This document shows, one piece after another, positions 1 to 47,944 of a stretch of 47,944 nt of DNA (its first letter is position 1; the number at the start of each line of letters is the position of its first letter). The DNA comes from Clostridiales bacterium (lineage in GTDB: Bacteria; Bacillota; Clostridia; Lachnospirales; WRAX01), in assembly GCA_031277225.1 (NCBI GenBank), contig JAITMQ010000060.1, forward strand, positions 1-47,944, given 5' to 3'. The translations under genes were made by a program, and so were the position numbers. The notes beneath the pieces were generated by a model that searched no databases, was not told the origin of the DNA, and saw only the letters and a list, made by a program, of their open reading frames with translations.

Positions 1-331
1 CAACGGCGATTCCGTTATCTAAATCGGATTCATCATCAAATAATAGAGCATATCCCCCATCACGCTCAAAAACCAACCCCGTAGGCTTTAATAATTCAAG
101 AAAATCCTCATCTTTATACGAAATGAGCAAGTTCTTAATTTCATCTTCTATCGCAGATTTATTAGCTTTGAATGATTCATAATCGGCATGTTGGCTACTT
201 GTAATTAAGTCCGTTTCCCTGTGCGAATTGGCACAGACATATATTGTGTATTGTTTTCCGCAGAAAGCAATCACGTCATTGGTGTACCAACCGTTATCAA
301 AATTCACATCAGCAAAAATTTTATCAAACAT
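1..331 (-). CDS. Hypothetical protein, truncated by the window edge
   Basis: About 110 codons of a minus-strand gene run off the left edge and are therefore absent from the ORF track. The ATG (complement of 329-331) has AAAGGGG about 8 nt upstream, a good Shine-Dalgarno site. The visible product starts MFDKIFADVNFDNGWYTNDV, is soluble and acidic, and has the look of small DUF6985-like or immunity-type proteins, but I do not recognise it firmly. It lies downstream of sipL on the same strand, separated by a family B and a family A repeat. No function is proposed. Confidence 0.6.
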   Translation of the reverse strand, partial: MFDKIFADVNFDNGWYTNDVIAFCGKQYTIYVCANSHRETDLITSSQHADYESFKANKSAIEDEIKNLLISYKDEDFLELLKPTGLVFERDGGYALLFDDESDLDNGIAV

Positions 332-376
332 CGCTAATTCCCCTTTATTTTGAAACGCCGCCATTGTGGCTTGTTT

Positions 377-452
377 AGAAGTCAGAGGTCAGAGGTCAGA
401 GGTCAGAAAAAATCTGACATCTGCTCTTTTCTGACTTCTGACCTCTGACCTT
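377..452. repeat. Family A palindromic repeat (GTCAGAG units)
   Basis: The left arm is tandem GTCAGAG units and the right arm is the complementary CTGACCT units, so the transcript can form a long hairpin. It lies between sipL and the edge gene, after sipL in the direction of transcription. There is no clear U-tract, so a terminator role here is uncertain. Related copies lie at 2148-2213, inside recG (6119-6150) and in the FliK-like gene (about 21672-21705). Confidence 0.8.
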
Positions 453-466
453 CGGTATTCTACATG

Positions 467-512
467 TTAGCCGACTTTCAGTCGGAATCTTTAGCCGGTT
501 TCAACCGGCATT
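467..512. repeat. Family B REP-like element, partial (two of three hairpins)
   Basis: Contains CCGACTTTCAGTCGG and GCCGGTTTCAACCGGC stem-loops. It matches the first two hairpins of the longer elements upstream of rsmD, der and rsuA. It abuts the sipL stop codon, overlapping it by about 2 nt. Confidence 0.8.
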
Positions 513-2079
513 AACCCTCCGCCACTTTCTTAACAACAAGCAATTTCTGCCCCGCCGCAAGAGCGGCCGTCGGCTCAATGTCATTTATAGCCGCCAATTC
601 TTCCAAATCGGCATTATAGCGTTTTGCCACAGACCACAGACTGTCCGCCTGCTGCGCCACCAAAATCACCATTGACGGCAAATTGTCCAAATCTTCGGTG
701 TTAAGCGGGTTAAATTCAATGTCTTGAATCAATTGCGCGGGTCTTAGCTCTCGAATCAGGGTGTCAAAGCTTAGGGTAAAGCGCAGCTCCACCTCGCGGC
801 CGGACAGCATATTAAAGCTGATTTGGTCGATATTATGCGTAATTGCGGCCTCCATTCCAAGGCGCGCGCCCTTGGTTTCAATAACCTGCCTAAAGGGCAG
901 ATGGGCGCGATAATTGTGCACGGGGGCTTCGTCCGAATTTGCGACATAGAGGATATTCGCCTCTACAATGCCTTCGACAATGACCTTGTCTTCAATAACC
1001 CGCCTGTCCTCAAGATGCACAAGTCCGCCAACCTGCAAAACCTGCAAAATCTCGGGCGCGCCCGAAAGTGTAACAATTTCCTTGGCGCTAAATTGATTCC
1101 TATTGCGGCAAATAAGGCTCAAATAGTCCAGACTTTGGGTTTTAATATCCAAATTTTGGTCAATGCAATAGGCATCTTCCAAAACCGAAAACTCCCTATT
1201 TTCCGAAATTTGCACATCGGCGGCAATAACCACTTCTATGGACAAAATGCGGTCTTCGCCGTCTGCATCCGGCCCAATTTCAATCAAATGGTCGGCAAGC
1301 GAAAGTCTGACATCGGAAAACACGCCTTCCCGCGCGGCCTCTACATCCAAAGAGCCCGAAAACGGCAGTTCAAAATCCGCAAAATCAATAATGGATTCGC
1401 TGTCAAAGCCCTTATACAGCGGGGTTATGAGCAAGTCGCCGCTTATGTCCACCCTGCCCGCCGCCATGGTAATTTCCCTGCTGACAATATTTATATTTGC
1501 CTGCAACAATTCCCGAATTGCGGGCTTGGCCGACGGCAAAACAATCTCGTCCCTAATGGTAAATTGTTCCACTTGCTTGCTAACCATATTATTCATGGTC
1601 AAAAACGCCATTTTCTGCTGGCTTTCGGGCAAATCGCTTATAGACCGCACGGCCTCAAAATTTTGGTTATCAAGCGCTTGCGCCTGAATATCAACGACCA
1701 CCCTATAGTTTAATTTGCGGTCGTTTACAATATGATGTTCGATATTTTCCAAATTTGCGTCCAAATTAAGCCACATATGAGGGGCAACACCCTCCATATT
1801 CAAAAAGTCGTCAATATTATTGCGCGCCGAAATGCTGTGCACCGAAATTTCTCCGCCGACATTTGCCAAATAAAGCGCATCCACAACCAATTGCCCGGAG
1901 AAACTAATTCGCCCCATATTAGCATTTGCTTTATTTATTGCCACACGCGCCGTAACTTTAAGCACCGAGGCAATATCCGGCTTAACATCGGGCACAATAA
2001 TGTCCCCCTCCAAAAGCATCTGGCTTCTCTCTCGCCCTATATGCCGATTCAACAAAATATTCTCCCGAACAAGCTCCAT
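511..2079 (-). CDS. sipL: SPOCS (DUF3794)/LysM spore coat morphogenetic protein, SipL-like
   Basis: The 522-aa product has DUF3794/SPOCS-type sequence over most of its length (an N-terminal VPDVKPDIASVLKV motif and a second copy-like region near residue 180, IVLPSAKPAIRELLQ). A C-terminal LysM domain covers about residues 470-518 (ADSLWSVAKRYNADLEELAAIN). This is the architecture of clostridial SipL, which ties the coat to SpoIVA at the forespore surface through LysM; that role is family knowledge. The start is preceded by TAGGAGGGTT, an excellent ribosome site. A possible promoter lies just upstream, and the tRNA operon terminator precedes it. It could be another DUF3794-LysM coat protein rather than the SipL orthologue. 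Confidence 0.85.
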   Translation of the reverse strand: MELVRENILLNRHIGRERSQMLLEGDIIVPDVKPDIASVLKVTARVAINKANANMGRISFSGQLVVDALYLANVGGEISVHSISARNNIDDFLNMEGVAPHMWLNLDANLENIEHHIVNDRKLNYRVVVDIQAQALDNQNFEAVRSISDLPESQQKMAFLTMNNMVSKQVEQFTIRDEIVLPSAKPAIRELLQANINIVSREITMAAGRVDISGDLLITPLYKGFDSESIIDFADFELPFSGSLDVEAAREGVFSDVRLSLADHLIEIGPDADGEDRILSIEVVIAADVQISENREFSVLEDAYCIDQNLDIKTQSLDYLSLICRNRNQFSAKEIVTLSGAPEILQVLQVGGLVHLEDRRVIEDKVIVEGIVEANILYVANSDEAPVHNYRAHLPFRQVIETKGARLGMEAAITHNIDQISFNMLSGREVELRFTLSFDTLIRELRPAQLIQDIEFNPLNTEDLDNLPSMVILVAQQADSLWSVAKRYNADLEELAAINDIEPTAALAAGQKLLVVKKVAEG

Positions 2080-2117
2080 AATAACCCTCCTAAAAATTCA
2101 AAAATTGCATTATGTTA

Positions 2118-2146
2118 ATTATATAAGCTTGTAATTCTTTTTAGAA
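2118..2146 (-). promoter_or_regulatory. Possible promoter of sipL
   Basis: On the minus strand a perfect TATAAT lies 17 bp from a weak -35 (TTCTAA), about 40 bp before the sipL ATG. The weak -35 leaves room for a sporulation sigma factor using overlapping sequence; I see no convincing sigma-E box. Confidence 0.4.
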
Positions 2147-2147
2147 C

Positions 2148-2213
2148 AAAAAGAGGTCAGAGGTCAGAGGTCAGATTTTTCTGACCTCTGACCTCTGACT
2201 TCTGACTTCTTAG
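2148..2213 (-). terminator. Rho-independent terminator of the tRNA operon, built from a family A repeat
   Basis: Read on the minus strand directly after tRNA-Cys, a GTCAGAG-type arm and its complement form a stem of about 19 or more pairs with a loop of about 6 nt. It ends in CTCTTTTTG, a U-run. This is a complete intrinsic terminator made from the repeat family found elsewhere in the window. Confidence 0.7.
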
Positions 2214-2218
2214 AAGGA

Positions 2219-2289
2219 AGGTGCCACCCGGAGTTGAACCGGGGGTCATGGAGTTGCAGTCCACTGCCTTACCACTTGGCTATGGCACC
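2219..2289 (-). tRNA. tRNA-Cys (anticodon GCA)
   Basis: The full cloverleaf can be folded by eye. The acceptor arms are GGTGCCA/TGGCACC and the discriminator is U. The anticodon arm TGGA-CTGCAAC-TCCA gives anticodon GCA, and the T arm contains GGTTCAACTCC. CCA is not encoded. It is the second gene of a two-tRNA minus-strand operon. Confidence 0.96.
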
Positions 2290-2297
2290 GACTTACA

Positions 2298-2367
2298 AAT
2301 GAATAAGGAATAATGAATAATGAATAATTACTAAAAACTATCCATTATTCATTATTCCTTATTCATT
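2298..2367. repeat. Perfect 25-bp inverted repeat between the two tRNA genes (family E)
   Basis: The left arm 2298-2322 and right arm 2343-2367 are perfect complements over 25 bp, with a 20-nt spacer. The arms consist of AATGAATAAGGAATAATG-type sequence related to the ATGAATGATGAATG repeats near 10.6-11.7 kb. In the pre-tRNA it would form a strong hairpin between tRNA-Glu and tRNA-Cys. Confidence 0.9.
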
Positions 2368-2381
2368 ATTAATTGCTTTTC

Positions 2382-2453
2382 TGACCCGTAAGGGATTCGA
2401 ACCCTTGTTACTGCCGTGAAAGGGCAGTGTCTTAACCCCTTGACCAACGGGCC
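2382..2453 (-). tRNA. tRNA-Glu (anticodon TTC)
   Basis: The acceptor arms GGCCCGT/ACGGGTC pair with one G-U. The anticodon stem CTGCC/GGCAG with loop CTTTCAC gives anticodon TTC. The T arm holds GGTTCGAATCC. CCA is not encoded. First gene of the tRNA operon, directly downstream of a consensus promoter. Confidence 0.96.
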
Positions 2454-2490
2454 TTATTGCGTAAATTGCGGAAATTGCGCAACACAAGAT

Positions 2491-2519
2491 ATTATATGCG
2501 ATATTTTTTACTTTGTCAA
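2491..2519 (-). promoter_or_regulatory. Consensus sigma-A promoter of the tRNA operon
   Basis: On the minus strand: TTGACA, 17-bp spacer, TATAAT. Both hexamers match the consensus exactly. It lies about 38 bp before tRNA-Glu, as expected for a strong stable-RNA promoter. Confidence 0.92.
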
Positions 2520-2549
2520 GACTTTTTTTAAATTTTTTTAAAATTTCTC

Positions 2550-2578
2550 TTGGAAAAATTAAAAAAAAGTGTTACAAT
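2550..2578 (+). promoter_or_regulatory. Sigma-A promoter of the asp23-fakA-recG group
   Basis: TTGGAA, 17-bp spacer, TACAAT, about 50 bp before the asp23 start. It is divergent from the tRNA promoter, with an AT-rich stretch between the two. Confidence 0.8.
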
Positions 2579-2629
2579 AGTAAATTAGAGGTTAGAAGTT
2601 AGAAATTAGAAATGGAAAGAGGGAGAGGC

Positions 2630-2986
2630 ATGGCTTATAAGATTCGGAATGAATTTGGCGTTATTGGAATTGAGAGTGAGGTGGTTGCGCGGATTGCGGG
2701 CATGGCGGCCATGGGTTGTTATGGCGTGGTTGGCATGGCGGCAAAATCCGTGCGCGACGGAATTGTCCATCTCTTGCGAATGGAAAATTTAACCAAGGGC
2801 TTAAGGCTTTCGCCTGTCGGCAATTCATTGAATATTGAATTGCATATTATTGCGGAATATGGCACAAATATTATCGCCATATGTGAGTCCCTTATGAGTA
2901 CCGTTAAATATAAGGTCGAGTTGGCCTGCGGCCTCAATATCGGGCAAGTGGATGTTTTTGTGGAGGGACTGAGGGTAAATGGCTAA
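2630..2986 (+). CDS. yloU: Asp23/Gls24 family envelope stress protein (YloU-like)
   Basis: The product opens MAYKIRNEFGVIGIESEVVA and continues with the Asp23/Gls24 pattern (ARIAGMAAMGCYGVVGMA, then a C-terminal VDVFVEGLRV). The ORF-track start at 2612 has no good ribosome site. The ATG at 2630 has GAGGGAG just upstream and gives the usual family length of about 118 aa, so I prefer it. Its TAA overlaps the start of fakA by 8 nt, so the two are coupled, as in yloU-yloV of other Bacillota. Family members are small cytoplasmic or membrane-associated proteins of unclear role, linked to envelope stress. Confidence 0.9.
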   Translation: MAYKIRNEFGVIGIESEVVARIAGMAAMGCYGVVGMAAKSVRDGIVHLLRMENLTKGLRLSPVGNSLNIELHIIAEYGTNIIAICESLMSTVKYKVELACGLNIGQVDVFVEGLRVNG

Positions 2987-4637
2987 ATTAAAGAAAATTG
3001 ACGGAGCTTTGCTTCGCAAAATGATTATTTGCGGAACAAATAATTTGGTGGCAAATAAAGAGAGGGTAAATTCGCTTAATGTCTTTCCCGTGCCGGATGG
3101 GGATACGGGGACAAATATGTCCTTGACGGCGATTGCGGCGGCCAAAGAGGTGGCAAAGCTTGACACCGACGATATTTTCGCCATAAGCAAGGCCGCCGCC
3201 AGCGGCGCGCTTCGGGGCGGCCGCGGCAATTCGGGCGTAATTTTTTCGCAATTTTTTAGGGGCTTTTCGCGGGCCTTAGAGGGGCTTAGAAGCGTTGGCA
3301 CGCGCGAAATTGCCGACGCTTTTGCAAATGCCTCTAAAACGGCTTATAAGGCCGTTATGCGCCCGCAAGAGGGCACAATTTTGACGGTTGGCCGCCATAT
3401 GGCCGAGGTTGCGCAGAAATATGCCTATGCAACCGACGATATTCGCGCATTTGCCAAGCAAATTATAAGCGAAGGACATGCCATGCTTAAACGCACGCCC
3501 GAAATGCTGCCTGTTTTAAAGCAGGCGGGGGTTGTGGATTCGGGCGGCGACGGGCTTATGTGCTTTTTAGTCGGCGCAATGGACGGCGTGGACGCAATTG
3601 ACCCGCAAATTGTCGAAGATGCCGGCCCAAGCAGTCATGCCCAAGCCGAGGCTGATTTTTCCGCCATTGCGGGCATGTCGCATGAAGAGATTACATTTGG
3701 GTATTGCACGGAATTCTTTATCAATGTAGAGGGCTTTTCGGAAGAAGCCGAGGACGAATTTAAGGCCTATTTGGAAACCATGGGCGATTCTGTTGCCATG
3801 GTCGCCGACGACGAAATTGTAAAGGTTCATGTGCATACGGACAATCCCGGGGCGGTTATGGAGCGCGCCATGCAAATTGGGCCGCTTTCTGCAATTAAAA
3901 TTGACAATATGCGGATGCAACATGCCGAGGCCGGCGGCTTGCATAGCCAGAGCGAAGCTCCGCGCAAGCCAATGGGCGTTGTTGCAATAAGTTCCGGCAC
4001 GGGCTTTAAAGAAATTTTTATGGATTTGGGCGCGGACTATGTGATTGAAGGCGGCCAGACCATGAATCCCTCCGCCGAGGACATAGCTCGCGGTGTACAA
4101 AAAGTTAATGCCGACAATATTATTATTTTGCCGAATAATAAAAATATTATTTTGGCGGCAAGCCAGGCGGCGGAGCTTTGCGAGGGGCAAAATGTAGTGG
4201 TGGTCGCCTCTAAAACCATGCCGCAGGGCATTTCCGCCCTTATGAATTATCTGCCCGAAGACGATGCCGAGGATGCCTTTGCGAATAATGTCGCGCAAAT
4301 GGAGGAGGCCTTGACCGCCGTGGCGACGGGTCAAATTACCGTTGCGATTCGGGATACCGAGTTGGACGGACACAATGTGCGCGAAGGCGACTATATCGGC
4401 ATTTTGGACGGCAAAATTGTTTGCACCCACGCCGATATAAAGGTTGCGGCTGTTGAGCTGATTGACATTATGATGGCGGACGGATATGATATTTTCACGG
4501 TTTATCCGGGCGCGGAAGCTAGTGCGGAGCACAGCGCAATTATTGAGGCGCATTTGGCCGAAAATTATGCCGATTGCGAGGCAACAGCGGCCTTTGGCGG
4601 ACAGGCCGTCTATAATTTCATTTTTTCGGCGGAATAG
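2979..4637 (+). CDS. fakA: DAK2-domain fatty acid kinase subunit (FakA/YloV)
   Basis: At 552 aa this is the usual length for FakA/YloV. The DAK2 ATP-binding motif NVFPVPDGDTGTNM is at residues 34-47 and GGRGNSGVIFSQFFRG at about 78-93, followed by the middle and C-terminal domains typical of the family. FakA phosphorylates fatty acids bound to FakB carriers for phospholipid synthesis. No fakB is seen in the window. It overlaps asp23 by 8 nt and precedes recG, matching the conserved yloU-yloV-recG neighbourhood. Around residues 320-330 the interdomain linker HSQSEAPRKP is encoded by CATAGCCAGAGCGAAGCTC, also found in the noncoding mosaic at about 6831 (family G). The linker thus appears to contain a repeat. 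Confidence 0.93.
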   Translation: MAKLKKIDGALLRKMIICGTNNLVANKERVNSLNVFPVPDGDTGTNMSLTAIAAAKEVAKLDTDDIFAISKAAASGALRGGRGNSGVIFSQFFRGFSRALEGLRSVGTREIADAFANASKTAYKAVMRPQEGTILTVGRHMAEVAQKYAYATDDIRAFAKQIISEGHAMLKRTPEMLPVLKQAGVVDSGGDGLMCFLVGAMDGVDAIDPQIVEDAGPSSHAQAEADFSAIAGMSHEEITFGYCTEFFINVEGFSEEAEDEFKAYLETMGDSVAMVADDEIVKVHVHTDNPGAVMERAMQIGPLSAIKIDNMRMQHAEAGGLHSQSEAPRKPMGVVAISSGTGFKEIFMDLGADYVIEGGQTMNPSAEDIARGVQKVNADNIIILPNNKNIILAASQAAELCEGQNVVVVASKTMPQGISALMNYLPEDDAEDAFANNVAQMEEALTAVATGQITVAIRDTELDGHNVREGDYIGILDGKIVCTHADIKVAAVELIDIMMADGYDIFTVYPGAEASAEHSAIIEAHLAENYADCEATAAFGGQAVYNFIFSAE

Positions 4638-4642
4638 CCGCG

Positions 4643-4671
4643 CGTCATTCCCGCGAAAGCGGGAATCCCCC
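4643..4671. repeat. Family C palindrome (dRS3-like ATTCCC-N8-GGGAAT)
   Basis: CGTCATTCCCGCGAAAGCGG followed by GAATCCCCC. The core ATTCCCGCGAAAGCGGGAAT is a 20-bp palindrome repeated many times in the window (for example 10752, 11117, 11549, 11781, 18770, 19815, 19918, 19961, 20109, 29803, 33913, 34786). It fills the fakA-recG gap and comes within 10 nt of the recG start. Confidence 0.9.
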
Positions 4672-4679
4672 GTTGGTGA

Positions 4680-6728
4680 ATGATTATGCTATTAACAGAC
4701 AGTATAGAAAAATTAAAAAATGTAGGCAGCGCGCGCCGCACAGCACTTGCTCAAATCGGCGTTCACACCGTCGCAGACCTGCTTGAATACTCCCCCCGCG
4801 AATATGTAGACCGCAGCATAATCTCGCAAATTGCACAGCTTCACGAGGGGCAGCTGGCCACGATTTTGGCGTGGCGGCAGGGGGCGGCGCAGTCCACGCA
4901 GGGGCGCGGAAAAACCATAACCCGCGTAAATTTTAGCGACGGCACGGGGCAAATTGGCATTACATGGTTTAATCAGCCCTATATGGCCGCAAATTTTAAG
5001 GACGGCCTGAAATACTTTATTTCGGGGCGGGTTGTGCGCGGCCTTTCGGGGCGGCTTACTCTCGAAACCCCCGAATATGAGGCGCAAAATGCGCAAGGCC
5101 TGTCGGCGGGCCGAATTGTGCCGATTTATAGGCTTACAAGCGGCCTAACCCAGAAAATGCTGCGAGGGCTGATTAAGCAGGCCTTGGACGGCACAAAAGG
5201 CCAAATTGCGGACTTTTTGCCGGAAAATCTTCGGATTGCAAATGGATTGTGCAGAAGGGATTTCGCCATTGAGAATATCCATTTTCCGGCCTGTGGCGAG
5301 AGTTTTTACACCGCGCGTAAGCGGCTGGTTTTTGACGAATTATTCCTGCTACAGGCTTCGCTAATGGCCGCCAAGGGGCAACTTCGGCATGAAACCAAAC
5401 CCTTCGCAAACATGGACATTGCGCCGATTTTAGCCGCCCTGCCCTATGAACTGACCGCCGACCAAGCCAAGGTTGTAGCCGAAATCATGAACGACATTTC
5501 GAGTGGCTTTGCGCTAAATCGCCTGCTTCAAGGGGATGTGGGCAGCGGCAAAACCGCCGTGGCCATGATAATTTGCTATCTTACGGCCAAAAACGGCGCG
5601 CAAGCCGCGCTTATGGCCCCCACGGAAACGCTGGCGGTTCAGCATTTTGCGTCATTTAAGGAATTGTTTGACGGGCTTGGAATTCGCGTGGGGCTATTGG
5701 TTGGTTCGCTTAAAGCCGGGGAAAAGCCGGAGATTAAGGCAAAACTTGCTGACGGCGAAGTCGACATTGTAATCGGCACGCACGCCCTAATCCAAGAAAA
5801 TGTCGAATTTAAGCGGCTTGGACTGGTTATCACCGACGAACAACATCGCTTTGGCGTGCGCCAGCGCGCAAAACTCGGCGCAAAGGGCGGCGCGCCGCAT
5901 ATCCTTGTTATGACGGCCACGCCGATTCCGCGCTCGCTGGCCATGGTGCTCTATGGCGATATGGATATTTCTGCCATTCGCAACCTTCCGCCCGGCCGCC
6001 AAAAAATCGACACCTATACCGTTGGCAAATCCTACCATCCGCGGATTTTCGCCTTTATTCGTAAGGAGATTGAGGCGGGGAGGCAGGCCTATATCATCTG
6101 TCCTTTAATTGAATCCGGGGAGTCAGAGGTCAGAGGTCAGAGGTCAGAAATCAGTGAAGTCGTGAAATTCGCGGAACAGCTTAAGAGCGGGGTTTTTGCG
6201 GACTTAAGCCTTGGGGTTCTGCATGGGCGACTAAGGTCGGAGGAGAAGAATGAGATTATGGGGGCGTTTGCGCGGAATGAAGTGCAGGTTTTGGTTGCTA
6301 CGACGGTTATCGAAGTGGGTATAAATGTGCCGAATGCCACGGTGATTTTAATTGAAAATGCCGAGCGTTTCGGGCTTTCACAGCTTCATCAGCTGCGCGG
6401 GCGCGTTGGGCGCGGGGCGCATAAATCCTATTGCATTTTGATTACGGATTTCAAAAACGAGATTACGGCCAAGCGAATGAAGGCCATGACAAGCACAAAT
6501 GACGGCTTTGAGCTGTCCGAGTTGGATTTGGAATTGCGCGGGCCGGGCGAATTTTTCGGCACGGCGCAACATGGGCTGCCTAAGCTTATGCTGGCGAATC
6601 TTTATCGGGATTTGGATATTTTAGAACTGGCGCGAAATGCCGCGCTTGGCATGGGGCGGGTGCAATTTCCGCCTCTAAAAGCCAGAATTGACCAGTTGTT
6701 GGGGAAAATGCAGCAAATCGCGCTATGA
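4680..6728 (+). CDS. recG: ATP-dependent DNA helicase RecG
   Basis: At 682 aa, full length for RecG. It has an N-terminal wedge/OB region (about residues 1-190), Walker A GDVGSGKTAVA near 285, DEQHRFGVRQR near 386, TATPIPRSLA near 415, motif VI QLRGRVGRG, and the C-terminal ELRGPGEFFGTAQHGLP region. RecG remodels stalled forks and branched DNA. The track start is 4680. An ATG at 4686 has the better spacing from GGTGA, so the first two residues are uncertain. Residues about 480-490 (SEVRGQRSEISEV) are a family A GTCAGAG repeat read in frame between helicase motifs. The last ~30 codons are duplicated downstream (6984-7070). Confidence 0.96.
   Translation: MIMLLTDSIEKLKNVGSARRTALAQIGVHTVADLLEYSPREYVDRSIISQIAQLHEGQLATILAWRQGAAQSTQGRGKTITRVNFSDGTGQIGITWFNQPYMAANFKDGLKYFISGRVVRGLSGRLTLETPEYEAQNAQGLSAGRIVPIYRLTSGLTQKMLRGLIKQALDGTKGQIADFLPENLRIANGLCRRDFAIENIHFPACGESFYTARKRLVFDELFLLQASLMAAKGQLRHETKPFANMDIAPILAALPYELTADQAKVVAEIMNDISSGFALNRLLQGDVGSGKTAVAMIICYLTAKNGAQAALMAPTETLAVQHFASFKELFDGLGIRVGLLVGSLKAGEKPEIKAKLADGEVDIVIGTHALIQENVEFKRLGLVITDEQHRFGVRQRAKLGAKGGAPHILVMTATPIPRSLAMVLYGDMDISAIRNLPPGRQKIDTYTVGKSYHPRIFAFIRKEIEAGRQAYIICPLIESGESEVRGQRSEISEVVKFAEQLKSGVFADLSLGVLHGRLRSEEKNEIMGAFARNEVQVLVATTVIEVGINVPNATVILIENAERFGLSQLHQLRGRVGRGAHKSYCILITDFKNEITAKRMKAMTSTNDGFELSELDLELRGPGEFFGTAQHGLPKLMLANLYRDLDILELARNAALGMGRVQFPPLKARIDQLLGKMQQIAL
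6119..6150 (+). repeat. Family A repeat inside recG
   Basis: Four tandem GTCAGAG units read in frame as SEVRGQRSE within the second helicase domain. Reading continues normally on both sides into conserved RecG sequence, so the unit is tolerated as an insertion of about 10 residues in a loop. Confidence 0.85.
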
Positions 6729-6775
6729 AGCGGAAATGCCGGTTAAAAACCGGCTAAAGTAACGGTTGGAAACCG
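6642..6775 (+). repeat. Direct repeat, copy 1: recG 3' end plus flank
   Basis: A 134-bp segment covering the recG C-terminal codons, stop and following family B half-element recurs at 6984-7117 with a constant 342-bp offset and no indels. Differences are confined almost entirely to the LKARIDQLLGK codons and are mostly synonymous. Confidence 0.9.
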
Positions 6776-6983
6776 TCCCTAAAGGGTCGGACAGACTTCA
6801 GGACAGTGCGCGGTGCTACGCACTAGCTCCATAGCCAGAGCGAAGCTCTGCGCCACTTTGTCTTCACTCCGGCCGTTCCTAAAGGGTCGGAATGTGGAAT
6901 GCGGAATAATACCAAGCCGCAACCTATCCAGCAGCAATAAGCTTGTCTTTTTGCCGCAATACTTCGGCAAAAAAAGCTTATGT
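6776..6983. other. Noncoding mosaic of short repeats between the recG tail copies
   Basis: About 208 bp with no supported gene. It contains a family G unit (GTGCTACGCACTAGCTCC then CATAGCCAGAGCGAAGCTC), two AAAGGGTCGGA units, a GAATGTGGAATG unit, and an AAGCTT-flanked palindrome around TTGCCGCAATACTTCGGCAA. Confidence 0.7.
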
Positions 6984-7070
6984 GCCCTCGGCATGGGGCG
7001 GGTGCAATTTCCGCCATTGAGGGAAAGAATTAATCAATTGCTTGGAAAAATGCAGCAAATTGCGCTATGA
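6984..7070 (+). pseudogene. Duplicated recG 3' fragment
   Basis: The in-frame remnant reads LGMGRVQFPPLRERINQLLG and ends MQQIAL, nearly identical to the RecG C-terminus (LKARIDQLLG in the real gene). It lacks any upstream recG sequence, so it is a 3' fragment. The ORF track's 6813-7070 frame merely reads into it through repeat DNA. Confidence 0.85.
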
Positions 7071-7076
7071 AGCGGA

Positions 7077-7157
7077 AATGCCGGTTAAAAACCGGCTAAA
7101 GTAACGGTTGGAAACCGACTTCCAGTCGGAATCTTCAGCCGGTTTCAACCGGCATTA
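7077..7157. repeat. Family B three-hairpin element upstream of rsmD
   Basis: Outer ends ATGCCGGTT and AACCGGCAT are complementary. Inside are hairpins GCCGGTTAAAAACCGGC, CCGACTTCCAGTCGG and GCCGGTTTCAACCGGC. Compared with the element before der it lies in the opposite orientation. It ends about 25 bp before the rsmD ATG. Confidence 0.88.
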
Positions 7158-7181
7158 CCGCTTAGACATCGGGAGAACATT

Positions 7182-7724
7182 ATGAGAGTAATTTCAGGAA
7201 AAGCAAAAGGCATGGGGCTGTTTTCGCCGCAGGGCAATTCAATCCGCCCCACTTCGGACTATGTCAAAGAAAGCCTTTTTAATTTAATTGGCCACGACAT
7301 CTATAATGCCGAATTTTTAGACCTTTTCGCAGGCTCGGGCGGCGTGGGAATAGAGGCCTTAAGCCGCGGTGCCGCCTCCGCCACCTTTATCGACATTTCC
7401 CAAAAGTCCATACATCTAATCCGCCGCAATCTTCAAAAAACAAGGCTTTTTGAAAATGCCGTGCTATTGAAAGGCGAATTGCCAAATACCCTAAAAAAGC
7501 TGGACGGCCAAAAATTCGACATAATATTTCTGGACCCGCCGTATTTTAGAGATTTTGCGGCAAAAATGCTGGATTCCATTCTAAAGCTTGACATTTTGCA
7601 CGAAGACGGCTATATAGCCCTTGAGGCCGGCGAATTTGACGAAATCCCGCCGCATCCCTCGCTGAAAATCTTTAAAGAGCGCGTCTATAGCAGCACAAAA
7701 TTGGTATTTATGGAGGTATTATGA
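7182..7724 (+). CDS. rsmD: 16S rRNA (guanine966-N2)-methyltransferase RsmD
   Basis: A 180-aa SAM-dependent methyltransferase of the usual RsmD length. It has N-terminal [10 protein letters not shown], the SAM loop [19 protein letters not shown] and the catalytic DPPY motif (IIFLDPPYF). It methylates G966 of 16S rRNA during 30S assembly. GGGAG lies 8 nt before the ATG. The TGA overlaps the coaD ATG (ATGA), giving translational coupling. rsmD-coaD is a conserved pair (ylbH-coaD in Bacillus). The leader contains a family B element. Confidence 0.95.
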
Positions 7725-8200
7725 CAGCAGTCTATCCCGGCAGTTTTGACCCGGTTACCTACGGGCATTTGGACATAATTCGGCGCGCCGCCAAAATCAC
7801 GGACAGGCTTATAGTGGCTGTGGCAAGCAATTCCGCCAAAAAGCCCATGTTTAGCGTGGATGAGCGTCTTGAAATGATGCGCGCCGTCTGCGCAGGCATC
7901 CCCGGCGTGGAAGTTGCGTCATTTTCCGGCCTTTTGGTCGAATTTGCGAAAAAAAGCGGGGCTGTGGCCATAATTCGCGGCCTGCGCGCCCTAACCGATT
8001 TTGAATACGAATTTCAAATGGCTCTGGCCAATCGCATGTTGGATGAAAATATTGAAACTTTATTTATTTCAACAAATGTGCAATATTCGTTTATTTCTTC
8101 GTCCTTGGTGAAGGAAATCGCGCTTTTGGGCGGAGATGCCGCGTCTATGACGCCAAAAATCGTTTTCAATAATATCTTGCAAAAAATTAGTGGTTTGTGA
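7721..8200 (+). CDS. coaD: Phosphopantetheine adenylyltransferase CoaD
   Basis: 159 aa, the normal CoaD length. It has the nucleotidyltransferase signature [19 protein letters not shown] at the N-terminus, [15 protein letters not shown] in the middle and the C-terminal [19 protein letters not shown]. It transfers AMP from ATP to 4'-phosphopantetheine in CoA synthesis. It overlaps rsmD by 4 nt. The -10 box of the next promoter begins immediately after its TGA. Confidence 0.96.
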
Positions 8201-8206
8201 TATAAT
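8177..8206 (+). promoter_or_regulatory. Promoter of the coiled-coil gene and argS
   Basis: TTGCAA, 18-bp spacer, TATAAT preceded by TG (extended -10: TGATATAAT). The -35 lies within the coaD 3' end. An AAAAGGGGAGG ribosome site follows. Confidence 0.75.
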
Positions 8207-8238
8207 GTTTGGAAGGGTAAAAAAGGGGAGGCACAAAG

Positions 8239-8790
8239 ATGGAACTTATTAATTCACAAATTGATAAAATCGAAGATTTGCTGGCGAAGCTGGACGAGGT
8301 GATTGACAACGCGCGTTCTGTACCTTTTTCTGCGAAGATAAGCATTGAAAAAGAGGCCTTGTACAGCGTGATTGACGACATAAGGGGCACGGTTTACGAT
8401 ATGCGCAAGGGCCTGCCGTCGGAAATTAATCAGGCAAGGCGTGTGCTGCATGACAGGGATAATCACCTTAGCGACGCACGCTCTAAAGCCGAAATGATTA
8501 TAAAGGCGGCGGAATCCGAGGCGCATAGGATTCTTAACGAGCATGACTTGGTTGTCCATGCCAAAAAAATGGCGGCGCAAATTGAAGAAGAGGCCAAGGC
8601 CAACGAGCGGGAATATATGGTTCATGCCGCCGAATATGCCGTGGATATTTTAGACCAAATGGACAAACTAATGCAAAACACCTTGAATGAGCAACTTAAG
8701 CGCGCAAATGATATTGAAAATTTCTATAGCGGTGTTTTGGCGGATATTCAAGATAATCGGAGTTCTGTCAAAAATCAAATTAGCAAGTAG
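8239..8790 (+). CDS. Coiled-coil protein of unknown function
   Basis: 183 aa, almost entirely helical and rich in charged heptads (about residues 1-25, 70-125 and 140-183), with no signal peptide or membrane segment. The central part, SDARSKAEMIIKAAESEAHR, resembles the stalk helices of ATP synthase B/H subunits and DivIVA-like proteins, so automatic pipelines may call it an ATPase subunit. I see no ATPase motif. The ribosome site AAAAGGGGAGG is strong. It lies between coaD and argS, 8 bp before argS, and is probably co-transcribed with it. Confidence 0.85.
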   Translation: MELINSQIDKIEDLLAKLDEVIDNARSVPFSAKISIEKEALYSVIDDIRGTVYDMRKGLPSEINQARRVLHDRDNHLSDARSKAEMIIKAAESEAHRILNEHDLVVHAKKMAAQIEEEAKANEREYMVHAAEYAVDILDQMDKLMQNTLNEQLKRANDIENFYSGVLADIQDNRSSVKNQISK

Positions 8791-8798
8791 GAGAGCTT

Positions 8799-10502
8799 AT
8801 GGACTTTAAGTTAGAAGTTGCAAAACTTATCGCTAATGCAGCGACTTTGGATTTGGAAACTATAGCCGAGGCTATAGAAATTCCCCCAAATCCCGATTTA
8901 GGCGATTTCGCCTTCCCCTGCTTTAGGCTGGCAAAAACCCTGCGCAAAGCTCCGCCCATTATCGCGCAGGAAATTAAGCAAAACATCGAAATGCCCGATT
9001 TTTTAGCGTCCGTGGAAATTGCGGGCGCTTATATTAACTTCTTTGTTAAGCGCGATTTTTACGCCGAGGAAGTCCTGCGCAAAATTTTTGAACAGGGCGC
9101 AAATTTCGGTCGGCAGAACTTGGGCAATGGCGGCTGCGTAGTAATTGACTATTCCCATCCAAATATGGCAAAACCCTTCCATGTCGGGCATCTGCGCTCC
9201 ACCGTCATAGGCCACGCCCTCTACAATATTTTCAATTTTTTGGGCTATCGTTCGTTTTCAATAAATTATTTGGGCGATTGGGGAACGCAATTCGGCAAGG
9301 TTATCGCCGCCTATGAAAATTGGGGCAGTAAGGAAGAAGTGGACGCGGGCGGCATTGCAGAGCTTAATCGCCTCTATGTCAAATTTCATGTGGAAGTCGA
9401 GGCGGACAAGACCTTGGACGAACAGGCGCGCGCCTGGCATATGAAAATGGAGCAGGGCGACGAATATGCCCTGGCATTGTGGCATTGGTTCAAAGAAATA
9501 AGCATGAAAGAATATGCCGCCATTTACAGGCTTTTTGATATTGATTTTGATTCTTACCAAGGTGAGAGTTTTTATAATGACAAAATGTCGCCGGTTGTGG
9601 AGCGGCTTCGCGAAAGCGGCCTGCTTACAGAAAGCGACGGCGCGATGATTGTTGAGCTTGAGGAGCATAAAATGCCGCCCTGCCTAATTTTGCGAAGCGA
9701 CGGCGGCACGCTTTACGCCACGCGCGACATAACGTCGGTTTTGCACCGTAAAGAGGCCTATAATTTCGTTAAGGCCCTCTATGTAACCTCGCATGAACAA
9801 ATCCTGCATTTTGCGCAGGTTTTTAAGGTGATAGAGCTTATGGGGCATGATTTTGAGCTTATGCATGTGCCTTTTGGTTATATGAATTTGCCGGGCGGCA
9901 AAATGTCCACTCGCAAGGGAAATGTGCTGTTGATGCAGGATTTGCTGGACCAGACTATTGACAAAATTAAGGGCATTATAGAGGAGAAAAACCCGGATTT
10001 AAAGGATAAAGAGGTTGTGGCGCAACAGGTTGGAATCGGTGCGGTAATTTTTAATGACCTCTATAACAGCCGCATTAAGGATGTGGAATTTTCGTGGGAG
10101 CGAATGTTGTCCTTTGAGGGGGAAACGGGGCCATATGTGCAATATACCCATGCGCGCTGTTGTTCTGTTTTGAATAAGGCCGTAGGGGCGACCGCCCTCG
10201 GTCGCCCGTTCGCCGACGCGAATCTTGGCCTGTTGACAGACGCGGCGGAATTTGAGCTGATTAAGATTCTGAACGGCTTCCCCGAAAAAATCGCCGAAGC
10301 CGCCGAAAAATATGAGCCTTTTATTATCTCGCGCTTCGTGATGCAACTCGCCCAGGCTTTTAATAAATTCTACCGCGACAACCCCATCCTGCGCGCCGAA
10401 GAAGAACTAAAAAAAGCCCGCCTACACCTAACCCATTGCACAAAAACCGTAATCGCAGCAGCCCTAAACCTACTAGGCATCAAAGCCCCGCAAGAAATGT
10501 AG
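8799..10502 (+). CDS. argS: Arginine-tRNA ligase
   Basis: The 567-aa class I synthetase carries the N-terminal Add-1 domain, HVGH (the HIGH motif) at residues 128-131 in NMAKPFHVGHLRST, KMSTRKGN (the KMSKS motif) near 368, and the DALR anticodon-binding domain at the C-terminus. It charges tRNA-Arg. The start has a GGAG site about 8 nt upstream. Around residues 462-474 (VGATALGRPFADA) it contains the family F repeat GTAGGGGCGACCGCCCTCGG read in frame. The repeat lies near the junction with the DALR domain. An intrinsic terminator follows. Confidence 0.96.
   Translation: MDFKLEVAKLIANAATLDLETIAEAIEIPPNPDLGDFAFPCFRLAKTLRKAPPIIAQEIKQNIEMPDFLASVEIAGAYINFFVKRDFYAEEVLRKIFEQGANFGRQNLGNGGCVVIDYSHPNMAKPFHVGHLRSTVIGHALYNIFNFLGYRSFSINYLGDWGTQFGKVIAAYENWGSKEEVDAGGIAELNRLYVKFHVEVEADKTLDEQARAWHMKMEQGDEYALALWHWFKEISMKEYAAIYRLFDIDFDSYQGESFYNDKMSPVVERLRESGLLTESDGAMIVELEEHKMPPCLILRSDGGTLYATRDITSVLHRKEAYNFVKALYVTSHEQILHFAQVFKVIELMGHDFELMHVPFGYMNLPGGKMSTRKGNVLLMQDLLDQTIDKIKGIIEEKNPDLKDKEVVAQQVGIGAVIFNDLYNSRIKDVEFSWERMLSFEGETGPYVQYTHARCCSVLNKAVGATALGRPFADANLGLLTDAAEFELIKILNGFPEKIAEAAEKYEPFIISRFVMQLAQAFNKFYRDNPILRAEEELKKARLHLTHCTKTVIAAALNLLGIKAPQEM
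10181..10212 (+). repeat. Family F repeat inside argS
   Basis: GTAGGGGCGACCGCCCTCGG plus TCGCCC forms a GGGCGACC/GGTCGCCC palindrome. It matches noncoding copies at about 11029-11063, 34574-34600 and 34864-34890, but here is translated as part of ArgS. Confidence 0.88.
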
Positions 10503-10525
10503 ACCCAAACAACCAATAAAACACC

Positions 10526-10560
10526 AAAACCCCCACAAGCGGATGCCTGCGGGGGTTTTT
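10526..10560. terminator. Terminator after argS
   Basis: AAAACCCCCACAAGC and GCCTGCGGGGGTTTTT form a G/C-rich stem with two mismatches and a T-run on both strands. An almost identical copy is at 11880-11912. Confidence 0.85.
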
Positions 10561-11878
10561 CGGCTGGCCGTCATTGCGGGCTTGACCCGCAATCCCCCGT
10601 TTGTTCATCCACGGCTGAAGCTGTGGATGAAATGATGAATGTTAAATGATGAATGATGAATGAAAACCCCGAAACCTCACGCTTTTGAACTTGATTCATC
10701 ATTCATCATTCATAATTCATAATTCCGACCCGAAGGGTCGGACAAGTGGGGGATTCCCGCTTTCGCGGGAATGACGTTTTTCGTGCTTTTCGTGCTTTTC
10801 GTGCTTTTCGTGCTTTTCGTGCTTTTCGTGGTTAAAAGGATTGAGCCACGAAAGGCACGAAAGGCACGAAAACGCCATTCGTACAAGCCGTCATTGCGGG
10901 AATGACGGGGTTTGTTGCCGCGTCCGTTGGAATACAGGCGGCCTAAAGGCCGCGATGCCGCTTCGCGGCCGGGCGCAGAGCTGCGCTCTGGCTTTGTTAT
11001 GAGAGCCTGCGCGAAGCGCCGCGCCAGAGGGCGACCGAGGGCGGTCGCCCCTACGGTCGCCCTAAAGGCCGCAGGGTCATTCCCGGCTTGGCCGGGAATC
11101 TCCGGAATTGGCAGGGGATTCCCGCTTTCGCGGGAATGGCGGAAACTTCCGGCGGGGGATTTGGCTTGCGACTAACGTCATCCGCGCTTGGTCCTTTTCG
11201 TGGCTTTCGTGCGTTTCGTGCTTTTCGTGGTTAAAAAGATTGAACCACGAAAAGCACGAAAGCCCACGAAAACACCACTCGTACAAACCGTCATTGCGGG
11301 AATGATGGGGTTTGTTGCCGCGTCCGTTGGAATACGGGCGGCCTAAAGGCCGCAGGGTCATTCCCGGCTTGATGGAGAATCCCCCGTTTGTTCATCCACG
11401 GCTGAAGTCGTGGATGAAATGATGAATGAAGAATGATGAATGAAGAATGAAGAATGAAGACCCCGAAACCTCACGCTTTTGGACTTAATTCATCATTCAT
11501 AATTTATCATTTATAATTCCGACCCGAAGGGTCGGACAAGCGGGGGATTCCCGCTTTCGCGGGAATGACGGGGGGTATTGGAGCATCCGTTGGAATACGG
11601 GCGGCCCAAAGGCCGCAGGGTCATTCCCGGCTTGTTGCGGAATCCCCCCGTTTGTTCATCCGCAGCTGAAATGATGAATGATGAATGAAAACCCCGAAAC
11701 CTCATGCTTTTGAACTTAATTCATCATTCATAATTCATAATTCATAATTCCGACCCGAAGGGTCGGACAAGTCGGGGGATTCCCGCTTTCGCGGGAATGA
11801 CGTTTTTCGTGCCTTTCGTGCTTTTCGTGGTTAAAAAGATTGAACCACGAAAGGCACGAAAAACACGAAAAACGAAAA
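10561..11878. repeat. Repeat cluster: three imperfect copies of a composite module
   Basis: About 1.3 kb without a supported gene. A recurring order is visible: CCGTTTGTTCATCCACGGCT (10597, 11384, 11648), an ATGAATGATGAATG inverted repeat (family E), CCGACCCGAAGGGTCGGACA, a dRS3-like palindrome (family C), and a TTTTCGTGCTTTTCGTG/CACGAAAAGCACGAAA inverted repeat (family D). GTCCGTTGGAATAC with a GGCGGCCTAAAGGCCGC palindrome also recurs near 10922, 11328 and 11588. A family F unit lies near 11029. The cluster is bounded by two copies of the same terminator. Short ORFs here encode only repeat-derived peptides. Confidence 0.85.
10777..10872. repeat. Family D inverted repeat with a 9-bp tandem array
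   Basis: Five tandem CGTGCTTTT units, then CGTGGTTAAAAGGATTGAGC and CACGAAAGGCACGAAAGGCA, which complement the first arm. Other copies lie at about 11195-11275, 11803-11872, 20017-20088, 33836-33905 and 34708-34780. Confidence 0.85.
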
Positions 11879-11912
11879 TCCCCCACAAGCGGATGCCTGC
11901 GGGGGTTTTTCT
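11879..11912. terminator. Second copy of the argS-type terminator
   Basis: The CCCCCACAAGC-GGAT-GCCTGCGGGGG stem with TTTTT is the same sequence as at 10526-10560. It sits about 40 bp beyond the 3' end of the minus-strand lipoprotein gene and could end transcription from that side, although the U-run is better on the plus strand. Confidence 0.65.
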
Positions 11913-11952
11913 AGTTTCTAGTTTCTAGTTTCTAATGTCTAATTTCTAATGT

Positions 11953-12264
11953 CTAGTTAATTCTAGTATAACTATGCGTGCCGTCTATCCATCTTAGTGT
12001 TATGGTATTTCCGGAGATGGAATAGCCTACGCGTCCGTTATCGTGGGCGCCGGAAAATATTATATAATTGCCCGATGTTCTCCAAGTGAAGGCGCTTTCC
12101 CAGCTTCTGCCGCTTCCGTCGGCATTAAATGTGATTGTCCAGCCCGGGTCTATAGTCCAAGCCCATGTGCCAACCAAAGCCTCATCCCGCGAATTACAAC
12201 CCGTCATAACAAAAACGGCAGAAACCATAGTAAGCACAAGCAAAACCGCTAAAAATCTTCTCAT
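11953..12264 (-). CDS. Small lipoprotein, lipocalin-like/DUF5640-type (paralogue 1)
   Basis: The 103-aa product has a lipoprotein signal peptide (MRRFLAVLLV start, lipobox VMTGC with Cys23). A mature part of about 80 aa begins with the LVGTWAW pattern of small lipocalin-like proteins, followed by short beta-strand pairs (GWTITFNADGSGR, ISGNTITLRWID). It should be anchored to the outer face of the membrane. AGAGGAGG precedes the ATG. It is a paralogue of the next gene and probably co-transcribed with it. The stop codon and last residues (TRIN) are formed by a TTCTAGTTAATT-type repeat (family I). Ligand unknown. Confidence 0.82.
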   Translation of the reverse strand: MRRFLAVLLVLTMVSAVFVMTGCNSRDEALVGTWAWTIDPGWTITFNADGSGRSWESAFTWRTSGNYIIFSGAHDNGRVGYSISGNTITLRWIDGTHSYTRIN

Positions 12265-12275
12265 AAAAGCCCTCC

Positions 12276-12307
12276 TCTAATTTCTAATCTCTAATTTCTA
12301 ATTTCTA
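12276..12307. repeat. Family I repeat (TTTCTAATTTCTAG) at the lipoprotein gene junction
   Basis: Tandem CTAATTTCTAATCTCTAATT units. They form the stop codon of the upstream gene (12298-12675) and reach to just before the ribosome site of the downstream one. Related stretches overlap the stops at 11953 and 35634 and precede asp23 at 2584-2611. Confidence 0.75.
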
Positions 12308-12675
12308 GTATAAAAGTATATAAGCCCCGGCTCATCTAAAGACGAAATCGTCATGCTATTCCCGCTTATATTCACCGTCCAATTCTCCCTTGTGGCAAAA
12401 CCCGCATCGATGGCAAAGCCGCGGGTTATGTCAATGACCAGATGGTTGCCGTTGATTGTCCAGTCAAAATGTTCGGGCGCGCCGCCTAAAAAGCCGCTAA
12501 ACCAGTCCCTATTGCCCGTGCCGTTGCTGTTAAAGGTTATGGGCGTGCTTGGCGGGATATTTGGGCAGTCGTTCCAAATCCACGTGCCGACGATTTCATG
12601 GTCGTCATTGCCGCAGGCCGCAAAAATCACCAGGCCCAAAATTAGCAGCAAAATAGGTAAAACAAATTTCCTCAT
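12298..12675 (-). CDS. Small lipoprotein, lipocalin-like/DUF5640-type (paralogue 2)
   Basis: 125 aa, with signal peptide MRKFVLPILLLILGLVIFAA and lipobox Cys21. The mature part starts with EIVGTWIWND and has the same TITFNSNGTG and ISGNSMTISSLD pattern as its neighbour, so the two are paralogues. It should be membrane-anchored outside the cell. AAAGGAG lies upstream of the ATG. It is transcribed divergently from the XRE-TPR regulator across a 164-bp gap. The end of the signal peptide (LGLVIFAA before Cys) resembles enterococcal lipoprotein-derived pheromones in character; see findings. No function is assigned. Confidence 0.82.
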   Translation of the reverse strand: MRKFVLPILLLILGLVIFAACGNDDHEIVGTWIWNDCPNIPPSTPITFNSNGTGNRDWFSGFLGGAPEHFDWTINGNHLVIDITRGFAIDAGFATRENWTVNISGNSMTISSLDEPGLIYFYTRN

Positions 12676-12726
12676 ACGAATCTCTCCTTTATTATGTAGT
12701 AGATATATAAAAAACCCTTACGGAAT

Positions 12727-12755
12727 ATTCTGGCATAAAAAACGCTTCATGTCAA
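12727..12755 (-). promoter_or_regulatory. Possible promoter of the lipoprotein pair
   Basis: Minus strand: perfect TTGACA, 17-bp spacer, CAGAAT as a weak -10. It lies about 50 bp upstream of the second lipoprotein gene's start. Confidence 0.45.
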
Positions 12756-12787
12756 TACCTCATATGTGCACAAAACACCACAAGTGG

Positions 12788-12819
12788 CATTTGCAAATGG
12801 CTTGTACTTATGGTATAAT
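12788..12819 (+). promoter_or_regulatory. Promoter and palindromic operator of the XRE-TPR regulator
   Basis: TTGCAA, 17-bp spacer, TATAAT with an extended TG. The -35 is embedded in the perfect 12-bp palindrome CATTTGCAAATG (12788-12799), well placed for autorepression by the HTH protein encoded downstream. Confidence 0.7.
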
Positions 12820-12839
12820 AATAATTTTGGAGGTGAATT

Positions 12840-13793
12840 ATGGCGAAATATAATGTTGGAAGCCTTATTCGGAGGCTGCGCAAGCAGAGGGGCTTGACGC
12901 AGGAGGAATTGGCCTATCCTATTATTGACAGGGCGAATTTGTCGCGCATTGAAAGCGGAAAGACCATGCCGAGCAAAAAGACGACCGAGATGTTGTTTGA
13001 AAGGCTTGGATACAATCCCGACGAGCTTACGAGTTTTTATTTGGATGACGAAATGTCGGCCACGCAAAAAATTGTTGATGAAATTGACAAGCGGCTTAAG
13101 CTGCTTGTGGAGGACGAGGCGAATCCGCTGATTAACGAAGTTGATGAACTAATTGCACAGTTGGAGCGGAATAAAAAGCATATGCAGACCGACCTTAATG
13201 TGCAGCATATCTTGATTTCTAAGGCGGCGAATGCGCTTAACAAGAAGGAGAGCACGGAGAAGGTGCGCGAAATGCTGGTTGAGGCCTTGAAAATCACCAT
13301 TCCCGAATATAGCACGAAATATATCGAGGACTATTTTCTGTCGAAGCAAGACCATAGGGTTTTGAATATGATGGCGGTTATATATCGCGGCGAGGGCGAT
13401 GTTGACAAGGCTTTGGACATATGGTATCGCCTTAAGCGCAATTATGAAAAGCATTGCATTTGCAAAGTTGAAATGGGGCGCAAATATCCTTCTTTGGCTT
13501 TGAATTTGGCAAGCACCTTGTATAAGGCCCAAAGGCGCGAAGAAGCGATTGAAATTTGCGACAAGGGCATTGAATCGTGCAAAGACACCGACTTTTTCAG
13601 GCATTTGCCCGTGATTATTTATGTCAAGGCCATGTGCCTTTATGAATTGGGCCAAAAAGAGGAGAGCATAAAACTCTTGCGGCAGGCCTATCACATGTCG
13701 GAGGCTATGGGGATTGAGGATGCGGTTGATGTTGTTATGGACTTTATTCGGCAGGTCGAGCTTGCGGAGGGAATCGAAATTGGGGGATTGTAG
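12840..13793 (+). CDS. XRE-family HTH regulator with TPR-like repeats (RNPP-like)
   Basis: 317 aa. An N-terminal XRE helix-turn-helix (about residues 6-60: IRRLRKQRGLTQEELA, then RANLSRIESGK) is followed by alpha-helical repeats to the C-terminus, including TPR-like pairs near residues 175-290. This domain order matches PlcR/Rgg/PrgX-type (RNPP) regulators, which often bind short peptides in the TPR domain. The ribosome site is TTGGAGGTG. It has its own promoter with an overlapping palindrome and is divergent from two lipoprotein genes, the likeliest targets. Specific ligand and regulon are unknown. Confidence 0.88.
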   Translation: MAKYNVGSLIRRLRKQRGLTQEELAYPIIDRANLSRIESGKTMPSKKTTEMLFERLGYNPDELTSFYLDDEMSATQKIVDEIDKRLKLLVEDEANPLINEVDELIAQLERNKKHMQTDLNVQHILISKAANALNKKESTEKVREMLVEALKITIPEYSTKYIEDYFLSKQDHRVLNMMAVIYRGEGDVDKALDIWYRLKRNYEKHCICKVEMGRKYPSLALNLASTLYKAQRREEAIEICDKGIESCKDTDFFRHLPVIIYVKAMCLYELGQKEESIKLLRQAYHMSEAMGIEDAVDVVMDFIRQVELAEGIEIGGL

Positions 13794-13830
13794 AATCCTG
13801 CGGGGATGACGTAATGCCCGCATGTTTTAT

Positions 13831-13859
13831 TTGATTTTATTTGTTGGGAATGTTATACT
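13831..13859 (+). promoter_or_regulatory. Promoter of the toxin-antitoxin-like pair and M16 peptidase
   Basis: TTGATT, 17-bp spacer, TATACT, about 50 bp before the toxin start. Because the next three genes overlap, this promoter may drive all of them. Confidence 0.65.
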
Positions 13860-13911
13860 GTAGTGTAGGGTGCATATGTAGGGGTGGTGGGTGATGACAA
13901 GGGAATTTATT

Positions 13912-14229
13912 ATGACAGAGATTTTTGACGAACAATGGGTTAAGATGGGATTAAATGACGATGATTTGCAGCTTTTGCAGAATTATTTATTGGAAAATCC
14001 CGGTTGCGGTGATATTATTGTTGGCACGGGAGGATTGGTAAAGTTAAGATGGAAACTGCCAAATAAGGGCAAAAGCGGCGGTATTCGTGTGCTGTATGTA
14101 GATTTTGTGCGGCAGGAGAAGACTATTTTGGTAAATTGTTACAGCAAAAAGCAACGGGATAATATCTCCATTAGAGAAAGGTCTATGTATAAAGAGCTTA
14201 TCAAAGAAATTGGAAAGGGGCTGAGATAA
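13912..14229 (+). CDS. RelE/HigB-type toxin
   Basis: About 105 aa from ATG 13912 (112 aa from the track's GTG start). It resembles RelE/HigB toxins of the Gp49-like type: LQLLQNYLLENPGCGDIIVG, then GLVKLRWKLPNKGKSGGIRV, then VLYVDFVRQEKTILVNCYSK, the arrangement of the RelE-fold sheet. Such toxins are mRNA interferases. AAGGGA lies 9 nt before ATG 13912, so I prefer it; ATG 13894 or GTG 13891 are possible. The TAA shares one base with the next ATG, coupling it to the small partner ORF. Confidence 0.82.
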   Translation: MTEIFDEQWVKMGLNDDDLQLLQNYLLENPGCGDIIVGTGGLVKLRWKLPNKGKSGGIRVLYVDFVRQEKTILVNCYSKKQRDNISIRERSMYKELIKEIGKGLR

Positions 14230-14396
14230 TGAGCGTTCACGAAAACACTTTAAAGGGATTGACGCAGGCCTTGGAGTATATAAGGGGCGACAAAACTAAG
14301 GGGCGGTCGGAGATTGTGGTTATTAGAGATGAAGAAGCCGTTGACACGAAACATATCAATGAATTATATACAGGGAGTGTGGAGATTGCCAAATGA
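14229..14396 (+). CDS. Miniature antitoxin-like ORF (55 aa) lacking an HTH
   Basis: Too short for the ORF track. It overlaps the toxin stop by 1 nt (TAATG) and the M16 peptidase start by 4 nt (ATGA). The 55-aa product (MSVHENTLKGLTQALEYIRG; ends NELYTGSVEIAK) looks like only the N-terminal segment of antitoxins that pair with Gp49-like HigB toxins, in the form 'L..GL..ALEY..GDK...R..IVVI'. These normally continue into an XRE helix-turn-helix, which is missing here. It could be a minimal antitoxin that binds toxin but not DNA, or a truncated remnant. Confidence 0.65.
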   Translation: MSVHENTLKGLTQALEYIRGDKTKGRSEIVVIRDEEAVDTKHINELYTGSVEIAK

Positions 14397-17272
14397 AGAA
14401 TTATAAAATGACAGAAACCAGAGAAATGGCGCATTTGGGGGCTTTGGGGTGTTTGTATGAGCATATTTCCGGCGCGCGCGTGTTGTATCTTAAAAGCGAG
14501 GACACGAATAAGGTGTTTTCGATTACATTTTTAACGCCGCCCACAGACGACACGGGGCTGGCGCATATTATGGAGCATTGCGTGTTGTCGGGCAGCCGCA
14601 AATATCCGCTTAAAGACCCGTTTATGCAGCTTGCGGGCGGCTCGCTTTACACTTTTTTGAATGCCTATACCTATCCGGACAAGACGATTTATCCGGTTGC
14701 GTCCGTCAATGATGTAGACTTCCTTAATTTGATGGATGTCTATTGCGACGCGGTGTTTTTCCCCATGGTCTACGAAAGGCGACATTCTTTTTCGCAAGAG
14801 GGCTGGCATTATCAGCTGGACGAGGCGGAGGGCGAATTAAAATACAACGGCGTTGTTTACAACGAAATGAAGGGCGCATATTCCGACCCATATCGGATTT
14901 TATATAATGTTTCGGACAAGGCCTTGTTTCCCGACACGGTGTATGGCTTTGAGTCCGGCGGCAATCCCGAGGCCATAACCGACATTGATTACGAAAGTTT
15001 TATTGAATTCCATAAAAATCACTACTGCCCCGAAAACGCGCTGATTTTTCTATATGGGGATATGGACATAGAATATTGCCTAAAAAAGCTTGACGAGGAA
15101 TATCTCTCAAAATTCGAGAAGAAAGGCCTGCGCCACGAAATTGCGCCGCAGCCGCCTTTTGGCGCGCCCGTTTTTGCAAGCGGCGAATATTCCGTCGCCG
15201 AGGAAAAGGACTTGGAGCAGAATTATATGGCCGCCACCTATGTTTTTTCGCATGAAATGCCGCCTATGGACATTACGGGCATGAAGGTGTTAAACTATGT
15301 GCTGGCAATGACTCCTGCCTCGCCGCTCTATAAAATTATGGTTGAGGCGAATATTGGCGAGGATATTTCCGGGCATTTTTCGCGGGATTCGCTTCATCCG
15401 AGTTGGGGAATTTCCATGCGCAATGGGCGGCTTTCGCCCGAAGAGCTCAAGGATTTTATGGACAAGGCTCTTAAGCAAATTGCGGACGAGGGTCTAAATT
15501 CCGAATTTGTTACGGCCTGTCTGAATTTTTTGGAATTTCAGGCAAAAGAGGAGGATTTTGGGCCAAATACCCCAAAGGGGCTGGTCTATAATTTGCGCGC
15601 CATGTCCTCTTGGCTTTATGACCTGTCGCCGTGGGATGCGCTTTCCGGGGTAATTCACCTTGAACAAATCCGCGAGGCCTGCGCCGAAGGCGGCTATCTT
15701 GAGGGGCTTATTCGCGAGCATATTTTGGAAAATAATCATCGGGCATATGCCATAATCAAGCCCGTGCTAAATCTCGACGAGGAGCGGGAGGAAGCGACGC
15801 GGAAGAAGCTGGCGAGCATTAAGGCGGAGCTTAGCGCAGAGGAAAAAGAGGCGATAATCGCCTATTGCAAGGAGCTAAAGGTCTATCAAGAAACGCCCGA
15901 CCCGCCGGAGCTACTCGCGCTCATCCCTCGGCTTTCCGTTTCGGACATCAAAAAAGAAATTGAGCGAATACCGCTTGAAATTAAGGACGAAACCGGCGCA
16001 CGACTTTTACACGCCCCGCTGGAAACTAATGACATTATCTATAGCACAATGATTTTCGATATGTCGGCCCTGCCGCAAAAATTTTTGCCGCTGGCGAATA
16101 TTCTACAATATATGCTGTCCAAAGTCGCGACAAAGAATCACGACACATTAAGCCTTACGCAAGAAATCAAGGGCTATTTGGGCGGCCTCGGCTTTTCAAC
16201 CGACATAATCACAAGGTCTATTGAAGACTTCATTCCCGCCGCCCTCGTTTCCGTCAAATTTTTAAGCCAAAACACCGCCAAAATGTTTGAAATTGTGGCG
16301 GAAATTTTGTTGGATTCGCTTTTTGACGACAAAAGCCAGGTTAAGAATTATTTGCTGGAGATGAAAGCGGCCATGGAGGACAGATTTTTGACGGGCGGTT
16401 CGTCAATTGCGCTTATGCGCTCCATGACCTATTTTTCGCCCGCCGCAAGCTATCAAGACGCGATTGGTGGTTTGGGCTTCTATGACTTTTTGCGGGAGCT
16501 TTGCGAAAATTATGACAATCGCTTCGACAGCCTAAAAACCGATTTGCGCGAAGTGGCCGGCATGATTTATAACAAAAACCATGTGCAATATAATATAGTT
16601 GCGAACGAAGGGCTTTACAAAAAATTCGTGGCAGAACTTAAGGGCTTCCATGCGGGACTGCCGGGCGAGCAACTGCCCAAGGCCGCGCCACCTGCCATCA
16701 TAGATGGCGGCAACGAAGGGCTGGCGACCGCCTCAAAGGTGCAATATTGCGCGCTTTCAGCGAATTTCTTTAATGATGGCTTTGGTTATTCGGGCGGGCT
16801 GAAAGTGCTTGGAAATGTTTTGGACAATTATCTCTATGAGGAAATTCGCGCAAAGGGCGGGGCCTATGGCTGTGGCTCAAATTTCAGCCATAAGGGAATC
16901 ATGTATTTTTATTCCTATCGCGACCCGGAGCTTGTCGCCACTTATGACGTGTTTAAGGCGGCGGCGGAATATATTCGCAATTTAGATTTGTCGGAAAAAG
17001 AAATTGAAAAATATATACTCGGAACGATTAGGGCGCTGGATAAGCCCGCGACGAATTCGCATAAAGGGCTTAGCGCGGCAAGTAATTATATCCAGGGCTG
17101 GGAGGACGATATGCGCCAAAAAGAGCGGGATGAGGTTCTGGCAGCGAATTTGGAAAGCCTGCGGGCTTTTGCGGACTTAATCGAGCAGTCCACCGCGCAA
17201 AACTATATTTGCGCAGTTGGCGCGGCCGCGGCCTTAGATAGCGGAGGTTTTAGTATTGTGCGTAGGGTTTAG
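14393..17272 (+). CDS. M16C insulinase-family metallopeptidase (PreP/HypA-like)
   Basis: 959 aa, full length for presequence-protease-type M16C enzymes. The inverted zinc motif HIMEH is at residues 58-62 (LAHIMEHCVLSGSRKYPLKD), with the distal zinc glutamate in YNEMKGAYSDPY. The second, inactive half and the C-terminal RAKGGAYGCG region are intact. These enzymes degrade peptides inside a closed chamber. In Clostridia the cytoplasmic version is widespread. It overlaps the small antitoxin-like ORF by 4 nt, which places it in the same transcript. A perfect GC hairpin follows the stop. Confidence 0.93.
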   Translation: MKNYKMTETREMAHLGALGCLYEHISGARVLYLKSEDTNKVFSITFLTPPTDDTGLAHIMEHCVLSGSRKYPLKDPFMQLAGGSLYTFLNAYTYPDKTIYPVASVNDVDFLNLMDVYCDAVFFPMVYERRHSFSQEGWHYQLDEAEGELKYNGVVYNEMKGAYSDPYRILYNVSDKALFPDTVYGFESGGNPEAITDIDYESFIEFHKNHYCPENALIFLYGDMDIEYCLKKLDEEYLSKFEKKGLRHEIAPQPPFGAPVFASGEYSVAEEKDLEQNYMAATYVFSHEMPPMDITGMKVLNYVLAMTPASPLYKIMVEANIGEDISGHFSRDSLHPSWGISMRNGRLSPEELKDFMDKALKQIADEGLNSEFVTACLNFLEFQAKEEDFGPNTPKGLVYNLRAMSSWLYDLSPWDALSGVIHLEQIREACAEGGYLEGLIREHILENNHRAYAIIKPVLNLDEEREEATRKKLASIKAELSAEEKEAIIAYCKELKVYQETPDPPELLALIPRLSVSDIKKEIERIPLEIKDETGARLLHAPLETNDIIYSTMIFDMSALPQKFLPLANILQYMLSKVATKNHDTLSLTQEIKGYLGGLGFSTDIITRSIEDFIPAALVSVKFLSQNTAKMFEIVAEILLDSLFDDKSQVKNYLLEMKAAMEDRFLTGGSSIALMRSMTYFSPAASYQDAIGGLGFYDFLRELCENYDNRFDSLKTDLREVAGMIYNKNHVQYNIVANEGLYKKFVAELKGFHAGLPGEQLPKAAPPAIIDGGNEGLATASKVQYCALSANFFNDGFGYSGGLKVLGNVLDNYLYEEIRAKGGAYGCGSNFSHKGIMYFYSYRDPELVATYDVFKAAAEYIRNLDLSEKEIEKYILGTIRALDKPATNSHKGLSAASNYIQGWEDDMRQKERDEVLAANLESLRAFADLIEQSTAQNYICAVGAAAALDSGGFSIVRRV

Positions 17273-17285
17273 GCCGCCGCCCCCC

Positions 17286-17463
17286 GCCGCAGGGCGGGCT
17301 AAAGCCCGCCCTGCGGCCCGGGCGCGCGCGGCAACTCCCACCCACCCACCCCGTTGCCGCGCGCACCCGGACCAACCCGCCGATAGTCCGGCTCGGGGAT
17401 GGGGCGGGCAACGGATGCTTGGATTTTCATGGGGTTTCGGGGGTGGGAATCCCCGAGCCGGAC
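17286..17463. repeat. Three consecutive GC-rich inverted repeats
   Basis: First: GCCGCAGGGCGGGC-TAAA-GCCCGCCCTGCGGC, a perfect 14-bp stem at 17286-17317. Second: CCGGGCGCGCGCGGCAAC (17318-17335) with GTTGCCGCGCGCACCCGG (17353-17370), one mismatch. Third: GTCCGGCTCGGGGAT (17386-17400) with ATCCCCGAGCCGGAC (17449-17463), perfect 15-bp arms. They fill the gap between the M16 peptidase and the phosphorylase, and the third ends just before the AGGAGG ribosome site. The core GGGCGGGCTAAAGCCCGCCC recurs inside pgeF (family H). Confidence 0.92.
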
Positions 17464-17481
17464 GGACTTTAGGAGGATTTT

Positions 17482-18750
17482 ATGAGAATATTTGACATTA
17501 TTCGGAAAAAGAAGGACGGGGAAATTCTTAGCGCGGCGGAGATTGAATTCGCCGTTGGGGGCTTTTGCGGCGGGGTTTTTGGCGAAGGGCCAATGGCCGC
17601 GCTGCTTATGGCCATATGCCTAAATGGGCTTAATCGCGAGGAAACCTCGGCGCTCACCATGGCAATGGCAAATTCGGGCGATATTTTGGATATTTCGGAC
17701 TTGGGGCGGCCTGCTGTGGACAAACATTCCACGGGCGGCGTCGGGGATAAGCTGACCCTTACGGTCGCGCCCATGGCGGCGGCCTGCGGCCTTGCCATGG
17801 CGAAAATGTCGGGTCGCTCCCTTGGGCATACGGGCGGCACAATTGACAAGCTGGCCGCGATTCCCGGCTTTAAAACCGAGCTTTATTCCGAAACTTTTAA
17901 GGATATTTTAAGGCGCGTGGGCGTTTGCATTGCCTCACAAAGCCAAAATTTAGCTCCCGCCGACAAAAAGATTTACGCCCTGCGCGACGCTACGGCCACG
18001 GTTGACAATATTTCCCTAATTGCCGCCAGCATTATGAGCAAGAAAATTGCGGCGGGGGCGCAGTCCATTGTGCTGGATATTAAGGTTGGCAGCGGCGCTT
18101 TCATGAAAAATTTGGACGAAGCGCGGCAGCTGGCGCGGATTATGGTCGATATTGGCCGTGATTGCGGGCGCAATATGTCGGCGGTTTTGACGGCCATGGA
18201 CGCGCCTTTGGGGCGTGCTGTGGGCAATGCCGTTGAGGTTATCGAGGCCGTGGAAGTTCTGCGCGGCGGCGGGTCGGAGGATGTAAAGACGCTTAGTATA
18301 GAGCTGGTGGCGCAGATTTTGGTTTTGGCCGAAGGCCATGGCGAGAGCGAAGCGCGAGCCATGGCAGTAAACGCTCTAACAAGCGGCGCGGCTTTTGATA
18401 AATTCGCGGAAATGGTGGCCGCACAGGGTGGGGATGTTGCCTATATTCACGACACAAGCCTATTTCCGAAGCCAAAGCATATTTTGACCCTAACAGCTCC
18501 GCAATCGGGCTATGTAGATGCTTTGAACGGCCAAATTTGCGGCTTCGCCGCGCATACCTCCGGCGAGGGGATAATTTTCGAGAAAAAGACAGGCGACATA
18601 GTTGCGCGGGGCTGCGCCCTGGCTTATATTCACAGCAACGACCTCAATGCCGCCAAAGAAGCCCATGATTTGCTGCTTAAGGCCTATAAATTCAGCGAAA
18701 GCAAGCCGAAGGAGATTCCGTTAATCTACGAGATTATCAATGCGGATTAG
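17482..18750 (+). CDS. pdp: Pyrimidine-nucleoside (thymidine) phosphorylase
   Basis: 422 aa, within the 420-440 range of the family. The phosphate-binding motif KHSTGGVGDK is at residues 81-90, followed by KMSGRSLGHTGGTIDKLAAIPGF and GSGAFMKNLDEA; the C-terminal domain is complete. It cleaves thymidine, uridine and deoxyuridine with phosphate in pyrimidine salvage. AGGAGG lies 9 nt before the ATG. No other nucleoside catabolic gene is adjacent. It could equally be called deoA. Confidence 0.94.
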   Translation: MRIFDIIRKKKDGEILSAAEIEFAVGGFCGGVFGEGPMAALLMAICLNGLNREETSALTMAMANSGDILDISDLGRPAVDKHSTGGVGDKLTLTVAPMAAACGLAMAKMSGRSLGHTGGTIDKLAAIPGFKTELYSETFKDILRRVGVCIASQSQNLAPADKKIYALRDATATVDNISLIAASIMSKKIAAGAQSIVLDIKVGSGAFMKNLDEARQLARIMVDIGRDCGRNMSAVLTAMDAPLGRAVGNAVEVIEAVEVLRGGGSEDVKTLSIELVAQILVLAEGHGESEARAMAVNALTSGAAFDKFAEMVAAQGGDVAYIHDTSLFPKPKHILTLTAPQSGYVDALNGQICGFAAHTSGEGIIFEKKTGDIVARGCALAYIHSNDLNAAKEAHDLLLKAYKFSESKPKEIPLIYEIINAD

Positions 18751-18764
18751 CTGTTAAGCGTCAT

Positions 18765-18890
18765 TCCCGCGAAAGCGGGAATCCCCTGCCAACTTCAGGG
18801 GATTCCGCGTCAAGCGCGGAATGACGTTGCGAGGCGGGGGATTCCGGAGCCTGCCCTGCACTTGATGCGGGGTCAAGCGCGGAATGACGT
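18765..18890. repeat. Family C variants between pdp and rnhB
   Basis: A dRS3-like ATTCCCGCGAAAGCGGGAAT, then two longer-range palindromes with the ATTCCGCG-TCAAG-CGCGGAAT core, linked by CCCCTGCCAACTTCAGGGG. No gene. A weak leader with AAGGAG and AAGGTG precedes rnhB. Confidence 0.85.
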
Positions 18891-18949
18891 TATGACACGC
18901 TCCCAACGGTTAATTCGCGTTATCAATTAAGGAGTGTTAAGGTGAAGAC

Positions 18950-19621
18950 ATGACAATTGAAAGCATTAAAAGAATGAGATTATCAACTGAAGAAAAACGG
19001 CATAATAAAATTATCGCGGAGGCGGCGCGGCTTGAGGGCATGTTGTATTTTGAGCGCAGATATGCGCAATATGCCCGGATTTGCGGCGTTGACGAAGCGG
19101 GGGCGGGGCCGCTGGCCGGGCCCGTGGCGGCCGCGGCGGTGATTATGCCGGCGGGGCTTACAATTCCCGGGATTAATGACTCGAAAAAACTTAGCGAAAA
19201 AAGGCGCAAGGACTTGCGGGGGCGCATTTTAGAGGCGGCGATTGCCTATAACATCGCCTTCATTTGCAACAACGAAATTGACGAAATTAACATACTCCAA
19301 GCGCGGCTTAAGGCCATGGCGCAAGCCGTGGCGAACCTTGACCCCCCGGCGGATTTCGCGCTGACCGACGGCAAATCCCCCGATTTGGGGATTCCCTGCG
19401 CGGGCATTGACCAAGGCGACGCAAAATCCCATTCCATAGCCTGCGCGTCAATTCTGGCCAAAGTCGCCAGAGATGAGCTTATGCTGGAATACCACGCCCT
19501 CTACCCGCAATATGGCTTTGCGCGGCATAAAGGCTATGGCACTAAGGAGCATATGGAGGCCATTCGCGCCTATGGCTTAAGTCCGATACATCGGCGGAGT
19601 TTTTGTTCATCCTTTGGATGA
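18950..19621 (+). CDS. rnhB: Ribonuclease HII
   Basis: 223 aa. It has acidic catalytic residues D48-E49 in GVDEAGAGPLAGPV, NDSKKLSEKRR, the third aspartate in ALTDGKSPD, and the GDAKSHSIACASILAKVARD block. It removes ribonucleotides and RNA primers from DNA-RNA hybrids. The usual GRG signature that reads the ribonucleotide is GAG here: codon 52 is GCG (Ala) instead of Arg. The next gene is FlhB-neighbour FliK-like, the same order as rnhB-ylqG-ylqH in Bacillus. The last residues (CSSFG) and stop lie in the first copy of a 90-bp tandem duplication. Confidence 0.94.
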   Translation: MTIESIKRMRLSTEEKRHNKIIAEAARLEGMLYFERRYAQYARICGVDEAGAGPLAGPVAAAAVIMPAGLTIPGINDSKKLSEKRRKDLRGRILEAAIAYNIAFICNNEIDEINILQARLKAMAQAVANLDPPADFALTDGKSPDLGIPCAGIDQGDAKSHSIACASILAKVARDELMLEYHALYPQYGFARHKGYGTKEHMEAIRAYGLSPIHRRSFCSSFG

Positions 19622-19786
19622 AATGTGGAATGTGGAATGTGGAATGTGCGCCGCCATAACGTCATGCCGGGCTTGACCCGGCATCCCCTGCCTCTGTCAT
19701 CCGTTGGATGAAATGTGGAATGTGGAATGTGGAATGTGCGCCGCCATAACGTCATGCCGGGCTTGACCCGGCATCCCCTGCTATTT
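19607..19786. repeat. 90-bp tandem duplication overlapping the rnhB stop
   Basis: TCATCC-TTGGATGAAATG, GAATGTGGAATGTGGAATG, CGCCGCCATAACGTCATGCC and GGGCTTGACCCGGCATCCCC occur in the same order at 19607 and 19697, a period of 90 bp with very few differences. Confidence 0.9.
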
Positions 19787-20155
19787 GCAGCGGCTGCAAG
19801 GCACGAGGGGATTCCCGCTTTCGCGGGAATGACGGAACATCTACCGGGGCTGTGTGGCGTGAACGCAGAAGCAACCGCCCGAAGCCTCAAGCCTTTAAGC
19901 CGGACAAAGGGCGGGGGATTCCCGCTTTCGCGGGAATAACGGTAAATCTTGCGGGGGGATTCCCGCTTTCGCGGGAATGACGGGTTGACATTCCGCATTC
20001 TAGCCCGCCTCCGCCTTTCGTGTATTTTCGTGTGTTTCGTGGTTAAAAAGATTAAACCACGAAAGGCACGAAAGGCACGAAAGGTTTTGGGCGGAGGAGT
20101 TGGTGGGGGATTCCCGCTTTCGCGGGAATGACATTCCACATTCCACATTCCGACC
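19787..20155. repeat. Noncoding repeat stretch before the FliK-like gene
   Basis: About 370 bp with four dRS3-like palindromes (19815, 19918, 19961, 20109 approximately), one family D CGTGGTTAAAAAGATTAAACCACG inverted repeat (20017-20088) and a TTCCACATTCCACATTCC unit. No gene is supported. The track's ORFs through this stretch are repeat peptides such as GFPLSRE. Confidence 0.82.
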
Positions 20156-20180
20156 CAGGTCGGACTTTTGGGGGGATTTG

Positions 20181-21752
20181 ATGTATAATATCGAAGTGAG
20201 TGCGCCAAAGCCTAATAGCCCGCATGTGGCTGTTGCGCTTCCCGAGGTTATTATTGGGCAGGGTGAGGGCGGCGGAAAGCCGCCGCCGCAGGGCGAGGCA
20301 CAGGTTAATCCTTTGGACGCGCCGGCACTTTCGGCGAAGTTTTCGCAAGAGGTTTTGAGCTTGATTCAGACGCTTAAAGGGGATGGTTTGATGAATATGA
20401 TTGAGCCTGTGGGCATTTCGGGCGGCGGGGCAATGATGGATTTAACGCCCGCGGCGGGCGTAAATCCCGATAATTCGGGCACGAATATGCAAATGCCCGT
20501 GCAGGGCAAAATGCCGCCACAGCTGAAGAATTTGGCCGGCCTTGTTCCCGGACAGGTTTTTTCCGCCGAAATTCTGGATATTCAGCAGGGTTCGGTTACT
20601 TTGCAGATGGCGGAAGGGCCGCCGCTGACGGCGCGTTCGCTGGTTACGCCCGACGCGCGAATCGGCGATTTGGCCAGCTTTTTGGTGCGTGAAACCAAGC
20701 CCGGCCAGATTTTTCTGGAATTTTTTCGCGGCGGCGTTGGTGGCGGGGATGGCAAGGTTTCCGCGAGTATCATCCGCGAGGCCCTGTCCGCCGCCAATAT
20801 GCAGCATACCGCCGCAAATGCGGGCATTGTTGAGGATTTGGTGTTGCGTAATATGCCCATAGACCTGCAAAACCTTCAGCGCGCCGCCTTTTTCCGCTAT
20901 TCCATGCCGGGCGCGCCCTTTGAGCATATTCAATTCCTCCTACAGAATAATTTTGCGGCGACAGACCGCACGGTGCAGGTTTTTCAAGGGCTTATGAGTG
21001 GTGAGCTAACTCTTGCGGGGGAAATTGCTAAAGCTGTAACCATACTCGATAGCCCAAATTTTACAACCAACAGCCCACAGGCTGCTAGTGTTTGGGAAGG
21101 GCTTGTCAGCCAGCTTAAAGCCCACCAAGCTGTAAATGTAACCCCCGAAACGCCGCAAGGTATGCAGAATCAACAGACCCCGCTCCCCTTACCAAATCCT
21201 AACAATTTCCTGGAGGGGCTTAAGACTATTGCACAGGAAATATCTACCTTAGCCCGCGAGGGCGGCAATACCCCGCTTGCGCAGGCCGCCGAAAATATCG
21301 CCGACATTATCGACTTTTCAAGAAATATCACCGAAACCAAAATGTATTTCCAACTGCCCTTTAGCGCGGAAAATAAGCATTTGGCGGAATTGCATATCTT
21401 TAAGAAAAAGGGCGGCGGGCGCAAAAACGACGGCAAGGTGGCCACGGCCTTAATTGCGCTGGATATGGCGTTTTTGGGGCGGGTCGAAATTCTTGTTAAC
21501 AAGAATAACAAGAATGTGAACCTGCAATTTCGCGGCGATAAAGACTCGACTTTGGACGCGGTTAGCCTAAACAGCTTGGATTTGGCGAATCTCTTGAATG
21601 AGGCGGGCTATGTTCTGGCGGGGCTTAAGACTCGGAAGATTGATGAGAAATTCGATTTAACGCAGGGTGAGGAGAGGTCAGAGGTCAGAGGTCAGAGGTC
21701 AGAGGAGTATTTAGGGATTCCTAAGAGGTATTCGTTTGATGTGAGGATATGA
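20181..21752 (+). CDS. FliK-like (hook-length control C-terminal domain) protein, YlqG-like
   Basis: About 523 aa from ATG 20181 (GGGGGG 5-10 nt upstream). The track start at 20100 would add repeat-encoded peptide, so I reject it. The N-terminal half is Pro/Gly/Gln-rich and low in conservation. The C-terminal part (about 400-480) carries a FliK-type domain ending ALIALDMAFLGRVEILVNKN. Its neighbours rnhB and the FlhB-like gene match the rnhB-ylqG-ylqH order. No flagellar structural gene lies nearby. Near the C-terminus GEERSEVRGQRSEEYLG is a family A GTCAGAG repeat read in frame. Confidence 0.75.
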   Translation: MYNIEVSAPKPNSPHVAVALPEVIIGQGEGGGKPPPQGEAQVNPLDAPALSAKFSQEVLSLIQTLKGDGLMNMIEPVGISGGGAMMDLTPAAGVNPDNSGTNMQMPVQGKMPPQLKNLAGLVPGQVFSAEILDIQQGSVTLQMAEGPPLTARSLVTPDARIGDLASFLVRETKPGQIFLEFFRGGVGGGDGKVSASIIREALSAANMQHTAANAGIVEDLVLRNMPIDLQNLQRAAFFRYSMPGAPFEHIQFLLQNNFAATDRTVQVFQGLMSGELTLAGEIAKAVTILDSPNFTTNSPQAASVWEGLVSQLKAHQAVNVTPETPQGMQNQQTPLPLPNPNNFLEGLKTIAQEISTLAREGGNTPLAQAAENIADIIDFSRNITETKMYFQLPFSAENKHLAELHIFKKKGGGRKNDGKVATALIALDMAFLGRVEILVNKNNKNVNLQFRGDKDSTLDAVSLNSLDLANLLNEAGYVLAGLKTRKIDEKFDLTQGEERSEVRGQRSEEYLGIPKRYSFDVRI

Positions 21753-21753
21753 A

Positions 21754-22053
21754 ATGAAGAAAGAAAAGGTGGATTTAAAGAAAAAGGCTGTGGCTTTGCA
21801 GTATAAGCTGGGGTTTTCTGCGCCTAAGGTTGTGGCCACGGGCAGCGGCCATTTGGCGCATAAAATTATGGAAACGGCCAAGGAGGCGGATGTTAAGCTT
21901 TATCAAGATGCCAAATTGGTTGAAGATTTAGTGCGCCTTGATTTGGGCATGGAGATTCCGCCGGAATTATATCAAGTTGTGGCGCAGATTTTGGTTTATA
22001 TTGACAATTTGGACGCTTTGGAGGCTATGCGGAGTTATGATGGAAGCCAATAA
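21754..22053 (+). CDS. FlhB C-terminal-domain homologue (YlqH-like, orphan)
   Basis: 99 aa corresponding to only the cytoplasmic C-terminal domain of FlhB/YscU export switches (KAVALQYKLGFSAPKVVATG, then VKLYQDAKLVEDLVRLDLGMEIPPELYQVVAQIL). The NPTH autocleavage motif is not present. It follows the FliK-like gene by 1 nt and overlaps yraN. The pairing of stand-alone FlhB-C with a FliK-like protein next to rnhB is conserved in Bacillota, but its function is not established. Confidence 0.88.
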   Translation: MKKEKVDLKKKAVALQYKLGFSAPKVVATGSGHLAHKIMETAKEADVKLYQDAKLVEDLVRLDLGMEIPPELYQVVAQILVYIDNLDALEAMRSYDGSQ

Positions 22054-22399
22054 AACTAAAGGCGAATATGGCGAAAATGCGGCCGAGGGATATTTAAAGA
22101 CCAAGGGTTATAAGATTTTGGCCAGGAATTATAAGAAAGCAGGCGGCGAAATTGATATAATCGCCGCGGACGGGGAGTATATTGTATTTGTGGAGGTTAA
22201 ATATCGGCGGGGGACATCTTTTGTGGATGTGGCGGAGGCGACAAGCCGCGCGCAAACCCGCCGAATTATCAGTACTGCCAAAAAATACCTTTACGAGCAG
22301 GACAAATGGGACGCGGCCTGCCGTTTTGATATTTTGGAAGTTTTTGGGAGAGAACAGCTGGAAATAAATCATTTGGAGAATGCATTTTGGGAATCTTAG
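22040..22399 (+). CDS. yraN: YraN/UPF0102 family endonuclease-like protein
   Basis: 119 aa from ATG 22040 (GGAG 5 nt upstream), the usual family size. The longer track start adds unrelated sequence. YraN proteins have a restriction-endonuclease-like fold; the GGEIDIIAADGEYIVFVEVK block supplies the D and E-x-K residues of such sites. The precise role is unknown. It overlaps the FlhB-like gene by 14 nt and pgeF by 13 nt, so the whole rnhB-pgeF group is tightly coupled. Confidence 0.92.
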   Translation: MEANKTKGEYGENAAEGYLKTKGYKILARNYKKAGGEIDIIAADGEYIVFVEVKYRRGTSFVDVAEATSRAQTRRIISTAKKYLYEQDKWDAACRFDILEVFGREQLEINHLENAFWES

Positions 22400-23175
22400 T
22401 CAAAAATGGAATTAAATACTTTGTGTTTGAGAATTTAAGCCGCGCGGGGGTTAGACATGCCTTTTCTACGCGGGTTGGCGGGGTTTCTTCGGGGGTTTAT
22501 GCCTCTTTGAATTTGGGGCTTAAAAGCGGCGACGATATGGCCGCCCTGCGGGAAAATTACCGCCTTATTTGTGATGCTTTGGGATTTGATGTTGACGGCA
22601 TTGTTTTGAGTAGCCAGACGCATAGCACGAATATTTGCGCCTTCGGCGCGCCGGGCGGGCTAAAGCCCGCCCGGGAGGATGTTGACGGGCTTATGACGAA
22701 TGTGCCCGGCCTTGTCCTCGCTACATATTATGCCGACTGTGTGCCGCTGTTTTTTTATGACCCGCGCGCGCGGGTTGTCGCCAATTCTCATGCGGGCTGG
22801 CGGGGCTGTGCACAAAATATGGCAGGCAAAACAATTTTTGCTATGCAAAAGCAATATAATTGCCGCCCGGCCGACATTTTGGCGGGCATAGGTCCTTCAA
22901 TTTCCGTGAAAAATTTCGAGGTTGGCAAAGAAGTCGCCGACATTTTTAAAAAAGAGCTTCCCTTTTCGGACAAATTCATATATAATAGCATAAGTGTAAA
23001 TAAATATTATGTCGACTTGTGGGAAATCTGTCGCGAAAGCTTGCTTGAGGCGGGCGTGAAGCCCGAAAACATTGAAATTGCGGGACTTTGCACCTATGAA
23101 CGCGCCGATTTGTTCTACTCCCACAGACGCGACGGAATACCGAGGGGAAATATGGCGGGAATGATAAGCTTATGA
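22387..23175 (+). CDS. pgeF: Laccase-domain peptidoglycan editing factor PgeF (YfiH/YlmD)
   Basis: 262 aa from a TTG start (GGAG 8 nt upstream; no in-frame ATG nearby). Metal-site residues are visible: His79 in SSQTHSTN, Cys118 in ADCVPLFFYDP and His135 in NSHAGWRG. PgeF-type enzymes are reported to remove mis-incorporated L-Ser or act on purine nucleosides. Between QTHSTN and EDVDGLMTNV, residues 88-96 (APGGLKPAR) are encoded by a perfect CGGGCGGGCTAAAGCCCGCC palindrome, also found at 17294 (family H). It shares ATGA with the next gene. Confidence 0.93.
   Translation: MGILVKNGIKYFVFENLSRAGVRHAFSTRVGGVSSGVYASLNLGLKSGDDMAALRENYRLICDALGFDVDGIVLSSQTHSTNICAFGAPGGLKPAREDVDGLMTNVPGLVLATYYADCVPLFFYDPRARVVANSHAGWRGCAQNMAGKTIFAMQKQYNCRPADILAGIGPSISVKNFEVGKEVADIFKKELPFSDKFIYNSISVNKYYVDLWEICRESLLEAGVKPENIEIAGLCTYERADLFYSHRRDGIPRGNMAGMISL
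22652..22675 (+). repeat. Family H palindrome inside pgeF
   Basis: CCGGGCGGGC-TAAA-GCCCGCCCGG, a perfect inverted repeat read in frame. The same core forms the first hairpin after the M16 peptidase gene. Confidence 0.9.
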
Positions 23176-24443
23176 AAAAACTTATTACAGAAATCGAGCC
23201 GGGTAGCATAGCTCACGAACTGGAAATTGAAGCCGGGGACTATTTGCTTAGCCTAAATGGCGCGCCTATTTTAGACATTTTCGACTTCAGAATGGCCGAA
23301 AGGCAGGAAATCTTGGACATTCTAATCGAAAAGGCGGACGGCAGCCAGGAGCTTCTTGAGATTGAAAAAGACGAGGACGAGGAATTGGGCCTTGTTTTTG
23401 ACGGAATGATGGACGAAATGCGGCATTGCGGCAATAAATGCATTTTTTGCTTTATTGACCAAAACGCGCCCGGCCTGCGCCCAAGCCTGTATATCAAGGA
23501 CGACGACTATCGCCTGTCCTTTTTGCACGGCAATTATATAACGCTGACAAATATGACCGAAGCCGATATTGAGCGCATCCTGACCCATCGAATTTCGCCC
23601 GTGAATATCTCAATACACGCCACAGACCCCGAATTGCGCATTAAAATGATGCGAAACCCGCGCGCGGGGCGTAGTCTGGAATTTTTGGGGCGGCTGGCCG
23701 AAGGCGGAATTGTGCTTGCCATGCAGATTGTGCTTTGCAAGGGCTATAATGACGGCGAACAGCTGGACAGAACAATTGCGGATTTAAGCCGATATGCGGG
23801 CGGCGGCGCGTCTTTGAGTGTTGTTCCCGTGGGGCTGACGAAATATCGCGAGGGGCTGACGGCGCTTGAGCCGCTTGGCCGCGAGGATTGCCGTGAGGCA
23901 ATCGAGCGGGTAAAATATTGGCAGGATAGACTTTTGGGAAAGAAAGGCAGTCGCTTCGTTTTCGCGGCGGATGAATTCTATCTCAAGGCAGGCATTGGCT
24001 TGCCCGAATACGAAGAATACGAAGATTTTCCGCAAATTGATAACGGAGTAGGGATGCTGGCGGCTTTTAAGCGGGAATTTCGTGAAAGCTTGGGGGGATT
24101 CCGCGTCAAGCGCGGAATGACGAGCTTGGTTACGGGGGTGGCGGCCGCGCCGTTTCTGCGGGATTTGTTAGAGGGATTTAATGTCAAAGTGCTTGCGATT
24201 TTAAACGAATTCTACGGGGAGAATATTACCGTATCGGGATTGCTCACCGGAAGGGATATAGTTAATCAGCTTAGGGGGCAGGAATTGGGGGATTTGGTGC
24301 TGATTCCAAAGAATTGCCTGCGGGCGGGGGAAGATGTGTTTTTGGATGATATGACTTTGGGGGAGCTTCGAGAAGGGCTTGGAGTGAAGGTTTTGGCGGT
24401 TGAAGTTGACGGGCGAGAGCTTTTGGCGGCTTTGGCTATTTAG
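23172..24443 (+). CDS. DUF512 radical SAM protein with PDZ domain
   Basis: 423 aa. An N-terminal PDZ-like segment (ITEIEPGSIAHELEIEAGDY) is followed by the radical SAM cysteines C86-x3-C90-x2-C93 (CGNKCIFCFIDQ). The C-terminal DUF512 domain ends DMTLGELREGLGVKVLAVE. The family sits next to der in many Clostridia; its reaction is unknown. It overlaps pgeF by 4 nt. Residues about 306-316 (LGGFRVKRGMTSL) are a GGATTCCGCGTCAAGCGCGG family C variant read in frame. Confidence 0.92.
   Translation: MKKLITEIEPGSIAHELEIEAGDYLLSLNGAPILDIFDFRMAERQEILDILIEKADGSQELLEIEKDEDEELGLVFDGMMDEMRHCGNKCIFCFIDQNAPGLRPSLYIKDDDYRLSFLHGNYITLTNMTEADIERILTHRISPVNISIHATDPELRIKMMRNPRAGRSLEFLGRLAEGGIVLAMQIVLCKGYNDGEQLDRTIADLSRYAGGGASLSVVPVGLTKYREGLTALEPLGREDCREAIERVKYWQDRLLGKKGSRFVFAADEFYLKAGIGLPEYEEYEDFPQIDNGVGMLAAFKREFRESLGGFRVKRGMTSLVTGVAAAPFLRDLLEGFNVKVLAILNEFYGENITVSGLLTGRDIVNQLRGQELGDLVLIPKNCLRAGEDVFLDDMTLGELREGLGVKVLAVEVDGRELLAALAI
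24095..24123 (+). repeat. Family C variant inside the DUF512 gene
   Basis: ATTCCGCGTCAAGCGCGGAAT plus TGACG, identical in core to the noncoding copies at about 18805 and 18868, but translated as FRVKRGMT. Confidence 0.9.
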
Positions 24444-24447
24444 CGGG

Positions 24448-24536
24448 AGATGCCGGTTGAAACCGGCTGAAGATTCCGACTGGAAGTCGGCTTAAGCTTT
24501 CCAAGCGTTACTTTAGCCGGTTTTTAACCGGCATTC
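24448..24536. repeat. Family B three-hairpin element upstream of der
   Basis: The fullest copy. It has the outer inverted repeat ATGCCGGTT/AACCGGCAT and hairpins GCCGGTTGAAACCGGC, CCGACTGGAAGTCGG and GCCGGTTTTTAACCGGC. It ends 18 bp before the der ATG, just upstream of the AAAGGAG ribosome site. Confidence 0.92.
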
Positions 24537-24553
24537 ATGACAAAGGAGATACC

Positions 24554-25861
24554 ATGCAACCAATTGTAGCGATAGTAGGCCGGCCAAATGTCGGCAAATC
24601 TACTTTATTTAACAGAATAGTCGGCAGTAGGCTGTCCATAGTCGAGGACACGCCGGGCGTAACCCGCGACAGGCTTTATGCGCAGGCTTCGTGGCAACGG
24701 CACAACTTTTTGCTGGTGGATACGGGCGGTCTGGACATCCATTCGCCCGAGGACATGGTTAAGCATATTCGCAATCAGGCGCAGCTTGCCATTGAAACCG
24801 CCACGGTGGTGCTTTTTCTGGTGGACGGCAAGTCGGGTCTGACAGAAGGCGACCAAGACGCCGCCGATATTTTGCGGCGTAGCGGCAAGCCCGTTGTGCT
24901 TGTGGTGAATAAACTTGACGACATTAGACAAGAGAGTTTGGCCTATGAATTTTATGCCTTGGGACTTGGCGAGCCTCTCCCCATTTCTGCCGCGAATATG
25001 CTGGGTTTGGGCGATATGCTTGACATAATTTGCGGGCATTTCCCCGCAGACGAGGCTGAGGACGACGACGATATTATCAAAGTGGCGATTATAGGCAAGC
25101 CCAATGTGGGCAAATCCTCTATAATCAACCGCATTTTGGGCGAAGAGCGCGTCATTGTAACCCCCGTTGCGGGCACAACCCGCGATGCCGTCGACACCTT
25201 TTACGAGGCGGGCGGCCAGCGTTATATGTTCATTGACACGGCGGGAATTAGGCGCAAGAGCAAGATTAAAGAGGATATTGAGAAATATAGCCTAATTAGG
25301 GCTGTGGCGGCTGTAGAGCGTTGCGACGTGGCGATTTTGGTTATTTCCGCCGAGGAGGGCATAACCGACCAAGACACCAAAATTGCGGGCATATCCCATG
25401 AAATGGGCAAGGCGGGCATTATCGTCGTAAATAAATGGGATTTAATTGAAAAAGACAATAAGACCATGGCAAAATATGACGAAAAAATTGATGTACAGCT
25501 TAAATATATGGCATATGCGCCAAGGCTTTATATTTCGGCATTAAGCGGCCAGCGCGTTATGAATATGCTGAGGGAAATTCGGGTTGTGGCGCAAAATGCG
25601 GCCATGCGGGTGCAGACGGGTGTGTTGAACGAGGTGCTGGTAGAGGCTCTTGCCCGCAATCAGCCCCCCGCCGTAAAAGGCCAGTCGTTGAAGGTTTATT
25701 ATATGACCCAAGTGTCCGTAAAGCCGCCAACTTTCATACTTTTTGTCAATAATAGCGAACTTATGCATTTCTCATACAGACGCTATATTGAGAATCAAAT
25801 TCGTTTGAATTTTGGCTTTAAGGGCACGCCGATTCATTTTATCATAAGGAATAGGAGTTGA
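24554..25861 (+). CDS. der: Ribosome-associated GTPase Der (EngA)
   Basis: 435 aa with tandem G domains: GRPNVGKST near residue 8, DTGG and NKLD in the first; GKPNVGKSS near 181, DTAGIRRKSK and NKWD in the second. The C-terminal KH-like domain (VYYMTQVSVKPPTFILFVN) is present. It is essential for 50S assembly. AAAGGAG lies 8 nt upstream, preceded by a family B element. It is followed by plsY after 4 nt, the usual order. Confidence 0.97.
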   Translation: MQPIVAIVGRPNVGKSTLFNRIVGSRLSIVEDTPGVTRDRLYAQASWQRHNFLLVDTGGLDIHSPEDMVKHIRNQAQLAIETATVVLFLVDGKSGLTEGDQDAADILRRSGKPVVLVVNKLDDIRQESLAYEFYALGLGEPLPISAANMLGLGDMLDIICGHFPADEAEDDDDIIKVAIIGKPNVGKSSIINRILGEERVIVTPVAGTTRDAVDTFYEAGGQRYMFIDTAGIRRKSKIKEDIEKYSLIRAVAAVERCDVAILVISAEEGITDQDTKIAGISHEMGKAGIIVVNKWDLIEKDNKTMAKYDEKIDVQLKYMAYAPRLYISALSGQRVMNMLREIRVVAQNAAMRVQTGVLNEVLVEALARNQPPAVKGQSLKVYYMTQVSVKPPTFILFVNNSELMHFSYRRYIENQIRLNFGFKGTPIHFIIRNRS

Positions 25862-25865
25862 TGAT

Positions 25866-26528
25866 ATGCAAGAATTGCTGTACAACCCGCCAATATGGCT
25901 TTTTGCCGCCTTTTTGGTCGCGGGCTATCCCTTTGGATGTATTCAATCGGCCTATTTCGTAGGCAGAATTTTCGGCAAAATTGATATTAGGGAGCATGGC
26001 AGCGGCAATGCGGGCACAACGAATGTCTATAGGGTTATGGGGCTTAAGCCCGGCCTTTTTGTGCTGTTTTTTGACCTGCTTAAGACGGCATTGCCGATTT
26101 TTGCGCTGAATATCGTGCTTTTTGGCCAGCCTTGGGGGCTGGAGAATCAGCAATATATTCCCGGCCTGTTGATGGGATTGGGCATTTTTATCGGTCATTG
26201 CTTCCCGTTTTTCCTGAAATTTAGGGGCGGCAAGGGCGTGGCCTGCACAATTGGTCTGCTAATTATGTTTGACCCGATAATTTTGGGCGTTGTGCTGAGC
26301 ATTTGCATTATAATAGTGCTGGCCACAAGATTTATTTCGCTGGCTTCGGTTACGGGTTTTGTGTCTTTGGGGGCTGTAACGACATTCTATTATAGGGATT
26401 ATGTGGAAATTATCGCCATAATTTGGGTTCTGTCCTTAATCGGCTTGATTCAGCATCGCAAAAATATAAAGTGGCTGATTTCCGGGGAGGAGAAACGCTT
26501 CAATTTTCGCGGCGGTAACCGGGCGTAG
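25866..26528 (+). CDS. plsY: Glycerol-3-phosphate acyltransferase PlsY
   Basis: 220-aa polytopic membrane protein of the PlsY family. It shows GSGNAGTTNVYRVMG and GHCFPFFLKFRGGKGVAC, the conserved acyl-phosphate and G3P loops, with hydrophobic helices between. It acylates glycerol-3-phosphate using acyl-phosphate, linking to FakA-derived acyl-phosphate. The ribosome site AGGAG lies in the der 3' end. It closes the der transcript; no strong terminator is seen after it. Confidence 0.95.
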   Translation: MQELLYNPPIWLFAAFLVAGYPFGCIQSAYFVGRIFGKIDIREHGSGNAGTTNVYRVMGLKPGLFVLFFDLLKTALPIFALNIVLFGQPWGLENQQYIPGLLMGLGIFIGHCFPFFLKFRGGKGVACTIGLLIMFDPIILGVVLSICIIIVLATRFISLASVTGFVSLGAVTTFYYRDYVEIIAIIWVLSLIGLIQHRKNIKWLISGEEKRFNFRGGNRA

Positions 26529-26617
26529 ATTTGGAATATTTTTCATAATTTCTGACTATATTTATCTTAGAACCATTTTCTGGAAAATTTTGGACAAGAT
26601 GATATAGGAGGGAAATT

Positions 26618-26914
26618 ATGAGTGCAAATGTAAATGTATATAGCTATCCGCTGCAAAAAAGCCGGCGCATAGCGCCGCGCCAGGCCTTGCGGCACGAGCG
26701 CAAAAGGCGGCATTTGGCGAAAGAGGATGTCAGCATCCTTGCCACTTTGGAAAAATTGCAGGGCGATTTGGCGAATATTCACCGCTCTTTGGACGCGGTT
26801 ACAGACCCCGATTTAATCGACAGCTTCATTTATGAAATGAATGCTATAAATATGCGCTATAAGTTTTATTTGCAGATGTGCAAGGACAAAGGCTTGGTTA
26901 GCGCAATGTTTTAG
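26618..26914 (+). CDS. DUF2508 (YaaL-like) protein
   Basis: 98 aa with the YaaL/DUF2508 pattern in its C-terminal half (LQGDLANIHRSLDAVTDPDL, then IDSFIYEMNAINMRYKFYLQ). The N-terminus is basic. AGGAGGG precedes the ATG. Gene order yaaL-bofA is conserved in spore formers. Function unknown, probably sporulation-related by context. Confidence 0.88.
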   Translation: MSANVNVYSYPLQKSRRIAPRQALRHERKRRHLAKEDVSILATLEKLQGDLANIHRSLDAVTDPDLIDSFIYEMNAINMRYKFYLQMCKDKGLVSAMF

Positions 26915-26925
26915 GGGGTGGCGGC

Positions 26926-27201
26926 GTGGAATTTTTTCGGGACAATGCATTGATTTTGGCCGCCATTGCGGCCTTGGTGGTGATTGGTGTGCTTTTGGTA
27001 ACCAATCGCCTGCGCAAGCTGGGTTCGCTTGCGCTTAAGGGTGTTGTGGGGGGTGCCGCCCTTTGGGGCATAAACGGCGTTGTGGCCTTTTTGGGGCTGG
27101 GCGTGGCCCTGCCGGGCATAAACCTGCTGACAATAACAATTGCGGCCCTGCTGGGCCTGCCGGGTGTGGTTTTGATTTATGGGATTAATTTTTTGTTGTG
27201 A
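26926..27201 (+). CDS. bofA: Pro-sigma-K processing inhibitor BofA
   Basis: 91-aa membrane protein. It has three hydrophobic stretches, a KGVVGGAALWGINGV motif and a C-terminal GLPGVVLIYGINFLL, typical of BofA. In spore formers BofA holds the SpoIVFB protease inactive in the outer forespore membrane until late sporulation. It starts at GTG with AGGGGGT upstream. It follows the DUF2508 gene by 11 nt. Confidence 0.92.
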   Translation: MEFFRDNALILAAIAALVVIGVLLVTNRLRKLGSLALKGVVGGAALWGINGVVAFLGLGVALPGINLLTITIAALLGLPGVVLIYGINFLL

Positions 27202-27224
27202 TTACTAAAGAGAGGAGTGTTAGA

Positions 27225-27521
27225 ATGCAATTAAGTTCTTACAAAGCAACCTATGAAGACGGCAAGCTGGTTTTGCCGAAAGAAGCGGGAGAAGGTATTC
27301 CCAAAAACGCAGAAATTCTTATTACCGTGCTGGGCGAAACGCCCGAAGAAGTGATAAGGGCGCGAGAGGAGGCGTATAAAGAGAGGATACGCAAAACTGC
27401 AATAGAATTTTTGGACGGTGTGCGCGAAATAAGGAAAAACCTTACAGAAGAAGACCATGCCGCTATTGACGAGCTTCAAAGCGGTAAATATAAGGTACGG
27501 TTTGAGGAGAGGCTGGCATGA
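27225..27521 (+). CDS. VapB-like antitoxin (AF2212/DUF104-like N-terminus)
   Basis: 98 aa from ATG 27225, which has GAGAGGAG about 8 nt upstream (the track's GTG at 27198 is less likely). The first 35 residues (YKATYEDGKLVLPKEAGEGI, then KNAEILITVL) resemble AF2212-like antitoxins. The rest is a charged helical tail (EEAYKERIRKTAIEFLDGVR) suited to wrapping a toxin. It overlaps vapC by 4 nt (ATGA). It should neutralise the PIN ribonuclease encoded next. Confidence 0.8.
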   Translation: MQLSSYKATYEDGKLVLPKEAGEGIPKNAEILITVLGETPEEVIRAREEAYKERIRKTAIEFLDGVREIRKNLTEEDHAAIDELQSGKYKVRFEERLA

Positions 27522-27937
27522 TGACCTATGCTTTTGATACCAATACCATTTCATATTTGCTAAGAAAAGAAGGAAGTATTGAAATGCATTACCAAGACAA
27601 AATTGCAGAAGGCCGCGGCCTCTACGCCATACCTTTTATTGTCCTTTACGAAGTCAGGCGCTGGCTGGATAATAGGCCAACCAAGCAAATACGCGAATTC
27701 ACCGTAAAGTTTGAAAAGCTATTTTCAGACGTACGCGGACTGGCCGGCATGAGTGAGGATATTTGGCTTAAAGCCTCTGAAATTTATATACAACTAAGGC
27801 AAAAGGGACAATTGATTGGCGACGCTGATATATTGATTGCGGCCTATTGTATAGTTAACGATTATACGCTGGTTACGCGCAATGAAGGCGATTTTGGCCG
27901 CATCGGCGGGCTAAAGTTCATCAATTGGTATGAGTGA
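27518..27937 (+). CDS. vapC: VapC-type PIN-domain ribonuclease toxin
   Basis: 139 aa. Acidic PIN residues are visible: D7 in YAFDTNTISYLL, E45 in VLYEVRRW, D102/D104 in IGDADILIAAYC and D125 in TRNEGDFGRI. VapC toxins cleave tRNA or rRNA. It overlaps its antitoxin by 4 nt and the rhomboid gene by 8 nt, which ties the toxin to the membrane-protease transcript. Confidence 0.92.
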   Translation: MMTYAFDTNTISYLLRKEGSIEMHYQDKIAEGRGLYAIPFIVLYEVRRWLDNRPTKQIREFTVKFEKLFSDVRGLAGMSEDIWLKASEIYIQLRQKGQLIGDADILIAAYCIVNDYTLVTRNEGDFGRIGGLKFINWYE

Positions 27938-29078
27938 GATTATGTATGAAATTTTTGTAGATATTTTGAATAAGGTTTTGGTTGAGGCGGGCTGTGTTAA
28001 GATTAATATGCCGGCCGATTTGCCGCGCCCCGCCCGCGTCGATTTATGGGGGCGCGAGCATGGCGCAATGGCCTATTTTTACATCACTTATGACGTGAAT
28101 ACCATGGATTTTCGCGACTTTCCCGCGATTTCCGAATTTATGGCCGAATGTTTGCAGACGATTACAGAGCGCATTTCCGCCCGCCATGCCGTCGCTTTTA
28201 ATATTTTTGTCGGTGATATTGACTATAATGACAATATTTACATAAATACGCCCCGCGAATTCGCGCTTATGCCGCAATATGACATGTTTTTCGGCGTAAG
28301 AGCGTCGGGCGTGGCCTATAGTCGGCTTGCGCCCGTGCATATGGACAAGGCCTTGGAAAAAATTGAGGCGGCTTTGGCGCAAATGCCGGGCTTGCGCCGT
28401 GCTACGCACGAGCTAAAAGTCCTGCCGCAGCCTAAGGGCGAAATTAAGCTAGTGCGTAGCACCGCGCATAGGCGCACCCCCGATAAAAAACCCGGAATCC
28501 CATTCTTCGCCTTCACCCTAATCGGAATTAATGTCCTAATGTTTATTTTAATGGAAATTGTAGGCAGCTCAACAGACTCCTTAACCCTCCTGCGCTTCGG
28601 CGCGGCGCATTTCGCCCTAACCTTTGGGCAAGGCGAATTTTGGCGGCTGTTCACACCCATGTTTTTGCATATAGGGCTGGTGCATTTGGTGCTTAACACG
28701 GCCTGGCTTGTTCTGGCCGGCCCGCGCACCGAGCGTGTTTTTGGACATGCTAAATTCATAGCAATCTATTTAAGTAGCGGAATTATAGGCAATGTGGCCT
28801 CTATGCTAACTTCGCCACAGGCCGTGGGCGCGGGCGCGTCGGGCGCAATTTTCGGAATTTTGGGCGCGCTGCTGGCCTATACCGTAAAAACCAAAAAGGC
28901 CGTAGAAACCTTCACAACCACCACTTTGGGCTTTTTAATCGGAATTAATATTGCCGCGGGCTTGTTTATGCCGAATCTTTTGGGCGAGGGCACAATGATT
29001 GGAAATGCGGCGCATATTGGCGGCCTGATTTCGGGCTTTATCCTTGGGGCAATCTTTGTCGGGAAAAAGCCTGCATGA
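27930..29078 (+). CDS. Rhomboid-family intramembrane serine protease
   Basis: 382 aa. An N-terminal soluble domain (residues 1-155) is joined to a six-helix rhomboid domain (about 188-378). Catalytic Ser304 is in GAGASGAIFG and His362 in NAAHIGGLISGF; the HLVLN motif is at 252-256. The linker (about 157-180) is encoded between the arms GTGCTACGCAC (28399) and GTGCGTAGCAC (28452), a perfect 11-bp inverted repeat shared with the mosaic at 6810 (family G). The start may be 27930 or 27942. Substrates are unknown. Confidence 0.9.
   Translation: MSEIMYEIFVDILNKVLVEAGCVKINMPADLPRPARVDLWGREHGAMAYFYITYDVNTMDFRDFPAISEFMAECLQTITERISARHAVAFNIFVGDIDYNDNIYINTPREFALMPQYDMFFGVRASGVAYSRLAPVHMDKALEKIEAALAQMPGLRRATHELKVLPQPKGEIKLVRSTAHRRTPDKKPGIPFFAFTLIGINVLMFILMEIVGSSTDSLTLLRFGAAHFALTFGQGEFWRLFTPMFLHIGLVHLVLNTAWLVLAGPRTERVFGHAKFIAIYLSSGIIGNVASMLTSPQAVGAGASGAIFGILGALLAYTVKTKKAVETFTTTTLGFLIGINIAAGLFMPNLLGEGTMIGNAAHIGGLISGFILGAIFVGKKPA
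28399..28462 (+). repeat. Family G inverted repeat inside the rhomboid linker
   Basis: GTGCTACGCAC and GTGCGTAGCAC are complementary over 11 bp with about 42 nt between. The GGTGCTACGCACTAGCT unit also occurs at about 6810. It is translated here between two domains. Confidence 0.8.
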
Positions 29079-29088
29079 AAATCCGAAC

Positions 29089-29120
29089 ATAGTCCACACT
29101 AAAACAAAAAGGTGGACTAT
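29089..29120 (+). promoter_or_regulatory. Hairpin covering the prsW ribosome-binding site
   Basis: ATAGTCCAC (29089-29097) pairs with GTGGACTAT (29112-29120) across an A-rich 14-nt loop. The right arm contains part of the AAAGGTGG Shine-Dalgarno sequence used by the TTG at 29124, so the fold would hide it. It could also be a weak terminator (ATTTTG follows). Confidence 0.5.
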
Positions 29121-29123
29121 ATT

Positions 29124-29825
29124 TTGACAACACTAATAGCATTAGGCTTGTCCCCCGCGCTGATTTGCCTATTCTACATCTATATTCGGGACAAATATGA
29201 AAAAGAGCCGCTGCGACTGCTTGCCCTGGGCGTTTTTGCGGGGCTGCTTATAGCCATGCCCATAATGCGAACGGCGGGCTTTGTGGCGGCATTTATGCCG
29301 CCCGTGGGACAAATTGGCGAGGCCATCTTCATCTCCTTCGCCGTGGCGGGCTTCGTTGAAGAGGGCTTTAAATTTGCCGCCCTCTACTTTCTAATTTGGC
29401 GCGACAGAAATCTTAACGAAAAAATGGACGGAATAGTCTATGCCGTCTTCATCTCGCTGGGCTTCGCCGCCGTCGAGAATGTACTCTATGTCCTGCATCC
29501 AACCATGGGCGGCATGGGCACGGCGCTTGGCCGCGCAATAATCTCCGTGCCCGCGCACGGCATTTTTGGCGTAATCATGGGCTATTACTTCGCCATGGCC
29601 AAATTTGAGCCCGGCAATCGTAAAAAATTCATCCTCTGCGCCTTCCTAATCCCATTGGCTGTCCACGGCATCTACAACAGCCTACTACTCTCCGGCCAAA
29701 CCCTACTTCTGGTTGTTTTTGCGCCATTTCTGGCCTTTATGTGGATAGACGGCCATAAGAAAATTCGCGCACATTTGGCGGCTTCGCCTTTTAAGTCGGG
29801 GGGATTCCCGCTTTCGCGGGAATGA
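29124..29825 (+). CDS. prsW: PrsW-family intramembrane metalloprotease
   Basis: About 233 aa from TTG 29124, 7 nt after AAAGGTGG (the track uses GTG 29112). Polytopic, with IRDKYEKEPLRLL near the N-terminus and the PrsW/CAAX-protease signatures EEGFKF, AAVENVLY and HGIFG. PrsW enzymes perform site-1 cleavage of anti-sigma factors. The last residues (SGGFPLSRE) and the stop are encoded by a dRS3-like family C palindrome, so the native C-terminus was probably replaced or extended. It is close to the rhomboid gene, another membrane protease. Confidence 0.9.
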   Translation: MTTLIALGLSPALICLFYIYIRDKYEKEPLRLLALGVFAGLLIAMPIMRTAGFVAAFMPPVGQIGEAIFISFAVAGFVEEGFKFAALYFLIWRDRNLNEKMDGIVYAVFISLGFAAVENVLYVLHPTMGGMGTALGRAIISVPAHGIFGVIMGYYFAMAKFEPGNRKKFILCAFLIPLAVHGIYNSLLLSGQTLLLVVFAPFLAFMWIDGHKKIRAHLAASPFKSGGFPLSRE

Positions 29826-29826
29826 C
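29798..29826 (+). repeat. dRS3-like palindrome forming the prsW 3' end
   Basis: GGGGGATTCCCGCTTTCGCG then GGAATGACGG. The TGA of GGAATGACGG supplies the stop codon, and the preceding bases are read as GGFPLSRE. Confidence 0.9.
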
Positions 29827-29852
29827 GGTTTGAAATATAAATAAAAAAAGAC

Positions 29853-29881
29853 TTGAAAAATTTTCAAATACAGGTTATAAT
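29853..29881 (+). promoter_or_regulatory. Promoter of the Nudix gene with overlapping palindrome
   Basis: TTGAAA, 17-bp spacer, TATAAT. The -35 is part of TTGAAAAATTTTCAA, an inverted repeat with 7-bp arms that could serve as an operator. Confidence 0.75.
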
Positions 29882-29930
29882 ATAGTAACGGGTCAATCTT
29901 CCCGTAACATACCATAAAAGGATGACGATT

Positions 29931-30413
29931 ATGGCAGAAACTGTAAGTTGTGGGGGTGTGGTGATTCACAAGGGCAAAGTTTTGCTTTTGTATAAAAGTC
30001 ATGGAAAAAAATATATTGGCTGGGTATTGCCCAAAGGCACGGTGGAGGAAAAAGAAAACCTGCGCCAGGCCGCGCTTCGCGAGGTAAAAGAAGAAACCAA
30101 GGTTATTGCGAAAATTTTAAAATATCTTGGCAAAACTTCCTATACTTTTAAGGGCTGGGACAAAGAATTGCAGCAGGCGTCGGACGATGTGGTTAATAAA
30201 ACCGTGCATTGGTATCTCATGTCTGCGCCTTCGCATTATTGCCGCCCCCAATATGAAGAAAATTTCGCCGATGCCGGATTTTACAAAAAACATGAAGCTT
30301 TTCACCTGTTAAAATTTAACGATGAAAAGCAAATAATCCTCAAGGCTTATGACGAGTATGACATTTTGCGACGACGCATAGAAAACAGCAAGCTGGCGCG
30401 CAAAACAACATAA
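29931..30413 (+). CDS. Nudix hydrolase
   Basis: About 160 aa from ATG 29931 (AAAGGATG 7 nt upstream; the track's ATG at 29922 is less well placed). The Nudix box runs from G36 to V58 (GTVEEKENLRQAALREVKEE then TKV) and keeps the catalytic REVKEE; Lys57 replaces the usual glycine near its end. The opening SCGGVVIHKGKVLLLYKSHG and WVLPKGTVEE resemble diadenosine-polyphosphate or similar hydrolases. Substrate not predictable. It has its own promoter. Confidence 0.9.
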   Translation: MAETVSCGGVVIHKGKVLLLYKSHGKKYIGWVLPKGTVEEKENLRQAALREVKEETKVIAKILKYLGKTSYTFKGWDKELQQASDDVVNKTVHWYLMSAPSHYCRPQYEENFADAGFYKKHEAFHLLKFNDEKQIILKAYDEYDILRRRIENSKLARKTT

Positions 30414-30457
30414 AACCACACAAACCCCAGATAATCAAAGAAAAGAGAGGTGCTAAC

Positions 30458-30721
30458 ATGTCAATGAAAAAATTCAAGAAAAGCCTGCACAACATTCCCA
30501 TGTTAAAGGCCAAAAAGAAAAGCTGCTGGAAAAATCCGGTGTTTTTAAGCCTTTTTATCCTTGGTGCGGCTGTGCTAATCGCCGTGATTATTGTCGGCTT
30601 GGTTAAATGGTCAAAAAGAGATGAAGACATTCTTGACGAAGACTGGCTGTTAGAAGACGATGACGACGACATCCTCTTCTTCCCAAGCGATGACAATTTT
30701 GAAATTGATGAGGATGAATAA
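30458..30721 (+). CDS. Small single-pass membrane protein with acidic C-terminus
   Basis: 87 aa: a basic N-terminus (MSMKKFKKSLHNIPMLKAKK), one transmembrane helix (about residues 27-48), then a very acidic tail (EDDDDDILFF, ending EIDEDE). The positive-inside rule places the tail outside. AAGAGAGGTG precedes the start. It follows the Nudix gene by 44 nt and is closed by a clear terminator. Not recognised. Confidence 0.8.
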   Translation: MSMKKFKKSLHNIPMLKAKKKSCWKNPVFLSLFILGAAVLIAVIIVGLVKWSKRDEDILDEDWLLEDDDDDILFFPSDDNFEIDEDE

Positions 30722-30761
30722 TACCTTGTCCGGCCATCTGCGGATAAAGCCGCTGATAAAT

Positions 30762-30799
30762 AAAAACCCACAGGTCTGCCTGTGGGTTTTTTATTTTTT
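30762..30799 (+). terminator. Rho-independent terminator
   Basis: AACCCACAGG-TCTG-CCTGTGGGTT followed by TTTTATTTTTT: a perfect 10-bp stem with a strong T-run, ending the Nudix/membrane-protein transcript. Confidence 0.95.
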
Positions 30800-30920
30800 C
30801 CCGCGAACAACACCGTCATTCCCGCGAAGGCTTGTCCGACCCTGCGGGGCGGAATTATGAATTACGAATTACGAATTACGAATTACGTTCAAAAGCTTGA
30901 GGTTTTGGGTTTTTTATTTT
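30800..30920. repeat. Noncoding repeat remnants
   Basis: A half dRS3-like unit (GTCATTCCCGCGAAGG), a GTCCGACCCTGCGGGGCGGA unit and tandem GAATTAC copies (family E relative). No gene is seen. Confidence 0.7.
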
Positions 30921-30924
30921 TTCC

Positions 30925-30952
30925 TTGCAAAATTTTTTAAAGGTTGTATAAT
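30925..30952 (+). promoter_or_regulatory. Promoter of the rsuA-ddl-murI group
   Basis: TTGCAA, 16-bp spacer, TATAAT. It is followed by about 45 bp and then a family B element in the 5' leader before rsuA. Confidence 0.75.
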
Positions 30953-30997
30953 AGGTATAGATGTTGTTTGGAATCGGGAGTTTGTGCCGACAAGTGA

Positions 30998-31081
30998 TGC
31001 CGGTTAAAACCGGCTAAAGATTCCGACTGAAAGTCGGCTGAAGCTTTCAAGCGTTACTTTAGCCGGCCTTCAGCCGGCACC
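30998..31081. repeat. Family B three-hairpin element upstream of rsuA
   Basis: Hairpins GCCGGTTAAAACCGGC, CCGACTGAAAGTCGG and GCCGGCCTTCAGCCGGC. The last stem differs from the der copy by a T-A to C-G exchange that keeps pairing. It ends about 18 bp before the start codon. Confidence 0.9.
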
Positions 31082-31098
31082 CCCATGGAGGATGAAAC

Positions 31099-31818
31099 AT
31101 GCGGTTAGATAAATTGATTGCGAATTGCGGTTTTGGCAGCCGCAAAGAGGCGAAGGCCCTCTGCAAAAAGGGCTTGGTTACGGTTGACGGCGTGGTTGTC
31201 AGGCGTTCAGAAGCGCATATAGACCCCGAATGTAACAGGGTCTGCGTTGGCGAGCATGTCATTGAATACGAGAAATACAGCTATTTAATGATGAATAAGC
31301 CCGCCGGGGTCATAAGCGCCACTTTTGATGAAGAACACCAAACCGTGGTTGATTTGCTGGAAGAGCGTTATATTTACGCCAATGTCTTCCCCGTGGGCAG
31401 GCTGGATTTGGACACAACGGGGCTGCTTATCCTATCGAATGACGGCGGCTTCGCTCATAGGGCATTGTCGCCCAAAAAGAAGGTGGCCAAAATTTACCAT
31501 GCGCGGGTGGACAAGCCTATAACCGATAGCGAAATTAAAGCCTTTGGCGAGGGCGTAACTTTAGACGACGGCTATAAGTGCCTGCCCGCAAAGCTAGAAG
31601 CCCCCGAAGATTTTGACGACTTCGCAAAAGTGGAGATTTACGAAGGGAAATATCACCAGGTTAAACGAATGTTCGCGGCCTTGGGCATTAGGGTCATCTC
31701 GCTTAAGCGCGTCGAATTCGCGGGGCTTACCTTAGACGAGGGCTTAGCCCCCGGCGACTATCGCCGCCTAAATGAGGACGAGCTTAAAATCATTAGTAAT
31801 CTACTTTCAAAGGACTAA
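31099..31818 (+). CDS. rsuA: 16S rRNA pseudouridine(516) synthase, RsuA family
   Basis: 239 aa. An N-terminal S4 RNA-binding domain (MRLDKLIANCGFGSRKEAKA) precedes the catalytic domain with Asp103 in FPVGRLDLDTTGLLILSND and the C-terminal GKYHQVKRMFAALG typical of RsuA. It makes pseudouridine in rRNA. A related RluB/YtzG assignment is possible. GGAGGATG precedes the ATG. The leader holds a family B element downstream of the promoter. Confidence 0.92.
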   Translation: MRLDKLIANCGFGSRKEAKALCKKGLVTVDGVVVRRSEAHIDPECNRVCVGEHVIEYEKYSYLMMNKPAGVISATFDEEHQTVVDLLEERYIYANVFPVGRLDLDTTGLLILSNDGGFAHRALSPKKKVAKIYHARVDKPITDSEIKAFGEGVTLDDGYKCLPAKLEAPEDFDDFAKVEIYEGKYHQVKRMFAALGIRVISLKRVEFAGLTLDEGLAPGDYRRLNEDELKIISNLLSKD

Positions 31819-31861
31819 ACCTTAGCATATATTGAGTATAACAGCATAGAGGGAGAGAATT

Positions 31862-32932
31862 ATGGATAAAAAAGTTGTTGCGGTGTTATTTGGCGGAAAA
31901 AGCAGCGAGCACGAGGTTTCTAAGATGTCCGCCGCCACGATTATGGCGGCCATGGACGAGGACAAATATTTTGTGCTTCCCATTTATATCACAAAGGAGG
32001 GGCGCTGGTATCTTTATGACGGCCCGCGCGAAAATATCAGCAATATTTCCGACACATTTTGGGACAGATTTGCAACGCCCGCAATTTTAAGCCCCGACAC
32101 ATCTCATGGCGGCCTAATGCGCCTTATTGGCGACAAATTTAAGCTTATGCCCGTGGATGTGGTTTTTCCGGTTTTGCATGGCAAAAACGGCGAAGACGGC
32201 ACGATTCAAGGGCTTTTTGAGCTGGCGGGAATTGCATATGTGGGCAATGGGGTGTTGGCGAGTGCCGTGGCCATGGATAAGGCATTCACGAATATGGTGG
32301 CCGAAAAAATCGGCATAAAGATACCCGATTATAGGTATTTTTATAAGAGGGAGCTGGACGAGGACATCGATGCCGTGGCGAAGACAATCCGCTATAAAAT
32401 CGGCTATCCCTGCTTTGTTAAGCCCGCAAACACGGGCTCAAGCGTTGGAATTTCCATGGCAAGCAATAAAAAACAGCTTATTGCCGCGCTTTTGGAGGCC
32501 GCTAAATATGACAATAAAATAGTCGTAGAAAAGCGCGCCGCAGGGCGAGAGCTGGAATGTTCCGTGCTTGGCAATGACGACCCATTGACAAGTGGCGCGG
32601 GCGAAATTACCTATGAGAGGGAATTTTATTGCTATGAGGCGAAGTATAAATGCACGGGCTCACAAACCCATACTGCGCCGGAATTGCCCGACGAAATTGT
32701 TGCGCAGGTTAAGGAAATTTCGCTGAAAATTTACAAGGCATTGGGCTGTCGCGGCCTTGCGCGGGTGGATTTTTTCTTGACAAATGACGGAGAGGTGCTG
32801 TTTAACGAAATCAACACCCTGCCCGGCTTTACAAATATTTCCATGTATCCGCTGCTGCTAAAAGAAGCGGGAATCGAAATTGAAGAATTGGTTGATAAAC
32901 TTATAGAACTTGCTTTGGAGGGAAGCCAATAA
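31862..32932 (+). CDS. ddl: D-alanine-D-alanine ligase
   Basis: 356 aa, ATP-grasp fold: VLFGGKSSEHEVS at the N-terminus, FPVLHGKNGEDGTIQGLFEL, KPANTGSSVGIS, and NEINTLPGFTNISMYP at the C-terminus. The omega-loop YCYEAKY keeps the tyrosine of D-Ala-D-Ala ligases rather than the VanA-type histidine, so normal D-Ala-D-Ala specificity is expected. GGGAGAG precedes the ATG. The stop is directly followed by the murI ATG (TAAATG). Confidence 0.95.
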   Translation: MDKKVVAVLFGGKSSEHEVSKMSAATIMAAMDEDKYFVLPIYITKEGRWYLYDGPRENISNISDTFWDRFATPAILSPDTSHGGLMRLIGDKFKLMPVDVVFPVLHGKNGEDGTIQGLFELAGIAYVGNGVLASAVAMDKAFTNMVAEKIGIKIPDYRYFYKRELDEDIDAVAKTIRYKIGYPCFVKPANTGSSVGISMASNKKQLIAALLEAAKYDNKIVVEKRAAGRELECSVLGNDDPLTSGAGEITYEREFYCYEAKYKCTGSQTHTAPELPDEIVAQVKEISLKIYKALGCRGLARVDFFLTNDGEVLFNEINTLPGFTNISMYPLLLKEAGIEIEELVDKLIELALEGSQ

Positions 32933-33709
32933 ATGCAGCATAGGATAGGAATTTTTGATTCGGGCGTGGGGGGCTTGACGGTGGTCAAAGAAATTTTGGC
33001 CGCCGCCCCGCCCTGCCGCGAGATTGTTTATTTTGGCGACTGTCTGCGTGTGCCCTATGGAGAAAAATCTTCGGAAGAGCTGATTGAAATTTCTCGTGAG
33101 ATTATCGGCTTTTTGCTGAGCAAAAATGTCGGAAGCATAATAGTCGCCTGCGGTACAATCAGCTCCAAAATTTTTGACAGGGTTAAGGCCATGATTCCGG
33201 CGGGGATTGGCCTGTTCGGAATGATTGAACCCGGAGTAAGCGGCGTTTTGCAAACCACAAAAACGGGCAAAATCGGCATAATTGCCACCGAAGGTTCGGT
33301 TAAGGCGCAGACCTTTGAAAATGCCGTTCGTAAGGCTCTGCCGGGCGCGGAAATTACGGCAATTGCCTGTCCGTCCTTTCCGGAAATTGTGGAGGCCGGG
33401 TTAATCGATTCGCCCGAGGCCGACCGCGCCGCGGCGCGCTATCTTGCGCCGCTGGCCAATAAAAATATCGACACCCTGCTGCTGGCCTGTACGCATTATC
33501 CCCTGCTTGAAAACAGCATAAAAAAAGCCCTGCCGCCCAATGTCGCCCTGGTTGACCCCGCGAAATTCCTTGTGCAAAACCTGCCCGCCGCCCCAACAAA
33601 CAATAATCCCCAACACCAATTCTACATAAGCGGCAAAAAACAAAAATTCGACCAAATAACCCAAACCATCCTAAACCTAAACCCCAATAGCAAAATAACC
33701 CGGCCATAG
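32933..33709 (+). CDS. murI: Glutamate racemase
   Basis: 258 aa. Asp9 is in GIFDSGVGGLTV; catalytic cysteines are Cys73 in VACGTISS and Cys186 in LLACTHYP; GDCLRVPYG is also conserved. The residue after Cys73 is Gly, where many MurI proteins have Asn (CNT). It makes D-glutamate for peptidoglycan. Immediately adjacent to ddl (0 nt between), forming a cell-wall precursor pair. No terminator is evident; repeats follow. Confidence 0.95.
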   Translation: MQHRIGIFDSGVGGLTVVKEILAAAPPCREIVYFGDCLRVPYGEKSSEELIEISREIIGFLLSKNVGSIIVACGTISSKIFDRVKAMIPAGIGLFGMIEPGVSGVLQTTKTGKIGIIATEGSVKAQTFENAVRKALPGAEITAIACPSFPEIVEAGLIDSPEADRAAARYLAPLANKNIDTLLLACTHYPLLENSIKKALPPNVALVDPAKFLVQNLPAAPTNNNPQHQFYISGKKQKFDQITQTILNLNPNSKITRP

Positions 33710-34060
33710 CCCCTGTCATTGCGACCTACACACCGCCATTCCCTTGATAAGCGGGAATCCCCTCGTGCTTTGCAGGTGCTGCAAATGGCAGGGGATTTCG
33801 CGTCAAGCCCGCAATGACGGCTTGTACGAATGGCGTTTTCGTGGGCTTTCGTGCCTTTCGTGGTTCAATCTTTTTAACCACGAACGGCACGAAACACACG
33901 AAAAACGTCATTCCCGCGAAAGCGGGAATCCCCCACAGCACAAGGGATTCCGCGTCAAGCGCGGAAATTGCGCGCGCTGTGCAAAATTCGGGCGGCCGCC
34001 TAAAATGCGCCACGCCGCGCTTAATCTGCTCCCTTTTGCAATCCACACCAAAACCGCCGA
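33710..34060. repeat. Repeat-filled gap between murI and the exported protein
   Basis: About 350 bp: CCCTTGATAAGCGGGAATCC, a TGCAGGTGCTGCAAATGGCA unit, a GGGGATTTCGCGTCAAGCCC family C variant, a family D inverted repeat (33836-33905), a dRS3-like palindrome (33913) and a further ATTCCGCGTCAAGCGCGG variant. The first 200 bp recur in nearly the same order at 34608-34804. No gene. Confidence 0.82.
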
Positions 34061-34071
34061 GGAGAAATATT

Positions 34072-34551
34072 ATGAGCATTAAAAGACCTGCTGAACTTAA
34101 TATTACACCAATAGTCAGCACTATAGCAATTGTAATTTTGTGTATCATTGCTATAGGGACTATTATCCACATTAGGAGCTATAGGCCATTAAGCGGCACT
34201 TACGAGCTTTTTCTTGGCGCCGGTGGCTATGGTTGGTTTAAGGTCTTTGATGGGGATATGGTTAGGGCATATCGAAGGAGCGAATTTGAAGCTCCCGGGC
34301 ATATCGAATTTTTCAGTACCGGTCATTTAATTCATAGGGTCGGCAGGGAAGTGTATACCTTCAGCAATGAGGACACGCAATCCCTAATCACAATTACTCG
34401 TTTTGGCGATAGAATCGCTGTGGCGCGTAGTGATTGGTATGATTCCTTTCCGGAAAATACAACACGAATAGATTGGTTCTATTGGCAATCAAATTCGACA
34501 GAATCGCCAACTCGTAGTTATATGCGCTACAGACAAAATCTTTCAAACTAA
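34072..34551 (+). CDS. Small membrane-anchored exported protein
   Basis: 159 aa from ATG 34072, with GAGGAG 8 nt upstream. The track's longer start runs through repeats and is rejected. One N-terminal transmembrane segment (about residues 14-35, VSTIAIVILCIIAIGTIIHI) is followed by a beta-rich extracellular part (SGTYELFLGAGGYGWFKVFD). The later STGHLIHRVGREVYTF suggests a small lipocalin-like domain, as in the lipoproteins at 12 kb, but similarity is weak. It is flanked on both sides by the same repeat series. Not recognised. Confidence 0.75.
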   Translation: MSIKRPAELNITPIVSTIAIVILCIIAIGTIIHIRSYRPLSGTYELFLGAGGYGWFKVFDGDMVRAYRRSEFEAPGHIEFFSTGHLIHRVGREVYTFSNEDTQSLITITRFGDRIAVARSDWYDSFPENTTRIDWFYWQSNSTESPTRSYMRYRQNLSN

Positions 34552-34930
34552 ATGGTTGAACGTTATTCCCGCGTAGGGGCGACCGCCCTCGGTCGCCCGC
34601 GCCCAACCCGTCATTCCCTTGATAAGCGGGAATCCCCTGCCATTTGCAGGTGCTGCAAATGGCAGGGGATTTCGCGTCAAGCCCGCAATGACGGTCTGTA
34701 CGATGGCATTTTCGTGTTTTTCGTGCCTTTCGTGGTTCAATCTTTTTAACCACGAAAGGCACGAAAAGCACGAAAAACGTCATTCCCGCGAAAGCGGGAA
34801 TGACGGATTGACCCGGAGATTTCCGCTTGCCAAGGTAATCACGAAAAAAATCGGCGTATAAATGGGCGACCGAGGGCGGTCGCCCCTACGCAGACTGAAG
34901 ACAAAGTCGCCCCCGCCCTCGCAAAATACA
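34552..34930. repeat. Repeat-filled gap between convergent genes
   Basis: A family F palindrome (34574-34600), CCCTTGATAAGCGGGAATCC, TGCAGGTGCTGCAAATGGCA, a family C variant, a family D inverted repeat (34708-34780), a dRS3-like palindrome (34786), and a second family F copy in inverse orientation (34864-34890). It repeats the order seen at 33730-33934. No gene. Confidence 0.82.
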
Positions 34931-34936
34931 TCGGCT

Positions 34937-35542
34937 TTAAATAATCTCCCCAATTCTATACCAATGCCCAAACCATAACAATGGGTCTAAGTCTTTGACA
35001 TTTAGGCTTAAAAGCCAGTTAAAATAGGCATCGCCCGCCTGCCATGCGCGGTTTTCTTCCGTGCTATGATGCGCAATTCCCACAAGGTTTTTGGCAAGCT
35101 GCCGGGAAAGTATTTCTGCGAAAAAAATATTATATTCGCCCAATTTATGGGTCTGAATGACCTTACATTCCGTGGCAAACGGACTCACATCCAATATCGG
35201 CACTTTTGCCTTTTCGCCCCATGTATAGCCATATTGCAGCCCATTATTATTTGCGTCGCCGTCTCCCGCGCAAATATCGTTAAGAAAGCCCTTCATTGCT
35301 CCCGTGCCGAAGTTTAGGCTAAATTCTCCTGTCCGAAAAATATTATCCAGCGTCGGCTTCACATAGGTGCTGAAAATAATACTTTTAGGCGGCCCCGGAT
35401 TAAAACTAACCCATGAATGTCCACAAAGATGCGGCGTGCCGTCTTCATTACATGTGCCAATAGCACTAATAAAATCCGGACAAAACTGCCCCGGCATAAT
35501 CGGAATAACCTGTTTCTCAATCTTTCTCAACTTACTCTCCAT
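34937..35542 (-). CDS. Flavin reductase-like (FMN-binding split-barrel) protein
   Basis: 201 aa with the flavin-reductase-like split-barrel pattern: a central PHLCGHSWVSFNPGPPKSII, then FSTYVKPTLDNIFRTGEFSLNF. A middle VSPFATECKVIQTHKLGEYNI, then FFAEILSR, is typical of FMN-binding reductases. It probably binds FMN and reduces flavin or an unknown acceptor. CAGGAGGG precedes the ATG. It lies downstream of the giant surface protein gene on the same strand but beyond a hairpin terminator. Confidence 0.85.
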   Translation of the reverse strand: MESKLRKIEKQVIPIMPGQFCPDFISAIGTCNEDGTPHLCGHSWVSFNPGPPKSIIFSTYVKPTLDNIFRTGEFSLNFGTGAMKGFLNDICAGDGDANNNGLQYGYTWGEKAKVPILDVSPFATECKVIQTHKLGEYNIFFAEILSRQLAKNLVGIAHHSTEENRAWQAGDAYFNWLLSLNVKDLDPLLWFGHWYRIGEII

Positions 35543-35577
35543 ATTTCATTCCCTCCTGTATGGTTTTTTATGCAAGT

Positions 35578-35615
35578 AGAGAAACCCCGCAAGCACAACG
35601 CTTGCAGGGTTTCTA
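35578..35615. terminator. Terminator after the giant surface protein gene
   Basis: GAAACCCCGCAAGC-ACAAC-GCTTGCAGGGTTTC: a stem of about 13 pairs with one mismatch, usable on both strands. It sits 20-55 bp beyond the giant gene's stop and before the flavin reductase gene. Confidence 0.75.
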
Positions 35616-35633
35616 GTATCTAATTTCTAATTT

Positions 35634-38600
35634 CTAGTTCCTAGAATCCAGCTCCCACCGCTCATCGCTCTCATAAACCCAACGCTCATGCGTTATGGCG
35701 GCCTTCATCAATTCATAGAATGCCCAATGACTGCGATTAAGGTCATTAAACAGCTGTCTGCGGTCTAAATATGCGTCTATGCGCTCCGAATTCGGAATTC
35801 TGCCCGTATAGTGGTTAATCAGCGCCACAGTCTGCGCGCGGGTTATATTGCCGTCGGGGTCAAATTCATATTCCGGGCCAAAACCTTCAAGATAGTAGAC
35901 AAACCATCCGCGGTCGAAGGCGCGGGCGATATATACAGCCCCCCAATGCCCGGCATCCACGGCAAAGGGATTTGCAAAATCGAATCTGTCAAGTTCCAGA
36001 ATCCTTGTAGCCATGGCCGCAAATTCGGCATTTGTGATAAAGTCGTTGGGGCGGAAGCTTCCGTCGGGGAAGCCCTGCAATTGCCCCCTGTCGGCAAAAT
36101 AGCTGATTGCGGTGAAATACCAGCTGTCTGCGGCTATGTCGCTAAATCTGCTTGCTCCAAATGCGGGCATTGCAGCCTCTGACGAAACCGCCAAATTAAA
36201 CAGCATTTGAACCATTTCGGCGCGCGTAAGCAGGCCGTCGGGACGAACCGTTCCATCCTCATAACCGCGAATATAACGCCTCCAAACATAATGCTCGGCC
36301 TCGACTTCAGGCTGTGGCAGCGGTTCGGGTCTTGTTGGTGGTGTAGGTGGGGGTGTAAATGGTGGTGGTGGCAACCAACCGCCGCCGCCTCCGCCGCCGC
36401 CGCCGCCGCCGTTTCCGCCGCCCTGCACTCGTGTTACATTAAATTCGACTAAATGGTCTTGCAGGTCATCTTCGTCTTGATACCAAATGATAACCAATGT
36501 CCTGTGTCCGGGGGCATAGGAGTGAGTGTAGTCATTATTGTCGGTCAGCCATCCATCTTCATTAAAGTACACATGATACTGGCCAAATGGCAGGTTTTCA
36601 ATCGTCCGCGTGCGCACAGGGGTCGCCTCGCCATCCACGCGATATTCAATCACTATATTGCGCGTAATTTGACGGAAAGTAGCACGGGCATGGAATTCAT
36701 TTGCCATAGCGTTTGCGCTTAAGCCCGCCGCCCCTATATCAAGCAGCAGACGCTGGGCACGGAAAACATAAGAATCGGGTTCGTACAGGGCAAATCCGAA
36801 GGTATCATCCGCCGTCAAAAGAGGCACTCCCTCCTCACGCTCCAGCTCAAATATATTAAATACAGAACCCCAAGGCATGTCGCCATAAGGCAGCTCTATA
36901 TTGCGCAAAAACTCTCCGTCTTCACTCTCAAGCCTTATGTCTAAAAATACTTCCAAAGGCGGAAGATTGTAAATCACATCAATTATCAATCTTCCGTCGA
37001 CAATTGATAATTTGGGCGTAAAGCCGCCGACTGCATAATGCATCATCAATTCGGTAATAATCGCCTCTACTGCCGGGTGATTATTTAGAATATCGCTCAA
37101 TTGGCCTTCATCGGCATTACTCAAAATCTCTTGAATATCGTAAATGTCGGCCGCCTCAAGGATTCCTCGAATCAAGGTACGGGTTGCGCGGCTTATAATT
37201 TCGCCTATATCGGTATTAGCATCCTGCAATATCGCCAAGATTACAGCAATAACAGCCGGGTCTATGGTTGTAGCGTCAACATCGGCTATAATTTCCGGCT
37301 CATAGACTACAACATCTTCTTCGGCCACTTCATCGTCTGCGCCCTTATCGTCCTCATCTGCGCCCTTCTCTTCCTCGACCTTTTCATCATCTTCGTCTTT
37401 CTCGTCTTCTTCTTTTTCTTCGCCTTCGTCTTCCTCTTTTTCTTCTTCCGGAAGCGGCGGCGTTAAGTATTCAAGATATTGCTGCGGCGGCGGCGTTAAG
37501 TTAAAGCCCATGTCGGTAAGGATGTCATACAGTTCAGCCACAACAAGGTCGTTGTAGGGAAGCAGGTCAATAAGAATTGCGCGCGCTGTTTCGGGCATTG
37601 CGTTTTGCAATATATTCTGACTTGCGGGAATCACTTCGTTGCTCATCAAAACGCCTTGGAAACCTTGAGCCGCTTCATCTAAAAGACCCACAATATTACT
37701 GCCCAAGAACCACTCTTCGTCTTGAGGTTCGCCGTATCTATCGGGCGGAGTGGCCACATGCCTTATAATAATGGCTTCATTATTAATCGGAAGCGGCGCA
37801 TATTCAATTATAATTTCAATTCCTGCCCTGTCTGCAACGCCCGGTATATTTGCGGCATTTGCCACGCCCAATCTAATATATCCGGAGGGGATATTCGCTT
37901 CGGCGGCCCAGCCATCCAAGATGGCCTCATTCCACCTTATTTCCCTGCCTTTAGAGCCGCTTTCAATATGCTCTGCAAGTGTCCTGCCTTCTCCCCTAAC
38001 CACATGACGAACCGTAATATCAATATCTTCAACGGCTTTATTATAAGGGATTTGCAATACATTGAGGCCGGGTTGAACTATAAACGATATGCGGCTATAG
38101 CCGTCCATTCGCAGTTCGCCAATTATTTGCGACCGGTCATCCGCGTCCACAACACGGGCATCCCAACCGTTAAAGCCGGACGCATCGTGAACAAGCCTTC
38201 CGGGGAATCTCTCTAATGACCTGCGGATGGTGTAGTGATAATATTCACCCTGCACGACATTTTCAACCCATAGGCCGCTTATTACGGTGGCGTGGTCGTT
38301 ATATTCCACAAATTCAATCCAAACGACAGACTGATCGTCCGGCATAGGCTCGAAATAGAAGCGCACTATAAGGCTTTGGCTTATATTTGCCACGGAGAAA
38401 ACGGGCAATGCGCTTGAACCCCAGTCGCCTAAATTAAGTATGTCTGCGGGTTCGCCCGCAAATTCGGCGACGCGCCTAGTCAATCTATAACCAACAGGGG
38501 GCGTTTCGGCCCATATATTAAAGGTGCGGCCGACATGTTCGGTAAATGCGTCAACTTGTGTTGTGCTGACGATATTTCCGTTTTCGTCGAGGATTACGGT

Positions 38601-41600
38601 GTATACGCTTATATTCACAACATGCTCGCCGACGCGTAGGGGGGTGTAGTAGAAGGTTACGGTTTCGTTATCATCCATATCATGCCATTGGTAGAAGAAA
38701 TTGCTACCTGCGGCCAGCATGAATCCCGGTATATGGGGCGCGAAGACATGGCCTGATGTGCCTCTTAGTATGGGGATATTGCTTATAAAGCCGCTTGGCG
38801 CGGGGATTTCCACGTCGTTTTCGGCATCCCACAAGGTTATGTTGATATTTACGAATCTTGCCGGGTCTCTTTCAAAATGGAAATTGACCACAGCGGGGGC
38901 GGTTACGGTTACTTGGCTTACGTTTCCGACAAGCATAAAGCCCACGCCGGACAAATCGGGCGCATTTACCGTAACTTGAGTGCCGGAGAGTGCCGTTATA
39001 ACCTGTCTGCCGATAAGGAGCGCGCCATGATACATATTCACGACAACATCATCATCCGTGGTGGGTTGCATATCGAAGACCACCACTTGGTTTGGAGCAT
39101 GAATCAGCACCCTTCTCGGCGTTTCACCGAGTGCGATATAGTCGTTATGCATGGGCGCGTCAATTGCGCGCACTTCGCCCAGACGGACATTAGCGATAGT
39201 GTCCGTAACAACAATAGCATTGCCTGCGGCCGTGCTTCTGCCCTCGACTGTAACTGTCGTGGTTAGCTTCACATAGTCGAAATAAACCCTATGTGTTGCG
39301 GGATTATTCGGGTCAAAATTATGGTTGGGAATGGAGCTTGGCCCTTCGTGCCTAAAATGGCTTGCGGCAAGGCTTGGGGCGGTTATGGTTTGCGGCACGT
39401 CCTCGGTGAAGATTATGCTGCGCTCCATTAGGATTTGGTCAATGCCTTGAACTTCCCTTAGAACCACGGTTACAATACCCTGTCCCGGAAGCGGTTCGGG
39501 GCGCGGCGCGTAGACGAATGTCAACACATCGTTACTGCCTACGGAAGCTATTCGCCCGTATAGATAATCATCATTGGCATTGCCGTACACCCGCACAAAA
39601 TCATATCCGGGAACAACGGGCGCGCGATAGGAGAAGGGATGCCCCGCTTGCGCCGCCACATTGAATTCCAAAATTTGGTTGCCGTCGACATCTTCTGCCC
39701 TAATCCGAACAGTTGCGGGGGCTCTGTCATAAGAGAATGTATGCGTGTATGAAGCATCCGGGTTTGCGCCTATATTCAATGTAAAGGGATTCGCTTGAGG
39801 CGGCGTTGTGGGCGACAGAACGAATCCAAGCAAGGGCATGGCGTGGACTTCAAAAACGCTGTTAAGTGGCCGCCTGACCGTAAAGCTATACAATTCTAAA
39901 TTGCTTAGACGGTCAACGCCTCTTATGGTTACTGCTGCGGTGAATTGGTCGATAACCTCCTCAATCGGGCGATATACGAAGTTTATCTCGATATTTTCCG
40001 TAAGACGCGCGGGCGCATGAACGCCCGTTTCACCCGGAGCAAGCACAAATCCGTGTATATGCGGGGCATAGACCCTTATAAGGCTGCCTACTTGGGCATC
40101 AAAGACCGTAGGAGCTGCCACGGGCGCGCCGCCGCCGTATCTAAGGTGGTTTATCGTAACCGTAACCGTTTGCATTGTATAATCAAAGGTTACGGTCGCA
40201 TTTTGCTGCACATTAGTTAAGCTTCTCGACGCGGGACTGGGATTCATCCAGCCCGTAATTACGGGGGCTGTTATGGTTATGTCCGCGCCATAATCCACGA
40301 CTAGCGTAAAGGACTGTATTATATGACCGGTGTTAGCGACATCGCGCGCGGTTACGGTTACCGCAAGCGAATCGCCCATATAGGTATAGTTGAAGTTGAC
40401 ATCTTGATTCGCTTCCATAACCCATACCGCAAGCGGGCTTTGGCTGTCCAAGATAAATCGCTCAAGTTCGGGAATTTCGCCCGTTGTAGGCGCGTTAATC
40501 ATGGCTATATCGCCGAGGCGGTGGCCGGCGCTTGGAATTGCATTGCCGATTTGCGCGCCGTCTTCGGAATCTATGGCCACTCTATTCACGGATACAAGCA
40601 CTCGCTCAAATTCGAAGGTTACCCTTGTAAGCCCGTCAAGATGTGTAAGGTCTACATTCTGCGTTGGGGCGCTTACTAGGGTATAGAATGGCGCAAGATT
40701 AGGCGCATTGACTACATTGTTGCCGGGAACGCCCGGAATTGCGGCGGTGCGGATAACTCTACCGGAATCTCGGTCTACAGCAACGACTTCAATTGCACCT
40801 TGGTGAGGCACATATACAAATCTAAGATAACGCTCGGCTTCAGCTCCCGGCACGGCCTCAAAGCCGCGCAGAAGGGGCTGCCCCGCCGCCAAATGGAATC
40901 CGGGGATATGGGGCGCGTTAAATGTAAATGGCTCGCCTATTACGGCGGGAATGTAAATGGGATATGGGGCTATGGGCGTGCCGTCGACAAGCTCGGCGTG
41001 AATCATAACGCCCTCGTGCATATGCAGGCTTTCATATCTAAATATGAATGTATCCCCGCTGCCAACATCACGCGTAAGAGGCGTAGGCGTAATTAGCCTA
41101 AAGCCCGGCAGGTTTACGGCATGTGCCGTAAAATACGTATTGCGCGGATGTCTAAAGCTCTGCTCGTATAGCGTTGCGTTATTTGCGTCATTAACGCCGC
41201 GAACAATTACATCCACGAGGTGTTGGTCGATAATATATTCGATTGGGACATAGTAGAAGGTTACGGCTTCGTCTGCATCCATATTGTCGAAAGCGTAGAA
41301 CATATTGCTACTTTCCGCCAGAACATATCCCGGCACATGCGGCGCGAAAACATAGCCCGAAGTGCCAATCAACACGGGAATCTCATATATAAACCCTTGT
41401 GGCGGGCTGATTGCCTCGTCATTTTCGGTATTCCACAAGGTTATGTTGATGCTTACGAATCTATCCGGGTCTGTTTCATAATAGAAATTGACCTCGTACG
41501 GGGCGGTTACGGTTACTTGGCTTTCGCTTCCGACAAGCCTAAAGCCCGCGCCCGCCAAATCGGGCGCGCTTACCGTTACGGTCGTGCCGGCCGGGGCGGT

Positions 41601-44600
41601 TATAATCTGACTGCCGATACGGCGCGCGCCATAGAGCATGTTAACAACAACATCATCGGGCGCGGTTGGCTCAAGATAGAAGGGTATGACTTGGTCTGCG
41701 GTGCTTACCCAAACATTTCTTGATATTTCGCCAATCACGGTAAAGCCGTCAACCGCAGGGGCGGAAACCGGAATCACTTCGCCCAGGCGTGTATCGGGGA
41801 TGGCTCTTTCATAAATCACGTCATTGCCTGCGGCTGTGTTTCTGCCCTCGACCGTAACTGTTGTGGTATTCTTCACATAGTCGAAAAATACCCTATGCGT
41901 TGCGGGATTATCCGGGTCAAAATAGTGGTCGGGAATGGAGCTTGGCCCTTCATGCCTAAAATGGCTTGCGCTTAGGTCGGGGGCGGTTATGGTTTGTGAT
42001 ACGCCCACGGTGAAGATTATGCTGCGTTCCATAAGGATTTGCAGACCTTCCCTAAGAACCACGGTTACAACACCTTGCCCCGCAGGAGGGGTTGGGCGCG
42101 CGCGATAGACGAATGTCAAACTTTCGCCATGCCTAACTTCTTCTATGCGGCCATAGAGATAGTCGGGGTCGGTATTGCCTTGAACCCGCACAAAATCAAA
42201 TCCGGGGACAACGGGCGCGCGATATGCAAAGGCATGACCCTCTCGCGCCGCCACATTAAATTGGGCAAGTATTCTGCCGCTGCCTTCCTCTACAGCTTGA
42301 ATTTGAACCGTGGTGGGTTCGGGGTTGTAGCGGAAGGTGCGGGTTATGTCTTCTTCTCTTATATCTAAATCGAAATAATCATCGCCGTATACGGTAAACC
42401 CAAGCAAAGCCATGGCATATACCCTAAACTCGCTGTTAATAGGCCTGCTGAACGTGTAGCGGTATAGCTCCAAAGTGCTTACGCGGTCAACGCCGATTAT
42501 GGTTATGTCTACGGTGTAGCGGTCTATAATCTCCGAAATTGGGCGGTATACGAAGTCTATAACCTGGTCTTCCCTAATGCGGCCGAATGTCCTAAAGCTT
42601 TGCTCGCCGTCGCCAAGCACAATCACATGTCCGTCAATATGCGGAGCGTCTACCCTTATTGTGCTGCCATATTGGACGGGAATGGTTCTTGCGCTTGCCA
42701 CGGTTGTGTCGTTGTCGCCGTATCTAAGGTGGTTTACGGTTATATTCACCATACGCATTGTATACTCGAAGAATACGGGCGTATTGCCTTGTATGTTTGG
42801 TACTTCTCTCGCAGTTTCGGTGGTTTCCCAGCCCTCTATTGTGGGAGGGGCAACGTATACTGTTGAGTTGAGCGCAACGGGGAAGGTAAAGGTTTGGATT
42901 ACCTGGTTAATATTACCGACAGCGTGAGCTATTACGGTTATCGCCGCATCACCCAAAGGCATATAGTCGAAATTGACAACCTGATTCGGAGTTTGCACCC
43001 ATACCGCAACGGGGCTTTGACTCCAAAGGATGTAGTCTTCAAGCTCGTTTATGTTGGTCTGCGTGGGTGCGCTAATCATGGCTATATCGCCTAGACGGTG
43101 AATAGCTGTTGTGGGCGATGGGTCGCCGATTGGCACATGGTCATCCCTATATCTCGCAATTCTATTGACGGCCACCGTAACCCGCTCAAATTCAAAGGTT
43201 GCCCTTACAATATTATCCGAAGGTTCAATGGTTACGGTCTGCGTTGCGTCGCCTATTAAGTTGTAATAGGGCGCAACAAGGCTTTCGGGCGCATGGACTG
43301 TATTATTACCAACCACGCCCGCAATTGCGGATGTGCGGATAATTCTACCAGTTCCTTCTTCTACTGCAATAACTTCAATAGCACCCGGCTGACGCTCGTA
43401 TATAAAGGTAAGATAACGCGCGTCTGCGTCTTCCGGCACAGAATCAAAGCCTTGAATGAGATATTCACCTTCCGCCAAATGGAATCCGGGGATATGGGGC
43501 GCGTTAAATGTAAAGGGCTGGCCTATTACGGCGGGAATCCAAATGGGGGAGGCTACATTGTTGCCGCTGGCATCCACGGTATAAATCCTTACGCCATTCT
43601 GAATGTGCAGGCTTTGATATTCAAAGATGAATTCGCGGCCGATGCCCACATTATAGGTATATGGCGAGCTGGTAATAAGCTGGAAGCCCGGCAGGAGTAC
43701 GGCATGTGCCGTAAATTCCGTATCCCGCAAATGCCTAAAGCTCTGCTCATAAAGGGTTGCGCGCCCTGCGCTTAAATTAACCCCACGAACCGTAACATCT
43801 ACAAGATTACGGTTTATCACATCTTCAAGCGATTCGAATACAAATGTTATGCTTGTGGTATTAGCTCCGCCTTCCGCCGGGAGACCCACGCGCCGCACGG
43901 CTTCCTGGCCTTGCGCCAGAACCCATCCCACGATATTGGGGGCGGTTATATAGCGATGCTCGCCTTGAAGCAGGTTGAAAGCGATTTCAAAGTTCGGGGG
44001 CGCCGGCAGAACATTGCCGTCGGAATCCTCCAGATGGACGGTTATGGGGACATTAATACGGGTATATTCGAATACTACATTATCCACCGCGCCCGTAAGG
44101 GGGACAGTAATCCGGCGGTAGTCCGGCGTGCTATGCAAATGCCATCCCATACGCTCCGGCGCATTAATGGTTATAGTTTCGCCACGACGCGCGCGAATTG
44201 TGAAGCTGTCGATTAATTCGTTATTGGGATATTCGCGCAATTCCACGACAATATCCACATGACGGTAGGGGTCGGGGTCGACTATAAAGAAGAAGGTAAC
44301 CACATTGTCCGTTTCCCCAATCATAATCGGCATTTCCGTCATTACGGGAATAAATCCTTCCAATGCGGGAAGGTTGCGAATCGCATCTACACTAATTAGG
44401 GCAAATTCGCCGCCGCGATGCGACCCATAATTTTCTACAGTCGCAAGCAACTCGCCTGTTCCGGCAAGCACAGCCCGAACGGTTACATCCCGAAGCACCC
44501 TATCGAAATACACATTCAAAACCGCAGGAGTATCGTCATATGTGAAAGTTTGTTGGCCAACGGACTGCCCGGCTGATAAAGTGTAATACCATCTACCAGG

Positions 44601-47600
44601 AAGCAATTGGTCAAAGATAACCGTATAATCATCGCCATAGGCAATATTGCGGCTAATGGTTCGAATTGTGCGACCCGTGCCATATTCAACAGCATGAACC
44701 GTCAAATTCCCAACAGACCGCACATAATGGAATGTAAGCGAATTATCATATTCCGCCGAAGGCACGATACTTTCACCATCGGGCGAATATACCCAAACAA
44801 ATCCCGGAATGGCGGGCGGCGGAACGGGGAGCTCGCGCCCTTCAACAGCAGGAATCATCATTGGGAAGCCGGGAATCTGCAGGAAGCTGCCAATATTCTC
44901 CGGATCCGGTTCGCCGATAACTTCGCCCTGCTCGTTAACCTCAAATGCGTTAATTTGCACGACTGTGTTCAAATCGCGATAGACGAAGGTTATTTGGATA
45001 TTCTCAACGCCGACATCAATCACAATCCCGTCGCCTTCCCTCAGCACATAATCCACAGGCTCGCCCGCGGCATCCACGACTATCCAGTCAATACGATAAA
45101 GCACGCTAGACAAATTCGTGAAGGGAATAAGCACTTCGGGCGTGTTTGCGTTAAGGTGGCGAATGTGGTGATAGAGATAGGGCGGGTCGTCGTTGTAAAC
45201 AAGCACGCCATATTCAAAATGGCCAATAACGCCGCGCACGCTGACTTCTATCGTCAATTCGTATATGAATTCAACGCGTTGTGTTTTGTCCGGGGCAACC
45301 ATAAAGGTCAGTTCTGCGGGGCTAGCCTCGCGATTAAGCGAGGGCTGGGGATCGAAGGGATGGGGATCTACTTCATTCCCATCTTCATCAATATGAATTA
45401 TGCGAAAGTCAACCAATCGATAATCCGGCCCAATATAGGCTTGGGCGGTTGCCCGCGTGTTTGCCGGGGCATAGATAATATCACCCATGGCGAACAGCTT
45501 ATAGTCATATTCGCCGTCAATAGGATCGCCATCGTCATCAAATGCGGGCATGGGCAGAACGTGGTGCACCTCAATTTCCCTTTGGGCGGGGATTATTATC
45601 CAGAAGACATAATCATCTGCCGAATTCCATGTGGCCAGGTTTATGGTTCTGAAATTGGGCTGTGGCGGATCGGTTAAATCCAGCATATAGCCCTCGCCAA
45701 AGGCGGAAAGGTCGGGAAGGTTTACCCTAAAGTTTTCTGCGCCGACTGTCCCTGCGGGAAGATTCCTCAGCATTTCAGTATAGTAGTGGTTGTTGTCGCT
45801 ACGGGCATCTACATATAGGCGTATCTCTACATCTACGGTAGAGGGCAGGGCGAAGTCCCGACGGACATTTTGGTTGACCACGGTAATTTCGTCATAAGCC
45901 GCGCCAAAACGCCCGGAGGCTGTCGCCCTTACGTCATGCTGCCCTGCGGGAATGTCGATTATAACATATGCGCCGAGGTCGTCCGTCATGGCGCTAACGC
46001 GATAGGGCCTGTCAACATAGCCAAAGCCATGCGTGTAAGCAACGGCAACAGTCGCGCCGCCCACGGGCTGGCCGCCGACATAGGATGTAACATTTCCAAG
46101 CAGCAGAAGCGGCTGCGGGTCGTCGTGGTTTTCAAGGGCATTAAGGAAGAAGTCATGCCTAAGCGTTCTGCCGACTTCAAGGTCTAAATCCACGGCGGCG
46201 GTGCTAAAGCCGGGTGCCTCTGCTATAAAAATCATATTCAAAATATTGCTCTGCGCAAATATCGCGTTAATTTCAGCCGAGGATACAATTATAAAATAAT
46301 ATCCGCCGATTACGGTATCGCTGACGAGGTCTTCGGGGTCTACATCCTCATGGCTATTCCCGCCCGGCTGCAATTTTGACGGCGGCCAGACTGTCGCGGT
46401 CAATAAAGGCACATCATCTTCCGGGTCGCGTTCGTCATACACGCGCCCCCAAAGCAGGGCTTGGAAGCCGCCGGAGGAAAGTGCTACATATACAGGAGGT
46501 TCCAACTCGTCCGGAGATGGATGTGGCAAATCGAAATAGTCAAACACTATATCAAAGCCATCCAGCTGCACGAAATAATCAAAGCGAATTGGGTCGGTGC
46601 CATTTCTAAGTTCGTCCAAAAGGCCACGAGAGAGATGGAATACGGCCTCGATAATGTCGTTATTATCGATATTTGGGCGCGTTCTCCCCTCAAGCACACC
46701 TCTGCCATCGGGCAGAATCAGCAGGACTTCTGCATTTGGCAAAAGATTTTGAGGCGCGTTGCTCTCGCTTTCGTCATGAACGCGAACGCGGACGGTTGTG
46801 CCGTCAAAATTAATCATGCCGATATTGCGCTCCCTATGGTCTTGGTTTTCGTACACACGCATTTCGCCTGTATATATGCTGAAATAATCGTGCGTTGCCC
46901 TCACCAAAAGGTCATGATTGCGCGCAACAGGCCCGATTACGAAAAAGCCTTGGCTGTCGGTGGTGGCTTGGACTGTTTGCGCTATATGGGTTGTCGCAGG
47001 GGGGCGAGGAGTTGGCGTGTAATGCGGATAATGCGTTAATTGCACGGTTGCGCCCGCAATTCCGGGCTGCTGCGGATGCTCATAGTCAAAAACCCGACCC
47101 CAAACAATAGCATAAGCTTCTACTTCAATCAATCTCAAATAGAAATCGAGCTGTGCTGTGCGGTAGGTTTCGTTAAGCACGGCGGGCCCGTCTTCGGAAA
47201 TGGCGGAATTAAAGCCGTCGGGCGGGTCGGATACAAAAAGGTTGTGCGTTCCAAATGGCACATTGTGGAAAAAGTAGAATCCGCGCTCATCCGTTTCGGC
47301 TGTTCTGCCCAGCCCGGGCAAGGAAACCTCTGTGCCGGGAAGCCTTTCGTTTGGATTTGCAAAGCATTGGCAATATACAAAGCCAAAGATTGTGCCGTGG
47401 CCGGGATCGGGCGGCGGCAAGGCGACAACATACAAGAATACCATGGCCACATTGTGGTGATAGGAACCTGCGTCAATTGGGCGATATTCTACGGGTATAA
47501 GGATATAGGGGTCTGTTTGACCCGGCAAAACTACTACTACATCGCCTTCCAACGGGGAATTACTTGGCATTCGCCACATCCCGTCATCCCCAAAATCAAG

Positions 47601-47944
47601 GGGTGTATCGCCTTCGCCCGTGCGCAAGACTAAATATGCGTCGTCTATGGTTATGCCGGAGTCATCCGGCGTTGTTATTTGTAGAGAGGCAAGCAATAGA
47701 TATTCGGGGTCTCCCGCTTCGATTGGGGTCAACAAAATATCCGCATTTCCGCCGGTTGGCCCAACCCATGTCGGGCTTACCGTGGATAAGGCGGGCGCAA
47801 AGCCCCTACTGCTGGCCACAACCCTAAAATATCCGCGCTGGCTGGGCGTGTAAAAATAGCCATGCTCATTGGGTTGCAGGGTTGCGGTTAATGCGCCGTC
47901 CATATTGTAAATCATTACATGAGTGCCGTCATGAAGATAGGAAA
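35634..47944 (-). CDS. Giant SLH-anchored surface protein with MucBP-like repeats (5' end outside the window)
   Basis: One uninterrupted frame. The track calls 4,093 aa from ATG 47915, but the frame stays open through 47944, so the true start and any signal peptide lie beyond the window. Residue numbers follow the track. Carboxypeptidase-regulatory/Cna-B-like beta domains lie near 170, 273, 486 and 601. Around 940-3350 are about 30 MucBP-like units of ~70 aa, each ending in F-x-Y or F-x-F after an 'AP..PGF' turn. A twelve-unit block (about 1371-2233) is duplicated at about 2234-3097. Then come an acidic KE/ED-rich segment (about 3490-3540), a poly-glycine linker (about 3830-3850), a proline-rich hinge and SLH domains (about 3880-4060: RGYEDGTVRPDGLLTRAEMV, QGFPDGSFRPNDFITNAEFA, a third weaker EFDPDGNITRAQTVAL). 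SLH domains bind secondary wall polymer, so it should be surface-displayed, probably an adhesin. Confidence 0.95.
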   Translation of the reverse strand, partial: SYLHDGTHVMIYNMDGALTATLQPNEHGYFYTPSQRGYFRVVASSRGFAPALSTVSPTWVGPTGGNADILLTPIEAGDPEYLLLASLQITTPDDSGITIDDAYLVLRTGEGDTPLDFGDDGMWRMPSNSPLEGDVVVVLPGQTDPYILIPVEYRPIDAGSYHHNVAMVFLYVVALPPPDPGHGTIFGFVYCQCFANPNERLPGTEVSLPGLGRTAETDERGFYFFHNVPFGTHNLFVSDPPDGFNSAISEDGPAVLNETYRTAQLDFYLRLIEVEAYAIVWGRVFDYEHPQQPGIAGATVQLTHYPHYTPTPRPPATTHIAQTVQATTDSQGFFVIGPVARNHDLLVRATHDYFSIYTGEMRVYENQDHRERNIGMINFDGTTVRVRVHDESESNAPQNLLPNAEVLLILPDGRGVLEGRTRPNIDNNDIIEAVFHLSRGLLDELRNGTDPIRFDYFVQLDGFDIVFDYFDLPHPSPDELEPPVYVALSSGGFQALLWGRVYDERDPEDDVPLLTATVWPPSKLQPGGNSHEDVDPEDLVSDTVIGGYYFIIVSSAEINAIFAQSNILNMIFIAEAPGFSTAAVDLDLEVGRTLRHDFFLNALENHDDPQPLLLLGNVTSYVGGQPVGGATVAVAYTHGFGYVDRPYRVSAMTDDLGAYVIIDIPAGQHDVRATASGRFGAAYDEITVVNQNVRRDFALPSTVDVEIRLYVDARSDNNHYYTEMLRNLPAGTVGAENFRVNLPDLSAFGEGYMLDLTDPPQPNFRTINLATWNSADDYVFWIIIPAQREIEVHHVLPMPAFDDDGDPIDGEYDYKLFAMGDIIYAPANTRATAQAYIGPDYRLVDFRIIHIDEDGNEVDPHPFDPQPSLNREASPAELTFMVAPDKTQRVEFIYELTIEVSVRGVIGHFEYGVLVYNDDPPYLYHHIRHLNANTPEVLIPFTNLSSVLYRIDWIVVDAAGEPVDYVLREGDGIVIDVGVENIQITFVYRDLNTVVQINAFEVNEQGEVIGEPDPENIGSFLQIPGFPMMIPAVEGRELPVPPPAIPGFVWVYSPDGESIVPSAEYDNSLTFHYVRSVGNLTVHAVEYGTGRTIRTISRNIAYGDDYTVIFDQLLPGRWYYTLSAGQSVGQQTFTYDDTPAVLNVYFDRVLRDVTVRAVLAGTGELLATVENYGSHRGGEFALISVDAIRNLPALEGFIPVMTEMPIMIGETDNVVTFFFIVDPDPYRHVDIVVELREYPNNELIDSFTIRARRGETITINAPERMGWHLHSTPDYRRITVPLTGAVDNVVFEYTRINVPITVHLEDSDGNVLPAPPNFEIAFNLLQGEHRYITAPNIVGWVLAQGQEAVRRVGLPAEGGANTTSITFVFESLEDVINRNLVDVTVRGVNLSAGRATLYEQSFRHLRDTEFTAHAVLLPGFQLITSSPYTYNVGIGREFIFEYQSLHIQNGVRIYTVDASGNNVASPIWIPAVIGQPFTFNAPHIPGFHLAEGEYLIQGFDSVPEDADARYLTFIYERQPGAIEVIAVEEGTGRIIRTSAIAGVVGNNTVHAPESLVAPYYNLIGDATQTVTIEPSDNIVRATFEFERVTVAVNRIARYRDDHVPIGDPSPTTAIHRLGDIAMISAPTQTNINELEDYILWSQSPVAVWVQTPNQVVNFDYMPLGDAAITVIAHAVGNINQVIQTFTFPVALNSTVYVAPPTIEGWETTETAREVPNIQGNTPVFFEYTMRMVNITVNHLRYGDNDTTVASARTIPVQYGSTIRVDAPHIDGHVIVLGDGEQSFRTFGRIREDQVIDFVYRPISEIIDRYTVDITIIGVDRVSTLELYRYTFSRPINSEFRVYAMALLGFTVYGDDYFDLDIREEDITRTFRYNPEPTTVQIQAVEEGSGRILAQFNVAAREGHAFAYRAPVVPGFDFVRVQGNTDPDYLYGRIEEVRHGESLTFVYRARPTPPAGQGVVTVVLREGLQILMERSIIFTVGVSQTITAPDLSASHFRHEGPSSIPDHYFDPDNPATHRVFFDYVKNTTTVTVEGRNTAAGNDVIYERAIPDTRLGEVIPVSAPAVDGFTVIGEISRNVWVSTADQVIPFYLEPTAPDDVVVNMLYGARRIGSQIITAPAGTTVTVSAPDLAGAGFRLVGSESQVTVTAPYEVNFYYETDPDRFVSINITLWNTENDEAISPPQGFIYEIPVLIGTSGYVFAPHVPGYVLAESSNMFYAFDNMDADEAVTFYYVPIEYIIDQHLVDVIVRGVNDANNATLYEQSFRHPRNTYFTAHAVNLPGFRLITPTPLTRDVGSGDTFIFRYESLHMHEGVMIHAELVDGTPIAPYPIYIPAVIGEPFTFNAPHIPGFHLAAGQPLLRGFEAVPGAEAERYLRFVYVPHQGAIEVVAVDRDSGRVIRTAAIPGVPGNNVVNAPNLAPFYTLVSAPTQNVDLTHLDGLTRVTFEFERVLVSVNRVAIDSEDGAQIGNAIPSAGHRLGDIAMINAPTTGEIPELERFILDSQSPLAVWVMEANQDVNFNYTYMGDSLAVTVTARDVANTGHIIQSFTLVVDYGADITITAPVITGWMNPSPASRSLTNVQQNATVTFDYTMQTVTVTINHLRYGGGAPVAAPTVFDAQVGSLIRVYAPHIHGFVLAPGETGVHAPARLTENIEINFVYRPIEEVIDQFTAAVTIRGVDRLSNLELYSFTVRRPLNSVFEVHAMPLLGFVLSPTTPPQANPFTLNIGANPDASYTHTFSYDRAPATVRIRAEDVDGNQILEFNVAAQAGHPFSYRAPVVPGYDFVRVYGNANDDYLYGRIASVGSNDVLTFVYAPRPEPLPGQGIVTVVLREVQGIDQILMERSIIFTEDVPQTITAPSLAASHFRHEGPSSIPNHNFDPNNPATHRVYFDYVKLTTTVTVEGRSTAAGNAIVVTDTIANVRLGEVRAIDAPMHNDYIALGETPRRVLIHAPNQVVVFDMQPTTDDDVVVNMYHGALLIGRQVITALSGTQVTVNAPDLSGVGFMLVGNVSQVTVTAPAVVNFHFERDPARFVNINITLWDAENDVEIPAPSGFISNIPILRGTSGHVFAPHIPGFMLAAGSNFFYQWHDMDDNETVTFYYTPLRVGEHVVNISVYTVILDENGNIVSTTQVDAFTEHVGRTFNIWAETPPVGYRLTRRVAEFAGEPADILNLGDWGSSALPVFSVANISQSLIVRFYFEPMPDDQSVVWIEFVEYNDHATVISGLWVENVVQGEYYHYTIRRSLERFPGRLVHDASGFNGWDARVVDADDRSQIIGELRMDGYSRISFIVQPGLNVLQIPYNKAVEDIDITVRHVVRGEGRTLAEHIESGSKGREIRWNEAILDGWAAEANIPSGYIRLGVANAANIPGVADRAGIEIIIEYAPLPINNEAIIIRHVATPPDRYGEPQDEEWFLGSNIVGLLDEAAQGFQGVLMSNEVIPASQNILQNAMPETARAILIDLLPYNDLVVAELYDILTDMGFNLTPPPQQYLEYLTPPLPEEEKEEDEGEEKEEDEKDEDDEKVEEEKGADEDDKGADDEVAEEDVVVYEPEIIADVDATTIDPAVIAVILAILQDANTDIGEIISRATRTLIRGILEAADIYDIQEILSNADEGQLSDILNNHPAVEAIITELMMHYAVGGFTPKLSIVDGRLIIDVIYNLPPLEVFLDIRLESEDGEFLRNIELPYGDMPWGSVFNIFELEREEGVPLLTADDTFGFALYEPDSYVFRAQRLLLDIGAAGLSANAMANEFHARATFRQITRNIVIEYRVDGEATPVRTRTIENLPFGQYHVYFNEDGWLTDNNDYTHSYAPGHRTLVIIWYQDEDDLQDHLVEFNVTRVQGGGNGGGGGGGGGGGWLPPPPFTPPPTPPTRPEPLPQPEVEAEHYVWRRYIRGYEDGTVRPDGLLTRAEMVQMLFNLAVSSEAAMPAFGASRFSDIAADSWYFTAISYFADRGQLQGFPDGSFRPNDFITNAEFAAMATRILELDRFDFANPFAVDAGHWGAVYIARAFDRGWFVYYLEGFGPEYEFDPDGNITRAQTVALINHYTGRIPNSERIDAYLDRRQLFNDLNRSHWAFYELMKAAITHERWVYESDERWELDSRN
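38625..41215 (-). repeat. Twelve-domain block, copy B (C-terminal copy)
   Basis: The second copy of a block of about 2.59 kb inside the giant gene, starting at VRGVNDANNATLYEQSFRHP and ending before RVGEHVVNISVY. DNA stretches such as ATCCGGGGATATGGGGCGCG and GGGGCGGTTACGGTTACTTG occur in both copies at an offset of about 2.59-2.60 kb. Confidence 0.88.
41216..43805 (-). repeat. Twelve-domain block, copy A (N-terminal copy)
   Basis: The first copy, starting at VRGVNLSAGRATLYEQSFRH and running to YYVPIEYIIDQH. The twelve ~72-aa units in order match those of copy B one to one (for example HIPGFHLA, GRIIRT, HRLGDIAMI, VNHLRYG, PVVPGFDFVRV, SHFRHEGPSSIP, EGRNTAAGN, SQVTVTAP). Confidence 0.88.

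Follow-up and report, generated by a model that had tools for sequence, protein, structure and literature searches.

Heptanucleotide repeats are, according to one account, the most abundant of the longer simple repeats in most of the bacterial genomes examined, and polymerase slippage has been proposed to explain them (PMC4679880). Their origin is not agreed upon. The TAACTGA repeats of marine Beggiatoaceae and cyanobacteria have a 7-nt unit and are tandem, dispersed and mostly intergenic (MacGregor 2015, PMC4679880). One orientation of this unit is free of stop codons and is sometimes found as protein (LSVISYQ), the copies in open reading frames belonging mostly to hypothetical proteins or to protein ends (PMC4679880). 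In Xanthomonas and Nostoc the heptamers GGGAATC and GGGGA(C/T)T occur genome-wide, prefer around four units and are under-represented in coding regions, according to a report that also cites the STRR, tandem heptamers of Calothrix and related cyanobacteria (PMC4692102). The RPE of Rickettsia, palindromes of 105-146 bp, have been described in frame in 19 reading frames of these bacteria (PMC2229807).

The repeat analysed here has the unit GTCAGAG and was followed from the recG gene in the window, by which we mean the whole stretch of 47,944 nt under analysis; this is contig C30 of G000, a 2.16-Mb draft genome in 177 contigs. Like the TAACTGA repeats of Beggiatoaceae it is built of 7-nt units, tandem, dispersed, for the most part intergenic and stop-free in one orientation, and TAACTGA itself is also present in G000. 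Unlike them, GTCAGAG arrays are found inside the linkers of many conserved genes, and their intergenic copies are mostly two-armed hairpins. With the Xanthomonas and Nostoc heptamers the repeat has in common the length of the unit, the genome-wide occurrence, the preference for about four units and, apparently, the depletion from coding sequence, whereas those units are G-rich and quadruplex-forming and the GTCAGAG arrays are not of such a type. The likeness to RPE lies in dispersed arrays that stand in frame within conserved genes and are tolerated there, presumably as translated peptide. However, RPE are two-armed palindromes of 105-146 bp inserted whole, while the coding GTCAGAG arrays are single-arm direct repeats of 20-34 nt. 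The GTCAGAG case is a heptanucleotide repeat that is RPE-like in effect but lacks two of the features by which RPE are defined.

Results

The array in recG and other arrays in the window

The recG gene (4680-6728, + strand) is an intact open reading frame for an ATP-dependent DNA helicase RecG of 682 aa, with the Pfam domains RecG_wedge, DEAD, Helicase_C and RecG_dom3_C; its best solved relative is the RecG of T. maritima (1gm5). At 6122-6148 (+) it contains a (GTCAGAG)3.9 array, in frame, that corresponds to residues 481-490 (ESEVRGQRSE). A first-pass annotation had reported four GTCAGAG units in frame at this place. The frame, the array and the intact reading frame stand, while the fourth unit is short of its last base, the 27 nt comprising three whole GTCAGAG units followed by GTCAGA (TRF: period 7, 3.9 copies, 100%). 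Alignment with relatives bears out the further observation that conserved RecG sequence resumes on both sides of the array (E-SEVRGQRSE-I). The description of this copy as palindromic had to be abandoned: it has one arm and no inverted partner, and it folds no better than shuffled sequences (z +1.3). The window contains 16 copies of GTCAGAG, far more than the 1.27 expected by chance, and there are 16 perfect runs of period 7, compared with 0-4 for every other period between 4 and 12 and with none in shuffled sequence. With its exact 7-nt period, its tandem arrangement and its at least three units, the array is a bacterial heptanucleotide tandem repeat.

Two intergenic copies in the window are two-armed, and the noncoding hairpins that the same annotation had seen outside recG are confirmed in them. 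The copy at 381-449 consists of four forward units and an inverted arm that together form a hairpin (z -7.64), and it has a 41-nt core in common with a copy elsewhere in the genome (G000:C82:15615-15690). The copy at 2152-2206 adjoins a tRNA gene and forms a perfect hairpin from three forward and four inverted units (z -9.75). An Rfam search over positions 1-9000 matched only tRNAs, so neither hairpin matches a curated RNA family. A second coding copy, absent from the first-pass annotation, is a one-armed (GTCAGAG)3.9 array at 21677-21703 (+; ERSEVRGQRSEE), set in frame close to the C-terminal end of a FliK-like flagellar hook-length protein (Pfam Flg_hook).

Variant arrays were also found in the window. 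One of ATTAGAG/GTTAGAA units, one-armed, lies in a 5' leader at 2584-2610 (+), and two of ATTAGAN units lie on the minus strand, one noncoding at 11931-11950 and the other at 12276-12302, immediately before the start codon of the reading frame at 11953-12264 (-). The ATTAGAA variants in 5' leaders, both those in the window (2584-2610, 12276-12302) and those at other loci (L105 ~1278, L107 ~1930, L106 ~1935), are placed immediately ahead of a likely Shine-Dalgarno sequence and start codon, which recalls the upstream placement of the TAACTGA repeats in Beggiatoaceae. Other heptamer families are represented by AATGAAT, AATGTGG and ATTAGAA in the window and by TAACTGA in the genome, where the TAACTGA 21-mer has 12 matches. 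AATGAAT, partly in inverted pairs, and AATGTGG, inside a 90-nt duplication, occur at 2298-2374, 10630-10725, 11418-11519, 11717-11750 and 19622-19738. STRR heptamers likewise comprise several sequence families within one genome, and in this Calothrix and its relatives resemble G000, although units and host differ. We know of no STRR array in a core gene of Calothrix or its relatives.

Distribution of the repeat and its two forms

A strict 20-mer of the repeat (GTCAGAGGTCAGAGGTCAGA) had 31 matches in G000. Among 57 relatives it was matched once, in a single genome, and of 398 further genomes drawn from the phylum one contained it, the three overlapping matches in the latter representing a single array; its reversed control gave no match in G000 and its relatives or in the phylum sample. 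The relaxed family RTYAGAN x 3 gave 114 matches in G000 and one in each of two relatives. With 31 strict and 114 degenerate matches, and 61 arrays read, the repeat is scattered over many loci within a single genome. Beyond the lineage, more than 100 stretches across many bacterial phyla contained a GTCAGAG 21-mer, a number that is a lower bound, and the unit is therefore not unique to the lineage of G000. About a fifth of the arrays in those stretches (20 of 88) fell within long reading frames by a rough rule.

In G000, 17 of the 61 arrays, 16 of them in the sense orientation, lay inside reading frames of 250 codons or more, a proportion that suggests depletion from coding sequence when set against a genome that is presumably mostly coding. 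Two of the 17 (C106, C129) may be untranslated, as they are located close to the probable start codon or ahead of it. Among the host genes recognized through Pfam or orthologues are recG, uvrA, radA, ftsK/spoIIIE, spoIID and the gene for glutamine synthetase III (GlnA-III), together with genes for a DbpA-type DEAD-box helicase, an Amidase_3 amidase, a BcrAD_BadFG ATPase (BadF-like), a BlaR1-type peptidase, the FliK-like protein and proteins with DUF1385 and DUF4097. The coding arrays are short, with 3-5 units that span 27 nt in recG and 20-34 nt in the other genes. Among GTCAGA-rich arrays, at least two inverted units were present within 70 bases in 25 of 32 noncoding cases and in none of 17 coding cases (Fisher p = 5e-8). 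The two-armed form is thus confined to intergenic DNA, and the copies in genes are one-armed.

In the sense orientation the repeat is stop-free in all frames and, 7 and 3 having no common factor, each frame gives the same hydrophilic heptapeptide cycle, VRGQRSE. In the antisense orientation each frame meets TGA within 21 bases, and no run of three perfect antisense units is free of TGA. The sole antisense coding array is that of spoIID, and it deviates from the unit at precisely the would-be TGA codon, which is TTA.

The site in RecG and placement in other proteins

In an AlphaFold model of RecG (mean pLDDT 84), residues 478-489 are one of only two stretches with pLDDT <50; they coincide with the array and form a loop between a strand (469-473) and a helix (487-503). 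Mapping onto structure, which the first-pass annotation had recommended with a surface loop in mind, accordingly places the array in a lowest-confidence and putatively disordered loop of the model, a location predicted to be compatible with the fold. Conservation of this site among relatives is in the lowest 2% of the protein's windows, and compared with T. maritima RecG (1gm5) six extra residues are found exactly at the array. The distance between the motifs IICP and LHGR is 38 residues in the window's RecG. In genera whose RecG is 65-68% identical it is 41-44 residues (35 in one) of unrelated acidic or polar sequence. At 62-63% identity, in the same family, it is 35 residues in two further genomes and 29 in three more, and in the rest of the order it is mostly 29-33, with 40 in two. 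Measured against these relatives, all of them of other genera, the loop differs by a net -3 to -6 or +3 residues. That RecG orthologues might have a homologous segment of the same length here was the objection foreseen in the first-pass annotation, and it is half true: the nearest genera do have a loop at this place, longer and of unrelated sequence. As the loop is longer in these genera and varies from 35 to 44 residues, recG gives no ground for claiming an insertion of any defined multiple of 3, and the array sits in a loop whose length changes freely.

The same tendency was found when 12 coding arrays were compared with orthologues from up to nine related genomes, using a local null model of about 120 residues on either side of the array (the whole protein for RecG). 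Ten of the 12 arrays were at sites of unequal length among the relatives, where 2.2 would be expected; the count was 9 of 12, against 2.1, when the array residues were masked and the relatives aligned first. The observed 10/12 or 9/12 was reached in none of the simulations (100,000 and 200,000). At most array sites residue conservation among relatives was well below the local average. A net gain at the array was seen in DUF1385 (4 residues), in the DUF4097 protein (about 8) and, by comparison with a single relative, in the BlaR1-type protein (about 15), while the array in UvrA has a length equal to that of the relatives' segment and overlaps conserved RRQ codons.

Two genes have arrays in more than one genome. 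The BadF-like genes of G000 and of its relative G005 (L061, L116) contain perfect GTCAGAG arrays of the same codon position, phase and length; this array is absent from the other relatives, and G005 has no other strict copy. In G000:C39 a TAACTGA array within a gyrase/topoisomerase IV subunit A gene, near its end (L104 2075-2095), reads AVISYQLSVIS, and the orthologue in G012 (L286) has an eroded period-7 version, TATCNNN, at the same place.

Discussion

Taken together, the results make it probable that a heptanucleotide repeat of the RTYAGAN family, with the unit GTCAGAG, has multiplied in the lineage of G000, and that the segment in recG is a copy of it, presumably translated. Heptanucleotide repeats, some of them translated, are already described; what is new are the numerous core genes that serve as hosts and the division between two-armed and one-armed copies. 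The first-pass annotation had read the segment as a mobile palindrome that was inserted into recG and translated. Of this reading, a dispersed and lineage-specific repeat within the reading frames of RecG and of a dozen or more further proteins, in RecG at a loop modelled as disordered, is supported, and the inserted RPE-like palindrome is not. Translated repeats in core genes are thus possible without a mobile palindrome of the RPE type, and G000, with one-armed and stop-free copies in about a dozen core proteins, offers a natural map of protein sites that tolerate foreign peptide as well as a clean test case for how heptamers spread.

The most likely route of spread would be nucleation at short words that resemble the unit, followed by 7-nt slippage or copying of a short template. 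Between genes the repeat usually takes the form of two inverted arms that make a hairpin, and within genes that of a single arm, almost always in the stop-free orientation. Arrays born in conserved parts of genes would be lost, and those in fast-evolving, length-tolerant loops and linkers would persist; in RecG the array would have come to fill the disordered loop that joins the strand with the end IICPLIE to the next helix, where most likely it serves no useful purpose and is merely tolerated. Native residues beside several arrays are spelled by unit-like words, such as ELE in glutamine synthetase III (GAATTAGAG), RRQ in UvrA (AGACGTCAG) and AREQ in the BadF-like gene (GCGAGAGAGCAG), which points to such words as sites of nucleation. 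It could be argued instead that one arm of a hairpin was pasted into protein loops by template switching during replication, and the occurrence of one unit at dozens of loci, several perfect 27-nt arrays and the core common to intergenic copies would fit such copying. We regard it as unlikely, since the unit-like native codons of these three genes fit birth in place and the flanks upstream of nine coding arrays weakly continue the phase of the repeat (seed words in phase 0.46 vs 0.28), although a signal of this weakness cannot separate birth in place from pasting. Nucleation and slippage should also be interpreted with some caution, as the UvrA array, equal in length to the segment in relatives, is not explained by simple insertion or slippage, and the matching BadF-like arrays in two genera are not easily given by recent independent origin.

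Transposition of a two-armed element into recG in frame, with translation as in Rickettsia, was weighed as a rival, and it draws on the existence of two-armed copies, on the many genes that carry the sequence and on the 41-nt core common to C30:381-449 and C82:15615-15690, from which it follows that some whole two-armed elements were copied between genes. We rejected it for recG, and consider it very unlikely as an account of the gene copies: none of the 17 coding arrays has an inverted arm within 70 bases, the recG copy has one arm and does not fold, its 27 nt compare with 105-146 bp in RPE (PMC2229807), and net length differences of -3 to -6 or +3 residues leave no defined insertion. Still less probable is that the arrays are contingency loci, in which gain or loss of a 7-nt unit switches recG and other genes by frameshift. 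A change of unit number would indeed shift the frame unless three units changed together, and in other bacteria phase variation has been traced to short tandem repeats (PMC4235727, PMC4692102), but the coding arrays have few units and are in housekeeping genes, and the copies surveyed are in open frame, which they are by construction of the survey. That native RecG sequence resembles the repeat by chance is scarcely credible. The loop is hydrophilic in relatives as well; however, the array is a perfect 27-nt copy of the genome's own repeat, of which the strict form has 31 matches and its reversed control none, and the relatives' DNA at this site is unrelated.

The BadF-like and topoisomerase arrays add complexity to this account; they may go back to shared ancestry, to repeated birth at a seed word present in both genomes or to local gene transfer. 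The pairs G000/G005 and G000/G012 are also the basis for a further reading, in which a sequence-specific process in the bacterial family of G000 would place heptamer arrays time and again in the same linkers of proteins. We hold this to be rather unlikely; if true, linkers would be written by a process that generates repeats, and would not merely tolerate rare accidents.

Mobilization by a RAYT was also considered, as in REP/RAYT systems palindromic repeats are likewise dispersed near genes and a Y1 transposase gene is present in the genome. Only one Y1_Tnp gene was found in G000, and the palindrome that flanks it is a different one: it is bordered at both ends by the REP-like GCCGGTTAAAAACCGGC (L104, G000:C39, ~1480-1520 and ~1930-1970) and not by GTCAGAG arrays, so that RAYT mobilization of the heptamers is unsupported. 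GCCGGTTAAAAACCGGC and the Y1_Tnp gene are a RAYT/REP pair independent of the heptamers. In the window, GCCGGTTAAAAACCGGC is found at 6738, 7080 and 24516 (-). A 134-nt direct repeat (88%; 6642-6775 and 6984-7117) comprises the last codons of recG and the GCCGGTTAAAAACCGGC palindrome that follows, and this downstream duplication leaves a tail fragment of recG at 6981-7067. Another palindrome, CGTCATTCCCGCGAAAGCGGGAATCCCC, has 17 copies or variants in the window, at 4646, 10752, 11117, 11546, 11778, 18762, 19810, 19958, 20109, 29803, 33909 and other sites. A variant of it in the ftsK linker of G000 (L007) is apparently translated as RHSELDAESP, in the same gene that carries a heptamer array.
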